Below are positions 1 to 64,000 of a stretch of DNA of 64,000 nt, piece by piece (within the stretch, counting starts at the first letter, position 1; the number at the start of each line of letters is the position of its first letter). The DNA lies in assembly GCF_003544915.1 (NCBI RefSeq), contig NZ_CP032097.1:2666001-2730000 (forward strand). Reading direction: 5' to 3'. Under the pieces are notes generated by a model. The model had not been told where the DNA came from and made no database searches. It saw only the letters and a program-made list of their open reading frames with translations. The stretch is from Arcobacter ellisii. Its GTDB lineage: Bacteria; Campylobacterota; Campylobacteria; Campylobacterales; Arcobacteraceae. Position numbers and translations under genes: made by a program.

Positions 1-91
1 TATACTTAAAATGTTATTATTGGGAATAAAATATGCAAAATAGATTATTTTGCAGTAAAATTAAATAAAATTGTTAAAAGGTGAATCTTAT

Positions 92-1294
92 ATGAAGAAA
101 GTTGTTATTATTGGTGGTGGTTATGCTGGAATTTATGCATTAAGAGAGTTAGTAAAAAATAAAAATATAAAAATTACGTTGATTGATAAACATACATATC
201 ATAACTTACAACCTGAAGTTTATGATTTAATTGCAAATAAATCAACTTTTGCAGATGTTACAATCGATTTAACAACTTTATGTAGAGGATTTAATCATAA
301 CCATTTAGAATTCAAAAACTTAAAAGTAAGAAAAATCGACCAACATACAAGAAAAATTTATACAGAAGAACAAGAAATAGTAGAATTTGATTATTTAATC
401 ATGGCAGCAGGAACAAGAACATTTTTCCCTTCAAGTATTCCTGGTCTTAATAATGCAGATGATATTAAAAAACTTCATAGAGCTATCACATTTAAACAAA
501 GTTTTGAAAGACAACTTTTTGAAAAAATCAGAGATGAAGCTAAACAATGTGCAGATACACATATTGTTGTAGTTGGAGCTGGACTTTCGGGAGTTGAAAT
601 TGCAGCTGAAATGGCTTACTATTCAAATAAATTTTTTGAAAGGGGAAATTTCTCTTGTGATAATTTAAAAATTTCACTAATAAGTAGTTCAGCATCTATT
701 CTTCCTGGATTAAAACAAGACCTTATAAATATTTCTCAACAAAGATTAAAAGCTTTAGGAATAAATATTATTACAAACACAAAACTTCAAAAAGTTGAAG
801 ATGGTTACTGTTATTTATCAAATGGAACAAAAATCAATCACTCATTTGTTGTATTCACAGGAGGGGTTGAATCTTCAACTATCACTTCAGAACTTGATGA
901 TGTTGCAAAAAATGGAAGAGGACAACTAATTGTAAATGAATTTATGCAAACAGATAAATATGAAAATATTTTTGCTATTGGAGATATCGCTGAAATTAGA
1001 AATCTTCAAGGTGAAATAATGCCTCCAAATGTAACTGTTGCAAGAATTAGTGGAACAAATGCAGGTAAAAATGTATTAAATCTAATTTCTGGAAAATCTT
1101 TACAAAAATGTGACCCAAAACTTGATGGTATTTTAATTGCTCTTGGTGGACAATACGCAGCAGGTGATATTTATGGATTACTAACTGTAAAAGGAAGACT
1201 TGCTTATGAAATTAAGAAATATGTATTTAGTTCATATAGAAAACCATTAATTAAATTAATCAAAAAAGGTTATGCAAAACTAAAAAGAATGTAA
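92..1294 (+). CDS. Type II NADH:quinone oxidoreductase (NDH-2-like)
   Basis: A 400-residue FAD-dependent pyridine nucleotide-disulphide oxidoreductase, probably oxidising NADH and passing electrons to quinone at the inner face of the membrane without pumping protons. The N-terminal FAD-binding GxGxxG is at residues 8-13, a second dinucleotide-binding GAGLSG at 162-167 should bind NADH, and the C-terminal FAD motif AIGDIAE is present. The ATG at 92 is preferred over an in-frame TTG at 71 because AAAAGG lies just upstream and the Rossmann strand begins directly after it. A related sulfide:quinone reductase is possible, but the redox cysteines expected there are not obvious. Confidence 0.8.
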   Translation: MKKVVIIGGGYAGIYALRELVKNKNIKITLIDKHTYHNLQPEVYDLIANKSTFADVTIDLTTLCRGFNHNHLEFKNLKVRKIDQHTRKIYTEEQEIVEFDYLIMAAGTRTFFPSSIPGLNNADDIKKLHRAITFKQSFERQLFEKIRDEAKQCADTHIVVVGAGLSGVEIAAEMAYYSNKFFERGNFSCDNLKISLISSSASILPGLKQDLINISQQRLKALGINIITNTKLQKVEDGYCYLSNGTKINHSFVVFTGGVESSTITSELDDVAKNGRGQLIVNEFMQTDKYENIFAIGDIAEIRNLQGEIMPPNVTVARISGTNAGKNVLNLISGKSLQKCDPKLDGILIALGGQYAAGDIYGLLTVKGRLAYEIKKYVFSSYRKPLIKLIKKGYAKLKRM

Positions 1295-1317
1295 ATTTTT
1301 AGTATAAAGGCAAAGTT

Positions 1318-1341
1318 AATTATCAATAAAAATTGATAATT
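1318..1341 (+). terminator. Hairpin after the NADH dehydrogenase gene
   Basis: Perfect 10-bp stem (AATTATCAAT / ATTGATAATT) with a 4-nt A loop, 23 bp after the stop codon. There is no strong T-run immediately after it, so it may be a weak terminator or an mRNA-stabilising hairpin. Confidence 0.4.
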
Positions 1342-1481
1342 CTTGCACCTTTAAATTAGTCTTTTTTCCCAATCCTTCAAAAAATTCAATAAATTATATA
1401 AAAATTACACATTTTATTACAGAAATTAAAAAGATTAGTGATAAAATCTAACTTATTATAGTTTCAAAAAAAGAGGTATTT

Positions 1482-2828
1482 ATGCATAAAAACAGATTTT
1501 CTAGAATTGGATTTATTCTTGCAGCTGCAGGAAGTGCAGTTGGACTTGGAAATATTTGGAAATTTCCTTATATTACAGGAGAAAATGGAGGAGGAATCTT
1601 TGTTCTAGTTTATCTAGCAACTGTATTTTTCATAGGAATGTCAATATTTATAGCTGAAGTTTTATTAGGAAGTCTTACAAATAAAAATGCAGTTACTACT
1701 ATTGAAACTTTATCCCCACCACAAAAGAAATATTGGAAATATACAGGTTTTACCTTTTTAACTGGTATTTTTATTTTAACTTTTTATCCCGTTGTAATTG
1801 GTTGGATTTTTAATTATATGGTTGTTTCAGTTAGTTCACTTCCTTCAAATTTTAAAGAATCAGAAAATCTTTTTATGTCTTTTTTGAAAAATGATATTTT
1901 GTCTCAAATCTTTTATTACACACTTGCTTGTGTTCTTATAGCTTATACAATTTCAAAAGGTGTAAAAAAAGGGATTGAAAAAATGAATAATATTTTAATG
2001 CCTTCATTAATATTCATTTTAACTTTTTTACTTATTTATTCTATTCAACTTGATGGATTTTACAAAGCAGTTGAATTTATGTTTTATCCCAACTTTGAAA
2101 AATTCCATTCAAGTTCAATAATTGTTGCAGTAGGACATGCATTTTTTACTCTATCTATTGGTATGGCTACTATTTTAACTTATGCTGCATCTTTAGATAA
2201 AAATGTAGATATTGTAAGAGCATCAATTACAGTTGTAATTATGGATACTTTAATTGCAATTGTTGCTGGTCTTATAATATTCTCTATTGTTTTTACAGCT
2301 GCACAAGAACCAGGAAAAGGTGCTGGTTTAGTATTTATTACACTTCCTGCAATTTTTAATGAGATGGGAACTATTGGTATTTATTTAGCACTTCTATTTT
2401 TTATTGCCCTTGCCTTTGCAGCAATTACTTCAGCTATTTCAATCTTAGAACCAACTGTAATGTATCTAGTTGAAAGAAAAAATATGTCAAGAAAAAATGC
2501 AACATATAGTGTGGCATTACTTGCTTATGTATTAGGACTTTTAGCACTATTATCAAATACAGAATCTTTTTCAACTGCTTTAACATTTGGTAGTAAAAAT
2601 CTTTTTGATTGGTTTGATTTTATAAGTTCAGCAATATTAATGCCTATTGGTGGAATTTTAATTGCCCTATTTGTTGGTTATGTGTTAGATAAAGAAGTTT
2701 CAAGAAAAGCACTTATTCCTTTTATGGGAGAAACTTACTACAAAATTTGGTTATTTACTATGAAAATAGTTGCACCAATTGCTATTTTTGTTTTGATGTT
2801 AAACGAAATAGGAATTATCAAATTTTAA
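1482..2828 (+). CDS. Sodium-dependent neurotransmitter-symporter family (SNF/NSS) transporter
   Basis: A 448-residue polytopic inner-membrane protein with about eleven hydrophobic segments. The first segment carries the NSS signature AAAGSAVGLGNIWKFPY (about residues 14-30), which in the LeuT fold forms part of the sodium and substrate sites. Bacterial members import amino acids or similar small amines with Na+. The substrate cannot be told from sequence. It appears monocistronic: an AAAGAGG ribosome site precedes it and a 10-bp hairpin terminator follows it. Confidence 0.88.
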   Translation: MHKNRFSRIGFILAAAGSAVGLGNIWKFPYITGENGGGIFVLVYLATVFFIGMSIFIAEVLLGSLTNKNAVTTIETLSPPQKKYWKYTGFTFLTGIFILTFYPVVIGWIFNYMVVSVSSLPSNFKESENLFMSFLKNDILSQIFYYTLACVLIAYTISKGVKKGIEKMNNILMPSLIFILTFLLIYSIQLDGFYKAVEFMFYPNFEKFHSSSIIVAVGHAFFTLSIGMATILTYAASLDKNVDIVRASITVVIMDTLIAIVAGLIIFSIVFTAAQEPGKGAGLVFITLPAIFNEMGTIGIYLALLFFIALAFAAITSAISILEPTVMYLVERKNMSRKNATYSVALLAYVLGLLALLSNTESFSTALTFGSKNLFDWFDFISSAILMPIGGILIALFVGYVLDKEVSRKALIPFMGETYYKIWLFTMKIVAPIAIFVLMLNEIGIIKF

Positions 2829-2830
2829 AT

Positions 2831-2855
2831 AAGAGATTAGATTTTCTAATCTCTT
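2831..2855. terminator. Bidirectional terminator between symporter and lipoprotein genes
   Basis: Stem AAGAGATTAG / CTAATCTCTT with a 5-nt loop, followed on the plus strand by a T-rich stretch. The distal arm overlaps the stop codon of the convergent lipoprotein gene, so both genes probably end here. Confidence 0.7.
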
Positions 2856-3235
2856 ATTATTTTTATAAAAACTCCATTCTCTTTATCTTTAAAAGAGACT
2901 TCCTTTTCATTTCTATCAAATAACTCTTTTAAAAAATTATCAGGATAAGACGAAGCTAAGTTTTCTTTATTAAATGTTTTTAAATCTTGACATTTAAAAG
3001 TGCTTCTACAAACTTTATCTTCATAAATTTTCATATCTAAAATTGCAGTTCCTGCATTAAAAATTTGTACTTGAGTGTACTCTTTATACTTAAAAATAAA
3101 TCCTTTGTCATAAAACTTCATTTGTGGTGTTTTTAATAAAATTGTTGCACTATTTGAGCTAAGCTGTGGTTCATTTTTACTAGAACATCCTGTAAAAATA
3201 AATATGGAAAAAATTATAATAAATAAATTTTTTAT
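2846..3235 (-). CDS. Small putative lipoprotein, apparent ATA start
   Basis: I do not recognise this family. The minus-strand frame stays open well upstream of the first ATG (3121). The upstream part encodes a lysine, a hydrophobic stretch rich in Ile/Phe, and a lipobox (F-T-G-C, Cys at residue 17), then SSKNEP. So the mature product is probably a lipoprotein of about 110 residues anchored by that Cys. No ATG, GTG or TTG opens this frame before the signal sequence. The codon at the right distance (6 nt) from an AAAGGA ribosome site (3242-3247) is ATA at 3233-3235. Either a rare ATA start is used, or the natural ATG has mutated and only a shortened, unlipidated form from 3121 is made. Confidence 0.6.
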   Translation of the reverse strand: MKNLFIIIFSIFIFTGCSSKNEPQLSSNSATILLKTPQMKFYDKGFIFKYKEYTQVQIFNAGTAILDMKIYEDKVCRSTFKCQDLKTFNKENLASSYPDNFLKELFDRNEKEVSFKDKENGVFIKIIRD

Positions 3236-3300
3236 GGCTAATCCTTTGTTTTGAAAAGTTTTACTATAATTATATCAAATTATATAATTAAAGGAATTTT

Positions 3301-4374
3301 TTGTTAGTACATATTTGTTGTGCAGTTGATAGTCACTATTTTTTAGAAAAAATACAAGAAGAATTTCCCGATGAAAAATTAGTTGGTTACTTTTATGACC
3401 CTAATATTCATCCATATAGTGAATATAGACTTAGATATTTAGATGTTGAATACTCGTGTAAAAAATTAGGAATTCCACTTTTAGAAGGACCTTATAACCT
3501 TGAAGAGTGGTTAAAAAAAGTAAAAGGAATGGAACATTTACCTGAAAAAGGTGATAGATGTACAGTTTGTTATGATGATAGATTAGATATTTCTGTTCAA
3601 AAAGCAATAGAATTAGGACATGATAAATTTACAACTTCGCTTTTAATTTCTCCAAAAAAATCTCAAGAAAAATTAGAAAAAATTGGAGAAAAATTGACAC
3701 AAGAAACTGGTGTAAATTTTATATTTAGAGATTATAGAAGTGGAAATGGTGGAGCTGTTCAAGGAGAACGTGTAAAAGAAAACTCTTTATATAGACAAAA
3801 TTATTGTGGTTGTCTGTTTGGATTAAGTGCACAAAGAGAGATTCAAAAAAAGATTATGGATGAGATGTTTAATCCAATTTCAAATCAAATAATGCCTGAA
3901 TCAATAGAAGAGAGACTTGAACTTTATCAAAGAAGAAATGATTTAGAAGATGCAGGAGAAAAGTATAAACTTATAAAACAGAGATTTTTAAACTATAGAC
4001 TTTTGGGTGGAAAAGTAAGTGTTGCAAAAAAAATCGTTCCTTCATATATTATGTGTTATTCAACTATCAATAGAAACAACACAAATGGAAGAATTGAATA
4101 TAGTAAAGATGGTATAAATTATCTTAATCGTGATGAAGTAAAAATTATAGATATACAAACTTTTAATCTGTTTGCAGGAACTTCATATAAAGATGTAAAA
4201 GAGTTAATGTACAAACCACTTGATTTTTATAAAGAGTTAGAAATTAGAAATCTTATTATAAAAAATCCTTATGATTTGAGTGCATTAATTGTTCTTAATG
4301 AAATCATTGATGAAAAATATGAGATAGAAATAAATGCCATAACTTATGAAGATATAAAAGAAGAGATAATATGA
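3301..4374 (+). CDS. queH: Epoxyqueuosine reductase QueH
   Basis: QueH (formerly DUF208) performs the last step of queuosine synthesis on tRNA, reducing epoxyqueuosine; it replaces QueG. The 357-residue product has the family cysteine pairs: vicinal CC at residues 6-7, CTVC near 87-90 and YCGC near 168-171, which bind the [4Fe-4S] cluster and form the redox pair. The start is TTG at 3301, with AAGGA at 3291-3295; no ATG precedes the N-terminal VHICCA motif. The family is usually about 200-240 residues, so the region past about 200 is an extra C-terminal extension, seen in campylobacterial members. Its stop overlaps the lpxB start by 4 nt (ATGA), placing it first in the lipid A operon. Confidence 0.85.
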   Translation: MLVHICCAVDSHYFLEKIQEEFPDEKLVGYFYDPNIHPYSEYRLRYLDVEYSCKKLGIPLLEGPYNLEEWLKKVKGMEHLPEKGDRCTVCYDDRLDISVQKAIELGHDKFTTSLLISPKKSQEKLEKIGEKLTQETGVNFIFRDYRSGNGGAVQGERVKENSLYRQNYCGCLFGLSAQREIQKKIMDEMFNPISNQIMPESIEERLELYQRRNDLEDAGEKYKLIKQRFLNYRLLGGKVSVAKKIVPSYIMCYSTINRNNTNGRIEYSKDGINYLNRDEVKIIDIQTFNLFAGTSYKDVKELMYKPLDFYKELEIRNLIIKNPYDLSALIVLNEIIDEKYEIEINAITYEDIKEEII

Positions 4375-5414
4375 AACTATTAGTTTGTGCCATGGAAGCT
4401 TCATCAAATGTTCATTTAAAAGAGTTAAAAAAATATTTAAATGAGGATATTGAACTTGTTGGAGTTTTTGATAAAGAGCTTGGAAATCCACTTTATGATT
4501 TAACTTCATTAGCTATCATGGGATTTGTTGATGCTTTAAAAAAATTAAGATTCTTTTTCCAACTTCGTGATGAACTAGTATCATTAGCAAAAGATTGTGA
4601 CAAAGTTTTACTAATGGATAGTTCAGGATTTAATCTTCCACTTGCTAAAAAACTAAGAGTTACTTATCCAAATAAAGAGATTATTTATTATATTTTACCT
4701 CAAGCTTGGGCTTGGAAAAAAGGAAGAGTTAAAAAACTTGAAACTTATTGTTCAAAACTTTGTTCAATTATTCCTTTTGAGAGTGAAATCTATAATGATA
4801 AAAATAAAATCACTTATGTTGGACATCCTCTTTTAGATGAAATAAGAGAGTTTAAAACACAATTTTTAGAGACAAATAAAATTGCTTTTATGCCAGGAAG
4901 TAGAAAAACAGAAATTACAAATCTTATGCCAATTTTTAAAGAATTAGTAAAAAAGATACCAAATAAAGAGTATATTTTGATTATTCCTGCAAAATTTGAT
5001 GACTCTTACATAAAAAAGATTTATGGAGATATAAGTGAATTTTCTATTTCAAGAAACACCCATGAAACTTTAAAAGAAGCAGAATATGCTTTTATTTGTT
5101 CTGGAACAGCTACACTTGAAGCAGCTCTAATTGGAACTCCATTTACACTTTCATATATTGCAAAAAAGTTTGATTTTTTTATAGGGAAAATGTTTGTAAA
5201 ACTAAATTTTGTTGGACTTGCAAATATTTTCTTTGAAAAAATGGGTAAAAAACCACTTCATAGTGAATTTTTACAAGAAGATGTAAATGTGGAAAATCTT
5301 TTAAATGATTATAAAAATCTAGATAAAAAATTATTTTTTGAAAATTCAAAATTTTTAAGAGAGTATCTAAAAAATGGAAGTTCACAAAATGTAGCTCGGA
5401 TAATTCAAAACTAA
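4371..5414 (+). CDS. lpxB: Lipid-A-disaccharide synthase LpxB
   Basis: A GT-B glycosyltransferase (family GT19) that joins UDP-2,3-diacylglucosamine and lipid X to form the lipid A disaccharide at the inner membrane. Of 347 residues, the N-terminus has the MEAS motif, LPQAWAWKKGR lies in the middle, and the C-terminal domain carries PGSRKTEI and CSGTATLEAAL, all typical of LpxB. It is slightly shorter than the E. coli enzyme. It is translationally coupled to queH by a 4-nt overlap and followed by fabZ and lpxA, a classic lipid A neighbourhood. Confidence 0.93.
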   Translation: MKLLVCAMEASSNVHLKELKKYLNEDIELVGVFDKELGNPLYDLTSLAIMGFVDALKKLRFFFQLRDELVSLAKDCDKVLLMDSSGFNLPLAKKLRVTYPNKEIIYYILPQAWAWKKGRVKKLETYCSKLCSIIPFESEIYNDKNKITYVGHPLLDEIREFKTQFLETNKIAFMPGSRKTEITNLMPIFKELVKKIPNKEYILIIPAKFDDSYIKKIYGDISEFSISRNTHETLKEAEYAFICSGTATLEAALIGTPFTLSYIAKKFDFFIGKMFVKLNFVGLANIFFEKMGKKPLHSEFLQEDVNVENLLNDYKNLDKKLFFENSKFLREYLKNGSSQNVARIIQN

Positions 5415-5465
5415 TTATATTTTAGATATAATAATTGCCACTTAATAAAAAAATCAGGATATTAT

Positions 5466-5909
5466 ATGTTAGACATTATGCAAATTCAAGAGATTCTTCC
5501 TCATAGATACCCATTATTACTTGTGGACAGAATTACAGATATGGAATTAAAAAAATCTATTAAAGGTTTTAAAAACATCTCTATTTCAGAACCTGCGTTT
5601 CAAGGACATTTCCCAGGTCATCCAATTTATCCAGGTGTACTTATTTTAGAAGGTATGGCTCAATGTGGTGGTGTTTTAGCGCTAAAAAGTTCTGATATGA
5701 CAGATGAAGAGATGAAACAAAAAGTAATCTATTTTATGAGTATTGATAAAGCAAAATTTAGAAATCCTGTAAGACCAGGTGATAGATTAGATTACGAACT
5801 AGAAGTTGTTAGAATGAAAAGTTCTTTAATGACTCTAGTAGGAAAAGCTTATGTTGATGGGAAACTAACAGCTGAAGCAGAATTAAAAGCTATGATAGTT
5901 GATAAATAG
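5466..5909 (+). CDS. fabZ: (3R)-hydroxyacyl-ACP dehydratase FabZ
   Basis: Hot-dog-fold dehydratase of type II fatty acid synthesis. It removes water from 3-hydroxyacyl-ACP, sharing that pool with LpxA. The signature [19 protein letters not shown] spans residues 48-66, giving catalytic His48 and Glu62. The length, 147 residues, is normal. The start ATG is preceded by CAGGAT; lpxA follows 8 nt after the stop, so the two are co-transcribed. Confidence 0.95.
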
Positions 5910-5917
5910 GCAAATAA

Positions 5918-6700
5918 ATGAATAACATTCACAAAACAGCAATAATTGAAGATGGTGCAATTTTAGGCGACAATATAACTATTGGTGCATTTACAATTAT
6001 TGGAAAAGATGTAAAAATTGGTGATGGAACAATTATTGATTCTCACACTTTAATTGATGGAAAAACTACTATTGGTAAAAACAACCATATTTTTTCACAT
6101 GCAAGTATAGGTACTATTCCTCAAGATTTAAAATTCAATGGTGAAGATGTTGAACTAATCATTGGAGATAATAATAAAATTAGAGAATATACTCTATTTA
6201 ATCCAGGAACTATCGGTGGAGGAAGTGTAACAAGAATTGGAAGTAACAATTTGTTTATGGGTTATGTTCACGTTGCACACGATTGTATCATTGGTGATAA
6301 TTGTATTTTTGCAAATGGAGCAACTCTTGCTGGGCATGTTGAGTGTGATGATTTTGTAGTAGTTGGTGGATTAACTCCAATTCATCAATTTTGTAAAATT
6401 GGAACTCAAGTTATGATTGGAGGAGCAAGTGCTGTTGCTCAAGATATTCCTCCTTTTTGTTTAGCAGAAGGAAATAAAGCAGTTTTAAGGGGATTAAACT
6501 TAACGGGGCTTAGAAGAAGGTTTGATAATAGAGAAGATATAGATGCAATTAAACATGCTTATAAAGAACTATTTGAATCAGGTAAACCTCTACAAGATGT
6601 AGCTCGTGAATTGTTTGAAAATGATAATAATAAATATGTAAAAGAATTAGCTAGTTTTGTATTAAATACAAAAAGAGGTATTCCTTTTAATAGAAAATAA
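5918..6700 (+). CDS. lpxA: UDP-N-acetylglucosamine O-acyltransferase LpxA
   Basis: First enzyme of lipid A synthesis; transfers 3-hydroxyacyl from ACP to UDP-GlcNAc. The 260-residue protein shows hexapeptide repeats of the left-handed beta helix (IGDxxxI-type) through about residue 190 and the catalytic histidine in HVAHDCIIG (His121). The C-terminal helical region has the GLNLTGLRRR motif typical of LpxA. It sits between fabZ and clpX with 8- and 12-nt gaps. Confidence 0.95.
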   Translation: MNNIHKTAIIEDGAILGDNITIGAFTIIGKDVKIGDGTIIDSHTLIDGKTTIGKNNHIFSHASIGTIPQDLKFNGEDVELIIGDNNKIREYTLFNPGTIGGGSVTRIGSNNLFMGYVHVAHDCIIGDNCIFANGATLAGHVECDDFVVVGGLTPIHQFCKIGTQVMIGGASAVAQDIPPFCLAEGNKAVLRGLNLTGLRRRFDNREDIDAIKHAYKELFESGKPLQDVARELFENDNNKYVKELASFVLNTKRGIPFNRK

Positions 6701-6712
6701 AATGAGTGAAAA

Positions 6713-7930
6713 ATGAGTAAAATAATATGTGATTTTTGTGGAGCAACAGATACAAGAGATAATCCAGTAATTGCTGGTGATAATGCTTGTATTTGTAAAG
6801 CTTGTGTAAATGCAGCCCATGAAATAATGAGTGGTAACCTTCCAGTAGAAGAAGATAAAACTAAAAATCCTGCTCAAGAAAAAGAGATAAAAATAAAAAC
6901 TCCAGCTGAGTTAAAAAAAATATTAGATGAATATGTTATTGGTCAAGAAAGAGCAAAAAAAGTTTTATCAGTTGCTGTTTATAACCACTACAAAAGAATA
7001 TTTAGACATAATGAAATTGATGATGATACTGAATTAAATAAATCAAATGTTTTATTAATTGGACCAACAGGTTCAGGAAAAACTCTTTTAGCACAAACTA
7101 TTTCAAAATATCTTGATGTTCCTTTAGCAATTGCTGATGCTACAAGTTTAACAGAAGCTGGTTATGTTGGTGATGATGTTGAAAATGTTGTAACAAGACT
7201 TGTTCAAGCAGCAGATGGAGATATCAAAAAAGCTGAGCGTGGAATTATTTTTATTGACGAAGTTGATAAAGTTGCACGTATGAGTGAAAATAGAAGTATA
7301 ACAAGAGACGTTTCAGGAGAAGGAGTTCAACAAGCTTTATTAAAAATTGTTGAAGGAAGTGTGGTAAATGTTCCACCAAAAGGTGGAAGAAAACATCCAG
7401 GACAAGATGCACTTCAAGTTGATACGACAAATATTTTATTTATTTGTGGTGGGGCTTTTGATGGTTTAGAAGATATTATCAAGAAAAAACAAGGTGCAAA
7501 TGTACTTGGATTTAATCAAGATAAAAAAACAAAAAATGAGCAAGATAAAATTATTTCAAAAGTTGAAACTGATGATTTAGTAAAATATGGATTAATTCCA
7601 GAATTAATTGGAAGATTACATATGATTGCAACATTAAATGAAATAACAGAAGATGATATGGTTCATATTTTAACAGAACCAAAAAATGCTTTAATTAAAC
7701 AATATATTAAACTTTTCCAAATGGATAATGTAACTCTTAAATTTGAAAAAGATGCATTAAAAGAGTTAGCAAAACTTGCAATTGTTAGAAAAACAGGAGC
7801 AAGGGGATTAAGATCAATTTTAGAAGATATTATGCTTGACATAATGTTTGATCTTCCAAAATATAAAAATAAAACGGTAACCATCACAAAAGAAGTTGTT
7901 CAAAAAACTGAAGAACCAAAAGTAGCATAA
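6713..7930 (+). CDS. clpX: ATP-dependent protease ATPase subunit ClpX
   Basis: AAA+ unfoldase that feeds substrates to ClpP. The 405-residue protein has the N-terminal zinc-binding domain (Cys6, Cys9, Cys28, Cys31), Walker A GPTGSGKT (117-124), Walker [10 protein letters not shown], the pore loop GYVGDDVE, and a VLGF loop in place of the usual IGF tripeptide that docks on ClpP. It lies in the lpxA-clpX-mreB run, with 12- and 13-nt gaps. No clpP is present in this window. Confidence 0.96.
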
Positions 7931-7943
7931 AAAGGATATAAAA

Positions 7944-8975
7944 GTGTTTTTAGATAAATTAATAGGTCTCTTTTCAAATGATATGGCGATTGATTTAGGA
8001 ACTGCAAATACAATCGTTTCTGTTAGAGGTAAAGGAATTATAATCAACGAACCATCAGTAGTTGCAGTACAAAGTGACAGACAAGGTAAAGATAAAATTT
8101 TAGCTGTTGGTCAAGAAGCAAAACAAATGATAGGAAAAACTCCTTTAAATATTCAAGCTGTTCGTCCTATGCAAGATGGAGTTATAGCAGACTTTGAAAT
8201 GACAGAAAGAATGATTAGATATTTTATTGAAAAAGCACATTCAAGAAAATCATTTGTTAGACCTAGAATCATCATTTGTATCCCTTATGGAATAACTCAA
8301 GTTGAGAAAAAAGCTGTTGAAGAATCTGCAATGAGTGCAGGAGCAAGAGAAGTATTCTTAGTTGAAGAGCCAATGGCAGCAGCAATTGGTGCAGGAATTC
8401 CTGTTTCTGACCCATCTGGTTATGTTGTTGTTGATATTGGTGGTGGAACAACAGAAATTGGAGTTACATCTTTAGGTGGTTTAGTTTTATGTAAATCGAT
8501 TAAAGTTGCTGGAGATAAATTTGATAGATCAATTGTTGAGTATGTTAGACAAAACTATAATTTATTTATTGGTGAAAGAACAGCTGAAAATATCAAAATA
8601 GAAATTGGAACAGCAATCAAACTTGATACTGAATTAAAAATGAAAGTAAAAGGAAGAGATAATTCAGGATTACTTTCTACTATTGAACTTGGAAGTGAAG
8701 GTGTAAGAACTGCTCTTAAAGAACCATTAAAAGAAATAGTTTCAGCTATTAAAAGTGTTCTTGAAAATATGCCACCAGATTTAGCAAGTGATATTGTTGA
8801 TAATGGTGTAATAATAACAGGTGGTGGAGCATTAATTAGAGGATTAGATACTTATCTATCAGACATAATTAAACTTCCTGTAAAAATAGCTAATGAGCCT
8901 TTATTATCAGTAGCATATGGAACAAGCCAAGTTCTTGATGAGCCGGAATTATTAAGACTTATTACAAATAACTAA
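7944..8975 (+). CDS. mreB: Rod-shape-determining protein MreB
   Basis: Bacterial actin that polymerises on the inner membrane and guides the elongasome. The 343-residue product begins with a short amphipathic N-terminus (FLDKLIGLFS), then the actin-type phosphate 1 motif DLGTANT, phosphate 2 VVDIGGGTTEIG and adenosine motif TGGGALIRGLD. Translation starts at GTG 7944, preceded by AAAAGGA. Its TAA stop overlaps the mreC ATG (TAATG), indicating translational coupling. Confidence 0.96.
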   Translation: MFLDKLIGLFSNDMAIDLGTANTIVSVRGKGIIINEPSVVAVQSDRQGKDKILAVGQEAKQMIGKTPLNIQAVRPMQDGVIADFEMTERMIRYFIEKAHSRKSFVRPRIIICIPYGITQVEKKAVEESAMSAGAREVFLVEEPMAAAIGAGIPVSDPSGYVVVDIGGGTTEIGVTSLGGLVLCKSIKVAGDKFDRSIVEYVRQNYNLFIGERTAENIKIEIGTAIKLDTELKMKVKGRDNSGLLSTIELGSEGVRTALKEPLKEIVSAIKSVLENMPPDLASDIVDNGVIITGGGALIRGLDTYLSDIIKLPVKIANEPLLSVAYGTSQVLDEPELLRLITNN

Positions 8976-9793
8976 TGCGTAAATTTCTCTTTATTTTTCT
9001 ATTTGTAATTGCTAGTTTATCTTACCTTTTTGAGGTAGATGAACTATTAGTTAAAAAATTTACTTTTTTTAATGATTTAAAAATTGCATATATAAATAAA
9101 GTGATAAATATCTCTACAAGTATTGAAAAGCATTTTAATCAAGCATCTACAATTGACAATCTAAGAGCTGAAAATAACGAACTTAAAGAGTATAAAATTT
9201 TATACAATACAACACAAAAACAACTTGATGCAATAAAAGAGTTTTTAGTTCATGTTGATGTAAATGAAATAAAACCAGAAATAGAACTTGTTAAAGTTCT
9301 TTCATATATAAACTTCAATGACTTTACAAAAGTTTGGTTAGATAAAGTTCCTCAAGATGAAAAAATCTTAGGATTAATCACAGAAAATAATGCTGCTGGA
9401 ATTTTAGTAAATAAAAATGGTAGAAGTGTTGGTTTATTAAATGGAAATAAAGATTGTTCATATGCTGTGTTTATTGGTGAAGGTAAAAATCCTGGAATTA
9501 TAACAGCTGGAAATAATCCGGATGAATTACTAATCAAATTTATCCCTATTTGGTCTGAAATAAATAAAGGTGATGAAGTAATAACTTCAGGAATGGATAA
9601 TATCTTTTTTGAAGGTTTAAAAGTTGGAAAAATTGTTGAGATTACAAATCTTCCAGATATGAAAATAGCAACCGTAAAACCTTATATAAATGTACTAAAA
9701 AAGAAATACTTTTACTCATATAAAAACATAAATAACTCAAAGTTTGAAGAAAAAACTATCGAAGAAAAATCTGAAAAAGAAAAAGCTAACTAA
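8975..9793 (+). CDS. mreC: Rod-shape-determining protein MreC
   Basis: Periplasmic elongasome scaffold anchored by one N-terminal membrane segment (about residues 4-17). A coiled coil at about 50-90 is followed by the beta-barrel core (VLVNKNGRSVGLLNG and GDEVITSGMDNIF regions are characteristic). It is 272 residues with a charged Lys/Glu-rich tail. It overlaps mreB by one base and converges on ribE with a 4-bp overlap. No mreD follows. Confidence 0.9.
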   Translation: MRKFLFIFLFVIASLSYLFEVDELLVKKFTFFNDLKIAYINKVINISTSIEKHFNQASTIDNLRAENNELKEYKILYNTTQKQLDAIKEFLVHVDVNEIKPEIELVKVLSYINFNDFTKVWLDKVPQDEKILGLITENNAAGILVNKNGRSVGLLNGNKDCSYAVFIGEGKNPGIITAGNNPDELLIKFIPIWSEINKGDEVITSGMDNIFFEGLKVGKIVEITNLPDMKIATVKPYINVLKKKYFYSYKNINNSKFEEKTIEEKSEKEKAN

Positions 9794-10410
9794 TAATTAG
9801 CCATTATTTTATCTACATCTCCCCACGATAATTCATCTTTTTTCTCTTTATTTCCTTTAAACATATTATAAATATATCTAGCAAACATATCTGTTTCAAG
9901 ATTTACTTTTGTTCCAACTTTGTATCTTTTAAACAGTGTATTTTCAATTGTATGAGGAATAATTGTAAGTCTAAAGCTATCTTTTAAAACTTCGTTAACA
10001 GTAAGAGAAACCCCATCTATTGTTACACTTCCTTTTGGAATAATGTATTTTAAATATTCACTAGGTAAACTAATAAAAAAGTCTGTTGAATTTCCATTTT
10101 GTTTTATTGATTTAACTATTCCTAAGCAATCAACATGACCTTGAACAATGTGACCTTCAAATCTATCTCCCATCATCATTGCTGGTTCCATATGTACCTC
10201 ATCTTTATAATTTTCCATTGCTAAAATAGATTGAGATTCTGGAGATAATTCAACAGTAAATGTATCACTTGTAACTTTTACAACAGTTAAACAAGCTCCA
10301 TTTATTGCAATTGAATCTCCGATTTTTGGATGATATTTTGCTTTTAAAGTTAAAAAATTGTTTTTAAAACTAACAACTTTTGCCATTTCTCTTATAAGTC
10401 CTGTAAACAC
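9790..10410 (-). CDS. ribE: Riboflavin synthase alpha subunit
   Basis: Dismutates two 6,7-dimethyl-8-ribityllumazines to riboflavin. The 206-residue protein has the two tandem lumazine-binding repeats: the first opens MFTGLI and contains GDSIAINGACLTV, the second contains GHIVQGHVD and GSVTIDGVSLTV. The start is GTG at 10410, the only start placing FTGLI at the N-terminus. It is divergent from mnmG and overlaps the end of mreC by 4 bp. Confidence 0.94.
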   Translation of the reverse strand: MFTGLIREMAKVVSFKNNFLTLKAKYHPKIGDSIAINGACLTVVKVTSDTFTVELSPESQSILAMENYKDEVHMEPAMMMGDRFEGHIVQGHVDCLGIVKSIKQNGNSTDFFISLPSEYLKYIIPKGSVTIDGVSLTVNEVLKDSFRLTIIPHTIENTLFKRYKVGTKVNLETDMFARYIYNMFKGNKEKKDELSWGDVDKIMANY

Positions 10411-10484
10411 TTAAAAAACCTTTTGTTAAAATTTAGGTATAATATCTAAAATTTGTTAAGAAGCTAATTTTAACTACTTTAAGT

Positions 10485-10528
10485 AAATTTCTTAGATAAG
10501 TGGAAGAAAACATTTATCTAAGAAATTT
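10485..10528 (+). promoter_or_regulatory. 15-bp perfect inverted repeat in the ribE-mnmG gap
   Basis: AAATTTCTTAGATAA (10485-10499) and its exact complement (10514-10528) enclose a 14-nt loop. It lies between the divergent ribE and mnmG starts, 41 bp before the mnmG ATG. No T-run follows on the plus strand and no gene reads into it, so a simple terminator is unlikely. A 5'-leader hairpin, an operator or a small RNA end are possible. Confidence 0.45.
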
Positions 10529-10569
10529 CCCAAATATAAAAATCACGAAAAAGATATATAAGGAATAAT

Positions 10570-12441
10570 ATGGATTATGATGTAATCGTTGTTGGTGGAG
10601 GGCATGCTGGAATTGAAGCCTCACTAGCAAGTGCAAGAATGGGTAAAAAAACTCTACTAATTACTATGTTAGTAGAACAAATAGGAGCTGCTAGTTGTAA
10701 CCCTGCAGTTGGAGGTTTAGCAAAAGGGCATTTAGTAAGAGAGCTTGATGCTATTGGTGGAGAGATGGGTCTTTGTACTGATTATGCAGGTATTCAATTT
10801 AGAATATTAAATGCTAGCAAAGGTGCAGCCGTTCAAGGAAGTCGAGCTCAAATTGATATGGATAAATACAGAACTTATATGAGAAAAGTTTGTCATAATA
10901 CTCCAAATCTAGAAGTTTATCAAGATGAAGTAACTGCTCTTTTAGTAAAAAATGAAAATGAAGTTTATGGTGTAAAAACAAAACTAACAGAACAATTTAC
11001 AGCTAAAAAAGTTATTTTAACAACTGGTACATTTATGAGAGGGTTAGTTCATATTGGTGAAAATAAATATGAAGCTGGTCGAGCATGGGAGTTACCTTCA
11101 ACTACTCTATCTTTACAATTAAAAGAGTTAGGATTAAGAGTTGGAAGATTAAAAACAGGAACACCATCAAGAATTGATGCAAATTCAATTGATTTTTCAG
11201 TTATGGACATGCATGGTGGAGATGTAAATCCATCACCATTTTCATTTAGAACTGACAAATCAAAATTTTCACCAACTCAATATCCTTGTTACATAACATA
11301 TACAAATCTAAAAACACATGAAACTATTTCATCAAATTTCTATAGAGCACCTTTATTTACTGGTCAAATTGAAGGATTAGGACCTAGATACTGCCCAAGT
11401 ATTGAAGACAAAGTAAATAGATTTAGTGAGCGAGATAGACATCAACTATTTTTAGAACCTCAAACAGAAATGTGTACAGAATATTATATAAATGGTTTAT
11501 CTACTTCTTTACCTATAGATGTACAAAAAGAGATGATTCATTCTATCAAAGGTTTAGAAAATGCAAAAATCATCAGATATGGTTACGCAATTGAGTATGA
11601 TTATGTTGACCCAACTGAATTAAAACATACTTTAGAAACTAAAAAAGTAAAAAATCTATACCATGCTGGACAAATCAATGCTACAACAGGATATGAAGAA
11701 GCAGCAAGCCAAGGTCTAATGGCAGGAATTAATGCAGCACTTGCAATTGATGAAAAAGAACCATTTATTTTAAGACGAGACGAAGCATATTTAGGTGTTT
11801 TAATAGATGATTTAGTTACAAAAGGAACTAATGAACCATATAGAATGTTTACTTCACGTGCTGAATATAGACTTCTTTTAAGAGAAGAAAATGCTGATTT
11901 AAGATTAAGCCAATATGGTCATGAATTTGGTTTAATAGATGATGATACAATGGCAAAAGTTGAAAATAAAAGAAAAGTTTTAGCTGATGCAATTGAATTT
12001 ATGGCAAATGAGTGGGTTACTTCAAAAAAAGAGACTTTAGAACTACTTGAATCTATTGGCGAAGAAAAAATCAATGATAAAGTTTTACTTGTAGATTTAA
12101 TTGGAAGAAATAGTATTGATATTGCGAAACTTGATAAATTAGTTCCTTCTTTATCATCACTTGATGATTATTTAAAAGAGCAAATAATCATTGAAGCAAA
12201 ATATTATAGATATATTCAAAAACAACAAAAACAAATTGAAAAAATGAAAAAAATGTTAAAAACTACAATTCCAAATGAATTTAGTTATAAAGGATTACCA
12301 GGTCTTTCAAATGAAGTAATTGAAAAGCTAGAAAAGCACAGACCACCTACACTTTTTAATGCAAGTCTAATTTCTGGAATTACACCAGCTGCTTTAGATA
12401 TTATTCACTTAAACTTAAATTTATTTTGTCACAAACACTAA
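10570..12441 (+). CDS. mnmG: tRNA uridine-5-carboxymethylaminomethyl modification enzyme MnmG, 3' end rewritten by a transposon
   Basis: FAD protein (GidA) that with MnmE makes the cmnm5U34 wobble modification. The 623-residue product has the N-terminal FAD motif [10 protein letters not shown] (8-17), the [12 protein letters not shown] signature and [17 protein letters not shown]. The catalytic body is intact. The TGT codon at 12427 is the first triplet of the Tn7-like element, so the last four residues (C-H-K-H) and the stop are transposon DNA. The displaced native tail at 29503-29517 would read N-K-K-A-stop. The change falls beyond the conserved C-terminal helical domain, so function is probably kept. 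Confidence 0.95.
12422..12426. repeat. Left copy of 5-bp target-site duplication (TATTT)
   Basis: TATTT directly before the TGT terminus of the element; an identical TATTT directly follows the ACA terminus at 29498-29502. Five base pairs is the duplication length for Tn7-family insertion. Confidence 0.9.
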
Positions 12442-12459
12442 AAAATGAGAATGGACATT
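12427..12459 (+). repeat. Left terminal inverted repeat
   Basis: Begins TGTCACAAACAC and contains TGAGAATG at offset 20-27. Pairs with 29465-29497. It overlaps the last codons of mnmG. Confidence 0.88.
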
Positions 12460-12499
12460 AAAAATTGAGAATATGTACATTAAAATTTGATAATGGGAG
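12441..12499 (+). repeat. Three tandem ~20-22 bp repeats, probable TnsB-binding sites (left end)
   Basis: Three related units with cores TGAGAAT (12446), TGAGAAT (12466) and TGATAAT (12488), each preceded by an A-run and the first two followed by ACATTA. Spacings are 20 and 22 bp. Tn7-family ends carry arrays of ~22-bp TnsB sites; the same core recurs at the right end. The third unit overlaps the ribosome site of the TnsE-like gene, so TnsB binding could affect its expression. Confidence 0.7.
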
Positions 12500-12510
12500 T
12501 TTAATCTAAC

Positions 12511-14217
12511 ATGGCAAAGAAGAAAAGTATCATTCCTGAATTTATGGTTAATAATCCAGATGATACTTTTCAATTTCTATTTCCCCTAAAAATTGTACTT
12601 GATGAAGATAAATTTGGTAATAGCCACTACGAAGTTGTTGTTAAAAATATGTCTAAAAATCAAATATTTACTTACAGAGTATCTCCCGAACTTTTATTTA
12701 CTCACTATCCTCTTTGTAAATCATTTAAAAATGGAGAAAAAACTGAAAAATATTTAAATAAAGATATTGTAGATAAAAGCTTTAAAATAAATACAAAATT
12801 TATTAATAAAAATAATGAAAAAAAACTAAAAGATATTCTAGATAAAGAAAGCATTGGAACTTTATCAGGATGGAGCTATAAATTTCTTAAAGATGTCAAA
12901 AATATTAATTGTTATTTAGTTGAGCAAGATGATATTAAAATAATCATCCCTCACTTTGCTATAGGAATATATTATTACTTTAGATTTTCACAATTAAGAG
13001 AAGCTGTTTTAGATTCTACTTTAAATGAATTATATATTATTTGTGATGATGATAGAACTAATGCAAAGATAGTTTTACCTACGTATAGAACAGATGAAGA
13101 TGCTGCTTTTATACATAGATATGCTTGTCAAAAGAGTGCAATTAAAGAGTTTGATAATGTAGTTAGATATATACACAATTATCTAAAATATATGCAAGAA
13201 AAGAATTATGATAGAGATTTATATAAAATGCATTTAAAATTTAATTTCCCAACAAAAGAAGAATTTCAAATTGACACTAGAAGTTCACTTGTTACAAATA
13301 AAAAAACAAATGAAAAATATTACTTTATTCATGAAATCACAAACGATTATTCAGATATAGGTTTTGAAAAACTAACAAAAATTATAGAAAAAAATAAACT
13401 TATTTTAAATTTGGGAGATATAGACAATCTTCCAAAAGTAGAAAAAGACATTCCAAATGAAACATCTGAAGTATTAAAAATAACACATGCAAGTAAAAGA
13501 AATACTCAAATATATCATCAAAAAGATAGAAAAAAAAGTTGTGGTAGTTTAAATGATATTCCAGTAGATGAAAAATCTTCAACTAGAGATATTATAAATG
13601 ATTTACTAAAAATTTTCAATGAACAGCAAACAGATGATATAACTGATCAAAGCTTAACAGAATCATCTTCTAAAGGAAATAGTACTATTAGAAAAGTTGT
13701 TATTTCAAGTGAGTTTGTAAAAGAATCTTCATCTAAACCTTTAACTGAAATAGATAATTTTGTAGTTTTCAATCAATATATAAACTTTCTACAAGAACGT
13801 CCTGACATAAAAGATTTTCATTTAAATGAGAAAAAAGATTTACCACAATATACACTTGAAGATAATAATGGTGAAGTAAAAATAAATCCAAAATGTAAAA
13901 TAAAAAAAAGACCTAGACAATACTTAACAGCAACATTTAAATATGAAAATTATTATGTTGGACTTTTAGAATTAGAAAACAATCCTTCTTCTGGAAATTC
14001 TACTTGGGTAATAATTTCTAATAAACCAATTGAAACTGAACATTTTGAATTTTTTATGAATCTATATTTTAAAGAAGATATAGGAATAGATAATATATTA
14101 AAAAAACATTCTAAAACTAATCCTAAATTTACTAAAAAGAATCATGAGAGAGATGAAAATTTAAATGAAATCCAGCTTGGGAAATGGTATGCTGGATTGT
14201 TAGGGAAAGTTAATTAG
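12511..14217 (+). CDS. TnsE-like transposition protein (tentative)
   Basis: A 568-residue protein with no standard catalytic motif. Against Tn7 TnsE as I remember it, the order of features agrees: an IPHFAIGIYYYFR segment near 150 followed by a helix with LREAVLDSTL; a mid-region W-less beta segment around LYKMHLKFNFP; a low-complexity Ser/Lys/Asp-rich linker (about 330-415); and a C-terminal beta/alpha domain with YYVGLLELENNPSSG and a closing LNEIQLGKWYAG. Length is close to Tn7 TnsE. It lies alone at the mnmG-proximal end, 84 bp inside the left tip and 5.6 kb from tniQ. TnsE in Tn7 directs insertion into replicating DNA through the sliding clamp. It has no zinc cysteines, so it is not a TniQ/TnsD. 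The assignment rests on pattern and context only. Confidence 0.55.
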   Translation: MAKKKSIIPEFMVNNPDDTFQFLFPLKIVLDEDKFGNSHYEVVVKNMSKNQIFTYRVSPELLFTHYPLCKSFKNGEKTEKYLNKDIVDKSFKINTKFINKNNEKKLKDILDKESIGTLSGWSYKFLKDVKNINCYLVEQDDIKIIIPHFAIGIYYYFRFSQLREAVLDSTLNELYIICDDDRTNAKIVLPTYRTDEDAAFIHRYACQKSAIKEFDNVVRYIHNYLKYMQEKNYDRDLYKMHLKFNFPTKEEFQIDTRSSLVTNKKTNEKYYFIHEITNDYSDIGFEKLTKIIEKNKLILNLGDIDNLPKVEKDIPNETSEVLKITHASKRNTQIYHQKDRKKSCGSLNDIPVDEKSSTRDIINDLLKIFNEQQTDDITDQSLTESSSKGNSTIRKVVISSEFVKESSSKPLTEIDNFVVFNQYINFLQERPDIKDFHLNEKKDLPQYTLEDNNGEVKINPKCKIKKRPRQYLTATFKYENYYVGLLELENNPSSGNSTWVIISNKPIETEHFEFFMNLYFKEDIGIDNILKKHSKTNPKFTKKNHERDENLNEIQLGKWYAGLLGKVN

Positions 14218-14511
14218 GAAAAATATTAATATTATCTTTTATGTTTTTTAATAAAATGAATGAATTAACAATAAAAAGAAAAATATTATTTAAATAGTTT
14301 CATAAAATTAGATTATGACTTTATAAGATAAATTATTACATTAAAATGAAATATCTGAGAAAATCACTAAACTTTTTTAAATAAAACAACAATACTCATA
14401 ATAATTAAAAAATCCAATATTTGATATCATACTCAAATTAATAAAAATTATGAGTATGAAAAATTTCTTTGGAAAATAGATTTTAAGACTTTCTAATTGC
14501 ATTAGATAATT
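14218..14511. other. Convergent intergenic gap with repeated ATACTCA motifs
   Basis: AT-rich, 294 bp between the TnsE-like gene and the HNH gene. It holds an 11-bp perfect inverted repeat, ATACTCATAAT (14392-14402) with its complement (14447-14457), and a third direct ATACTCA copy at 14429-14435 in the spacer. No reading frame of note. It may end both transcripts or mark a cargo joint. Confidence 0.4.
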
Positions 14512-15102
14512 TTATATCTCTCCAAGTCTTTTTGTATACTTTCTATATGACAATAAAAGTTTATTTAAATTATCTTGAATTTTAGCTCTTACTTGTTCAT
14601 CGGAAATACTAACTGACAAAGATTCTAATTCACTTATATTTTGATCTAATTGTTCAATAAGCCAAATGATTTGATGTTGAGGCCTATGTAATTTTAAATT
14701 ATGAAACATCCATTTCCCTAAATTTGTTTTAAATTTAATAGAACCATCTTTTTTTCGCTCAAATTGTTTATCATATTCTTCATCACAAGGATCAATAAAA
14801 CCTTGAATTCCATCATGGGATAAACTTTCATTTAAGGTTGGCCATTTAGCTCTTTTTGAATTATTACAAGAACGACAAGCAAAAACTAAATTTTTATATT
14901 CCGTTGGATCTCTATGTGGGAATTTTTTTTGAGGAATAAAATGGTCTATTTCATACCACATTGTTCGCCAAGTATAGGAATCATCACAATATCCACATTT
15001 ATTATTAAAATCTTCCATTAAAAATGAAATATGCTGCTTATATGTCGAAACTATGGGAACATTATCTCTTCTTAATGGTTTCTTTTTTCTAAAAGGAATC
15101 AT
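14512..15102 (-). CDS. HNH endonuclease, last gene of the phosphorelay cargo operon
   Basis: A 196-residue HNH nuclease. Zinc knuckles C36xxC39 and C76xxC79 frame the catalytic EIDHFIP (Asp53-His54) and Asn71, with CNNSK after the second knuckle. This is the layout of McrA/PtuB-type HNH enzymes that cut DNA, or sometimes RNA. The C-terminal half is helical. Its ATG overlaps the stop of the response regulator gene (ATGA), so production is coupled to it. In context it is the likely effector, and also the only candidate restriction enzyme partner for the methyltransferase upstream. Confidence 0.85.
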   Translation of the reverse strand: MIPFRKKKPLRRDNVPIVSTYKQHISFLMEDFNNKCGYCDDSYTWRTMWYEIDHFIPQKKFPHRDPTEYKNLVFACRSCNNSKRAKWPTLNESLSHDGIQGFIDPCDEEYDKQFERKKDGSIKFKTNLGKWMFHNLKLHRPQHQIIWLIEQLDQNISELESLSVSISDEQVRAKIQDNLNKLLLSYRKYTKRLGEI

Positions 15103-15719
15103 TTTTTTAAACTCTCAATCATTTTTCTTGATTCTTCAAGTAAATCTACTAAAGTATGTAATTCTCCAGGTCTTGTTAAATATCCTTTTAAAGTTGGATC
15201 ATTTGGATAAATCTCATTTAAAAATTGATAAGCATTGAATAAATCTTCTTCTTCTTTTTCATTTAGTGATATTTCTAATTTTTTTTCAGATAACTCCTTT
15301 ACAATATCCTTATTTTTTCTAACTGCTGATTGGTAATTGTTAATTGTATTAAAAACTTTCATTTTAAAAATATCTATATATTCCTCAGATAATTCATCTT
15401 TACTTCGCAATAACATACCATCATCTACATGAGATACAGCATCTCTTTCATGAGAAGTTAAAATAGTTAATGGCAATTTTGGTAATAACTTTCTTACTTC
15501 TGTAGCAACCTTATTGCCATCAATTGAAGTGTTTCCATTTTCATCCAATTTAAAATCAATAATAAGCATATCTAAATTAGATAATAATACTTTTTGAGCT
15601 ATTTCTTCAGCAGAAATAGAATCATCAACTTCAAATATTTCTAAGATATAATCGTCAACAAACCAACCTCTAAAATTAATAATTGAACTCGTTTCATCAT
15701 CTACAAACCCTAATTTCAT
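15099..15719 (-). CDS. Receiver-only response regulator
   Basis: A 206-residue CheY-like receiver domain (1-120) plus a C-terminal helical, charged segment, with no DNA-binding domain. All phosphorylation residues are present: acidic pair Asp7/Asp8, phospho-acceptor Asp55 (LIIDFKL), Thr88/Ser89 (ILTS) and Lys107. So phosphotransfer from the kinase encoded 18 bp upstream is expected. With no output domain of its own, its C-terminal helices probably bind a partner; the translationally coupled HNH nuclease is the obvious one. Confidence 0.85.
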   Translation of the reverse strand: MKLGFVDDETSSIINFRGWFVDDYILEIFEVDDSISAEEIAQKVLLSNLDMLIIDFKLDENGNTSIDGNKVATEVRKLLPKLPLTILTSHERDAVSHVDDGMLLRSKDELSEEYIDIFKMKVFNTINNYQSAVRKNKDIVKELSEKKLEISLNEKEEEDLFNAYQFLNEIYPNDPTLKGYLTRPGELHTLVDLLEESRKMIESLKK

Positions 15720-15737
15720 TATACTTCTCCTCTCTCA

Positions 15738-18095
15738 CTAATTAAAACATTTGAATTTAAAAAATAATGCAAAACCACTATCTTTAGTTTCCAATATTTT
15801 TACAGCTGAGCCTTTATATTCACTTACAGTTATTTTCACTAGGTAAAGTCCTAATCCTGTACCAATTAAATTACCATTTTTATCAGTTCTTGAGGTTTCC
15901 AAAGCATTAAAAATTTTATCAGGATTATTAGAATACTCTTTCCCTAATCCAATACCATTATCTCTAAATATTATAATAATATCACTATCCTCTTTTATTA
16001 ATTCTATATTTATTTCTTTATTTTTAGTTTTTATTTGTTTTAATGCATTAATAGAGTTTGAAAGTAAATTATTAAATATAACATCTAAATCTACCTCAAA
16101 TGACTTTAATTCAAAAGATAAAGTTTCTTCTTTAGTTAATTTTATAGTTATACCTCTTTGAGTTAATGCTCTTGACCAATTTGAAATAAAAGAGTTAAAA
16201 TAGTTAACAAGATTAATATTTGTTCTCTTCCTTTTATCTTTTTGAAGAGTATTCAATGAATAATCAAGCCAATGTTTAAGTTTAATATCATCTTGTTCAT
16301 AACTATCTATCATAAAAAAAGGATTATCATATTTATTTAATTTACTTATAACATCATCTGAAATTAAGTTATGTAATGACCTTTTTAAATGTCTATGTCT
16401 AGGGACTATTCTCATTCTCAAATTATGTACTTCGTGAGCAAAAGAAGATATAATTAAACCTACACTTGCTAAGTTTCTTAACATACGTATTTCACTATCT
16501 TGTTCTTTTACTTTTAATTCATATGCTAAAGCAGCTTTTGCTAATGTTTCTTTGTCTTGAATATCAATATGATTATATTCTTTTTCTGTAATAGTAGAAG
16601 TTTTATTTCTTAATACTCTTTTAGCAGCATTTGTTGCCGAAGCCATTGCATTTATATCTGATTTACGTGATTTATCTAAGTTATATAAACTGTGCATAAT
16701 TATATTTCTATCTGTTTCAAAAATACTTATAATATCGATGATAGAATTCTTAAATAATTCAAATGTATTGTTTTCTTGTATTCCTTCTCGGCCCGATTTA
16801 TCTTCAAATTTAATATTAGTTAATCTTGAAATATTAATTACTCCTAAAACCTGTGTTGGTTTGACTTTATATCCACCTAATTTTTGTCCAACCCCCCAAG
16901 TATTACTTGCTTGTCTATGCCCTAAATTTAACCAATCATCACCATTCTCACCATATGGTCTAACACGAAAATTATCTCTAAAAATTTTTATACCGCCAAA
17001 CTTCTTTAAAAATTCTTTTCTTTCAGCTGATATAAAATCTTTATAAGGATATTTAACTAGAGAGGATTCATTTTCTTCCCCTTGTGTTATCTTAAAAAAG
17101 TAAAATACAAATGAAAACTCACCAATTTCTTTAGCTAATCTTTTTTCAACATTTTTAAAAGTTTTTAATTCACTAAAATTTATTGAATATATATCTTCTT
17201 CTTGTATGAATTTTTCTTTTGTTATGCCAGCTCTTTTCATAACTTCATCATTAAAAATCTCAGAATAGTCTGTTAATACCTTTTCTTTATTTAATTCATT
17301 TCTAATTAATGTAACTCTTAAACTATCTCCTTGAGTAGGAGAATATTCAACCTTTAATTTGTAATCATATCCCTCAATATTTGGATTCTTAACATTACCA
17401 AAATCTTGTAAAAATTTTGTAGAAAATAAATTTATATCAAATTCTGTTGATAATTCTTGAGGAGGCATGAGTACTTCTAAACTTTTATAAAGATTTTCTA
17501 ATTCATTAAAATCCCATATATCTTTTAGATTCTCAATTTTTAATATTGTTCCATTAACTAATTCTTCATCATTAATATTATTAAAAAAGCTAATTAACTC
17601 AGGTTTATTATGAAACATTCTATTGACTGTTACCTTTAAAGTATTATCTGAGCCAATTTCACGTATTCGTGCTTTTACATCATTAATTACAATATTTTCT
17701 TTATTAAAGTTATTCCATTGAACTTTCCAAATTAATGGTTTATTTGTTTTTTTTGAATAAGTATATACTGTACTATTTGTACCTAATCTATCCAAAGCAA
17801 AACGCCCTATGCCCTTTGCTCCTGTTTTGACTCTTCCTTCAGTGCTAGTATGGTCTTTTTGCTTTAAATTTGTTCCAATAGTCATCCATTCATTTTTTAT
17901 AACATCAAGTGTCATTCCAGAACCATTATCAATCATATAAAGTATATCATTATCAAATATAATAATACAAAAAGTAGCATCAGCATCATAAGAGTTTTTA
18001 ACGAGTTCTATTATAGCACCTTGAGCATTTGCAAAGTTTTCTTGACCAATAAGCTTTGCTGTTCTAGCAGAAACAGTAAAAGATAATGAAGGCAT
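15738..18095 (-). CDS. MORC/Hsp90-type GHKL ATPase fused to a histidine kinase
   Basis: A 785-residue soluble protein with two GHKL ATPase modules. The N-terminal module has ELVKNSYDADA (30-40), DNGSGM (56-61) and GAKGIGRFA (92-100), the HATPase_c_3 pattern of Hsp90/MutL/MORC proteins; a transducer-like region follows with FRDNFRVRPYG (about 372-382) and SGREGIQEN (434-442). The C-terminal module is a histidine kinase: H-box SFAHEVHNL with phospho-acceptor His554, N-box NNLLSNSINAL (675-685), G1 DNGIGLG (712-718) and G2 GTGLGLYLVK (745-754). No membrane segment or PAS domain is present, so the N-terminal ATPase probably is the sensor, perhaps clamping nucleic acid. It lies between the methyltransferase (40 bp) and the response regulator (18 bp). 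Confidence 0.87.
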   Translation of the reverse strand: MPSLSFTVSARTAKLIGQENFANAQGAIIELVKNSYDADATFCIIIFDNDILYMIDNGSGMTLDVIKNEWMTIGTNLKQKDHTSTEGRVKTGAKGIGRFALDRLGTNSTVYTYSKKTNKPLIWKVQWNNFNKENIVINDVKARIREIGSDNTLKVTVNRMFHNKPELISFFNNINDEELVNGTILKIENLKDIWDFNELENLYKSLEVLMPPQELSTEFDINLFSTKFLQDFGNVKNPNIEGYDYKLKVEYSPTQGDSLRVTLIRNELNKEKVLTDYSEIFNDEVMKRAGITKEKFIQEEDIYSINFSELKTFKNVEKRLAKEIGEFSFVFYFFKITQGEENESSLVKYPYKDFISAERKEFLKKFGGIKIFRDNFRVRPYGENGDDWLNLGHRQASNTWGVGQKLGGYKVKPTQVLGVINISRLTNIKFEDKSGREGIQENNTFELFKNSIIDIISIFETDRNIIMHSLYNLDKSRKSDINAMASATNAAKRVLRNKTSTITEKEYNHIDIQDKETLAKAALAYELKVKEQDSEIRMLRNLASVGLIISSFAHEVHNLRMRIVPRHRHLKRSLHNLISDDVISKLNKYDNPFFMIDSYEQDDIKLKHWLDYSLNTLQKDKRKRTNINLVNYFNSFISNWSRALTQRGITIKLTKEETLSFELKSFEVDLDVIFNNLLSNSINALKQIKTKNKEINIELIKEDSDIIIIFRDNGIGLGKEYSNNPDKIFNALETSRTDKNGNLIGTGLGLYLVKITVSEYKGSAVKILETKDSGFALFFKFKCFN

Positions 18096-18135
18096 AATAT
18101 AAATTCCTAATTATTTTATAACAAATTCTACTGTT

Positions 18136-19590
18136 TTATTTATTAAAAAATAATTCTTCTATAGAATAATCATTATTTTTTTTATTCATTATTTTTTCTC
18201 CAACTTTTTTTAATACTTCAATATTTGGCATTGGCAAGCTACAAATATCAGAAGCATTAATTTGTGTATGTCCACTAAATCTACGAACATATTTATCAAC
18301 AATTTCTAAATTTAAGTAAGCATTGAGTCCATAAATTAAATTCTCATCCAATCCACAACTATCCTTATGTATATAATTTAAATGGTTTTCTACTGTCATA
18401 TGAGTTCTATCAAAGTGTTCTTTCTTTAGAATACCAGTATTTATTCTCTTTTTATTTTCTTTATAACTCATACGTTTGATAATTATATAATTTCCTTTAG
18501 GAATCATTTTTTTCTTTGTTATCTCATTTTGTTTTAAAAAGGGTTTACTTGGATTATATACACTTAAATCAATTTCATCACTTCTTACATGTCGTTGATA
18601 AAGAATTCTTGCATTTTCAATGTAATCTTCTTCAGTTAAATATTCTTCTCTATACTCTACAACCTTTCCTGTTGAAATTGAAAGCCCTAATTCATTTAAA
18701 CTAGATGATAACTTTGAAATCTTATTTACTATTTCTAAATCATCAGTTTTTGATGGTATATGAATAAAACTATATGGATCATTTTTAAAAGTAATCTGAT
18801 CAAAATTAAATTTTTCGCAGCAATTATCATTTAATTTATCAGATATACATATTTTTGTTTTTTTTATTTTTTTCTTAGTTAATTTAATTATGACTACTTC
18901 TTGAAAAACTCCATATTCTTTAAAAACTTCTTTTCTAGATTCAAACAAATGAATAAACTCAATTTTTACATTTTTCAACATCTTTTTTCTAAATTTAGTA
19001 AATCTTGTTCCATTACAAAAACTTCTTGGAACAATAGCTACTAACTCACCTTTATCAGAAAGTAGTCTATAACATAATTCAATAAAATTACTATATGTAT
19101 TAGGAGTAGAAACATCTAATTTTTTTAGTATTTCTAATTGTTCATTATTCGTTTTTGAAATAAGACTATATGGAGGATTAATGATAATTCTATCAAAAGA
19201 AATCCCTTCTGTTAATAATTTTTGAGCTATGAAGTAAAAATCTTCATTATAAATTGAAGCGTGAAAATTTATATATTTATTTTGAATTTCTTGAATATTT
19301 CCTTTTAAATATTCAAGAAGATTTTTATCCCATTCAATAGAAGTTAAACTTACAAAAGAATTTTTCCCTGAATTTAAATATTTTAATGAACAGATAGCAC
19401 CTAAATTACCAACACCCGCACCCGCATCTAAAATTGATATATTTTCTTTCTCGAAATTAGAAAATAAGTTACTCATATAATTTGCTATGTCACTAGGTGT
19501 GAAATACTGTTCATATAACTTTTGCTTAGAAATTTCTACATCTTTTGTAGCTTGTATTCTATTATTTTCAATAATTTCAATAATATCCAT
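18136..19590 (-). CDS. N6-adenine DNA methyltransferase (Eco57I/gamma type)
   Basis: A 484-residue modification methylase. Seen in order: YFTP (29-32) before a helix, SAM motif I DAGAGVG (55-61), the acidic IEWD strand with Glu86, catalytic NPPY (138-141), and a C-terminal part with target-recognition character (STGKVVEYREEYL onwards, ending SDICSLPMPN). I start it at ATG 19590, which has AGGA 6 nt upstream; an earlier in-frame ATG at 19635 lies inside the operator repeats. It heads the operon with the GHKL-kinase, response regulator and HNH genes. It probably marks self DNA at a specific adenine site. No separate specificity subunit is seen. Confidence 0.87.
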   Translation of the reverse strand: MDIIEIIENNRIQATKDVEISKQKLYEQYFTPSDIANYMSNLFSNFEKENISILDAGAGVGNLGAICSLKYLNSGKNSFVSLTSIEWDKNLLEYLKGNIQEIQNKYINFHASIYNEDFYFIAQKLLTEGISFDRIIINPPYSLISKTNNEQLEILKKLDVSTPNTYSNFIELCYRLLSDKGELVAIVPRSFCNGTRFTKFRKKMLKNVKIEFIHLFESRKEVFKEYGVFQEVVIIKLTKKKIKKTKICISDKLNDNCCEKFNFDQITFKNDPYSFIHIPSKTDDLEIVNKISKLSSSLNELGLSISTGKVVEYREEYLTEEDYIENARILYQRHVRSDEIDLSVYNPSKPFLKQNEITKKKMIPKGNYIIIKRMSYKENKKRINTGILKKEHFDRTHMTVENHLNYIHKDSCGLDENLIYGLNAYLNLEIVDKYVRRFSGHTQINASDICSLPMPNIEVLKKVGEKIMNKKNNDYSIEELFFNK

Positions 19591-19604
19591 TATAAATCCT
19601 AAGG

Positions 19605-19660
19605 GTATTTTATAATATTTTACTATAAAATACATTATAATACAATTAAATACTGTAAAA
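19605..19660. promoter_or_regulatory. Phased operator between the methyltransferase and RHH genes
   Basis: AATAC occurs at 19629-19633, 19639-19643 and 19649-19653, exactly 10 bp apart, with TTTAC at 19619-19623 in the same phase. GTATTTTATA (19605-19614) and its exact complement (19624-19633) form a 10-bp inverted repeat with a 9-bp spacer. One-turn phasing is what ribbon-helix-helix repressors use. The site covers the promoters and leaders of both divergent genes. Confidence 0.65.
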
Positions 19661-19677
19661 AATTAAATGGATCTAAA

Positions 19678-19854
19678 ATGGGAAATAATAAAATTGGTCG
19701 ACCTACAAGCTCAAAAGATAAAAAAAAGAGCGCAAAAGTATTTGTAAATTTAACTGAAAAACAAAAATTAAATTTACAAATAATTTCAGAAAAAGAAGGG
19801 TTGTCTTTATCCCAATTATGTATAAAAGCATTGAAAAAAAGTGAATATATTTAA
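19678..19854 (+). CDS. Ribbon-helix-helix regulator (CopG/Arc-like), 58 aa
   Basis: A short gene starting ATG 19678 with GGAT upstream. The product has a basic arm (GRPTSSKDKKKSAK), then a beta strand KVFVNLT, helix KQKLNLQIISEKEG, a turn and helix LSQLCIKALKKS: the RHH fold, with alternating residues on the strand contacting DNA. It is divergent from the methyltransferase gene, with the phased repeats between them, and its stop overlaps the tniQ stop by 4 bp on the other strand. The likely role is repression of itself and of the methyltransferase operon, like a controller protein in restriction systems. Confidence 0.78.
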   Translation: MGNNKIGRPTSSKDKKKSAKVFVNLTEKQKLNLQIISEKEGLSLSQLCIKALKKSEYI

Positions 19855-21023
19855 CTATTAATAATTCTTTTATAAATATGTATAAATCCCTTATGAATAC
19901 TCGCATGACAACCAACAATTTCAGCAACATTTATAATATTTACTCGTACACCTATACTTTCTAAATATTTTATAGCTCCTAAAACTTCACTTTCATTTAT
20001 TTCTCTACCTATTTTATTTTCCATTGGAATATGCTTATCAATGATTTCTTTATACCAAAAAGTTATATCTTTAAATCCATGAATAAAATCTCTATGTGTT
20101 AATTTATTGTTACTAACAAATTTCAATAAATTATTTGGGAATTCTTCAAAAAGATAAAAAACTAAAGAAGTTAATAAGAACTCTTTCTGAATAGATAAGG
20201 CTTTTTTTGAATTATATTTTTCAAGTTTTTCACAAATAATTTTGTACTCTTCAATTAAAGGAAAGTCTACTAAATTTAATTCATTTTTTTTATCAACTAT
20301 ACTTCTCAAAGCTGTGAAACTTTCAAACACATAAAGTGAATTTATTTTTTCATCATCAATAATAAAATATCCATCATTCAGACCTTTTTCAAACCAACTA
20401 ATTGCTTTTAATCCATATTCAAAATTTGAATTTATTTTTATAACAAGATTTTCTCTAAAATCTTTCTCACACTTATGACATATACATATTTCTTTAAAAT
20501 GTTTTATTTTTGCAAAATTGATTTTTTCATAACATCTCCAACATCTATCAGTCAAAAAAACTTTATGTTTAGGACAGGCATTATAAAATTCATATCTCCA
20601 TTTTTTTCTAAAATATGGAATTTTATCTTCAGATAAACATTTTGGACAATACATCAAACCATTATGTGTTCTTTTATCAGTTAATTTTCTAATTTGCAAG
20701 GGTGGATACAAACACTCATTACAAGAGAATAAGTATCCCTCTTCACTTCGTAAAGACATTTTAAAAATATCTTCTATTTTTAGATTACTTTTACTGGCTA
20801 AATTTTCTAAAAACTTTTCATCAAATATAAAATCTAAATCCCTTCTTGAAACTTGATTTCCTTCTTTTTTTACAAAAAGAGTTAAAAAAATTGGAAGCTG
20901 TCTTCTGTGTTCAATAGCAACTCTAGTAAGCCAAGAACTTAAAAGTTCATCTTCTAAAGGTTGTGGAATTATTAAAAAGAAATAGTCTTGAACCCAAGCA
21001 TTATTTCTTTTTTTCTTTGCCAT
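19851..21023 (-). CDS. tniQ: TniQ/TnsD-family target-selection protein
   Basis: A 390-residue TniQ protein that selects the insertion site. The N-terminal hallmark QPLEDELLSSWLTRVA is at 21-36. Zinc-binding cysteines follow: C101xxC104, C126xxC129, C150/H153, C161xxC164 and C182xxC185. The C-terminal part is helical. It ends the tnsABC-tniQ operon, 1 bp after tnsC. Since the element sits in the last codons of mnmG, this protein is the best candidate for recognising the mnmG 3' end, as TnsD recognises glmS for Tn7. Its length is between TniQ of Tn5053 and Tn7 TnsD. Confidence 0.88.
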   Translation of the reverse strand: MAKKKRNNAWVQDYFFLIIPQPLEDELLSSWLTRVAIEHRRQLPIFLTLFVKKEGNQVSRRDLDFIFDEKFLENLASKSNLKIEDIFKMSLRSEEGYLFSCNECLYPPLQIRKLTDKRTHNGLMYCPKCLSEDKIPYFRKKWRYEFYNACPKHKVFLTDRCWRCYEKINFAKIKHFKEICICHKCEKDFRENLVIKINSNFEYGLKAISWFEKGLNDGYFIIDDEKINSLYVFESFTALRSIVDKKNELNLVDFPLIEEYKIICEKLEKYNSKKALSIQKEFLLTSLVFYLFEEFPNNLLKFVSNNKLTHRDFIHGFKDITFWYKEIIDKHIPMENKIGREINESEVLGAIKYLESIGVRVNIINVAEIVGCHASIHKGFIHIYKRIINS

Positions 21024-21024
21024 G

Positions 21025-21894
21025 TTACAACTTTGGTAAATACTCTATATCATCAACTGTGATATATTCTCTTTTAGATTTAATTGCTTTTATAGCTGCT
21101 TTTTTTAATAAATTTACAGTCTTACCAATCAGCCCTTCAGATTGATAAAATAAAGCATTTAATAATTCAGTATTATCAGCCATGTTTGAAGCTTTTTTGA
21201 GAGGTAAACATTTTTCATAAGTTGCCACAAATGACCTAAATTTTCTATCATTATTCCATCTAGGAAGTTCAAGTGCTGGAAATCTTGTACTTGTTTCATT
21301 TCCTATTGATAAAGCAGAATATGCTTCTCTTGTACCTGCTAAAACAATTGTTAGAGATAAACTATTGCTTAACTGTTTTAAATCATCTATAAAAGTTCTT
21401 TGTTTATTTAGATTTCCTCTTAATGAACTATGTATTTCATCAATTAAAATCATTCTCGTACCAAGTTTATTCAAAAAATGTTTTGCAAGATTTGCTTTAA
21501 TAGCAACTTTTTCTATTCTATTTTGAGGTACACATAACTCATCTAAAATAAGACTATACAATCTACTTTCATCTGGAATAGTTGGTGCTTGAAAATATAT
21601 TATAGGTATTTCATAAATTGCTTCACCATCTTTTGTGACATAATCAAGTTTTGTTTTATGTAGCTCATACATTCTTTTTAGAATAGCTGTTTTTCCATTA
21701 TTTGAATCTCCATAAATAAGTAGCCCTTCATGTCTCATTTGAGGTGGGTCTAAAAATTTATCTTCTAAAATCTCTACTAATTTTGCAGCTGAACCATATC
21801 CAATCCAATGGTCTTTTTTACAATATATAATTCTTTCTTCATCACTTTTACTTAAATATTCAAAAGCTTCAGGTATTAAATTTCTTTCATTCAT
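21025..21894 (-). CDS. tnsC: Transposition AAA+ ATPase TnsC/TniB
   Basis: A 289-residue AAA+ regulator that polymerises on target DNA and links TniQ to the TnsAB transposase. Walker A GDSNNGKT is at 62-69 and Walker B ILIDEIH at 149-155 (Asp152, Glu153); a sensor segment LAGTREAYSAL follows. It is much shorter than Tn7 TnsC (about 555 residues) and resembles TniB of Tn5053/Tn552-like elements. It starts 3 bp after tnsB. Confidence 0.92.
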   Translation of the reverse strand: MNERNLIPEAFEYLSKSDEERIIYCKKDHWIGYGSAAKLVEILEDKFLDPPQMRHEGLLIYGDSNNGKTAILKRMYELHKTKLDYVTKDGEAIYEIPIIYFQAPTIPDESRLYSLILDELCVPQNRIEKVAIKANLAKHFLNKLGTRMILIDEIHSSLRGNLNKQRTFIDDLKQLSNSLSLTIVLAGTREAYSALSIGNETSTRFPALELPRWNNDRKFRSFVATYEKCLPLKKASNMADNTELLNALFYQSEGLIGKTVNLLKKAAIKAIKSKREYITVDDIEYLPKL

Positions 21895-21897
21895 AAA

Positions 21898-23784
21898 TTA
21901 GCCTATTGGATAGATTTCATAATCACTATCATCGTCTTCATTAAATTGTTTTTCTAAATTTAATTTAGATTCAGATTTAGGAGTGACATCTAATACTTTT
22001 GATTCATATTCCATTGTTTTCTCTTGATGTTTTTTTGTACTTTTTTGTCTTCTAACAGACTTAGTTTCTTTTTTAGCATCTAAAATATATTGATTTAATC
22101 TTTCATGTGCTTCAAAAATATCATGAGGTTCAAGTTCCCTTCCTGTAATAGCTTTTTTTGCTTCACTTATAGATCTTCTTAGTTCTGTTAAATCCATAGC
22201 TGGTCTTCTTATATCTGCATATGGTACTATTATATAATCTTTAATATCTTCATCATAAACATAGATTTTACTAATATCTCTTGGATCTCTTCTACACTCT
22301 ACTTCATTTATTAAATCAGGTTTTAATTTTTTATATTGAGTTGGAATTATATATTTTCTAAGAGTTTCGGAAAAATAAGTAATGTAATCAATAGTTATCC
22401 CATTTTTTTGAACACTTCTTTTTATTTTTGGTAGTAATGACATTCTAAATTTTATAGTATCAGCAGGTACTATTGGTAAAAATGGTATTTCTTTTTCATC
22501 TCCAACTCCAAGTAAACCTTGATAAAATTTTTCTTCAGGTGTCATTCCCAAAGAACTATGTACGGTTTTATGATATACATTTACTATAAAATCAACATAC
22601 CACTTCTCTAATTCAGAAACTGTTACAGCTGCTTTTTTACCAGACTTATATTTCCCTCTTTCAAATATATTTGAAAAAGTACTTCCTGGTAATTGATGTG
22701 TTTTTTTCATAAAAGTACCGATAACACGCTCGACTGCACCACCAAATTCAGGCCTTGCAACTGGACGATAGATATCCTCAATAGCAAATTCACTACAAAA
22801 GCTATGTAAACTTATCGACCTAAAGTCTTTTCCATTATCCATATGGATTTTACGTGGAAGCCCATAAACTGGCCATTCTCCTTTTACACCATGTTGATTC
22901 AAGAAATCATCCTTTGGTAATACTGCATTTAAAAAACATTGACCTACACTAAAATAGCTTGGAGCATTTAACGAAATGTAAAATCCATAAATCATTCTAC
23001 TATACATATCAATAGCAACAGTAATAAATGGTCTTCCTATTTCTTCTCTTGTTTCTTCATCAACTAAAATTACATCAACTTTAGTATGATCTATTTGTAT
23101 AATATCTAAAGGCAATTTTACTTCAGGGAATTTTCCAGGCATTCCTCTGGTTTCTCTTACACTAAGATTTTTTCTATGTTTTGCAATTAATTTAGGATTA
23201 ATGTTATTAAGCCGATTTCTTATAGCTCCTTTTTTAGGAATTTGAACATTAAATTTTTTACATTCATTAACAATGACATTGTAAATATTTGAAAATGGTA
23301 ATTGCTGCTCATCTAAATATACTTCATTAATTATTGTATTTATAATTTCCTCTGTTTCTTGAGGAAATCTAGATTTTCCTTTACCTCCACAATTTTCTCT
23401 ATTTCCAGCTAGGGAACTAACTGTTCCATATTTCTCAAAAGTTTCAATCCATCTATAAAGAGTTGCCATACTTTTTTTAAATTTTTTAGCTCGTTTTTCT
23501 ACATCTTTAGCTGTTCTATTCTCCATTTCAAGTAAAGGTTTAATTATTTCGTACTTTTCTTTTGCTTTATCTAGAGCTTTATCTCCATATTCTACTTGTG
23601 ATTTTTCAGGTTCATTTGAATTTTTAGAATTTTTTATTAAATCATTTACTTTTACAATTATTTCTTCATAGGGACTAATAGTCTGTTTTAATAAAACTTT
23701 ATCAGCAGAAGGATAACTTTTTATAATATATTCATTATCTTCATAAAATATTTTTGAGTTTATATTAAATTTAATTACTCCCAT
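21898..23784 (-). CDS. tnsB: Transposase TnsB (DDE, rve family)
   Basis: The 3'-strand transposase. It is 628 residues: an N-terminal region with helix-turn-helix domains (DVEKRAKKFKKSMATLYRWI near 94-113), a DDE core with Asp232 (QIDHT), Asp316 (HMDNG) and Glu352 (FGGAVERV), then a Mu-transposase-like beta barrel and a basic C-terminal tail (about 510-628) that in the family contacts TnsC. It should bind the TGAGAAT repeats at the element ends. It overlaps the tnsA gene by 14 bp. Confidence 0.95.
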   Translation of the reverse strand: MGVIKFNINSKIFYEDNEYIIKSYPSADKVLLKQTISPYEEIIVKVNDLIKNSKNSNEPEKSQVEYGDKALDKAKEKYEIIKPLLEMENRTAKDVEKRAKKFKKSMATLYRWIETFEKYGTVSSLAGNRENCGGKGKSRFPQETEEIINTIINEVYLDEQQLPFSNIYNVIVNECKKFNVQIPKKGAIRNRLNNINPKLIAKHRKNLSVRETRGMPGKFPEVKLPLDIIQIDHTKVDVILVDEETREEIGRPFITVAIDMYSRMIYGFYISLNAPSYFSVGQCFLNAVLPKDDFLNQHGVKGEWPVYGLPRKIHMDNGKDFRSISLHSFCSEFAIEDIYRPVARPEFGGAVERVIGTFMKKTHQLPGSTFSNIFERGKYKSGKKAAVTVSELEKWYVDFIVNVYHKTVHSSLGMTPEEKFYQGLLGVGDEKEIPFLPIVPADTIKFRMSLLPKIKRSVQKNGITIDYITYFSETLRKYIIPTQYKKLKPDLINEVECRRDPRDISKIYVYDEDIKDYIIVPYADIRRPAMDLTELRRSISEAKKAITGRELEPHDIFEAHERLNQYILDAKKETKSVRRQKSTKKHQEKTMEYESKVLDVTPKSESKLNLEKQFNEDDDSDYEIYPIG

Positions 23785-24442
23785 TATTTATCTCCACAAA
23801 AGATTTCATTGTGACTTTCTCATTTTCTAAATCAGTTTTTAAAATATTTTGAGCCACAAGTTTCCAGATATTATTCGAAACTCTTTGATACTCACTTTGA
23901 GATTTCATAATTAAATTTGCAAGTTCAAGTGCTGATATTTTTTTATCTTTTAAGACATCTAATATAATATCATCATACTTATCTTCAGATGGATGAAGAA
24001 TAAATCTATATAGAAAATCAATATTTGATATATAAATTTCATTAAAATCAAGTTCAGTTAAAAATTTAAAATCTACACCTATTTCATCACATCTTATTTT
24101 TGCAGCATTAAATTTCTTTTCATATGTATCTTTAAATTTTTCAAATTCACTTAGGTATTTAACTTCGATAAGTGCATCTTTTAGATTTGATTTTTTATAT
24201 CTTCTAACGAAGCAATCTACATCATACTTTTGTGGTTTAGCATTTTTAATTATCATTATTCTAGGTTGTTCTTGGTAAGTTTCTACAGTATCATCAAATT
24301 CTAAATAAAGAAAAAGTGTCTTTTCAAGTGAAGAGTCAAACCCAATAGATCTATTATTTTTAACACTTGGGAAATGTCCTGTTACGGAACGATAGCTTTT
24401 TTTAATTTGTCTTTGTCCAAAAGTTATTGCATCATCATACAT
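23771..24442 (-). CDS. tnsA: Transposase endonuclease subunit TnsA
   Basis: Restriction-endonuclease-fold nuclease that cuts the 5' strands, making transposition cut-and-paste. The 223-residue protein shows the catalytic set: Glu40 (FDSSLEKTLF), Asp76 (KYDVDCFV) and the ExK of IEVKY (Glu93, Lys95). A C-terminal winged-helix region follows. It is the first gene of the tns operon. Unlike Tn7, it is 5 kb from the nearest transposon end, with cargo in between. Confidence 0.92.
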   Translation of the reverse strand: MYDDAITFGQRQIKKSYRSVTGHFPSVKNNRSIGFDSSLEKTLFLYLEFDDTVETYQEQPRIMIIKNAKPQKYDVDCFVRRYKKSNLKDALIEVKYLSEFEKFKDTYEKKFNAAKIRCDEIGVDFKFLTELDFNEIYISNIDFLYRFILHPSEDKYDDIILDVLKDKKISALELANLIMKSQSEYQRVSNNIWKLVAQNILKTDLENEKVTMKSFVEINNGSN

Positions 24443-24558
24443 TTTTTGTATCCAAAGTAATTTTGATAAATTATAGTATAAATAGTCTTTTATATAAATA
24501 TTAAAATATTTCTTCGTATTCTTGATTTATATTAAATAAAGCTAAAAGATTGAATTTT

Positions 24559-24576
24559 TTGGTTAAAATTAACCAA
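24559..24576. promoter_or_regulatory. 18-bp palindrome upstream of the DUF262 gene
   Basis: TTGGTTAA-AA-TTAACCAA, 8-bp arms and a 2-bp centre, ending 28 bp before the DUF262 start in the gap divergent from tnsA. It is shaped like an operator for a dimeric repressor. No cognate regulator gene is evident next to it. Confidence 0.5.
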
Positions 24577-24604
24577 TAATAATTTACTACATAAATGGAG
24601 AGAT

Positions 24605-26182
24605 ATGGCACTTTCATTAAATGCAGAACAAAAAGAAATTACAAAAATATTAAGCGGTAAAGAACAATATGTTATTCCACCTTATCAAAGAGCATATTCA
24701 TGGGAAGAAGAGCAATGTGAAGCTTTATGGGAAGATTTAAAAAATGCCTATTTAACGAATAAAGATGAAGGTTATTTTTTAGGGAATATAGTAATCGCAA
24801 AAAGTAGAGAAGAAAAAAATAGATTAGAAGTTATAGATGGTCAACAAAGATTAATTTCTATTACCTTACTTATAAAAGTATTACTTCATTTTAATCCTGA
24901 TAGCACCTATTTAAAAGAAGCAATTTACATATCTGGTAAAAAATCAAATGATATTCCAGAAACAAGATTAAAAACAAATGTATTTGAGGAAAAAGATTCT
25001 TTATTTCTTAAAAATGTTATAGAAACTCCATTAGATAAAATCTATGAATTTGATGATACAAAGGACAATAATTTTAAAAAAAATATATTATATTTTTATT
25101 CAGAAATTACAAAATTTTCAAAAGCAAACAATATAGAAGATTTTTCAGATTTCTTATTAGATAATGTATCCCTATTACCAATAGAATCAGAAGACACTAA
25201 TCAAGATAATGCTAGAGAAAAAGCATTGAAAATCTTTGAAACAATTAATAATAGAGGTAAAGATCTTTCAAATTCAGATATATTTAAAGCGAATTTATAC
25301 GCTATGGCATTAAATAATTTAGAGCAAGATGAATTTATTAATAGATGGAAAAGACTTGATAGTGATTGTGATAATATTGGTTATGATGTAGAGAGAATTT
25401 TTAAAATCTATTCATATCAAATAAGAGGTCAACGAGGAATAAAAAGTTCAGAAATAGGATTAAGAGATTTTTTTAAAAAAACTGAATATACCCCATTTAA
25501 ATATAAAAAATATAATGAAATTATGGATGACTTATTTAGTATAGTTAAAGCAGTCGAATTTTTCAATACAACTAAAAGAACTGAAGGATTAAATGAACTG
25601 CCAAAATGGTTCCAATTAATTGATATTTATACAAATAACTATCCAAAAGATTTAATGATTGTTTATCTTGCACATAAAATAAATACAGATAATTTTGTTA
25701 ATGATACTATACGTTTTTCTAAAAGTCTTGTAAGGTATTGTTACTTTCAAGGAGCAACTACAAATATTAAACAATATATTTATGATTTAACTATAAAAGT
25801 TATTCATAATGAATGGGAAGAATATTATCCTAGTAATTTAAATGATAGAAGTTATAAATATTTGGGTAGGTTATATAAAGGATTTGGTCTATTGGGGTCA
25901 TATTTAAATCCTAACCAGAAATCTGTTTATCCATATAATTTAAAAAGGATGAGAGATATTGTTAATTTTTGGAATGAAGATTATTGGAATTTTGACACTA
26001 TAGGTAATATTATAGCAACAGATTTAACACCTAAAGAAATACTAGATAGTGATAAAACATCTAAATTTGAAGATATTAATGAGTTAAGACATAATTTTAA
26101 TGATTGGAATATTAATAATCACATAGAACGTCAAGAAATATTAAAAAATAGATTTATTGAATTTTTTAAAGAATCAAAATGA
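24605..26182 (+). CDS. DUF262 (GmrS/ParB-like) domain protein
   Basis: A 525-residue protein with the DUF262 signature: IPPYQRAYSW at 24-33, VIDGQQRL at 76-83, and FETINNRGKDLSNSDIFKANL in the middle. DUF262 has a ParB-like nucleotidase fold found in GmrSD modification-dependent restriction and in BREX-associated BrxU, where it hydrolyses NTP. The DUF1524 HNH domain of GmrD is not visible here, so the nuclease part would have to come from elsewhere. It overlaps the next ATPase gene by 4 nt, implying one functional unit. Probable mobile defence cargo. Confidence 0.75.
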   Translation: MALSLNAEQKEITKILSGKEQYVIPPYQRAYSWEEEQCEALWEDLKNAYLTNKDEGYFLGNIVIAKSREEKNRLEVIDGQQRLISITLLIKVLLHFNPDSTYLKEAIYISGKKSNDIPETRLKTNVFEEKDSLFLKNVIETPLDKIYEFDDTKDNNFKKNILYFYSEITKFSKANNIEDFSDFLLDNVSLLPIESEDTNQDNAREKALKIFETINNRGKDLSNSDIFKANLYAMALNNLEQDEFINRWKRLDSDCDNIGYDVERIFKIYSYQIRGQRGIKSSEIGLRDFFKKTEYTPFKYKKYNEIMDDLFSIVKAVEFFNTTKRTEGLNELPKWFQLIDIYTNNYPKDLMIVYLAHKINTDNFVNDTIRFSKSLVRYCYFQGATTNIKQYIYDLTIKVIHNEWEEYYPSNLNDRSYKYLGRLYKGFGLLGSYLNPNQKSVYPYNLKRMRDIVNFWNEDYWNFDTIGNIIATDLTPKEILDSDKTSKFEDINELRHNFNDWNINNHIERQEILKNRFIEFFKESK

Positions 26183-27747
26183 AAATTAAAAAAATAATAA
26201 TAGAAAATTTTAAATTTCATCATCATTTAGAATTTGAAATTAGAAACAATAACAATTGCTTAATCTATGGTGAAAATGGTTCTGGTAAAAGTTCAATTTA
26301 TGAAGCATTATACTCAAATTTCTATTATTACAAAAATAAAAAAATAGCTAATGGAATAATTAAGATTAGAGATACTTTTTTACATAGAGATTTTCCATCA
26401 GGAAATTTTAAAGTAAACATTTTATTTAATAATTCAATTAATTTTAATAGAACAGATGAAACTTTAAGTAATGACACTCTTTTATTGGAACCAGAAAGTA
26501 ATCCTGAACAAGGTAAAGCAAATGTTTATTTTGCAAATGAAAAAGTATTACGAAATATAACTGATGACAATTTTTTCAATATTATTGAAAATGAATTGAT
26601 AATACATTTTCCAGAATTATCTAAAGTTATCTCTTGCTATAAAGATGTAAATAAGTCTTTAAGTTTATTAAAAGATGCCGAGCAAATTAATGAAGAAATT
26701 ATAAAACAAAGACAAGAAGCAGATGAGCTTTGTAAGACTAAATTAAACGAATTAATTCCTTTTACTTTAATTAATAGTATTTTAGAGAATAATTTATTAT
26801 GTGACTTTAAAATTGAATATTCTTTTAAAGAATCAAATATAGACATAAATAAAAAATTTCATTCACCTCTTATAAATTTTAAGATTATGAATATTGATGA
26901 TAGAGGAGATTTCAGAAATCATTTTAATGAGGCAAAATTAAAACTAATTTCTATTGCAGTTTATTTTGCACTTGTAAAAAAGAACCAAACACAAAATGAA
27001 TTAAAACTTTTAATACTTGATGATTTTCTTACTAGTTTAGATATGGCAAATAGAAAAAAGATTGCACGTTTTATTATTGATGATTTTGAAGAATATCAAA
27101 TTATTATTTTAACTCATAATATACAATTTAATAATTTATTAAAAAAGATGATTAACCCTACACGTTGGGATACAAAAATTTTATTTACAATGAAAGAAGA
27201 TGATTTAATTGTTGCAAAAGTAAAAGATAAAAATGATAATTATATTGAAGAAGCAAAAAATTTTATAAATACTCCTAATTATGATTTAGCAATTGCAGGT
27301 AACTTATTACGAAAAGCATTTGAAGGTATTGTAAATGAATTTGAACAACTATTAGAAATTGGAAAAGTGGAAAGATTGCAAAAAGTATTGGAAGCGCTAG
27401 AGAATGACGATTCTTATTTTTATGATACTCCACATGAAGTATTAGAAACATTGATTAAAGATTTTGAAAATATGTTTCAAAATACTCAACAACCCGATGA
27501 TGCAAAAATCCGCCAAATCAAAAATAAAATAAATGCTATTAAAAATAATAAAATTACATTCAAAATAGAAGATGGTACTGAGAAAAGTTACCACTTATTG
27601 AAAAGAACCGAATTTTATAAAAATATTTTAATGAACCCTAGTTCACATAATGATTCAGAGACAGAAATCTATAAAGAAGAATGTGAAAATACAATTTTTT
27701 TGTTAGAAGAATTGAATAAATTATTAGAAAAGTTAAAAGAAAATTAA
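26179..27747 (+). CDS. SMC/RecF-like AAA ATPase paired with DUF262
   Basis: A 522-residue ABC-class ATPase. Walker A GENGSGKSS is at 31-39, the signature-like NEAKLKLISIA at about 250-260, Walker B LLILDD at 278-282 followed by a D-loop SLD, and the H-loop ILTHN near 313. The intervening coil is short (about 155-190), unlike true SMC or Rad50. The C-terminal 180 residues are helical and unassigned. Translation is coupled to the DUF262 gene. Such overcoming-lysogenization-like ATPases are common in defence pairs; the exact system is not one I can name. Confidence 0.72.
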   Translation: MKIKKIIIENFKFHHHLEFEIRNNNNCLIYGENGSGKSSIYEALYSNFYYYKNKKIANGIIKIRDTFLHRDFPSGNFKVNILFNNSINFNRTDETLSNDTLLLEPESNPEQGKANVYFANEKVLRNITDDNFFNIIENELIIHFPELSKVISCYKDVNKSLSLLKDAEQINEEIIKQRQEADELCKTKLNELIPFTLINSILENNLLCDFKIEYSFKESNIDINKKFHSPLINFKIMNIDDRGDFRNHFNEAKLKLISIAVYFALVKKNQTQNELKLLILDDFLTSLDMANRKKIARFIIDDFEEYQIIILTHNIQFNNLLKKMINPTRWDTKILFTMKEDDLIVAKVKDKNDNYIEEAKNFINTPNYDLAIAGNLLRKAFEGIVNEFEQLLEIGKVERLQKVLEALENDDSYFYDTPHEVLETLIKDFENMFQNTQQPDDAKIRQIKNKINAIKNNKITFKIEDGTEKSYHLLKRTEFYKNILMNPSSHNDSETEIYKEECENTIFLLEELNKLLEKLKEN

Positions 27748-27871
27748 TTTCATGTAAAATAAAATCCAGAATTTTATAAACTAGTATTTTTATATCTAAT
27801 AAGTTTATAATAGGATAAATAAATTTAAATATTATTTGTAGAAATACTTAAACAATCAACATAAAATTAAT

Positions 27872-29242
27872 TCATTTTTTATATGGACTAATTATCATTT
27901 CTTTAAATTCAGAAATAGTAAGAAATTCTGTATCAATATTTAATAAAGAATAAATAAATTTTCCACGTTTGATTAATTTCTTATCATTTGTAATAAAATA
28001 CTTACATTTCCAAGCGTGTTTTAAATGCTCAGTATCTTGATAGCTACTTTTTATTTTTTGTTCTTCAGTATCCGTCTCAAAATTGATAAAATCTAATATT
28101 TCACACAAATTATCTATTTTATCAATGCAATCAAAATCATTATTTGTTTTGATATAACCTGATATTAATTCTTCTAAGCCAAAAGAATAATTCTTAAATT
28201 TAATATAACTAGATAATTCTTCTTCAATTGTCTTTTCATTTCTATTTCTTGAACTTAAAGATTTAATATCAATATTCTCAAAAAAGGCTTTTAAATTAGC
28301 ATTTATTTTTTGATAAAATGGATTCTTTTCATTTCTCCTGAAATTTGGATATGCATTTTGATTATATAAAAACCAATAGAGCTTTAAACTTTCAGCAGCT
28401 CTTGTTACTTCTTGCCATAAAAGTACTCGATTAACTATAGAATCTATTTCTTCAGATACATAACTTAATTTATCTTTATATTTAGCTAATAAAATATTAT
28501 TTGTTAGACAACTAATATGTTCAAAATATTCTTTTAAAAAAACTTTATTCATTTTTATTCCATCTTCAATGAGATAAGGGCTAAAAATAAATTGGTACTT
28601 AGCTTTTTCCTTAATATTTTTAATTTGTTTTTTTAAACTATTATTTTTAATATACTCACCTATAAAATTTTGGTCTATATAAAAAGTTGTATATTCTTCT
28701 GCAAATACTACCATATTTTGTGATAGTTTTTGCTTTTGAGGTAATTCAGAATGATTTAAAATCACATCATGAAGTTCTATGATTTTATGGTTATAAAAAG
28801 CAAGTTTTAAAAATGTGATACTACTACTTATTTCAGAAAAATATTTATTATATACATTTATTTTACTATTGTTTAAGTGCTTTTTTACATGTTCTGGATT
28901 GGAAACTAGGTTTATTGCTATTTCTATATGATGAACTAAATCACTCAAATTTAATTCTTTTAGAACATCTTCAATAAATGTTTTATACAAATCATTTATA
29001 CGAATGATCTCATCAGAGAAATTAAGAATAATTTTATTAACTAACTGATAGTCTAAGCATCCTTTACATCTATTTTCACAAATATATCTATGATGTAATA
29101 CTTCTTCTAACTGAGAAATCACTAAATATTCTTCCGAAAATCTATTATGTTGATATGAATTAATGTTTCTAACAATATTTTCAATTAAAATTTTTAAAAT
29201 ATAACTAATAGCTAATTTTAATTCACATGATGTTTTTTGCAT
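27872..29242 (-). CDS. Large protein with a split PIN-like nuclease domain
   Basis: A 456-residue protein. The N-terminal 170 residues are helical with a Cys cluster (C55, C59, C62). A PIN-like core begins at FYIDQN (Asp190), continues with FSPYLIED (Glu226), is interrupted by about 170 helical residues, and ends with DTEHLKHAW (Asp403) and FITNDKKL (Asp420). Four acidic residues in this order fit a metal-dependent RNase of the PIN fold. It is the last gene before the right end of the transposon, convergent with the DUF262-ATPase pair. No antitoxin gene is seen beside it. Confidence 0.55.
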   Translation of the reverse strand: MQKTSCELKLAISYILKILIENIVRNINSYQHNRFSEEYLVISQLEEVLHHRYICENRCKGCLDYQLVNKIILNFSDEIIRINDLYKTFIEDVLKELNLSDLVHHIEIAINLVSNPEHVKKHLNNSKINVYNKYFSEISSSITFLKLAFYNHKIIELHDVILNHSELPQKQKLSQNMVVFAEEYTTFYIDQNFIGEYIKNNSLKKQIKNIKEKAKYQFIFSPYLIEDGIKMNKVFLKEYFEHISCLTNNILLAKYKDKLSYVSEEIDSIVNRVLLWQEVTRAAESLKLYWFLYNQNAYPNFRRNEKNPFYQKINANLKAFFENIDIKSLSSRNRNEKTIEEELSSYIKFKNYSFGLEELISGYIKTNNDFDCIDKIDNLCEILDFINFETDTEEQKIKSSYQDTEHLKHAWKCKYFITNDKKLIKRGKFIYSLLNIDTEFLTISEFKEMIISPYKK

Positions 29243-29497
29243 TTATTAAATACCTTTATTTCAATAGAGACAGACAATTCTATCAATACTTAATTTAATA
29301 ATGAATATTTTCTAATTTTATTACCTGTACTTTATATAAAATTCTCTGCTAACTTAGGATAAATCATATTATCATTTTTTAGTATACATATTAATATAGA
29401 AAATTTAACTTATTATATCGTACAATAACAATATATAATCGCAATAAAAGGCAAACTTAATATGAAAATACATTCTCAAATTTTAATGAATATGACA
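29243..29497. other. Right-end region of the transposon
   Basis: About 255 bp without a gene. It carries the promoter side of the PIN-like gene (AAAGG ribosome site) and inverted copies of the TnsB-type motif: TGAGAAT (minus strand, 29472-29478) and CTAAAAAATGATAAT (minus strand, 29368-29382). The second copy matches the left-end unit CTAAAAAATGAGAAT at all but one base. Confidence 0.65.
29465..29497 (-). repeat. Right terminal inverted repeat
   Basis: Read from 29497 inward it begins TGTCATATTCATTAAAA and holds TGAGAATG at offset 20-27, matching the left end at 24 of 33 positions. Confidence 0.88.
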
Positions 29498-29502
29498 TAT
29501 TT
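29498..29502. repeat. Right copy of 5-bp target-site duplication (TATTT)
   Basis: Identical to 12422-12426, directly after the terminal ACA. Confidence 0.9.
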
Positions 29503-29517
29503 AATAAAAAAGCATAA
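29503..29517 (+). pseudogene. Displaced original 3' end of mnmG
   Basis: AAT AAA AAA GCA TAA. Joined after the TTT codon at 12424-12426 it completes mnmG as ...L-F-N-K-K-A-stop, in frame, and is followed one base later by a hairpin terminator. This is the scar of the insertion. Confidence 0.85.
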
Positions 29518-29543
29518 AATAACACTTCTTTTGAAGTGTTATT
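29518..29543. terminator. Bidirectional terminator (ancestral mnmG / thioredoxin gene)
   Basis: Perfect 11-bp stem AATAACACTTC / GAAGTGTTATT with a TTTT loop; T-rich on both strands. Serves the thioredoxin-like gene and formerly the mnmG transcript. Confidence 0.8.
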
Positions 29544-29548
29544 TATTT

Positions 29549-30568
29549 TCACTCAGCCAAATCTATATTTATACCTTGTTTTAAAAGTTCATCTTGTCTA
29601 ACTTTTAAATAATCCAAATAGCTTTTTGGATATTTTTCATAAAATTTACCACTTACATATCTAAGCACTTCTTTAAAATGAAATGAATATAAAAGTGCAT
29701 CTATTGTTGATATTAATTTTTTATTATCGTATAGTAAAACGCCTGGTCTATAATCTAAATTGATTTTTTGAGCCCACTCTTTAGGTGTTGTTTTATTTCC
29801 ATCAACATCAATAATCTCTTTTGTACTATTTGCATCTAATCTTACAACTGTGAATTTTTTAAATTCATTTATTACATCTTTATTTTTCAAAACTTTATCA
29901 TTAAAATAATCACATTGAGTACAACTCCCATCTTCAAAAATTACTGCAAGTGGTGAAGTTATTTTTGATAAATCATTAATATTTTTAAACATTTTATTCT
30001 CTTTAAATGTATAAAGAGTTTGTTTCTCTATTTTGTTTACATACTCTGTTAAACTCATGTTTTTATAATGTTCACCTTGAACATATTCTAAAATATATTT
30101 AAAATCACTTGGACTTCTATATCCATTTACTCTTACAACTATTTCCTTATTTTCATTAAAAAATAAAATAGTTGGACTATATTGGATTTCTAATTTTGTT
30201 GCTAACTCTTTTTCTGTTAATGTAGTATCATCAATCCAAGTAACTTCTCTACTACCTTTTACATTTAATTCAATTACGTCGAAATATTTTTTTATAAATT
30301 CACTTGTTTTATTCTCTTTTATAAAATTTTCTTTTAACATTTTTGCACAATAAGGGCAACCTTCTAAATCAAGAAATATCATATAATGTCTATTTTTAGA
30401 TTTTGCCTCTTCAATATCTTCATTGATATCCAAAAAACTCTCTTTAAACCAACTTGGTATTTCATGCATTGAACCACCTACGATTTTCCCTTCTTGAGCA
30501 TTTATACTCATATTAAAAAATACACTTATAAATAAAAGTATAATAACTCTTTTAAATGATACTTTCAT
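29549..30568 (-). CDS. Periplasmic protein with two thioredoxin-like domains (SoxW-like)
   Basis: A 339-residue exported protein: signal peptide 1-24 (ending S-I-N-A-Q), then two thioredoxin folds with redox pairs CPYC (71-74) and CTQC (216-219), each followed by a cis-Pro type strand (SPTILFF, RPGVLLY). This matches SoxW/DsbD-linked thioredoxins that keep periplasmic cysteines reduced. No sox gene is next to it here. It converges on the ancestral mnmG end. Confidence 0.72.
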   Translation of the reverse strand: MKVSFKRVIILLFISVFFNMSINAQEGKIVGGSMHEIPSWFKESFLDINEDIEEAKSKNRHYMIFLDLEGCPYCAKMLKENFIKENKTSEFIKKYFDVIELNVKGSREVTWIDDTTLTEKELATKLEIQYSPTILFFNENKEIVVRVNGYRSPSDFKYILEYVQGEHYKNMSLTEYVNKIEKQTLYTFKENKMFKNINDLSKITSPLAVIFEDGSCTQCDYFNDKVLKNKDVINEFKKFTVVRLDANSTKEIIDVDGNKTTPKEWAQKINLDYRPGVLLYDNKKLISTIDALLYSFHFKEVLRYVSGKFYEKYPKSYLDYLKVRQDELLKQGINIDLAE

Positions 30569-30761
30569 AATTTTTCCTTATTTTATTTTTATAAATTCTA
30601 TTTAATTAAACATTAATATCTCAAAAATATCTATAAATTTAATAAATTTATTTTTATTCTTTTCTTTTAGATACAATTTTGTAATTTTAAGGCTTTTATT
30701 TATTTTATTTTTATAAAATAAAACTAATTTTAATAATTTATTTTTTTTAAAGGTTTATAAT

Positions 30762-31595
30762 ATGCAAGTTTATTTATACGCAAAAAGTGGGCATACAGTT
30801 GGTCTTGAGTCAACAAAAAGATGTGCAGCAATTGCAAATGCACTAAAAGAGTTTAATCCTATTTTATGTACAAGTGATTTTAGAGCTGGAGCTTTTGCTA
30901 AAGAGAATTTAGAAGTTAAAAAATATGTAAATATTGATGTTTTAAGAAATCTTACAAATATTATGCAAAGAAAAGACATCTTAATTTTTGATTCAAAAGA
31001 AGCAAATGAGGATATGAAATCCGAAATGAAACAGTTTTGTTCATTACTTTATGAAATTGGAACAGATATAAAAGAAGTTATTGTTGATACAACTTTATAT
31101 ACAAAAGTTACTAATCCAACAATTGAAAAAACCTTATTCTTTGGTGATGATGATTATTACAACTTACTTTTAGATTTAGTAAAAGATTCAAATAATAATA
31201 TCTCTCTTTTGATGGGACACTACTTTTTCTTAGGAAATGAAAAAATATTTAAAAATCATTTTTCAGAAGTTATTGATGAAGAAGATTATGTTTCAACTAT
31301 TCAAAATTCAAAATATCTTTTAACAGCTTCTTTACAAACAGCTTTTGAATCTTTAGCATGTGGAAATTATCCAGTTTTATTTAAAAGGATTGATAAAGAG
31401 TACAATGAGGAACTAATATCAAAATACAATATTCCAGTAATTGAATATACAAATATAAATGAATTAATTTCTAACTTTGAAAATCTTATAAAAGATTATC
31501 CAACAATTAACAATTTTGAAATAACTCCTCTTGATAATGTTATTTTGGAAATAAAACAAAAAGTAGAATTATTTAATAAATTAACTCAATCATAA
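30762..31595 (+). CDS. Conserved hypothetical, GT-B-like fold possible
   Basis: A 277-residue cytoplasmic protein I do not recognise by name. The N-terminus (YAKSGHTVGLESTKRCAAIA) resembles the glycine-loop start of GT-B sugar-nucleotide proteins such as PseG/MurG. The C-terminal ASLQTAFESLACGNYPVLF looks like the nucleotide-binding signature of that fold. Without the full motif set a glycosyltransferase or UDP-sugar hydrolase role is only a guess. It stands alone upstream of ccoG. Confidence 0.45.
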   Translation: MQVYLYAKSGHTVGLESTKRCAAIANALKEFNPILCTSDFRAGAFAKENLEVKKYVNIDVLRNLTNIMQRKDILIFDSKEANEDMKSEMKQFCSLLYEIGTDIKEVIVDTTLYTKVTNPTIEKTLFFGDDDYYNLLLDLVKDSNNNISLLMGHYFFLGNEKIFKNHFSEVIDEEDYVSTIQNSKYLLTASLQTAFESLACGNYPVLFKRIDKEYNEELISKYNIPVIEYTNINELISNFENLIKDYPTINNFEITPLDNVILEIKQKVELFNKLTQS

Positions 31596-31694
31596 AAACC
31601 TTAAATATTTATATATAATCAAATCTTATAATTAATTATGCAAATTATAAGGTTGATTTATATAAAATTTTAAAAAAATCACAAAGGTTTTAAG

Positions 31695-33077
31695 ATGAAA
31701 GAGGAAAATGAGTTTTTAAAAAAAACTCCATTTAGAATTAAAAGATATTACGGATATGTGATTGCAACTATTGTTGCATTAGGATTACCATTTATTAGAA
31801 TTGATGGAAATCATATTTTTTTATTGTCATTTGATAAAAAACAATTACATCTATTAGGTATTGCATTTGATATGCAAGAACTTTATTTAATGCCATTTTT
31901 ATTGATGTTATTATTCTTAGGAATTTTTGCAGTTACTTCACTTGGTGGAAGAGCATGGTGTGGTTGGGCATGTCCACAAACTATTTTTAGGGTAATTTAC
32001 AGAGATTTAATCGAATCAAAACTTTTAGGTTTAAGAAGAATCAAAAACAAACAAAAAGAACCTGATTTATCAAAAGCAGAAAATAAAACTAAAAAAGTTA
32101 TTGGTATTATTATTTGGACATGTTTAGCACTAATTGCAGCATCTGATTTTATGTGGTATTTTGTTCCTCCTGAAGACTTTTTTGCCTATTTACAAAATCC
32201 AACTGAGCATATGTTTTTAATTGGTTTTGTTTTATGTATAGCTGCATTTTTAGTTTATGACGTAATTTTTCTTAAAGAAGATTTTTGTGTTTATATTTGT
32301 CCTTATTCAAGAGTTCAATCTGTTTTATATGATAATGATACATATCAAGCAATTTACTCTACAAACAGAGGTGGAGAAATCTATAATGAAAATAAAGAAA
32401 AAATCATTTTCAAAGCAAAAGATTTACCGCAAGCCTCAAATGAATGTACAACTTGTGAATCTTGTGTGACGGTTTGTCCAACACATATTGATATTAGAAA
32501 AGGTTTACAACTTGAATGTATTAACTGTTTAGAGTGTGTTGATGCCTGTACAACTGTTATGGGAAAATTAGGTAAACCTTCACTTGTTCAATGGTCTAGT
32601 ACAAATGCTATTAAAAACAATATTCCAACAAAAATGGTTAGAAAATCAACTGTTATGTATTTTGTTGCATTATTAGTTGTTATTGGTCTTTTATTTGTTA
32701 TGGGTGGTGAAAAAGAGAACATGCTTTTAAATGTTAATAAAACTACTGAATTATACAAAGTAAAAGAAAATAAAGTTGTTGCAAATAATTTTGTATTACT
32801 TTTCCAAAATACAGAATCAGTTCCTCTAACTTATGTATTAGAAATTGTAGATAATCCAGATATTAGAATTGAAAGATTTGAACCATTTACATTAAGTCCT
32901 GGAAAACTTGCTAAAAAAGTTCTTGTTCTTGAAACAGACAAAGTTTTAGTTAGTGATAATACAAAAGATACACCTATTACTATAACTTTAAAAGCTTACG
33001 CTAAAGAAGACCCAGAAAAAGTTAAAGTATTTAGAAAAGCTGTATTTATCTATCCAAGATTAGATAAACTTAAATAA
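31695..33077 (+). CDS. ccoG: Cytochrome cbb3 oxidase assembly protein CcoG (RdxA/FixG)
   Basis: Membrane iron-sulfur protein that helps cbb3 oxidase maturation, reducing copper in current models. The 460-residue protein has four to five membrane segments, WACPQTIFR after the second segment, CVYICPYSR, two ferredoxin clusters (CTTCESCVTVCP, CINCLECVDACT), and a periplasmic C-terminal immunoglobulin-like domain. The ccoNOPQ genes are not in this window. Fits a microaerobic lifestyle. Confidence 0.93.
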   Translation: MKEENEFLKKTPFRIKRYYGYVIATIVALGLPFIRIDGNHIFLLSFDKKQLHLLGIAFDMQELYLMPFLLMLLFLGIFAVTSLGGRAWCGWACPQTIFRVIYRDLIESKLLGLRRIKNKQKEPDLSKAENKTKKVIGIIIWTCLALIAASDFMWYFVPPEDFFAYLQNPTEHMFLIGFVLCIAAFLVYDVIFLKEDFCVYICPYSRVQSVLYDNDTYQAIYSTNRGGEIYNENKEKIIFKAKDLPQASNECTTCESCVTVCPTHIDIRKGLQLECINCLECVDACTTVMGKLGKPSLVQWSSTNAIKNNIPTKMVRKSTVMYFVALLVVIGLLFVMGGEKENMLLNVNKTTELYKVKENKVVANNFVLLFQNTESVPLTYVLEIVDNPDIRIERFEPFTLSPGKLAKKVLVLETDKVLVSDNTKDTPITITLKAYAKEDPEKVKVFRKAVFIYPRLDKLK

Positions 33078-33083
33078 ATCCCT

Positions 33084-33110
33084 ATGAGATAAGAGTTTTT
33101 CTTATCTCAT
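33084..33110 (+). terminator. Hairpin after ccoG
   Basis: Perfect 11-bp stem ATGAGATAAGA / TCTTATCTCAT, 5-nt loop; no T-run directly after it on the plus strand. Confidence 0.5.
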
Positions 33111-33188
33111 CCAATTAACTTACTTATCAACAAAACTTAGATACAATCGCGATTATATATTTATTAACAATTTTATGGAGTAATTTTT

Positions 33189-34805
33189 ATGACAAAATTC
33201 ATTTTTGTAACGGGTGGAGTTCTTAGTTCACTAGGAAAAGGTATAACTTCTGCTTCTATTGCAACAATATTAAAACAATCAGGCTTTAAAGTGAGTATGC
33301 TAAAAATTGACCCTTACTTAAATGTAGACCCAGGAACAATGAGTCCACTTGAGCATGGAGAAGTTTTTGTTACTGCTGATGGTGCTGAAACAGACCTTGA
33401 TTTAGGAAACTATGAAAGATTTATTGATAAAACTTTAACTGCAAAAAATAGTTTTACAACAGGTCAAGTTTACCAAAGCGTAATTAAAAGAGAAAGAGAA
33501 GGTGGATATTTAGGTAAAACTATTCAAGTTATTCCTCATGTTGTTGATGAAATTAAAGATAGAATTTACGCAGCAGCTGATGAAAATGATTTTTTAATCA
33601 TTGAACTTGGTGGAACAGTTGGAGATATCGAAGGTTTACCTTTTATGGAAGCAATTAGAGCAATTAGACATGAACAACCAAAAACTAATACAATGAATAT
33701 TCATGTAAGTTTAGTTCCATATATCAAAGCAGCTGGTGAATTAAAAACAAAACCAACTCAACACTCTGTTCAAGAGTTAAGAAGAATTGGTATTACTCCT
33801 CATATGTTAGTTTGCAGAACAGAAAAAGAGTTACCAAAAAATTTAAAAGATAAATTAGCTTTATCTTGTGATATTGATAGAAATGCAGTTATTGAAGCTG
33901 GCGATGCACAATCAATTTATCAAGTTCCACTTCATTTTATAAAAGAGGGAATTTTAACTCCATTATCAGACCATTTTAATATCAAAATTAAACCAAATAT
34001 GGAAAAATGGGATACTTTAGTAAAAAATATTTTAGTTCCTCAAGATGAAGTTACAATAGCATTTGTTGGAAAATATTTAGGTTTAAAAGAGTCTTATAAA
34101 TCACTTATTGAAGCTTTAATTCACGCCGGAGCTCACTTAAATACAAAAGTTAATATTCACTGGTGCGATAGTGAAAGAATTGAAGATGTAGGTGTTTTTG
34201 ACATAATTGGAAATGCTGATGGTATTTTAGTAGCTGGTGGATTTGGACACAGAGGTGTTAAAGGTAAACTTGAAGCTATTAGATATGCAAGAGAGAATAA
34301 AATCCCTTATTTAGGAATTTGTTTAGGAATGCAACTTTCTATCATTGAGTATGCTAGAAACGTTTTAGGTATTGAAGATGCAAACTCAATTGAATTTGAT
34401 CCTGAAACAAAAAATCCATTAATCTATTTAATTGATGAATTTATTGACCAAAGTGGAAATAAACAACTAAGAACTCATGAATCACCAATGGGTGGAACTA
34501 TGAGATTAGGTGAATATCCATTTGAACCACTAAAAGGTTCAAAATTACAAAAAGCTTATGGAAATGATGAAGTTTACTATGAAAGACATAGACATAGATA
34601 CGAAGCAAATCCAAAATATAAAGCACAATTAGAAGAAGCTGGTATGATTATTTCAGGACAATCAAATGGATTGATTGAAGCAGTTGAATTAAAAGACCAT
34701 CCTTGGTTTGTTGGAGTTCAATTCCACCCAGAATTTACTTCACACTTAGAAACGCCAAATCCAATTATTTTAGAGTTTGTAAAACAAGCAAATAAATCAA
34801 AATAA
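33189..34805 (+). CDS. pyrG: CTP synthase
   Basis: Amidates UTP to CTP with glutamine nitrogen. The 538-residue protein has the N-terminal synthetase start [13 protein letters not shown], the [13 protein letters not shown] motif, and a class I glutamine amidotransferase domain with nucleophile Cys in GICLGMQL and catalytic FHPEF. A ribosome site TGGAG precedes it. Its stop overlaps the recJ start by one base (TAATG). Confidence 0.97.
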
Positions 34806-36370
34806 TGTCTAAAATAACAAAAAATAGACTTCTTGAACTACTTTCTGCAAGGCATTTGAATAATCCTTATTCAAAACTTGCAGATATTCCAAGTCCTACA
34901 AATTTCAAAGATATTGATAAAGCCTGCAAAAGAATAAAAAAAGCAATCCTAGAAAAAGAGACTATCACAATTGTTGGAGATTATGATGTTGATGGGGTAG
35001 TTTCAACTACTATTATGCTTGATTTTTTCAAAACTATCAATGTAAAAGTTAATCATATTATTCCAAATAGATTTGAACATGGATATGGATTATCTACAAA
35101 AATTGTTGATATGATTAATGAAGGTTTAGTAATAACTGTTGATAATGGAATTTCAGCTTATGAAGCCTCTTTGAAATTAAAAGAAAAAAACATTGATTTA
35201 ATTATCACAGACCATCATACAGTTGGAGATAAAATTCCCCTTGCACTTGCAATTATAAATCCTAAACAAAAAGATTGTAATTTTGAATTCAAAGATATTT
35301 GTGGAGCGCAAGTTGCTTGGTATTTATGTGCAGCCATAAAAAAAGAGATGAATTTAGATGTAAATATGGGTGATTATCTTGATTTACTTTGTGTTGCAAT
35401 AATTGCTGATATTATGCCTATGACAACACTAAATTATACAATAGTAAAACAAGGTTTAAAAAAAATTAAATCATCATCAAGAGAAGCATTCAAAATATTA
35501 AATGAAATAATGGCTAAAAAATCTTTGGTTTCAGATGATATAGGATTTTTTATTGCACCAAAATTAAATAGCGCAGGAAGAATGGATGATGCAAGTATTG
35601 CATTAGAATTTTTATTATCAGAAAATTCACAAAATGCAAACGAAACTTTATCTTTACTTGAAGAACTAAATAATTATAGAAAAACCCTACAAGAAGAGAT
35701 TTCTAAAAAAGCAGACTCTAAAACAAATAAAGATGATAATGCAGTTGTAGTTTGGGGAGAAAATTGGCATGAAGGTGTGATTGGAATTGTTGCTTCTAAA
35801 CTCTCAAATTCACATAAAAAACCAGCTTTTATATTGTCTATTCATAATGGAATTGCAAAAGGAAGTGCAAGAGCAAATGCTGATGTTAATCTTTATGATT
35901 TAATTACAAAAGCCAATCACTTATTATTAGGTTATGGTGGACATAAAAATGCTGCTGGATTATCTTTAAAAGAAGAGAATTTAGAAGAGTTCAAATCTAT
36001 TATAAATAAAGAGTTAGAGAACTATAAAGAGAGTTTACACATAGAACCTATTACTTTAGGTGAACTTGATGTTGCTTCTGTTGATTTAGAGTTTTTATCT
36101 ATAATTGAACAATTTGAACCTTATGGTTTAGAAAATCATCGACCTATTTTTAAAATTTCTAATACAACTTTAGTGAAGTATGATTTAATTGGAAAAGATA
36201 AAAATCATTTAAAATTAACTCTAAATAGTGATGGAGTTGTTTTTGAAGCTTTAAAATTTAATGACTCAAATATTAATTTTTCTAAAAATTTTGATTTAAT
36301 AGTTTCAGTAGCAAAAAATGAGTTTAGAGGAGAAGTTACTCCTCAATTTTTAATACAAGATATTTTATAA
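34805..36370 (+). CDS. recJ: Single-stranded-DNA exonuclease RecJ
   Basis: 5'-3' ssDNA exonuclease for recombination and mismatch repair. DHH-family motifs are visible in 521 residues: GDYDVDGVVST (motif I), ITDHHTVGD (DHH motif), NPKQ, IADIMPM, and the DHHA1 domain with GYGGHKNAAGLS. Coupled to pyrG by the TAATG overlap and convergent with an FlgO-domain gene (6-bp overlap). Confidence 0.92.
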   Translation: MSKITKNRLLELLSARHLNNPYSKLADIPSPTNFKDIDKACKRIKKAILEKETITIVGDYDVDGVVSTTIMLDFFKTINVKVNHIIPNRFEHGYGLSTKIVDMINEGLVITVDNGISAYEASLKLKEKNIDLIITDHHTVGDKIPLALAIINPKQKDCNFEFKDICGAQVAWYLCAAIKKEMNLDVNMGDYLDLLCVAIIADIMPMTTLNYTIVKQGLKKIKSSSREAFKILNEIMAKKSLVSDDIGFFIAPKLNSAGRMDDASIALEFLLSENSQNANETLSLLEELNNYRKTLQEEISKKADSKTNKDDNAVVVWGENWHEGVIGIVASKLSNSHKKPAFILSIHNGIAKGSARANADVNLYDLITKANHLLLGYGGHKNAAGLSLKEENLEEFKSIINKELENYKESLHIEPITLGELDVASVDLEFLSIIEQFEPYGLENHRPIFKISNTTLVKYDLIGKDKNHLKLTLNSDGVVFEALKFNDSNINFSKNFDLIVSVAKNEFRGEVTPQFLIQDIL

Positions 36371-36964
36371 AACTAAAAAAGGTCTTTGTGCAGGAGGTGA
36401 TGATTTTTGATTTACCCCTCCACTACTTCCTTCCAAACCTAAAATTTCATCATCAATATCTGTTCTTCCATACGAAGAAGATAAAATATTTCCTGTTTGA
36501 ATATCTATCAATCTTATAAATACATTTAAACTTCTAGATGAGATAGAATATGTCCCAACAACAGCATATTTAGATTTAACTTTATTTGTTATAATTCTCT
36601 CTTTTTCTCTTGTTAATAGATTAAATCCAGATGGCCCAAATTCAAACTCTTTTCCTAATTCAATCTCTTTTACAATAATATCTAGTGAAGATAATTTATC
36701 TTTTAACATACTTGAAAGTAAAAAGCCTAGTTGTGATCTATTTTTTAATTTATCAAGATTTACAAAATCTGAAACTAAAACAACTTCTCCAACAGAGACA
36801 TTCTTTTTGATTTTATTTGCTGAATCATCAACCATTCCAGAAATTAATGAATGAAAATTTGTAGAACCACTTATTGGATTTTTATAAGCACAAGAGTTAA
36901 AAAAAAGTGTTAAGAAAATTGAAACAAAAGAAAGTTTCAAAATTCCTAATAATTTGTAAGCCAT
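36365..36964 (-). CDS. FlgO-domain putative lipoprotein (second of pair)
   Basis: A 199-residue exported protein: hydrophobic signal, then N-S-C-A-Y near residue 25 that could be a lipobox. The body matches the FlgO domain style (VLVSDFVNLDKL, SQLGFLLSSMLKDKL, YAVVGTYSISSRSLNVFIRLIDIQTGNILSS). In Vibrio FlgO is an outer-membrane protein tied to flagellar stability. It lies 3 bp after a homologous gene, so the two are tandem paralogues in one transcript. Confidence 0.6.
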   Translation of the reverse strand: MAYKLLGILKLSFVSIFLTLFFNSCAYKNPISGSTNFHSLISGMVDDSANKIKKNVSVGEVVLVSDFVNLDKLKNRSQLGFLLSSMLKDKLSSLDIIVKEIELGKEFEFGPSGFNLLTREKERIITNKVKSKYAVVGTYSISSRSLNVFIRLIDIQTGNILSSSYGRTDIDDEILGLEGSSGGVNQKSSPPAQRPFLVL

Positions 36965-36967
36965 ATA

Positions 36968-37633
36968 TTATCGCTCTTTAATAATTTTTACAGTTCTTGC
37001 AGGTGCACAATCACCAAACATCATACAATCATTTACTAAACCATGATGATATGTTGATCTTGCACTTGAAATAATTTTACCAGTAATATTATCAATTACT
37101 CTTGCATTTAAAATCACTCTTCCATTTTGTCTTGAATATGTTCCTACAACAATATATGTACTAAGTGCTTGATTTTTTATTTCGTGGGGTTTTCTTGAAA
37201 TAAAATATTCACCTTGTTCATTTATAGAAACAGCCATCTGTCCTCTATATTCGATGATATTAAAACCTTTATTTGATAATTCATTGATTAAACTTTCACC
37301 AATAATTCTACCAAATTCTGATGTTTCTTTTAACTTATCTAATCTAACAAATGAAGTAATAAGTACTGGTTTATTAGTATCAAGTTTTTTATTTTGAGCG
37401 ATTTGAGTTGAAAGAGATGCAATTGTAGCTTCCAAAGAATTTTGTGTAGTTACATTTTTTTGCATATCTTCAGCAACTTCTAAATGCTGTTTTGCTGTTT
37501 GTACTTTACTGTATTCTCTAATAACATCATCACTAACCGCAGTATTTGAAACTATCTTTTTATATGAACAACCTGACATAAAAAGCATTAGTAAAGTTGC
37601 TAAAATACTTATTCTAGAAACATTTTTAAACAT
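36968..37633 (-). CDS. FlgO-domain lipoprotein (first of pair)
   Basis: A 221-residue protein with a clear lipoprotein signal (LFMSGC, Cys22). A short coiled region around 45-80 precedes the FlgO-like domain (VLITSFVRLDKLKETSEFGR, YIVVGTYSRQNGRVILNARVIDNITGKIISSA). This resembles the following gene, so duplication is likely. Envelope-located; a flagellar role is inferred only from the domain name. Confidence 0.62.
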   Translation of the reverse strand: MFKNVSRISILATLLMLFMSGCSYKKIVSNTAVSDDVIREYSKVQTAKQHLEVAEDMQKNVTTQNSLEATIASLSTQIAQNKKLDTNKPVLITSFVRLDKLKETSEFGRIIGESLINELSNKGFNIIEYRGQMAVSINEQGEYFISRKPHEIKNQALSTYIVVGTYSRQNGRVILNARVIDNITGKIISSARSTYHHGLVNDCMMFGDCAPARTVKIIKER

Positions 37634-37788
37634 AAAAACCCCTTTTTATAATTGGTTAGATTTTATTTAAAGTTTGCTTATATATCCTTGAATAATCAGC
37701 TTTTTAAAAGCTTTAAAATTATTATTTCTTTACTATTTTAAATTTCTTTGTATATAATATTTACAATAATTTAAAAAGAGGTAATTAA

Positions 37789-38334
37789 ATGGCAAAAATT
37801 ATAGTTCCTATTTCAAATGGTTTTGAAGAAATTGAAGCAATTTCAATTATTGATATTTGTAGACGTGCAAATATTGAAGTTACAATAGCTGGTGTTGAAA
37901 ATATCCAAACTATTGGAGCACATAATATAAAAATTGAAGCTGATTGTAAAATCGAAAATATAAATTCTGATGATTTTGATATGATAGTTTTACCAGGTGG
38001 TCTTCCAAATGCTTACACTCTTGCAAAAGATAAAAATGTGCAAAAATTACTAAAAGAGTTTAAAGATAAAAATAAACATATTGGAGCAATTTGTGCAGCT
38101 CCATTTGCTCTTCATGAAGCAGGTGTTTTAAATGAAAATTACACTTGTTATCCAAGTTTTGAACAAAAAATAAGAATAAATGGCTACCATAAAAATGATG
38201 CGATTGTTATTGATGATAATGTAATAACTTCCAGAGGTCCAGCAACTGCTATGAGTTTTGCATTAGAGATTGTAAATATTCTTTGTGGAGAAGAGACATA
38301 TCTAAATGTAAAAAATGGTTTATTAGCAGTTTAA
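37789..38334 (+). CDS. DJ-1/PfpI family protein (YajL-like)
   Basis: A 181-residue class I glutamine amidotransferase-like protein. The reactive cysteine sits in the nucleophile elbow AICAAPFAL (Cys102), with the acidic partner in GFEEIE (about 11-16). Family members act as chaperone, glyoxalase or covalent-stress protein; the activity here is not settled. It probably shares a transcript with the phosphoesterase gene 39 bp downstream. Confidence 0.85.
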   Translation: MAKIIVPISNGFEEIEAISIIDICRRANIEVTIAGVENIQTIGAHNIKIEADCKIENINSDDFDMIVLPGGLPNAYTLAKDKNVQKLLKEFKDKNKHIGAICAAPFALHEAGVLNENYTCYPSFEQKIRINGYHKNDAIVIDDNVITSRGPATAMSFALEIVNILCGEETYLNVKNGLLAV

Positions 38335-38372
38335 GAAATCAAATTGTAATTAAAAGGATTTAAAATGCTTTT

Positions 38373-39122
38373 ATGAAATATAAAAGCATTTTTATCTCCG
38401 ACATACACTTGGGAACTCGTTTCTCTAAAGCAAAAGTTCTTCTAAATTTTTTTAAACATAATGAATGCGAGCACCTGATTTTAGTAGGTGATATTATAGA
38501 TGGCTGGGCAATAAAAAGGAAATTAATCTGGCCACAAGAACACTCAGATGTTATTCAAAAAATTCTCAAAAAAGCAAGAAAAGGTACAAAAATCACATTT
38601 ATTACAGGTAACCATGATGAATTTTTAAGACCCTTTGTTCCTTTGATTTTAGGAAATTCTATAAATATTTCAAATGAACTTGAATATGAAAGTATTAATG
38701 GAAAAAAATATTACATAACCCATGGAGACTTTTTTGACTCTATTACAATGACCAAAAAATGGTTAGCTGTATTAGGTGATTATGGTTATGATTTACTTCT
38801 TCACTTAAATTCAGTCTTAAATTTCTTTAGAAAAAAATTTGGGATAAAAAAATATTGGTCACTTTCAAAATATGTAAAAGATAGCGTAAAATCTTCCGTT
38901 TCATTTATTAATGATTTTGAGCAAGTATTATCAAGCCATGCAAAAAATAAAGGTTTTGATGGTATTATTTGTGGACATATTCACAAAGCTGAAATAAGAT
39001 ATATCGATGAAATTGAATATCTAAATTGTGGTGACTGGGTTGAATCTTGTACTGCAATTGTTGAAACCTTTGAGGGAGAATTTAAAATTATTGATTGGTT
39101 AGAAAAACATGAATCAAAATAA
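38373..39122 (+). CDS. Metallophosphoesterase, LpxH-like
   Basis: A 249-residue calcineurin-type phosphoesterase with all metal motifs: SDIHLG, GDIIDGW, GNHDEF, THGD and CGHIHKAEI. It resembles UDP-2,3-diacylglucosamine hydrolases of lipid A synthesis (LpxH/YbbF group), but the substrate is inferred. It overlaps the patatin-like gene by 14 bp. Confidence 0.75.
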   Translation: MKYKSIFISDIHLGTRFSKAKVLLNFFKHNECEHLILVGDIIDGWAIKRKLIWPQEHSDVIQKILKKARKGTKITFITGNHDEFLRPFVPLILGNSINISNELEYESINGKKYYITHGDFFDSITMTKKWLAVLGDYGYDLLLHLNSVLNFFRKKFGIKKYWSLSKYVKDSVKSSVSFINDFEQVLSSHAKNKGFDGIICGHIHKAEIRYIDEIEYLNCGDWVESCTAIVETFEGEFKIIDWLEKHESK

Positions 39123-39870
39123 TATTGCATTTGTTTTAGGTGGAGGAGCTGCACGTGGAGCTTTTCATCTAGGAGTATTAGATTTTTGTGAACAACATAA
39201 TATTGATATAAAAGCATACAGTGGTTCTTCAATTGGTGCAATTATAAGTGCTTCTCATGCAAGTGGAATAAAAGCAAAAGAACAACTAAAAATCTTCTCA
39301 TCAAAAGATATAAAACAAACTCTAAAATTTAATTTTTTTAGAAATGGTCTATTAAAAATTGACTCTTCAAATAAAATCATCAAAGAACTTCTTCCTATTG
39401 AAAGACTTGAAGATATTCCAAAACCAGTTTATGTTTGTGCTTATGATATAAAAAAAAATCAACTTCACTATTTTAACAGTGGAGATACAATCATTTTATG
39501 TATGGCATCAAGTGCATTAATTCCTTTATTCAAACCTGTTACTTATGAAAATATGTATTTAATTGATGGTGGCTTATTTGATAATTTGCCAATAAAACCA
39601 CTTGAAAATAAAGGTTATGAAATTCATACTTTAGATTTATTTGCAAAAAATATAGAGAATGTAAAAAAAAGAATTAATCCAATAAAAAATGCAAAAAAGA
39701 TTTTATTTAAACAACTACACACAAATCATAAATATACAATAGAAAACACTAATCATTATATAGGAACACACCACATAAAAGAGTTTTCACTTTTTACTTT
39801 TAAAGAGTTGCAAGAGTGTTTCCAACTTGGCTTTAAAGAGGCTCAAAAACATTTTTTAGATATACTATAA
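39109..39870 (+). CDS. Patatin-like phospholipase (RssA/YchK-like)
   Basis: A 253-residue serine lipase with a Ser-Asp dyad. The oxyanion loop GGGAARGAFHLG is at 11-22, the nucleophile Ser41 in GSSIG (39-43), and the catalytic Asp in IDGGLFDN (about 148-155). No signal peptide, so it acts in the cytosol or at the inner membrane face. Translationally linked to the phosphoesterase gene and followed by dnaE 25 bp later. Confidence 0.85.
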   Translation: MNQNNIAFVLGGGAARGAFHLGVLDFCEQHNIDIKAYSGSSIGAIISASHASGIKAKEQLKIFSSKDIKQTLKFNFFRNGLLKIDSSNKIIKELLPIERLEDIPKPVYVCAYDIKKNQLHYFNSGDTIILCMASSALIPLFKPVTYENMYLIDGGLFDNLPIKPLENKGYEIHTLDLFAKNIENVKKRINPIKNAKKILFKQLHTNHKYTIENTNHYIGTHHIKEFSLFTFKELQECFQLGFKEAQKHFLDIL

Positions 39871-39895
39871 ATAAAAAATTATAAAGATTTATATT

Positions 39896-42800
39896 ATGTC
39901 ACAAATACCTCAATTTACCCATCTACATTTACATACAGAATTTTCATTACTTGATGGTGCAAATAAGATAAAACCACTAGCTAAAAAAGTTAAAAAAATG
40001 GGAATGACAAGTGTTGCCATGACAGACCATGGGAACATGTTTGGAGCCATTGCTTTTTATAATGCTATGAGAGATGAAGGAATAAAGCCAATCATTGGAA
40101 TGGAAGCATACATTCATAATAGTGATGATATTGGTGATAAAACCAATAGACAAAGGTATCACTTATGTTTATATGCAAAAAATGATATTGGATACAAAAA
40201 TCTTATGTTTTTAAGCTCTCAAGCTTATATGCATGGTTTTTACTACTATCCAAGAATCAATAAAAAGCTTTTACGTGAAAACTCTGAAGGTTTAGTTTGT
40301 AGTGCTGCTTGTTTACAAGGTGAAGTAAACTGGCATCTAAACACACAAAACGAAAGAAATGTAAAAAATGGTGCAAAAGGTTATGAAGAAGCAAAAAAAA
40401 TTGCTTTAGAATATAAAGAGATTTTTGGTGACGATTTTTATTTAGAAATCATGCGTCATGGAATTTCAGACCAACATTTTGTTGATGACCAAATTTTAAG
40501 AATCTCAAAAGAGACTGGAATAAAAGTTGTTGCTACAAATGATACACACTACTTAGAACAAAAAGATGCTGATGCACATGAAGCTTTTATGTGTATTGCT
40601 ATGAATAAACTTTATGATGACCCAAATAGATTAAGACATAGTGTTCATGAGTTTTATTTAAAATCTCCAGAACAAATTGCAAAACTTTATGCAGATATTC
40701 CTGAAGCTATTGAAGCAACACAAGAGATAGCAGATAAATGCAATCTAACAATCAAACTAGGAAATCCTACTCCTCCAAATTTTAAATTTACAAGACAAAA
40801 ATCTGCAGAAGCTGGTTTAACACTTCCTGAACCAGAACTTGAATATTCTCTTGAAAATGACAAAATTTTATTTATACATGAATGCCGAATAGGATTAGAA
40901 GATAGATTAAAAATTGTTCCTCCAGAACGACATCAAGAGTATAGAGATAGACTTGAAGTTGAAATTGAAATTATAAATAATATGAAATTCCCAGGATATA
41001 TGTTAATTGTTTGGGATTTCGTTATTGTTGCAAAAAGAATGGGTATTCCAGTTGGTCCAGGAAGGGGTTCAGCAGCAGGGAGTTTAGTTGCCTTTTCTTT
41101 AAAAATTACCGATATTGACCCCATTCCTTATGGACTACTTTTTGAGAGATTCCTAAATCCAGAAAGGGTTTCAATGCCCGATATTGATATGGACTTTTGT
41201 CAAAGTAGAAGGGGTGAAATAATCGATTATGTTGTTCAACAATATGGAAGAGCCAACGTTGCACAAATCATCACTTTTGGTAAACTTTTAGCAAAAGGGG
41301 TTATTAGAGACGTTGCAAGAGTTCTTGATATGCCTTATGCAAAAGCTGATGCCATGGCAAAGTTAATTCCAGATGAATTAGGAATAGATTTAAAAAACTC
41401 TTGGGAGAAAGAACCAAAAATAAAAGAGCTTTGTGAAGCTGACCCACAAGCTGCAAGGGTTTGGGAATATGCTTTAGCACTTGAAGGATTAAATAGAAAT
41501 GCAGGAACTCACGCAGCTGGAGTTGTAATTTCAAATGAACCTTTATGGAAAAAAACTCCTCTTTTTAAACCAAGTGGACTTGATACACTTGCAACTCAAT
41601 ATAATGGAAAATATGTAGAGGATGTTGACTTAATCAAATTCGACTTTTTAGGTCTAAAAACTTTAACAGTAATTGAAGAAGCAAATAAACTAATAGAACA
41701 ACGTCATGGAAAACGTGTAAATTTTATTACAACAGATGTAAATGACAAAGGTGTTTATGACCTAATTCAAACAGGAAATACAATTGGATTATTCCAAATA
41801 GAGTCTGATGGTATGCAAGATTTATGTAAAAGATTAAAACCATCAAATTTTGAGGATATTATCGCCGTTCTTGCACTTTATAGACCAGGTCCGATGGAAT
41901 CAGGAATGCTTGATGACTTTATTGATAGGAAACATGGTCGAGCAGAAATTAGCTATTTTTATGATGAATTTGATGCACCACTTAGACCAATTCTTGAAAC
42001 AACTTATGGAGTTATTGTTTATCAAGAGCAAGTTATGCAAATCGTACAATCTATTGGAGGTTTCTCACTTGGAGGAGCCGACTTAGTTAGACGGGCAATG
42101 GGTAAAAAAATCAAAGAAGAGATGGATAGACTAAAAGGCGAATTTGCAAATGGTGGAGTTAAAAAAGGCTTTGTTAAAGAACATTGTGAAGAACTATTTG
42201 ACCTGATTGTAAAATTTGCCGGATATGGATTTAATAAATCTCATTCAGCAGCTTATGCCCTTGTAACATTTTATACTTCATATTTAAAATGTTATTATCC
42301 AGCTGAATTTATGGCAGCACTTTTAACACTTGAAAAAGATAATACAGATAAAGTTGTAAAATATGTTGATGAAGTAAAAAGACTAGGACTTGATTTATTC
42401 CCACCTGATATAAATAAATCAGATTTAGTTTTTAGTGCTAAAAAAATTGATGGAAAAGAAGTTGTTATGTTTGGAATGGGTGCTATTAAAGGTGCTGGAG
42501 ATGTGGCAATTAATTCTATTTTAAAAGCTAGAAATGAAGGTGGATTATTTGCTGATTTAGCTGATTTTATTTCAAGAATTGATGGAAGTAAAGTAAATAA
42601 AAGAGTAATTGAATCACTTACAAAAGCTGGAGCTTTTGATAGTTTTGGTTACTCAAGACGTGCTTTACTTGAACAAATTGAAAAAATTGTTGAAACAGTA
42701 GGTAAAGCAGCAACAGCAAAAAAAATGGCGACAGGTTCACTTTTTGGAGATAGTGATGAGTTAACAAAAATAGATATTGAACTTGAGCATCTTCCTGAAT

Positions 42801-43462
42801 TTGATTCAAAAGATATACTTGAACTTGAAAAAGCCTCTTTAGGTTTTTATGTTTCTGGACATCCACTTGATGAATATAGAGAACAAATTGATAAAATCAA
42901 TTATACTTTATCTTCTCAAATTGATGAACTTGATGATGGAAGTCAGGCTTTATTTGTAGGAAAAATTGAAAATATTACTGAAAAAATCTCTAAAAAAGGT
43001 AATAAATTTGGGATTGCAACTATCATGGATTTCCATGGAACAATTGAACTTATGCTTTTTGAAGATAGGTTAAAAGAGTTAAAAGAAGAGTACAATTTAG
43101 AAGAACCTATTGCATTTAAAGTACGAATTTCAAAAGATGAAAATTTTACAAGAATGAATATCTTGAAAATTGAAACTATTTTAGATGCACAAAAAGAGAA
43201 AGTAAAAACAAAACAAAAAGAGATTCAAGAACCACCGTTAACAATTGCATTACATTTTTCAAATGATGAAAACATAATGTACAAACTTTTAGAAATAGTA
43301 GTTGAGAATCAAGGAAAAAGAGAATTAAAACTTCTAATAAAATCAAAATTAGCGGACCTAGAACTTGAAACAGGTTTTAAAGTAACATCAAATATAGAAA
43401 ATTTAATACATAAAATAGAAGGAGCTTATATAGTAGATGAAACAGATACTACTAACAAATGA
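39896..43462 (+). CDS. dnaE: DNA polymerase III alpha subunit
   Basis: Main replicative polymerase, 1188 residues. The PHP domain opens with FTHLHLHTEFSLLDG. The C-family palm has GPGRGSAAGSLVA and the catalytic acidic motif PDIDMDF. The fingers region contains YRPGPMESG and GYGFNKSHSAAYA. A helix-hairpin-helix and an OB-fold near the C-terminus (LFVGKIENITEKISKKGNKF) complete the layout. The surE gene starts inside its last 26 bp. Confidence 0.97.
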   Translation: MSQIPQFTHLHLHTEFSLLDGANKIKPLAKKVKKMGMTSVAMTDHGNMFGAIAFYNAMRDEGIKPIIGMEAYIHNSDDIGDKTNRQRYHLCLYAKNDIGYKNLMFLSSQAYMHGFYYYPRINKKLLRENSEGLVCSAACLQGEVNWHLNTQNERNVKNGAKGYEEAKKIALEYKEIFGDDFYLEIMRHGISDQHFVDDQILRISKETGIKVVATNDTHYLEQKDADAHEAFMCIAMNKLYDDPNRLRHSVHEFYLKSPEQIAKLYADIPEAIEATQEIADKCNLTIKLGNPTPPNFKFTRQKSAEAGLTLPEPELEYSLENDKILFIHECRIGLEDRLKIVPPERHQEYRDRLEVEIEIINNMKFPGYMLIVWDFVIVAKRMGIPVGPGRGSAAGSLVAFSLKITDIDPIPYGLLFERFLNPERVSMPDIDMDFCQSRRGEIIDYVVQQYGRANVAQIITFGKLLAKGVIRDVARVLDMPYAKADAMAKLIPDELGIDLKNSWEKEPKIKELCEADPQAARVWEYALALEGLNRNAGTHAAGVVISNEPLWKKTPLFKPSGLDTLATQYNGKYVEDVDLIKFDFLGLKTLTVIEEANKLIEQRHGKRVNFITTDVNDKGVYDLIQTGNTIGLFQIESDGMQDLCKRLKPSNFEDIIAVLALYRPGPMESGMLDDFIDRKHGRAEISYFYDEFDAPLRPILETTYGVIVYQEQVMQIVQSIGGFSLGGADLVRRAMGKKIKEEMDRLKGEFANGGVKKGFVKEHCEELFDLIVKFAGYGFNKSHSAAYALVTFYTSYLKCYYPAEFMAALLTLEKDNTDKVVKYVDEVKRLGLDLFPPDINKSDLVFSAKKIDGKEVVMFGMGAIKGAGDVAINSILKARNEGGLFADLADFISRIDGSKVNKRVIESLTKAGAFDSFGYSRRALLEQIEKIVETVGKAATAKKMATGSLFGDSDELTKIDIELEHLPEFDSKDILELEKASLGFYVSGHPLDEYREQIDKINYTLSSQIDELDDGSQALFVGKIENITEKISKKGNKFGIATIMDFHGTIELMLFEDRLKELKEEYNLEEPIAFKVRISKDENFTRMNILKIETILDAQKEKVKTKQKEIQEPPLTIALHFSNDENIMYKLLEIVVENQGKRELKLLIKSKLADLELETGFKVTSNIENLIHKIEGAYIVDETDTTNK

Positions 43463-44225
43463 TGATGGATTTGATGCAGTTGGATTAAAAGCTTTAATTG
43501 AAGCTTTAACTCCTATTGCAAAAATTATAGTTGTAGCACCTGCCAAAAATAAATCAGCTTGTGGTCACTCATTAACTTTAGATAAACCACTTAGAATGGA
43601 TTGTTTAAAAGATGATTTTTATAAAATTGATGATGGTAGTCCTACTGATTGTATATTTATTTCTATTAGTAATCTATTTAAAGAGGGTTATAAACCTGAT
43701 TTAGTAATAAGTGGAATAAATATTGGTGCAAATATGGGTGAAGATATAACTTACAGTGGAACAGCAGCTGGAGCGATGGAAGCTGTAATTCATGGAATAC
43801 CAGCAATTGCAATTTCTCAAGTATGTCGTGATAGATGTCAAGATATACAAAATAATTGGGATTTTGAATTAGCCAAAAAGACTATTGTAGAACTTGTAAC
43901 AAAAATATTTGATAATAATTTCCCATTAGATGAAAGAAAGTTTTTAAATGTTAATATTCCACCAATCAAAGCCAATGAATGTAATGGGATAAAAGTTACA
44001 AAAGCTGGATATAGAGAATATGGAAATGACACTCATAGACACTTAAATCCAAGAGGTGAAGAGTATTATTGGATTGGATTACATCCACTAATTTGGAGAG
44101 AATCACAAAATAAAGATTGTGACTTTGAAGCAATTAAAGCAAATTATGTATCAATTACACCAATTATGCTTGATATGACTTCTTATAACGATATAAAATC
44201 AATGGAAAATTGGTTAACTAAATAA
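43437..44225 (+). CDS. surE: 5'/3'-nucleotidase SurE
   Basis: A 262-residue metal-dependent nucleoside monophosphatase. The N-terminal metal site LLTNDDGFDA, the SACGHSLTLD segment and SGINIGANMGEDITYSGTAAGAMEA are diagnostic. It overlaps dnaE by 26 bp in another frame, so translation is probably coupled. Confidence 0.95.
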   Translation: MKQILLTNDDGFDAVGLKALIEALTPIAKIIVVAPAKNKSACGHSLTLDKPLRMDCLKDDFYKIDDGSPTDCIFISISNLFKEGYKPDLVISGINIGANMGEDITYSGTAAGAMEAVIHGIPAIAISQVCRDRCQDIQNNWDFELAKKTIVELVTKIFDNNFPLDERKFLNVNIPPIKANECNGIKVTKAGYREYGNDTHRHLNPRGEEYYWIGLHPLIWRESQNKDCDFEAIKANYVSITPIMLDMTSYNDIKSMENWLTK

Positions 44226-44236
44226 AAGGGAATTTT

Positions 44237-44500
44237 ATGAATTTTACAGAATCTTTATTAAAACATATTGATAAACTTGTTGGTACTTTAAGACCAGAAG
44301 ATGAATTACAAGAAGTTTTAAAAAGAAAATTTACAAAAAAAGAGTATAAAGTTTTTGTAGCTTTTGAAGATGGAAAATCACTTGATGAAATAAAAGCTTT
44401 AACAAAAGAAGATGAAGAAAAAATCAATGAGCATTACAAAGTTGCAAAAAAGAAGTTAAATCAAGAAAAAATTAAAAAAGAGTTAGTATCTTTTGAATAA
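44237..44500 (+). CDS. Small protein resembling an isolated sigma-70 region 4
   Basis: An 87-residue protein of unknown function. From about residue 30 it follows the region-4/LuxR helix-turn-helix pattern: FTKKEYKVFVAF, then G-K-S-L-D-E-I-K-A-L, then KINEHYKVAKKKL. The would-be recognition helix is preceded by an acidic stretch (T-K-E-D-E-E-K), unlike DNA-binding sigma factors, so protein binding is as likely. It starts 11 bp after surE with a GGGA ribosome site and ends in a hairpin terminator. Confidence 0.5.
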   Translation: MNFTESLLKHIDKLVGTLRPEDELQEVLKRKFTKKEYKVFVAFEDGKSLDEIKALTKEDEEKINEHYKVAKKKLNQEKIKKELVSFE

Positions 44501-44510
44501 AAGATACTAA
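44483..44510. terminator. Convergent terminator
   Basis: Perfect 12-bp stem TTAGTATCTTTT / AAAAGATACTAA with a GAAT loop, overlapping the stop codon of the upstream small gene and lying just before the end of the convergent YbeD-like gene. Confidence 0.7.
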
Positions 44511-44512
44511 AC

Positions 44513-44776
44513 CTATAAAACCATTTTAATATGAGAGTGGTCACCTAACATTTTATAAATTTCTTTTCTATCATCTTCATTATGAACCAACATTTCTAAA
44601 GTATAACTTTTATATTTACCTTTACTACTCACTTTTGATTCTTTAACTTTATGTTCTCTATTTGAAATAACCTCAGTAACAGTAGTTTTAATATTTATAT
44701 GCTCTAAAACTATTAATTTATATTCCCAATTACATGGATAATCTAGTTCTAATTTTTCTTTACTTAAATCTATCAT
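44513..44776 (-). CDS. YbeD/HP0495-type DUF493 family protein
   Basis: An 87-residue alpha/beta protein matching the UPF0250/DUF493 style ([12 protein letters not shown] at the start, [27 protein letters not shown] in the middle, HIKMVL at the end). The ferredoxin-like fold resembles ACT domains, suggesting a regulatory role. Its start overlaps the moaC stop by 4 bp. Confidence 0.7.
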
Positions 44777-45252
44777 ATTTGCTCTCTTTTAAAATCTCCA
44801 CTTTTGCCACCTGATTTACTCTCTAATTGAATATTTGAGATAACCATTGATTTATCAATTGCTTTAACCATATCATAAATAGTTAATAATCCGACAGAAA
44901 CACCTGTTAAAGCTTCCATTTCAACTCCTGTTTGACCATTTAACTTTGCCGTAACAATTAATTTAAAACCTGGTTTACTTGGTTGTTCTTCAATATCACA
45001 ATTTATTCCACTTAATAATAAAGGATGGCACATAGGAATCAAATCAGATGTTTTTTTTACACCCATAATTGCAGCTATAACCGCTGTTTGTAAAACTGGA
45101 CCTTTTTTAGTATTGTTAGAAATAATCGCATCATAAGCGTCTTGAGACATTTTTATTTCACCAGAAGCAATTGCTACTCTTTTCGTTTCATTTTTATCTG
45201 ATACATCAACCATTTTAGGTCTATTATTATTGTCTAAATGAGTTAATTCCAA
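44773..45252 (-). CDS. moaC: Cyclic pyranopterin monophosphate synthase MoaC
   Basis: Molybdenum cofactor step 1: with MoaA converts GTP to cyclic pyranopterin monophosphate. The 159-residue protein has the [13 protein letters not shown] and [20 protein letters not shown] signatures and a closing [10 protein letters not shown]. moaA is not in this window. It is co-transcribed with the DUF493 gene. Confidence 0.96.
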
Positions 45253-45362
45253 AGTTTTCCTTTATTTTAAAAGTTTATTTTATTAAAATATAAGTTAAAT
45301 AAGAATTAAGTAAACTTTAAATATAATCAGTGTTCAAATTTAAAAAGAAAGAGGGTGATTAC

Positions 45363-45575
45363 ATGCCTGGTATTAAAGTTAAAGATACTGAATCTTTCGA
45401 TGAAGCGTATAGAAGATTTAAAAAGCAATGTGACAGAAACTTAATAGTTACTGAAACAAGAGCAAGAAGATATTTTGAACCTATGACAGAAATCAGAAAA
45501 AAACAAAAAATTTCTGCTAGAAAGAAAATGCTTAAAAGATTATATATGCTTAGAAGATACGAATCAAGACTGTAG
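45363..45575 (+). CDS. rpsU: 30S ribosomal protein bS21
   Basis: A 70-residue basic protein: [20 protein letters not shown] start, then [20 protein letters not shown]. The ATG at 45363 has the ribosome site GAGGGTG 6-7 nt upstream and fits the family length; a longer in-frame start at 45330 would add an unrelated leader. Monocistronic, ended by the hairpin that follows. Confidence 0.95.
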
Positions 45576-45593
45576 TATTAAAGCATATCGCTT

Positions 45594-45617
45594 AAAGGTT
45601 CGAGAAATCGAACCTTT
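45594..45617 (+). terminator. rpsU terminator
   Basis: Stem AAAGGTTCGA / TCGAACCTTT with a GAAA tetraloop followed by TTTT; a textbook intrinsic terminator 18 bp after the stop. Confidence 0.9.
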
Positions 45618-45864
45618 TTTTATGCCCAAAAACTTTCACTATTAATGTTAAATATATTTTTGATAAAAATAATTAATCCATTTCCAAGAAACAAACCTAT
45701 ATATCTCCAATAGATAGCTCAAAAAGAGTAAAAGAATGAAAATATATAATATTAGTTCAAATATAAATAAAAAAGTCTAAAAAGGTAAAGTATTGGATAT
45801 TAAATACTATTTAATAAAAAAGCAAAAGAAATAAAAGCAAAAAAAGGTTAGGTGTAAAAAAAAA
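45618..45864. other. Gene-free AT-rich gap between rpsU and the rRNA operon
   Basis: About 247 bp, rich in A-runs on the plus strand, with no credible reading frame, tRNA or repeat that I can see. It separates the convergent ends of rpsU and the rRNA transcript. Confidence 0.5.
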
Positions 45865-45913
45865 AGCTTCTTCCAAGAAGAACTTGAGTAAGGAGTTCAA
45901 ATTGGAAAAAGCT
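45865..45913 (-). terminator. rRNA operon terminator
   Basis: Read on the minus strand: AGCTTTTTCCAA pairs with TTGGAAGAAGCT (one G-U pair) across a 25-nt loop that itself has a 5-bp hairpin, then a run of ten T. It lies 21 bp after the 5S 3' end. Confidence 0.88.
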
Positions 45914-45934
45914 TTGTGTGTAAAAAACTCAAGA

Positions 45935-46049
45935 GCTGGCAGCGGCCTACGTTTCCACCAGGGGACCCGGCAGTATTATCGGCGATGAAGTGCTTGACTT
46001 CCAGGTTCGGAATGGGACTGGGTATTTCCACTTCTCTATAGCCACCAGC
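45935..46049 (-). rRNA. rrf: 5S ribosomal RNA
   Basis: About 115 nt. The terminal helix GCTGG / CCAGC, the conserved CCCATTCCGAACC segment and GCCGATAATACTGCC region identify it. Ends are good to a few bases. Confidence 0.93.
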
Positions 46050-46112
46050 AAAGTTGAGTATTAAATCTAAAAAAAATAAACTTAATACTCAACTCGTAAG
46101 GAGTTAAGAAAA

Positions 46113-46190
46113 AATAATGTTAAAGTCTTTCACAATTTTTGTCTATCAAATATATAAGATATACATTTAATAAGATAGTAAACCAAAGAA
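46113..46190. repeat. 3' half of the pre-23S processing stalk
   Basis: Two blocks, 46114-46130 and 46166-46190, are complementary to 49308-49324 (17 bp exact) and 49144-49167 on the other side of the 23S gene. Together they form the long stem that brackets pre-23S rRNA for RNase III. Confidence 0.75.
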
Positions 46191-46195
46191 TTTGT

Positions 46196-49106
<2,911 letters not shown>

Positions 49107-49425
49107 ATAAATAGAGTTAAACTCTATCGCATTTTTGATAATATTCTTTGGCTACTATCTTATTAAACATATTATTTAAAATATATCCAATAAAATAATG
49201 TTGTGTTCTATCTAATTTCTTAGATATGAAATTTTTTTTGTTTTAAATTATTTAATCTATATAAAAATCTCTTTTTATATCTATTATTTAATTCTTACGA
49301 AAAAATTAAAGACTTTAACATTATATTTTTAAATATCGTTTTGATTTTGAAAATCAAATATAAATTCAATCTCTTATTGAACTTATATTTAACTTCTTAA
49401 ATCTGATGAACTTATTAGTTATAGG
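49107..49425. other. 23S - tRNA-Ala spacer
   Basis: About 320 bp without a gene. It holds the 5' half of the 23S processing stalk (49144-49167 and 49308-49324) and otherwise only AT-rich spacer. Confidence 0.7.
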
Positions 49426-49501
49426 TGGTGGAGAATAGCGGGATCGAACCGCTGACCTCCTGCGTGCAAAGCAGGCGCTCTCCCAGCTGAGCTAATTCCC
49501 C
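49426..49501 (-). tRNA. tRNA-Ala (TGC)
   Basis: A 76-nt cloverleaf with acceptor GGGGAAT, D-loop AGCTCAGCTGGGAGAGC, anticodon TGC in CTTTGCACG, T-loop GGTTCGATCCC and encoded CCA. Located between tRNA-Ile and 23S as in most campylobacterial operons. Confidence 0.97.
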
Positions 49502-49532
49502 AACCTAAATTAATCTTTACTAGATTATTTAA

Positions 49533-49609
49533 TGGTGGGCCTATCAGGACTTGAACCTGAGACCTCACGATTATCAGTCGAGCGCTCTAGCCAGCTGAGC
49601 TATAGGCCC
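49533..49609 (-). tRNA. tRNA-Ile (GAT)
   Basis: A 77-nt cloverleaf with acceptor GGGCCTA / TAGGCCC, anticodon GAT (ACTGATAATC), T-loop GGTTCAAGTCC and encoded CCA. First tRNA after 16S in the transcript. Confidence 0.97.
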
Positions 49610-49690
49610 CTTTACTACCTATTTAAATAATCTTTATAAACCGAATATAAAATCTCTGGAAGTAAGAAACGAATCTTACTTCTCTCTCTG

Positions 49691-51207
<1,517 letters not shown>

Positions 51208-51490
51208 ATTATAGAGTTTTTGAAACTGACAAATTTTATAACTCTTCAATTACAAAATTATCACTCAAATTTTATAGACAAGTATTTGTTTTACCAAATT
51301 TTCTTGTTTTTATATTTTTTAACATTTATTCTTATTTTTAATCTAAATAAACATAGATTTTTTATAAGAGTTCTATATTCGGTTTATAAAGATTACTTTA
51401 CAAACTTTCATTCATTTTTAAAGATCATTCCAGACTCGATTGAATCGTTTCTCTTCAAGCTTTTCGTTTGAAGCGTTCCAGTCAAATTGG
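51208..51490 (-). other. rRNA leader
   Basis: About 280 nt between the predicted transcription start and 16S. AT-rich with a more mixed segment near the promoter (about 51425-51490) that could hold antitermination or processing signals. No gene is seen. Confidence 0.55.
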
Positions 51491-51496
51491 ACGGGA

Positions 51497-51525
51497 ATTA
51501 TAATAGATTTTTATTTACTTGTCAA
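51497..51525 (-). promoter_or_regulatory. rRNA operon sigma70 promoter
   Basis: On the minus strand TTGACA (51525-51520), 17-bp spacer, TATAAT (51502-51497): both hexamers are exact consensus at ideal spacing. Start is expected near 51490. Confidence 0.88.
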
Positions 51526-51756
51526 TACCTTACAGCTTAAATCTAGCTAAAATTTTTAAATTTATGCTTTTTACTATTCTTTTATTGCCTTTTTCTCTCC
51601 CATTTTCTCTTTTACTAGGTTTTTATTGTATTGTTTTGTCTTTTTTATATTATTAATCTTCTATTTACTTTTTTTGTCTATTATATGAACTTAAATATAA
51701 CTATAATATTTCATAATTATGTTATATTATTAGTAAATTATAAAAAGGAAAGAAAA

Positions 51757-52458
51757 ATGTATAATAGAGATTATCTATCAAATCAGTCGTCTCAATATGC
51801 ACAAGAATCATCTCAAGTTCAATTAATGAGCTTTTTGAAAGCGACTTATCAATTATTTGCTGGTTCATTATTAGCAGCTACTGCTGGTGCTTATATTGGA
51901 TTAGGAATTGTATCTATATTAATGGGACCAGTTAAATGGGTTTTATTTGCTGTTGAACTTGCTTTAATATTCTTTGTTATTCCGAGAGTAAAACATACTC
52001 CAGGTGTTAACTTAGCTGTATTATTTGCATTTACATTTATTACAGGATTAACAATTGCTCCTTTATTAGCTTCAATATTTGCGATGCCTAGTGGTGCTTC
52101 TATTGTTGGACAAGCTTTTTTAATGACTTCAGTTGCATTTGGTGGAATTTCAATGTTTGCTATGACAACTAAAAGAGATTTCTCTTCAATGGGGAAATTT
52201 TTATTCATTGCTTTAATCATTATGATTGTTGCTGGTATTTCAAATATCTTTATTCAATCTTCAATGATGCAATTAGCAATAGCAAGTGTTGGTGCTTTAT
52301 TATTCTCTGCGTTCATATTATATGACACACAAAATATAATTAAAGGTCACTATGATTCTCCAATTGAAGCTGCATTATCTTTATATTTAGATTTCTTTAA
52401 TCTATTTATTTCATTATTACAAATTCTTGGAATTATGAATAGTGGAGACAAAGAGTAA
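51757..52458 (+). CDS. Bax inhibitor-1 family membrane protein (YccA/YbhL-like)
   Basis: A 233-residue protein with seven membrane segments from about residue 30 on, and a cytosolic N-terminus (MYNRDYLSNQSSQYAQ). The last loops contain the BI-1 acidic pattern (YDTQNIIKGHYDSPIEAALSLYLDFFNLF). YccA modulates FtsH in E. coli; others are pH-sensitive Ca2+ leak channels. I start at ATG 51757, with AAAAAGGAAAG just upstream; a longer in-frame start lies 42 codons earlier in AT-rich leader. Confidence 0.88.
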   Translation: MYNRDYLSNQSSQYAQESSQVQLMSFLKATYQLFAGSLLAATAGAYIGLGIVSILMGPVKWVLFAVELALIFFVIPRVKHTPGVNLAVLFAFTFITGLTIAPLLASIFAMPSGASIVGQAFLMTSVAFGGISMFAMTTKRDFSSMGKFLFIALIIMIVAGISNIFIQSSMMQLAIASVGALLFSAFILYDTQNIIKGHYDSPIEAALSLYLDFFNLFISLLQILGIMNSGDKE

Positions 52459-52475
52459 GACTTTTAGTCTTACTC
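52453..52475 (+). terminator. Terminator after the BI-1 gene
   Basis: Stem GAGTAAGAC / GTCTTACTC, 5-nt loop, followed by CACTTTTTT; overlaps the stop codon. Confidence 0.75.
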
Positions 52476-52486
52476 CACTTTTTTAA

Positions 52487-52888
52487 ATGAATAACACTTT
52501 AAGACTTATTGATGCAAATCTAAATAGATTACGGGAAGGAATTCGTGTAATTGAAGATATTTTTAGATATATGTACAATGACAAAGAAACTGCCTTAAAA
52601 TTAAAATCACTTAGACACTTAGCAAGATTAGACAACTATATAGAATTACTTGAAACAAGAGATGTAAAAAATGATGTTTTAAGAAGTTCAATAAAAAGTG
52701 AACAAAATCGAACAGATTTATACTCTATATTAATAGCAAACTTCAAAAGAGCACAAGAGAGTGCTAGAGTCTTAGAAGAATTTACAAAACTAACTTCAAT
52801 AAAAGATAGTGAAAACTTCAAATATATAAGATATGAACTTTATAATTTAGAAATTGTTTTAACAAAAATAACTTCAAATTCTAAATAA
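52487..52888 (+). CDS. thiD2: ThiD2-family protein (thiamine synthesis)
   Basis: A 133-residue helical protein beginning LRLIDANLNRLREGIRVIEDIFRYM, the pattern of the ThiD2 domain found alone or fused to ThiE in several phyla. ThiD2 phosphorylates hydroxymethylpyrimidine phosphate for thiamine synthesis, replacing ThiD. No other thi gene is near. Its 3' end overlaps the convergent bioC gene by 49 bp. Confidence 0.75.
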   Translation: MNNTLRLIDANLNRLREGIRVIEDIFRYMYNDKETALKLKSLRHLARLDNYIELLETRDVKNDVLRSSIKSEQNRTDLYSILIANFKRAQESARVLEEFTKLTSIKDSENFKYIRYELYNLEIVLTKITSNSK

Positions 52889-53532
52889 TTATAAGGATAC
52901 TCTTTATAGAGTTTTTTAGAATCACTATAAGAAAGAGATTTTTCTCCACTTACACCTGATTTTTTTATATAATCAAATAAATCTTTTTTATTATCAAATT
53001 CTAATTTGTATAAAATTGTTTCAAATTCACAATTAAAAAATTTTAAAAAAGCTTCTTTTATAGAATCTTCATCCAAAATAGGTGATTTAGTTTTAGTAAT
53101 TTCCTGAATTGTTTTAAATGTATTAGAAGTAAATAAAACTGCATTTATCTCTTTTGTAATATATGAAAGATGTTGTACAATCTTTGATAAATCATTTGAC
53201 CATTGTAAAGCTGATGATGATAATACAATATCATAACTATCATTTTTAATCTCATTTATAAAATCTTGTGTATCAAAATTTAGACATTTTACTTCTATAT
53301 TTACTGATTTTGGGTGTAATTCGCACATTGATGCTGAAGCATCTATTGCTTTATAAAACTCTACTTCCCATGAAATGTGATTAAAAACTTGACCTGAACC
53401 ACAACCTAATTCTAAAATTCTTTTTGGTTGAAATTTTAATTCACGAACAAGTGATTTTGCAACAATTTGTTGGATTATATTGTGATTTTTATACTCTTTT
53501 GCATATTTTGAGAATTGATTTTTTACTGACAA
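52840..53532 (-). CDS. bioC: Malonyl-ACP O-methyltransferase BioC (probable)
   Basis: A 230-residue SAM methyltransferase: motif I ILELGCGSGQV, acidic AIDASASM, and the BioC-like YDIVLSSSALQWSNDL followed by a C-terminal KKSGVSG segment. BioC starts pimelate synthesis for biotin by methylating malonyl-ACP. No bioH partner is seen nearby. Length and ALQW support BioC over a generic methylase. Confidence 0.72.
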   Translation of the reverse strand: MSVKNQFSKYAKEYKNHNIIQQIVAKSLVRELKFQPKRILELGCGSGQVFNHISWEVEFYKAIDASASMCELHPKSVNIEVKCLNFDTQDFINEIKNDSYDIVLSSSALQWSNDLSKIVQHLSYITKEINAVLFTSNTFKTIQEITKTKSPILDEDSIKEAFLKFFNCEFETILYKLEFDNKKDLFDYIKKSGVSGEKSLSYSDSKKLYKEYPYNYLEFEVIFVKTISKL

Positions 53533-53639
53533 TTTTACTCTTTATAAAATGACTGAAATCATGTTTTAAAATTCATTTTAACTTAATTTTAATAAGTATT
53601 AGATAAAATGATTACCATTTTTTAAAAAGGAAATAGATA

Positions 53640-53993
53640 ATGACATCTACACTTTTAATCGTTCAGTTTGTTTTAGCAATCTTATTAACTATAATCGTAT
53701 TACTTCAAAAAAGTTCAAGCATAGGTCTTGGGGCATATAGTGGAAGTAATGATTCATTATTTGGTGCTAAAGGTCCAGCAAATTTCTTAACAAAAGCTAC
53801 AATGGCTTTAGGATTAGTTTTTGTTATAAACACTGTTGCATTAGGATATTTATATAATCAACAAAGAAATCAAAGTGCTGTTGACTCAATTAAAACTGAT
53901 TCTTTAATCCCAGCTACTCCAGTAACTACAACGGATTCAGCTCCAGCTGCTCCAACAGCTACTCCAACACCTACAGTTCCTGAAAATAAATAA
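53640..53993 (+). CDS. secG: Preprotein translocase subunit SecG
   Basis: A 117-residue membrane protein with two hydrophobic segments and the loop motif LLQKSSSIGLGAYSG; ends with a Pro/Thr/Ala-rich tail (TPVTTTDSAPAAPTATPTPT). It stimulates SecYE translocation. First in a probable run secG-deacetylase-frr-pyrE-RDD-MFS. Confidence 0.93.
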   Translation: MTSTLLIVQFVLAILLTIIVLLQKSSSIGLGAYSGSNDSLFGAKGPANFLTKATMALGLVFVINTVALGYLYNQQRNQSAVDSIKTDSLIPATPVTTTDSAPAAPTATPTPTVPENK

Positions 53994-54012
53994 TTACAAA
54001 GAATAAAGAAAT

Positions 54013-54954
54013 ATGAAGTATTTCTTACTTCTTTGTTTATCATATCTTTATCTAAATGCAAATGCTCACATTTTTGTTTATCATAGATTTGGTGATTCAA
54101 AACATGAAAGTACAAATACATCTTTACAAGAATTAGAAAAAGAGTTTGAATATTTCAAAGCTAATAATTATAAAGTTGTTACTGTTTCAAAAATAGTTGA
54201 GAAACTAAAAAACAAAGAAGAAATACCAGATAATTGGGTTGCATTTACAATTGATGATGCCTATAAAAGTTTTTATCAAAATGGTTTAGAACTATTTAAA
54301 AAGTATAATTATCCTTTTAATCTTTTTGTTTATGTTGAAGCAACTCAAAAAAAATATCCTGATTTTATGACTTGGGATGAGATTAAAGAGTCATCTAAAT
54401 ATGGAGAGATTGAACTTCATTCATATTCACATAAACAACTTGTAAAATTAACTAATGAAGAGATTATTAAAGATACTAACTTAGCATTAGAAATATTTGA
54501 AAAGAACTTAGGCTTTAAACCAAAAGCTTACTCTTATCCTTATGGTGAATATGATGAAAGAGTAAAAAATGAGATAAAAAACTTTGGTTTTGAATATATA
54601 ATGAATCAAAATAATGGTTCAGTAAATGAAAAAAGTGATTTATTTGATTTAAACAGAATTGCACTTGTTGGAAAAATAAATTTAGAAGAAAAAATAAAAT
54701 ATAAAACACTTGAAGCAAATTGGATAGAACCACAAGTTTATCCAAAAGATGGAATACTAAAACATATAAAAGTTGAAGTAAATAAAGATATAAAAAATGC
54801 AAAATTGTTTATATCAACTTATGGATGGCAAGATATCAAAGTTAAAAATGGTATAATAGATATCAAATTAGATAAAAAACTAAATCTAAACAGAAATAGA
54901 ATAGCCATAAGTACTGACTATTACACTATTTCAAATAAGTTACTAATCAAATAA
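54013..54954 (+). CDS. Exported polysaccharide deacetylase
   Basis: A 313-residue protein: signal peptide 1-18 (Y-L-N-A-N-A), then a NodB domain with FTIDDAYKSFYQNG (motif 1), HSYSHKQL (motif 2) and YPYGEYDERV (motif 3), giving the Asp-His-His metal site. A beta-rich C-terminal region follows. Probably acts on a periplasmic or cell-wall polysaccharide. It begins 19 bp after secG. Confidence 0.82.
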   Translation: MKYFLLLCLSYLYLNANAHIFVYHRFGDSKHESTNTSLQELEKEFEYFKANNYKVVTVSKIVEKLKNKEEIPDNWVAFTIDDAYKSFYQNGLELFKKYNYPFNLFVYVEATQKKYPDFMTWDEIKESSKYGEIELHSYSHKQLVKLTNEEIIKDTNLALEIFEKNLGFKPKAYSYPYGEYDERVKNEIKNFGFEYIMNQNNGSVNEKSDLFDLNRIALVGKINLEEKIKYKTLEANWIEPQVYPKDGILKHIKVEVNKDIKNAKLFISTYGWQDIKVKNGIIDIKLDKKLNLNRNRIAISTDYYTISNKLLIK

Positions 54955-54964
54955 AGGAGAATAA

Positions 54965-55522
54965 ATGTTAGAAGAATTATATGCTCAAACTAAAGAACAT
55001 ATGGACAAAGCTATCGATGCTTTAAAAAGAGATTACAAATCTTTAAGAACAGGTAAAGTTAGCACAAATATTTTAGATGGTATTAAAGTTGATTATTATG
55101 GAACACCTACTGATTTAAGTCAAGTTGGTTCTGTTTTAGCACCAGATGCTACAACAATTACTATCAGCCCTTGGGAAAAAAATCTTTTAGGACCAATTGA
55201 AAAAGCTATTCAAACTGCAAATATTGGTGTTAATCCAAATAATGATGGAGTTATAATAAAACTATTCTTCCCACCAATGACTGTTGAACAAAGACAAGAA
55301 ACAGCTAAACAAGCTAAAGGGATGACTGATAATGCAAAAGTTGCAATTAGAAATATCAGACAAAATTCTAATACAAAAATAAAAAATTTCTTGAAAGATA
55401 AAGCTATTACTGAAGATGAAAGTAAAAAAGCTCAAGATGAAATTCAAAAAATTACTGATTCATATGTTTCAAAAGCTGATGATACATTCAAAGCTAAAGA
55501 AGCAGAAATCTTAAAAGTATAA
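54965..55522 (+). CDS. frr: Ribosome recycling factor
   Basis: A 185-residue protein with the RRF domain I/II layout: [19 protein letters not shown] at about 28-46, [16 protein letters not shown] and RNIRQNSN. Splits terminated ribosomes with EF-G. It is preceded by AAAGGAGA and followed 2 bp later by pyrE. Confidence 0.97.
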
Positions 55523-55524
55523 TT

Positions 55525-56133
55525 ATGAACGTAGAACAAATATATAAAGACGCTTCTGCCCTACTTGAAGGTCACTTTAAATTAAGTAGTGGAAATCATT
55601 CGAAATTTTATTTACAATCTGCGAAAGTTTTAGAAGATCCTAAAACAGCTAAATTATTAGCTGATGCACTTGCAGAACAAATTAAAAACTCAGGTATCAA
55701 AGTTGATGCTGTTTGTTCTCCTGCACTTGGTGGATTAATCGCTGGATTTGCACTTGCTACTGCACTTGATGTAAGATTTATTTTTGCTGAACGAGCTGAT
55801 GGTGAAATGACGATTAGAAGAGGTTTTGAAGTAAAAGAAGGTGAAACTTATATCGTTTGTGAAGATATTATCACAACAGGTGGAAGCGCACTTGAAGCAG
55901 CACGTGAAATCGAAAAAGCTGGTGGAATTGTAGTTGCTTATGCTGCTTTAGCAAATAGAGGTTTCTGTGAAAGAGTTGGAAGTTCAATTGAAAGAAAAGA
56001 CAATTGTAAATTACCACTTGATAAACCACTTTTTGCATTAGAAGATTTTGCATTTGAAATGTATTCTCCTGAAGATTGCCCAATGTGCAAAGAAGGAAGC
56101 ATAGCCTATAAACCAGGAAGCAGAGGAAACTAA
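55525..56133 (+). CDS. pyrE: Orotate phosphoribosyltransferase
   Basis: A 202-residue type I PRTase with the PRPP loop [15 protein letters not shown] and the flexible catalytic loop around [15 protein letters not shown]. Makes OMP in pyrimidine synthesis. The PRPP loop and [12 protein letters not shown] start are characteristic. Its stop overlaps the next start (TAATG). Confidence 0.96.
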
Positions 56134-56612
56134 TGGCTAAATGGAGAGATGTTAAACAAAGTAGAATTCAAAATGAAAAAAGTTTTGAATCAAATGTTAA
56201 ATCAAAAAAAAATGATTTAGCATCTCTTCCCTCGAGATTTAAAGCCTTTCTAACTGACTCTTTTTTAATCACTACTCCAATTACTTATATTGTAATGTAC
56301 CTGATTTTAGGTGGAGGAACTGCTTTTGCAGATAATAGAGTTTTTGGATGGAGCCTAATTCTTGGTTCAACTGCATTTATAATTACATTTTTTTGGTATG
56401 TTAAATTTCAAACTCCTGGAATGAAAGCTTACTCTTTAAAAATTGTTAATAATGATTTTAATAGAATCTCTTTTTTTCAAGCAATAATTAGGTACTTTGC
56501 GACTATTTTTGCGATGATTTCATTCTTTTTACTTTTTGTTCCATTTTTTAATAAAGAGAAAAAAACATTTCAAGATATTATTTCAAAAACTGTAATTATT
56601 AACGAAAAATAA
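56133..56612 (+). CDS. RDD family membrane protein
   Basis: A 159-residue protein with a charged N-terminus then three hydrophobic segments. The RDD pattern is seen as SRFKAFLTDSF in the first segment and FQDIISKTVII at the end. Function unknown; some members are ion antiporters. Sits between pyrE and an MFS gene with one-base overlaps on each side. Confidence 0.8.
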   Translation: MAKWRDVKQSRIQNEKSFESNVKSKKNDLASLPSRFKAFLTDSFLITTPITYIVMYLILGGGTAFADNRVFGWSLILGSTAFIITFFWYVKFQTPGMKAYSLKIVNNDFNRISFFQAIIRYFATIFAMISFFLLFVPFFNKEKKTFQDIISKTVIINEK

Positions 56613-57688
56613 TGCTATTTTTTAATCTCTCAGCATTTTATTTTTTTTATTTTGCTGCTGTTGGTGTTTATATAATATTTTTACCAAAGGTACTTCATGA
56701 TATTGGATATAGTACTTTTGATATAGGTATTATTTTTGCTCTTGCTCCTTTAATGAGATTTATTACTCCTTTTTTATTTTTAAAACATATTAAACTTGAC
56801 CAAAAGATGTTTAAATCAGCTCTTTATATCTCTGTTTTTTCATCTGCTTGTTTTTATTTAACTATTGAGAACTTTTTCCTTTTTATGATAAATAATGCTA
56901 TTTTAGCAGCTTGTTTATCTTTGATTTTACCATATCTTGAAGTTACAGCAATTTCTACATTAGGAAAAGAAAAGTATGGGAAATCAAGACTTTATGGTTC
57001 TATTGGATTTATGATTATCTCTTTAGTTTTAGCAAAATTTTTAACTCAACCATTTATTGCTGTACATTATTATTTAGTCTTAAATATTTTAACAGTTATA
57101 TTTGCTCTTTTACTTTTAAAATATGATGTACAAAAAATCGAAAATGAAAATAATGAACCATTTTCATTTTTGAAATATTGGCCATTTTGGATGAGTCTAT
57201 TTTTTATGCAAATGAGTTTTGGAGGGTTTTACAACTTCTTCACTATTTATGAAACTGAACACAATATCTCATTAGAAATGACCTCATATTTATGGTCATT
57301 TGGAGTGATTTGTGAAATTTTAATGTTATATTTTCAAGCACCTTTACTAAAAAACAATCTTTTAAATCTTATAAAGATTTGTGTAGGGATTACTATTTTT
57401 AGGTGGTTTTTATTATATTTATATCCTGATTCATTAGGTATTACATTCTTTACTCAATCACTTCATGCCTTTTCATTTGGACTTTATCATAGCACTGTGA
57501 TAATTTATTTATATACTCTTTATGAAAATAAAAAACTGGCTCAACAATTTATGTATGGTGTGGCATATGGATTAGGTGGATTTATTGGTGCTTTTATAGC
57601 AGGTGCAGTTTATGGAGAGTTTTTATTTTTATATAGTGCATTATTTGCTCTGTTATCTTTTATTTCACTATATTTTATAAAAAAATAG
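56612..57688 (+). CDS. MFS transporter (MFS_1-like / HcaT-like)
   Basis: A 358-residue membrane protein with about eleven to twelve hydrophobic segments. Its first segment LSAFYFFYFAAVGVYIIFLP and the short loops match the LacY/HcaT subclass. Substrate unknown. Its start overlaps the RDD stop by one base; mscS follows after 25 bp. Confidence 0.78.
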   Translation: MLFFNLSAFYFFYFAAVGVYIIFLPKVLHDIGYSTFDIGIIFALAPLMRFITPFLFLKHIKLDQKMFKSALYISVFSSACFYLTIENFFLFMINNAILAACLSLILPYLEVTAISTLGKEKYGKSRLYGSIGFMIISLVLAKFLTQPFIAVHYYLVLNILTVIFALLLLKYDVQKIENENNEPFSFLKYWPFWMSLFFMQMSFGGFYNFFTIYETEHNISLEMTSYLWSFGVICEILMLYFQAPLLKNNLLNLIKICVGITIFRWFLLYLYPDSLGITFFTQSLHAFSFGLYHSTVIIYLYTLYENKKLAQQFMYGVAYGLGGFIGAFIAGAVYGEFLFLYSALFALLSFISLYFIKK

Positions 57689-57713
57689 TAAAATTCAATT
57701 TTTTAAAAGGATT

Positions 57714-59519
57714 ATGATGAGAATAGTATTTTTGATTTTATTTTTAATTTCAAATATTTTTGCAATAGCAATAGACAAAAACTGGTATGAAGGAACTAAT
57801 GAGAATTTAGAAAAATTATATCAAGAACAGATAAAAAAAGCTGATTCATTAAAAGCTAATGTATCACAAGAAGAAAAAGAGCAGTTAGATTATCAACTTC
57901 TTCTTTTAAAAAAGCTTTCAAATTTTATAAAACAAGATAATCAATTTACTCTAAAAGAAGTAACACAAATTGAAGATTTAGATGATTACATAAAAAAAAT
58001 CAAAGAGTATCTTAAAACTGAAATTGATTTTTCAAATAAAAAAACAGAGTTTGAAGAAACAAATAAAAAAATTGAAATTTTAGATGAACAAATTAGTAAA
58101 TTAACAGAAAAAGAGAGTTTCTCAACAATAAATTCTCAATTACTTTATGCTTACTATATTTTGAAAAATAAAGAAAATAGACAAATATTAGATGAATATG
58201 CAAAATTCCAAGAGAATTTCAAGAAAAAACTTCTGACAAGTTTAGAAACTTTAAAAATCTCTACAAAAGAGGATTTAACAACAAAACTAACTAAACTTCA
58301 AAATAGTTATGAACAGATATTAAAAGATGAAAAAAGATTATTACTAGCTTTAGATAAAGCTCAAATAAGTGAAAATCAGTCAAAAATTACATCTTTAGGA
58401 AATGATATAACTCAATTAAAAAATGAAAAATCTAAAGTAATAGAAAATATAATTTATACAAAAATTGAAGAACTTCTACCATCACTTAAAGATAAAAAAT
58501 CAAAATATTTTGATTATAGTAAAAGTTTACAAGAGTTTATTCAATCTAATAATGAAGATTATAACTCTTTAATTGAACTATTAAAATATTTATCAAGAGA
58601 ACATCTTGGAGTTACGAAAACAACTTTTGCAGATACTAAAGAGAGTTTTTTAGATATTTTAAAATACACATGGCAAGAGATAAACAATCCAATTATTCCT
58701 ATTGGAGAAGGAATTTCTATTTTAGCAATTACAAAATTCCTTCTTATTTTTATTATTGGTTTTTCTATTGCAACTTTTTATAGAAAAAAAATCACAAATG
58801 GAACAGTTCATTATTTAAAAAATACAACTATTGCAACAAGAACTATGCTTGCAAATCTTGGATACTATTTTTTAGTTGCAATAACTTTTGTTTTTGGTCT
58901 AAAATCTGTTGGTATTGACTTATCTTCTCTTACAATTTTAGTTGGGGCTTTATCAGTTGGTATCGGGTTTGGTTTACAAAATATTGTTTCAAACTTTATT
59001 TCAGGAATCATTTTAATATTTGAAAAATCAATTCAAGTTGGACATATAATTGAAATTGGAACTGGACTTAGAGGAAAAGTTACTCAAATAAATATGAGAA
59101 GTAGTGTTATTACGACTTTTGATAATATTGATATTATTATTCCAAACTCAACTTTAATTCAAAATAATGTAATAAATCTAACTTTTTCAGATGACATAAG
59201 AAGATTAAATGTTCCATTTGGAGTAGCTTATGGTTCAGATATTGATGAAGTTATAAAAACTATTCTTGATTCTTTAAGAAATAGTGATTTAATTTATCTA
59301 AGAAATCTTCCTGAAAAAGCTGCAAAAGTAAGAATGACAGCCATGAGTGCAAGTTCAATTGATTTTGAGTTACTTGTTTGGATTAGTGAAAATCCAGATG
59401 AAAATGGAGTTGGTTCATCTAATATGTCAGATTTTTTAATATTTATCTATAAAACTCTACAAGAGAATAATATAGAAATACCTTTCCCTCAAATGGATGT
59501 TCATTTAAAAAGAAGTTAA
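57714..59519 (+). CDS. Mechanosensitive channel, MscS family (large)
   Basis: A 601-residue inner-membrane protein: signal peptide, a long periplasmic coiled-coil region (about 25-290), membrane segments around 340-420, and the MscS core with pore helix LSVGIGFGLQNIVSNFISG followed by the beta domain FEKSIQVGHIIEIG. Protects from osmotic downshock. Larger than MscS of E. coli, in the MscK/YbdG-like range. Converges on the CorA-type gene with a 4-bp overlap. Confidence 0.9.
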   Translation: MMRIVFLILFLISNIFAIAIDKNWYEGTNENLEKLYQEQIKKADSLKANVSQEEKEQLDYQLLLLKKLSNFIKQDNQFTLKEVTQIEDLDDYIKKIKEYLKTEIDFSNKKTEFEETNKKIEILDEQISKLTEKESFSTINSQLLYAYYILKNKENRQILDEYAKFQENFKKKLLTSLETLKISTKEDLTTKLTKLQNSYEQILKDEKRLLLALDKAQISENQSKITSLGNDITQLKNEKSKVIENIIYTKIEELLPSLKDKKSKYFDYSKSLQEFIQSNNEDYNSLIELLKYLSREHLGVTKTTFADTKESFLDILKYTWQEINNPIIPIGEGISILAITKFLLIFIIGFSIATFYRKKITNGTVHYLKNTTIATRTMLANLGYYFLVAITFVFGLKSVGIDLSSLTILVGALSVGIGFGLQNIVSNFISGIILIFEKSIQVGHIIEIGTGLRGKVTQINMRSSVITTFDNIDIIIPNSTLIQNNVINLTFSDDIRRLNVPFGVAYGSDIDEVIKTILDSLRNSDLIYLRNLPEKAAKVRMTAMSASSIDFELLVWISENPDENGVGSSNMSDFLIFIYKTLQENNIEIPFPQMDVHLKRS

Positions 59520-60487
59520 ATCCATTTCTTCTTTTTAAATATTATAAATTGTATAGTTACAACAATTACCAATAATAATGAAAATACTAAAAAAGCATTT
59601 TCATTATTAGCTCCTGGAATTCCACCAATATTTATTCCTAAAAGTCCAGTTAAAAAAGTAAGTGGTAAAAAAATTGCTGAAATAATTGATAAAACATACA
59701 TTTTTCTATTCATCTGTTCACTCATACTATTTGCTAACTCTTCTTGAATTAATATAACTTTATCTCTAATAGTATCAAGTTCCTCAATATGTCTCATCAA
59801 TTGGTCATTTGTCTCACGTAATTCTATTCTTTGATATTCATCTATCCAAGGAATCTTTTCATTATAAAGTTTTACTAAGGCCTCTTTTTGTGGAGTTAGA
59901 TATCTTTTTAAAACTATTGTTTCTCTTCTTATTGATAAAATTTCATTTCTTAACTCTGTAGTTGTTGAATCTATTAAATTTTCTTCTAAAAAATCTGTTC
60001 TATCTTGAATTTCATCAATAACATTATCCATTCTATCAGTAACTCTAAGCGTTAATTGAACTAAAAATTCAGAAGAACTCTTTGGACCAATTCCTGATTT
60101 TAAATCTTCTATTATTTCTGTAACAGATAAAAGATTTCTTTTTCTTGTGCTAATTATCATATTTGGCGAAATATATAATCGAATAGATATCATATCTTCA
60201 GGTTTTGAATTTGGATTTAAGTTTACACCTCTTAACGCAATAAGTAAGGCTTCACCTAAAACCGTTGTTCTTGGTCTTGTCTCTTCAGTTAAAAGTGCAT
60301 CAATAGCAACTGAATCAATATTACTTTTATTTCTAATCCACTCAATTGCCTCTTTACTTGAATAATCAAAATGTACCCATAAAATTTTATCTATTCTATC
60401 AATTCCATCTAATTCTTCATAAGTTAATTCTAAAGCAGAACCTTTTTTATCAAGTAAAAATGCTCTAACTGGATGATTTTTTTGCAT
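59516..60487 (-). CDS. CorA/ZntB-type metal transporter
   Basis: A 323-residue protein with a cytosolic funnel domain and two C-terminal membrane helices joined by a GIN loop (LTGLLGINIGGIPG). GMN is the CorA Mg2+ filter; GIN marks ZntB-like members, which move Zn2+. The long helix (about 160-270) and E-rich loop fit the fold. Direction and metal are not settled from sequence. Confidence 0.82.
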   Translation of the reverse strand: MQKNHPVRAFLLDKKGSALELTYEELDGIDRIDKILWVHFDYSSKEAIEWIRNKSNIDSVAIDALLTEETRPRTTVLGEALLIALRGVNLNPNSKPEDMISIRLYISPNMIISTRKRNLLSVTEIIEDLKSGIGPKSSSEFLVQLTLRVTDRMDNVIDEIQDRTDFLEENLIDSTTTELRNEILSIRRETIVLKRYLTPQKEALVKLYNEKIPWIDEYQRIELRETNDQLMRHIEELDTIRDKVILIQEELANSMSEQMNRKMYVLSIISAIFLPLTFLTGLLGINIGGIPGANNENAFLVFSLLLVIVVTIQFIIFKKKKWI

Positions 60488-60496
60488 TTTTATCCT

Positions 60497-61234
60497 TTAT
60501 ATTATTGAGTAAACTATTTCTGTTTTTAATTTTTGTTTTTTTATCTCTTCAATTTTTAGATTTTCTATTTGCATACTCATTAATTCTTCAATTGATGAAA
60601 TAGAATTTTTTGCTAATAGTTTTAAAATAATTCCACGATAAGCCTTTGCCCAATGACTTACAACTTTTCCATCTTTTATAAATTTCATTGTTACATATGG
60701 TTTTTCTATTTTGTAAAACTTTTCATAAAATCCAGCTCTTAAATCAATAATATCTTCATCTTTTAAATATTCGTCTATAACTTTTGAAAAATTATCCATA
60801 TAAAACTTTTCTATTTTTAAATTATTAAAGGTTTCACCTTGCTTTAATTTATAATCTGGAATTTTATCACCTGATTTAATCACTCCAAAGATATTTGAAA
60901 AAATAAGTACATTCTCATCAATATACTCTTTTTCATTCTCTTTTAAATTATTATATTCTAGATAATCATAAGCAACACCTTCATATCTTTGTATTGCTTT
61001 CATTGTTGGTGAATTAAAAATATCTTTTTTATATTGATTTATAACATCTTCTTTTTTTGTTCCAAAGATTTTTGATAACTCATCTTTTGAGGCATTTTTA
61101 ACAAATTCATTGTATTGAGTTGCTATTTCCATTCTTTTTTCAAATAATTCTGGAAATATAAAACTATTTTTATCAAATGGTTTTTCAATACCTCCAGAAT
61201 TTTTTGTTTCACTTGGAGAAAAAAGTATTTTCAT
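60497..61234 (-). CDS. yaaA: Peroxide-stress protein YaaA
   Basis: A 245-residue DUF328/UPF0246 protein beginning MKILFSPSETKN, with YEGVAYDYLEY and NIFGVIKSGDKIPDYKL typical of the family. E. coli YaaA lowers free iron under H2O2 stress. The gene is 9 bp before the CorA-type gene start. Confidence 0.85.
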   Translation of the reverse strand: MKILFSPSETKNSGGIEKPFDKNSFIFPELFEKRMEIATQYNEFVKNASKDELSKIFGTKKEDVINQYKKDIFNSPTMKAIQRYEGVAYDYLEYNNLKENEKEYIDENVLIFSNIFGVIKSGDKIPDYKLKQGETFNNLKIEKFYMDNFSKVIDEYLKDEDIIDLRAGFYEKFYKIEKPYVTMKFIKDGKVVSHWAKAYRGIILKLLAKNSISSIEELMSMQIENLKIEEIKKQKLKTEIVYSII

Positions 61235-61242
61235 CTTTATCC

Positions 61243-61659
61243 TTAATCTATAAATTTTCCATCAACATAAAGCCAAATTCCTTCAACTTTTAAAAATCTG
61301 CTTTTTTCAATAAATGAAATATCATTTTCTTTTTGAAATAGTGTTGCTTTAAAAGTAACAAAACTCTCAAGGTCTCCATCAATAAATTCTAGAATTTCAA
61401 GCTTTTCAAATCTTGTATTTTTACAAAAATTTAAAATATCATTTGTCCAAGATTTTAAATCAGTTGTAAAATCTGGATTATTTTGATGAGTTGTAAAAAT
61501 TATATAATCACTATTTGCTACAGCAAATGCACTATATCTTGATTTCATAAGTTCTAATGCAGTTTTAGGGAAAGTAATTTTATCGTGAAAAGGTTTACAG
61601 CATTTTTTATATTTTTTTAAACTTCCACAAGGACAGCTTTCATTTACAGAAAATTTCAA
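61243..61659 (-). CDS. YchJ family SEC-C motif protein
   Basis: A 138-residue UPF0225 protein: N-terminal zinc SEC-C motif CPCGSLKKYKKCC (about 9-21), then LMKSRYSAFAVANSDYI and a nuclear-transport-factor-2-like domain. Function unknown. Precedes yaaA by 8 bp, so probably one transcript. Confidence 0.8.
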   Translation of the reverse strand: MKFSVNESCPCGSLKKYKKCCKPFHDKITFPKTALELMKSRYSAFAVANSDYIIFTTHQNNPDFTTDLKSWTNDILNFCKNTRFEKLEILEFIDGDLESFVTFKATLFQKENDISFIEKSRFLKVEGIWLYVDGKFID

Positions 61660-61706
61660 AATTTACCTTTATAAAATTTTTGCTGATTTTATCATAAATG
61701 AAGTAA

Positions 61707-61737
61707 AAACAAAAGCGAGTAAATCTCGCTTTTGTTT
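61707..61737 (-). terminator. Terminator of the ComEA-like gene
   Basis: Perfect 13-bp stem AAACAAAAGCGAG / CTCGCTTTTGTTT with a 5-nt loop; T-rich beyond it on the minus strand. Overlaps the stop codon at 61736-61738. Confidence 0.85.
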
Positions 61738-62020
61738 AGTTTTTTGAAGCTTTATCTAAAACTTTATTATCTATCTTTTTCTCATTGATTTTATTTTCTG
61801 CTTTTACATTTGCAACAATACTATCTCCAAAACCTTTAATGTTTTTAAGATCTTCAGCTGAATTTATTTTATTAGTTTTTCGATACTCAATTATCTGTTC
61901 AGCTTTTTTCTCACCTATTCCTTTTATAGCCATCAACTCTTCTTTAGTAGCTGTTTGCAAATTAATTGCTCCAAATAATAAACTTCCACATAACAAAATA
62001 AATGCAAAAACTTTTTTCAT
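61736..62020 (-). CDS. Exported helix-hairpin-helix protein, ComEA-like
   Basis: A 94-residue protein: signal peptide 1-17 (L-L-F-G-A), then a double helix-hairpin-helix domain (INLQTATKEELMAIKGIGEKKAEQI and LKNIKGFGDSIVANV). Binds duplex DNA in the periplasm; likely part of natural uptake. Short relative to Bacillus ComEA, lacking the long anchor region. Confidence 0.8.
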   Translation of the reverse strand: MKKVFAFILLCGSLLFGAINLQTATKEELMAIKGIGEKKAEQIIEYRKTNKINSAEDLKNIKGFGDSIVANVKAENKINEKKIDNKVLDKASKN

Positions 62021-62150
62021 CCTTCAACTCCTTAAAATAATTTAATTTATTATATTTAAAGATAATTTATATAGTTATTAAATTAATTATTTATTAAATT
62101 AATTCTTATAGAATTTTATGCTAATCTATAAATAAAATTAAAGGTTCTGA

Positions 62151-62540
62151 ATGTTTCAACTTCCATTAGAGATTTTATCTAATCTTGCTTCTATAATCTT
62201 AGTTATAGTTCTTGTTATTTCTTATCTAAAACAGAAAAAAAGAATTGAAGTAATCAAAAAACTTGATTCTTTAAAAACAGAAAATAGTTTAACTCCAGAA
62301 GATATCAATTATATTGATGAAAATATAAATGAGTTTAAAGAAAAAAGTGAAAAAGCAGATAATCTTGTGAAAATACTAAATCCTATTTTTATTTTAGCAG
62401 TAGGTATTTTATTTATTTATCTTCCTGTTTCAGATGCTATGATTCATCTAAATGTGATTATTGTTGCAATAATTTATGTTCAACTTGACAAAATAAACAA
62501 AAGAAATACACTAGCTTTACTAAAAGAGTTAAAAAAATAA
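62151..62540 (+). CDS. Small membrane protein of unknown function
   Basis: A 129-residue protein with one N-terminal hydrophobic helix (about 9-24), a charged coiled segment (27-75), and two more hydrophobic helices (about 80-117). I recognise no family. It stands alone between the ComEA-like and Fnr-type genes; AAAGG lies before the ATG. Confidence 0.55.
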   Translation: MFQLPLEILSNLASIILVIVLVISYLKQKKRIEVIKKLDSLKTENSLTPEDINYIDENINEFKEKSEKADNLVKILNPIFILAVGILFIYLPVSDAMIHLNVIIVAIIYVQLDKINKRNTLALLKELKK

Positions 62541-62550
62541 TTTAACTCTT

Positions 62551-63198
62551 TTATTCTGTTATATAACTTTTTAGTTTTGCATAATCTAAGATTTTTATAT
62601 AACCTTTGTCATTTTGAATAATTTTTTCTTTTTTTAATTTCGCTAATTTTCTTGAAAATGTTTCAGGTGTTATATTTAATAGTTGTGCAATTTTTACTTG
62701 TTTTAGATTTATTAAAATTGATTCATTGTCATATAAAAACTTCGCAATCTTTTCTATACTATTTGAACTCACATTATAATTTATAAAACTCTCTAAAGCC
62801 TTTATTTTTCTTGTTAAAGATTTTATAAAAAACATTGAAACTTCAGGTTTTAATAAAAACTCATTTTTAAATTTTTCATAATCAATCAATAATACCTCTG
62901 CATTTGTTTCAAAGGTACAATTTGCAGGAAATCTCAAATCTTCATAATTAACTATTTCAGCTATTAATGAAGGTGCCATTAGATTATGAATTACAACTTC
63001 ATTATCTTTATGGTCGTAAGTATAAAGTTTTGCAATTCCTTTTAACAACAAATGAAGATATTTTGGCTCATCTCCTTTGTAAAACAGAATTTCATCTTTA
63101 TTAAAAAATTTTTTTATTGAAATCTCTTTTAATCTTGTTTTTTCTTCTTCTTTTAAGAAATTAAAAAAATAAAAATCATCTATGGTATTCTTTGTCAT
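62551..63198 (-). CDS. Crp/Fnr family transcription regulator
   Basis: A 215-residue regulator: N-terminal cyclic-nucleotide-like barrel (SIKKFFNKDEILFYKGDEPKYLHLLLKGIAKL) and C-terminal winged helix. The recognition helix carries P-E-T-F-S-R, the ExxSR triad that reads TTGA in Fnr-type boxes. No N-terminal Fe-S cysteines, so it is Dnr/NssR-like, not true Fnr. I start at ATG 63198; a TTG 9 codons upstream would begin inside the divergent operator. A palindrome matching its predicted target lies at 63212-63225. Confidence 0.85.
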   Translation of the reverse strand: MTKNTIDDFYFFNFLKEEEKTRLKEISIKKFFNKDEILFYKGDEPKYLHLLLKGIAKLYTYDHKDNEVVIHNLMAPSLIAEIVNYEDLRFPANCTFETNAEVLLIDYEKFKNEFLLKPEVSMFFIKSLTRKIKALESFINYNVSSNSIEKIAKFLYDNESILINLKQVKIAQLLNITPETFSRKLAKLKKEKIIQNDKGYIKILDYAKLKSYITE

Positions 63199-63211
63199 AT
63201 CTACTCTTTTA

Positions 63212-63225
63212 TTGACAGTCGTCAA
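63212..63225. promoter_or_regulatory. Fnr-type operator TTGAC-N4-GTCAA
   Basis: TTGACAGTCGTCAA: a perfect 5-bp-arm palindrome with Fnr-box spacing, between the divergent Crp/Fnr-family gene (14 bp from its ATG) and the YgbA-like gene. The adjacent regulator has the matching ExxSR helix, so autoregulation and control of the neighbour are likely. Confidence 0.65.
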
Positions 63226-63309
63226 GGTTTAATTTCGTATTTTATGCAAAAATTTCAAAAAAGTAAATTAAATAAGATAAATTTTATCCTAATTATTAAA
63301 AGAAGAATT

Positions 63310-63657
63310 ATGAATACTGAAAAATTTGAAATTGAAATAAATACACTTAAAAAATTTTATGAACTTTATTGTAAAGATAAACATAAAGATTTAGAAGAAA
63401 AATCTTTTGAATTAATCTATAAAGATAAAATATTTTCAATAAAATTAAATCTTTGTGAAAATTGTTTTAAAAATATCAACTACTCTTTTGAAAAATTGCA
63501 AGCTTGTCCACACGAAATAAAACCAAGATGTAGAAAATGTCCAAATCCTTGTTATGAAAAAGAAAATTGGAAAGAGACAGCAAGAGTTATGAAATACTCG
63601 GCAATTAAATTATCTTTGGGAAAAATAAAATCAAGGGTAATTAATCTTTTTAATTAA
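63310..63657 (+). CDS. YgbA-like nitrosative-stress protein
   Basis: A 115-residue protein of the 'nitrous oxide-stimulated promoter' family. The Cys pattern C-x2-C, then C-P-H, then C-x2-C-x3-C in CRKCPNPCYEKENW is diagnostic, with a C-terminal helix. E. coli YgbA is induced by NO and helps recovery. I start at ATG 63310 with AGAAG upstream rather than the earlier ATG at 63244. It is divergent from the Dnr-like regulator. Confidence 0.78.
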   Translation: MNTEKFEIEINTLKKFYELYCKDKHKDLEEKSFELIYKDKIFSIKLNLCENCFKNINYSFEKLQACPHEIKPRCRKCPNPCYEKENWKETARVMKYSAIKLSLGKIKSRVINLFN

Positions 63658-64000
63658 TTACCAGTTGATTGCCTCTTTTTTCAGATTTGTCAAAATTTCA
63701 TTTGTTTTAGAAAAATGTTTACACCCAAAAAAACCTCTATAAGATGAAAGTGGACTTGGATGTGGAGCTGTTAAAATATGGTGTTTTGATTTATTTATCA
63801 ATTTTGTTTTAGCAATTGCTGGACTTCCCCAAAGAATAAAGATTACATTCTCTTTGTTATCACTAATATATTTAATGATATTATCTGTAAATATTTCCCA
63901 ACCCAAATTATGATGGGATTTTGGTTTGCCTTCTTCTACTGTTAAAATAGTATTTAAAAGCATTACTCCTTGTTTTGCCCAAGATGTTAAATCTCCATCT
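63658..64000 (-). CDS. ung: Uracil-DNA glycosylase, C-terminal part (runs off window)
   Basis: Partial gene; only the last 113 residues or so are visible and the frame stays open to the window edge. The visible part begins [16 protein letters not shown], has LWGSPA and ends with the DNA-intercalation motif [20 protein letters not shown]. These are UNG hallmarks. Removes uracil from DNA. The apparent ATG at 63963 is internal. Confidence 0.93.

Follow-up and report, generated by a model that had tools for sequence, protein, structure and literature searches.

The locus lies in a Tn7-like element within the window, that is, the whole 64-kb stretch of DNA that was analysed, which has a GC content of 28%. 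The transposition genes form a core on the minus strand (19851-24442) consisting of TniQ (19851-21023), TnsC/TniB (21025-21894), TnsB (21898-23784) and TnsA (23771-24442). Beyond TniQ, a short gene of the ribbon-helix-helix (RHH) family (P0001, 58 amino acids, 19678-19854) is found on the plus strand, and divergent from it on the minus strand is a predicted four-gene operon. Its first gene (18136-19590) encodes an N6-adenine-type methyltransferase (MTase) matching the Eco57I family and its second (15738-18095) a GHKL ATPase with HATPase_c_3 at the N-terminus and HATPase_c at the C-terminus. The third gene (15099-15719) encodes a receiver-like protein whose Response_reg match (E = 1.6e-4) falls under the gathering score, and the fourth (14512-15102) a PtuB-like, HNH endonuclease-like protein. 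About 40 bp lie between the first two genes and 18 bp between the next two, and the last pair overlaps by 4 bp; since all share one strand with small gaps, a single promoter could drive expression from the MTase to the HNH gene, and the two look co-transcribed. The MTase probably starts at 19590 rather than at the first in-frame ATG at 19635: AGGA lies upstream of the former, and a start at the latter would read through part of the repeat array discussed below.

With TnsA, TnsB, TnsC/TniB and TniQ nearby and related elements in existence, the RHH gene and the operon qualify as Tn7-like cargo. A TnsB match occurs in 24 of 104 family genomes, and 18-kb stretches from 13 of these 24 (L054-L066) were read as related elements. 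The gene beyond TniQ varies between elements, and in the window this place is taken by the RHH gene and the four-gene operon. A role for the RHH gene in the transposon core was considered and rejected, as the RHH profile gave a single match at E = 0.26 (with E up to 1 allowed) among 1066 open reading frames (ORFs) in the 18-kb stretches of the 13 elements.

Several other features of the element were recorded in passing. The plus strand encodes, at 12511-14217, a protein of 568 amino acids for which Pfam gave no match at E of 1. Relatives of it are present on the mnmG side in 11 of the 13 elements (25-29% identity in L064 and L065) and adjoin mnmG in nine of the 13, which are all the stretches showing mnmG; it is a candidate element-core gene. 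A 23-nt inverted repeat (12473-12495 and 29471-29493, 87% complementary) possibly lies near the ends of the element. Beyond TnsA, a second cargo pair on the plus strand (24605-27747) comprises a protein matching HEC-06/Orf5 and an ATPase with weak matches to several defence ATPases. Lastly, the RHH coding sequence contains on the plus strand a 19-nt inverted repeat with one mismatch and a 14-nt loop (19735-19786). No second hairpin of this type (loops of 3-25 nt) occurs in the window, any such hairpin arose in one of 20 Markov simulations, and the RNA fold of 19648-19854 has a z-score of -2.29, with four of 200 shuffles as good. Because T-rich DNA follows the hairpin on the minus strand, it is a putative terminator that might end tniQ transcripts. 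No Rfam match reached the gathering score between 19400 and 20000.

The 58-residue protein and its relatives

The earlier note proposed that a 58-residue RHH regulator had been overlooked at this position, and the gene is indeed a member of that family. Against a profile of eight relatives built without the window protein, the ORF scores E = 2e-14, while the runner-up among 315 window ORFs scores 0.17; by sequence, it is a diverged member of these RHH relatives. Similarity places it in the MetJ/Arc/CopG (RHH) superfamily. When the family profile (window protein included) was compared by sequence with the PDB, HP0222 (1.7e-5), 2k1o and CopG (0.0066) were retrieved; for the 58-residue sequence alone, the sole match was a designed repeat protein. 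Pfam returns for it only a sub-threshold NikA-like match (16.7 bits against a threshold of 27), three relatives that were scanned likewise fall under threshold, and among PHROGs the protein matches a transcriptional repressor (E = 1.7e-4) and an Arc-like family (0.076). No Pfam helix-turn-helix (HTH) domain was matched up to E of 1.

Single-sequence searches found weak relatives: with its own genome counted, they matched three of 104 family genomes at E of 0.001 and six of 397 genomes in a phylum sample at 1e-4. A profile search extended the latter to 87 of 397 genomes at 1e-3, of which loci L163-L191 alone were read. When the family was searched with a protein of class I (the classes are defined below), 18 of 200 genomes matched and 20 loci were read, and a plasmid search with the window protein gave one record. 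No relatives were found in phages and viral contigs, and none above 44% identity turned up in the family, phylum, plasmid, phage or viral-contig searches.

The relatives share a distinctive neighbor. At 40 of 45 distinct places (57 rows, found with a profile that includes the window protein), a Walker-A ParA-like gene of 186-245 amino acids lies directly upstream of the RHH relative. Three of the five remaining places are at contig edges (L158/L167, L170 and L179), while L160 and L175 have room upstream and yet no ParA-like gene. In alignments, the ParA-linked relatives carry an extension before a GRPK motif. The window protein has neither feature: it lacks the N-terminal extension, no ParA lies directly upstream, and two relatives' ParA proteins used as queries found no homologue in the window at E of 0.01. 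As a separate observation, the class I RHH gene of L160 (3285-3536, plus strand) has no ParA-like neighbor and sits, by eye, beside an integrase-like gene; it is possibly another stand-alone member.

Phased sites and candidate promoter signals in the divergent gap

The gap between the RHH gene and the MTase holds AATAC at 19629, 19639 and 19649, TTTAC in the same phase at 19619, and GTATT at 19605. The four phased sites form a plus-strand array (19619-19653) with 10-bp spacing, a candidate operator, and a 10-bp inverted repeat (19605-19633) has arms GTATTTTATA/TATAAAATAC at 19605-19614 and 19624-19633 with a 9-bp spacer. The positions given in the earlier note for AATAC and TTTAC are exact, and its claim of a phased array in the divergent promoter gap is borne out beyond chance. 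On the plus strand of the window, no 5-mer with a G or C other than AATAC forms a triple at a period of exactly 10 bp; at other periods, TTGAA recurs at 6 and AAAAG at 9. Under a first-order Markov null for the 85-bp gap (20,000 simulations), such a triple has a probability of 0.00035 at period 10 and 0.00195 at any period from 7 to 11. The full chain of four WWTAC sites at 10-bp spacing, a pattern taken after the fact from the earlier reader's description, arose in none of 20,000 simulated gaps, occurs once in the window with both strands counted, and is absent from 461,837 bp of other, in part mutually overlapping, loci. The inverted repeat is weak by itself (P = 0.028, with 48 overlapping matches of the same kind in the window).

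Related motifs recur at the promoters of the relatives. After the upstream regions had been printed, six loci were chosen for the likeness of their beta-strand to that of the window protein. The 90-bp regions upstream of these six, counted without the window, contain 11 copies of AATAC/GTATT where 2.97 would be expected (P = 0.0007, present in 6/6), which makes it the top 5-mer aside from a Shine-Dalgarno word. The L156 relative has the same overall identity (35%), a different beta-strand and no AATAC/GTATT upstream; with it included, the count is 11 against 3.47 (P = 0.0006). Among 21 other, more distant loci, AATAC occurs 14 times against 8.7 expected (P = 0.052). Loci fetched after the idea had formed gave 10 against 2.76 in five class I regions (P = 0.0006) and 7 against 3.17 in six class II regions (P = 0.04). 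Across 122 control upstream regions, which were not made unique, AATAC/GTATT averages 0.48 with a maximum of 3; none reaches the four of the window, and none has two AATAC in 9-11-bp phase.

Two classes of site can be distinguished among the relatives. Class I, that of the 217-aa ParA and near relatives, has AGTAT/ATACT, and class II has ACTGT/ACAGT. Successive class I spacings are 5 (two), 6 (four), 11 (three), 16 (two), 17 (five) and 22, 27 and 43 (one each), which is helical only in part. Class II half-sites are spaced at 10 (nine), 20 (one), 21 (six), 30 (one) and 42 (six), near multiples of the helical turn, and the six later class II loci alone give 10 (four), 21 (four), 30 (one) and 42 (three). 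Such sites are present in 11 of 12 class II regions. Conservation of the repeats at homologous loci, which the earlier note had put forward as a check, therefore mostly stands: among relatives no closer than 44% identity, related motifs are mostly kept and often similarly phased, with L169 having no ACTGT/ACAGT and the plasmid row L162 a single AGTAT/ATACT. As the relatives keep related motifs, the outcome that would have counted against the earlier note, a retained gene with lost repeats, is largely not what is seen.

The window also shares a longer word with class II. The 11-mer AAATACTGTAA (19648-19658, plus strand) is an exact match to promoters of class II ParA-RHH relatives and has no other exact copy in the window. 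Allowing one mismatch gives eight matches in the window where 5.1 are expected, so by frequency alone the word is not unusual. Exact copies are found in 17 of 211 loci, namely two copies of the window, eleven class II rows that stand for nine distinct genomes (the L201 copy lies at the very start of its locus), and four others (L040, L054, L062 and L123).

Motif models trained without the window give a similar picture. Sites of at least 4 bits were counted, including both strands of near-palindromic motifs, and control regions resembling one another or the operators were removed. The class II model finds six sites in the gap, a number reached by one of 122 controls, and the class I model finds nine, reached by none; from another seed, the class I model finds six, reached by four controls. 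Two joint models find eight (two of 122 controls) and ten (none). The best single gap site is less distinctive, being equalled or exceeded in two controls for class II, eight for class I, and five and six for the joint models, and across the 64 kb the best class II site of the gap ranks fourth while no gap site enters the class I top six. Two regions were dropped from the training sets as too similar, L193 from class I (leaving 11 of 12) and L209 from class II (leaving 12 of 13). Also omitted were L170 and L201, for want of upstream sequence, and four duplicates of the same places (L200 of L174, L206 of L172, L208 of L168 and L211 of L199). Mean ungapped identity of the upstream regions is 0.61 in class II and 0.53 in class I, and four and six regions, respectively, are left under 60% identity; this partial homology inside each class makes for a small effective number.

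Candidate promoter signals overlap the array. A candidate -10 element of the RHH gene, TATAAT (19636-19641, plus strand), lies inside it, and the palindrome ATTATAAT overlaps this element and reads on the opposite strand too. As in the ParA-linked family, phased half-sites in the window appear to cover the gene's own predicted promoter. A generic promoter and terminator scan gave no signal above shuffles. In C. jejuni, according to PMC3847290, sigma-70 promoters are devoid of a -35 box, and a periodic pattern marks positions -7, -17, -27 and -38. For an assumed start at 19648, T is found at all four of these positions; 20 starts were tried, and 19648 and 19658 fit all four, which means that part of the phasing could be promoter.

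This leads to the main rival reading, in which the phasing is nothing more than A/T periodicity of a Campylobacterota sigma-70 promoter and the RHH protein, if it acts, does so at other places. The match of the window's T's to the C. jejuni period speaks for it. It accounts for the T's and leaves the repeated AC unexplained, and it sits poorly with controls that have no two phased AATAC, with other loci that have no WWTAC chain, and with a motif common to relatives of the same RHH protein. It is considered unlikely, though the likeliest of the rivals. Promoter periodicity and an operator can both be true together: the AC after each T, its absence in controls and its recurrence in relatives point to an operator laid over a promoter.

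Probable control of the cargo operon

The best account of the locus, to which a probability of roughly 60% is given, makes the 58-residue protein, a relative of the ParA-linked RHH family, an autorepressor: its array would cover a divergent double promoter, and it would repress both itself and the operon. RHH dimers would line up next to each other on the same helical face, following the 10-bp-phased WWTAC sites within 19605-19659, and would cover promoters in both directions. Binding, cooperativity and control of the cargo operon, as put forward in the earlier note, are plausible. The RHH gene and the MTase-GHKL-receiver-HNH operon would then be repressed together. Upon entry into a new cell, where the repressor would not yet have built up, the operon may be briefly on before settling at a low level. 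The level of confidence reflects added exceptions that were offset by replication in later loci.

To place this regulator in context, relatives of the operon were examined. A single-sequence MTase scan of genome contigs gave no match, and the MTase relatives of the family, L007 and L008 (three of 104 genomes with the window's own), pair an MTase with a 316-amino acid protein; this different layout led to their rejection as copies of the cassette. From a GHKL-alignment scan, 80 of 264 relatives of the GHKL gene were kept, and 84 cassette loci were examined in all, with L070 uncounted as the same place as L052. The order GHKL, a protein of about 200 amino acids and HNH is found in 80 of the 84. 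Directly after HNH is a recognised MTase in 25 loci, whereas 46 have there an ORF of 400 amino acids or more that was not recognised; in L067 and L069 this ORF is annotated as an N-6 DNA methylase. An MTase ahead of GHKL, as in the window, is recognised in one locus (L115), and only in L115 (E = 7e-69) and L131 (E = 2e-89) does the MTase clearly belong to the same subfamily as that of the window.

A small XRE/HTH gene lies just upstream of GHKL in 23 of the 84 cassettes, 81 of which have a flank of 300 bp or more, and this makes local regulators a common feature of the cassette family. Such XRE-type regulators stand at the operon head in, for example, L072, L076, L105, L125, L132 and L136, and all five that were scanned match HTH_26. 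In place of these, the RHH gene may take the local-regulator role in the window, in the opposite orientation. Conservation of an RHH gene with the cassette was rejected: upstream of the 84 cassettes, no convincing RHH gene was found among 410 small ORFs, and the lone match, at E = 0.097, is a different small protein in L052. In comparison with the 18-kb stretches of the 13 related elements and the upstream regions of the 84 related cassettes, the window is alone in pairing this RHH gene with this operon.

Three further explanations fare worse than promoter periodicity. RHH folds are common in antitoxins, and the ORF is short; it might therefore be an antitoxin remnant or remain untranslated. 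This is improbable given its strong match to the family profile and its neighbors, an MTase and TniQ, with no small toxin-like gene noticed between.

Slightly less probable still, and not supported here, is the timing role suggested by the earlier note, in which the protein would act like a C protein and have the MTase appear ahead of the nuclease. C proteins resemble the present case in being small regulators that adjoin an MTase and have sites near their own promoter. They are HTH activators and repressors, needed for endonuclease expression and able to delay it, and their RHH analogues Omega and PaaR are described in the same source as strictly repressors (PMC3874152). The window regulator is RHH-type by profile rather than HTH. 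The leading place of the MTase in the operon and the frequency of XRE/HTH genes just upstream of GHKL in related cassettes both fit a timer; against it, the genes share a strand with no large gap ahead of GHKL, receiver or HNH, and the MTase-GHKL gap has no AATAC/GTATT and no ACTGTA/TACAGT. Co-repression would be the simplest outcome, and the usual place of a recognised MTase in the cassettes is after HNH rather than before GHKL.

Weakest of all is a centromere- or oriT-like array serving an accessory partition or mobilisation protein, which the ParA-linked relatives and the weak NikA-like match would favor and which the lack of any window homologue of two relatives' ParA proteins, the missing extension and the placement of the array between two divergent starts argue against.

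Within the autorepressor reading, a more speculative extension, regarded as about as improbable as the timer, is that a partition-family RHH protein without ParA and tail was recruited as a defence repressor and has retained a site code resembling that of plasmid ParA-RHH promoters, which might allow plasmid sensing. If true, an incoming plasmid with such sites could titrate the repressor and turn the defence operon on, while the plasmid's own RHH protein could turn it off.

Comparison with known systems

The regulation of mobile restriction and defence cassettes is little known. Among the paper titles listed, none describes an RHH regulator of a restriction or defence system, which is not proof of absence. 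Restriction-linked neighborhoods of GHKL, receiver and HNH genes have already been described, among them the paraMORC and HEF_HK-Response_reg_2 cassettes (PMC8011034, PMC2292703). The window resembles these in having a GHKL ATPase that combines HATPase_c_3 with a kinase-like part and lies close to genes for receiver-like, HNH and MTase proteins, and differs in that its proteins give no HEF_HK or Response_reg_2 match at E up to 1. With HTH genes heading 23 of 84 related operons and an outward-facing RHH gene here, the comparison suggests that regulators are exchanged as modules.

ParG is a type of ParA-linked RHH protein. The sequence family of the window protein resembles this Omega/ParG type in that the RHH gene follows ParA, while the window protein itself stands apart in having neither ParA nor extension. 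Omega of pSM19035 is an RHH protein whose targets are promoter-overlapping arrays of repeats; a single repeat is bound weakly and a pair strongly (PMC9499535). An array over predicted promoters is likewise found in the window, where binding is putative. Compared by description, the window sites have 10-bp spacing as opposed to the contiguous 7-bp repeats of Omega. Through the shared site code, partition proteins of plasmids might be connected with the control of defence.

By analogy, the nearest functional precedent is RptR, the repressor of an island with a type I restriction-modification system and DarTG2, whose three direct repeats overlap the -10 element (PMC12255303). Like RptR, the window protein would be a small local repressor of a defence operon. 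RptR, a four-helix protein that binds TAGCTA, is encoded at the head of its own operon (PMC12255303), whereas the window regulator is an RHH protein encoded by a divergent gene with another site.
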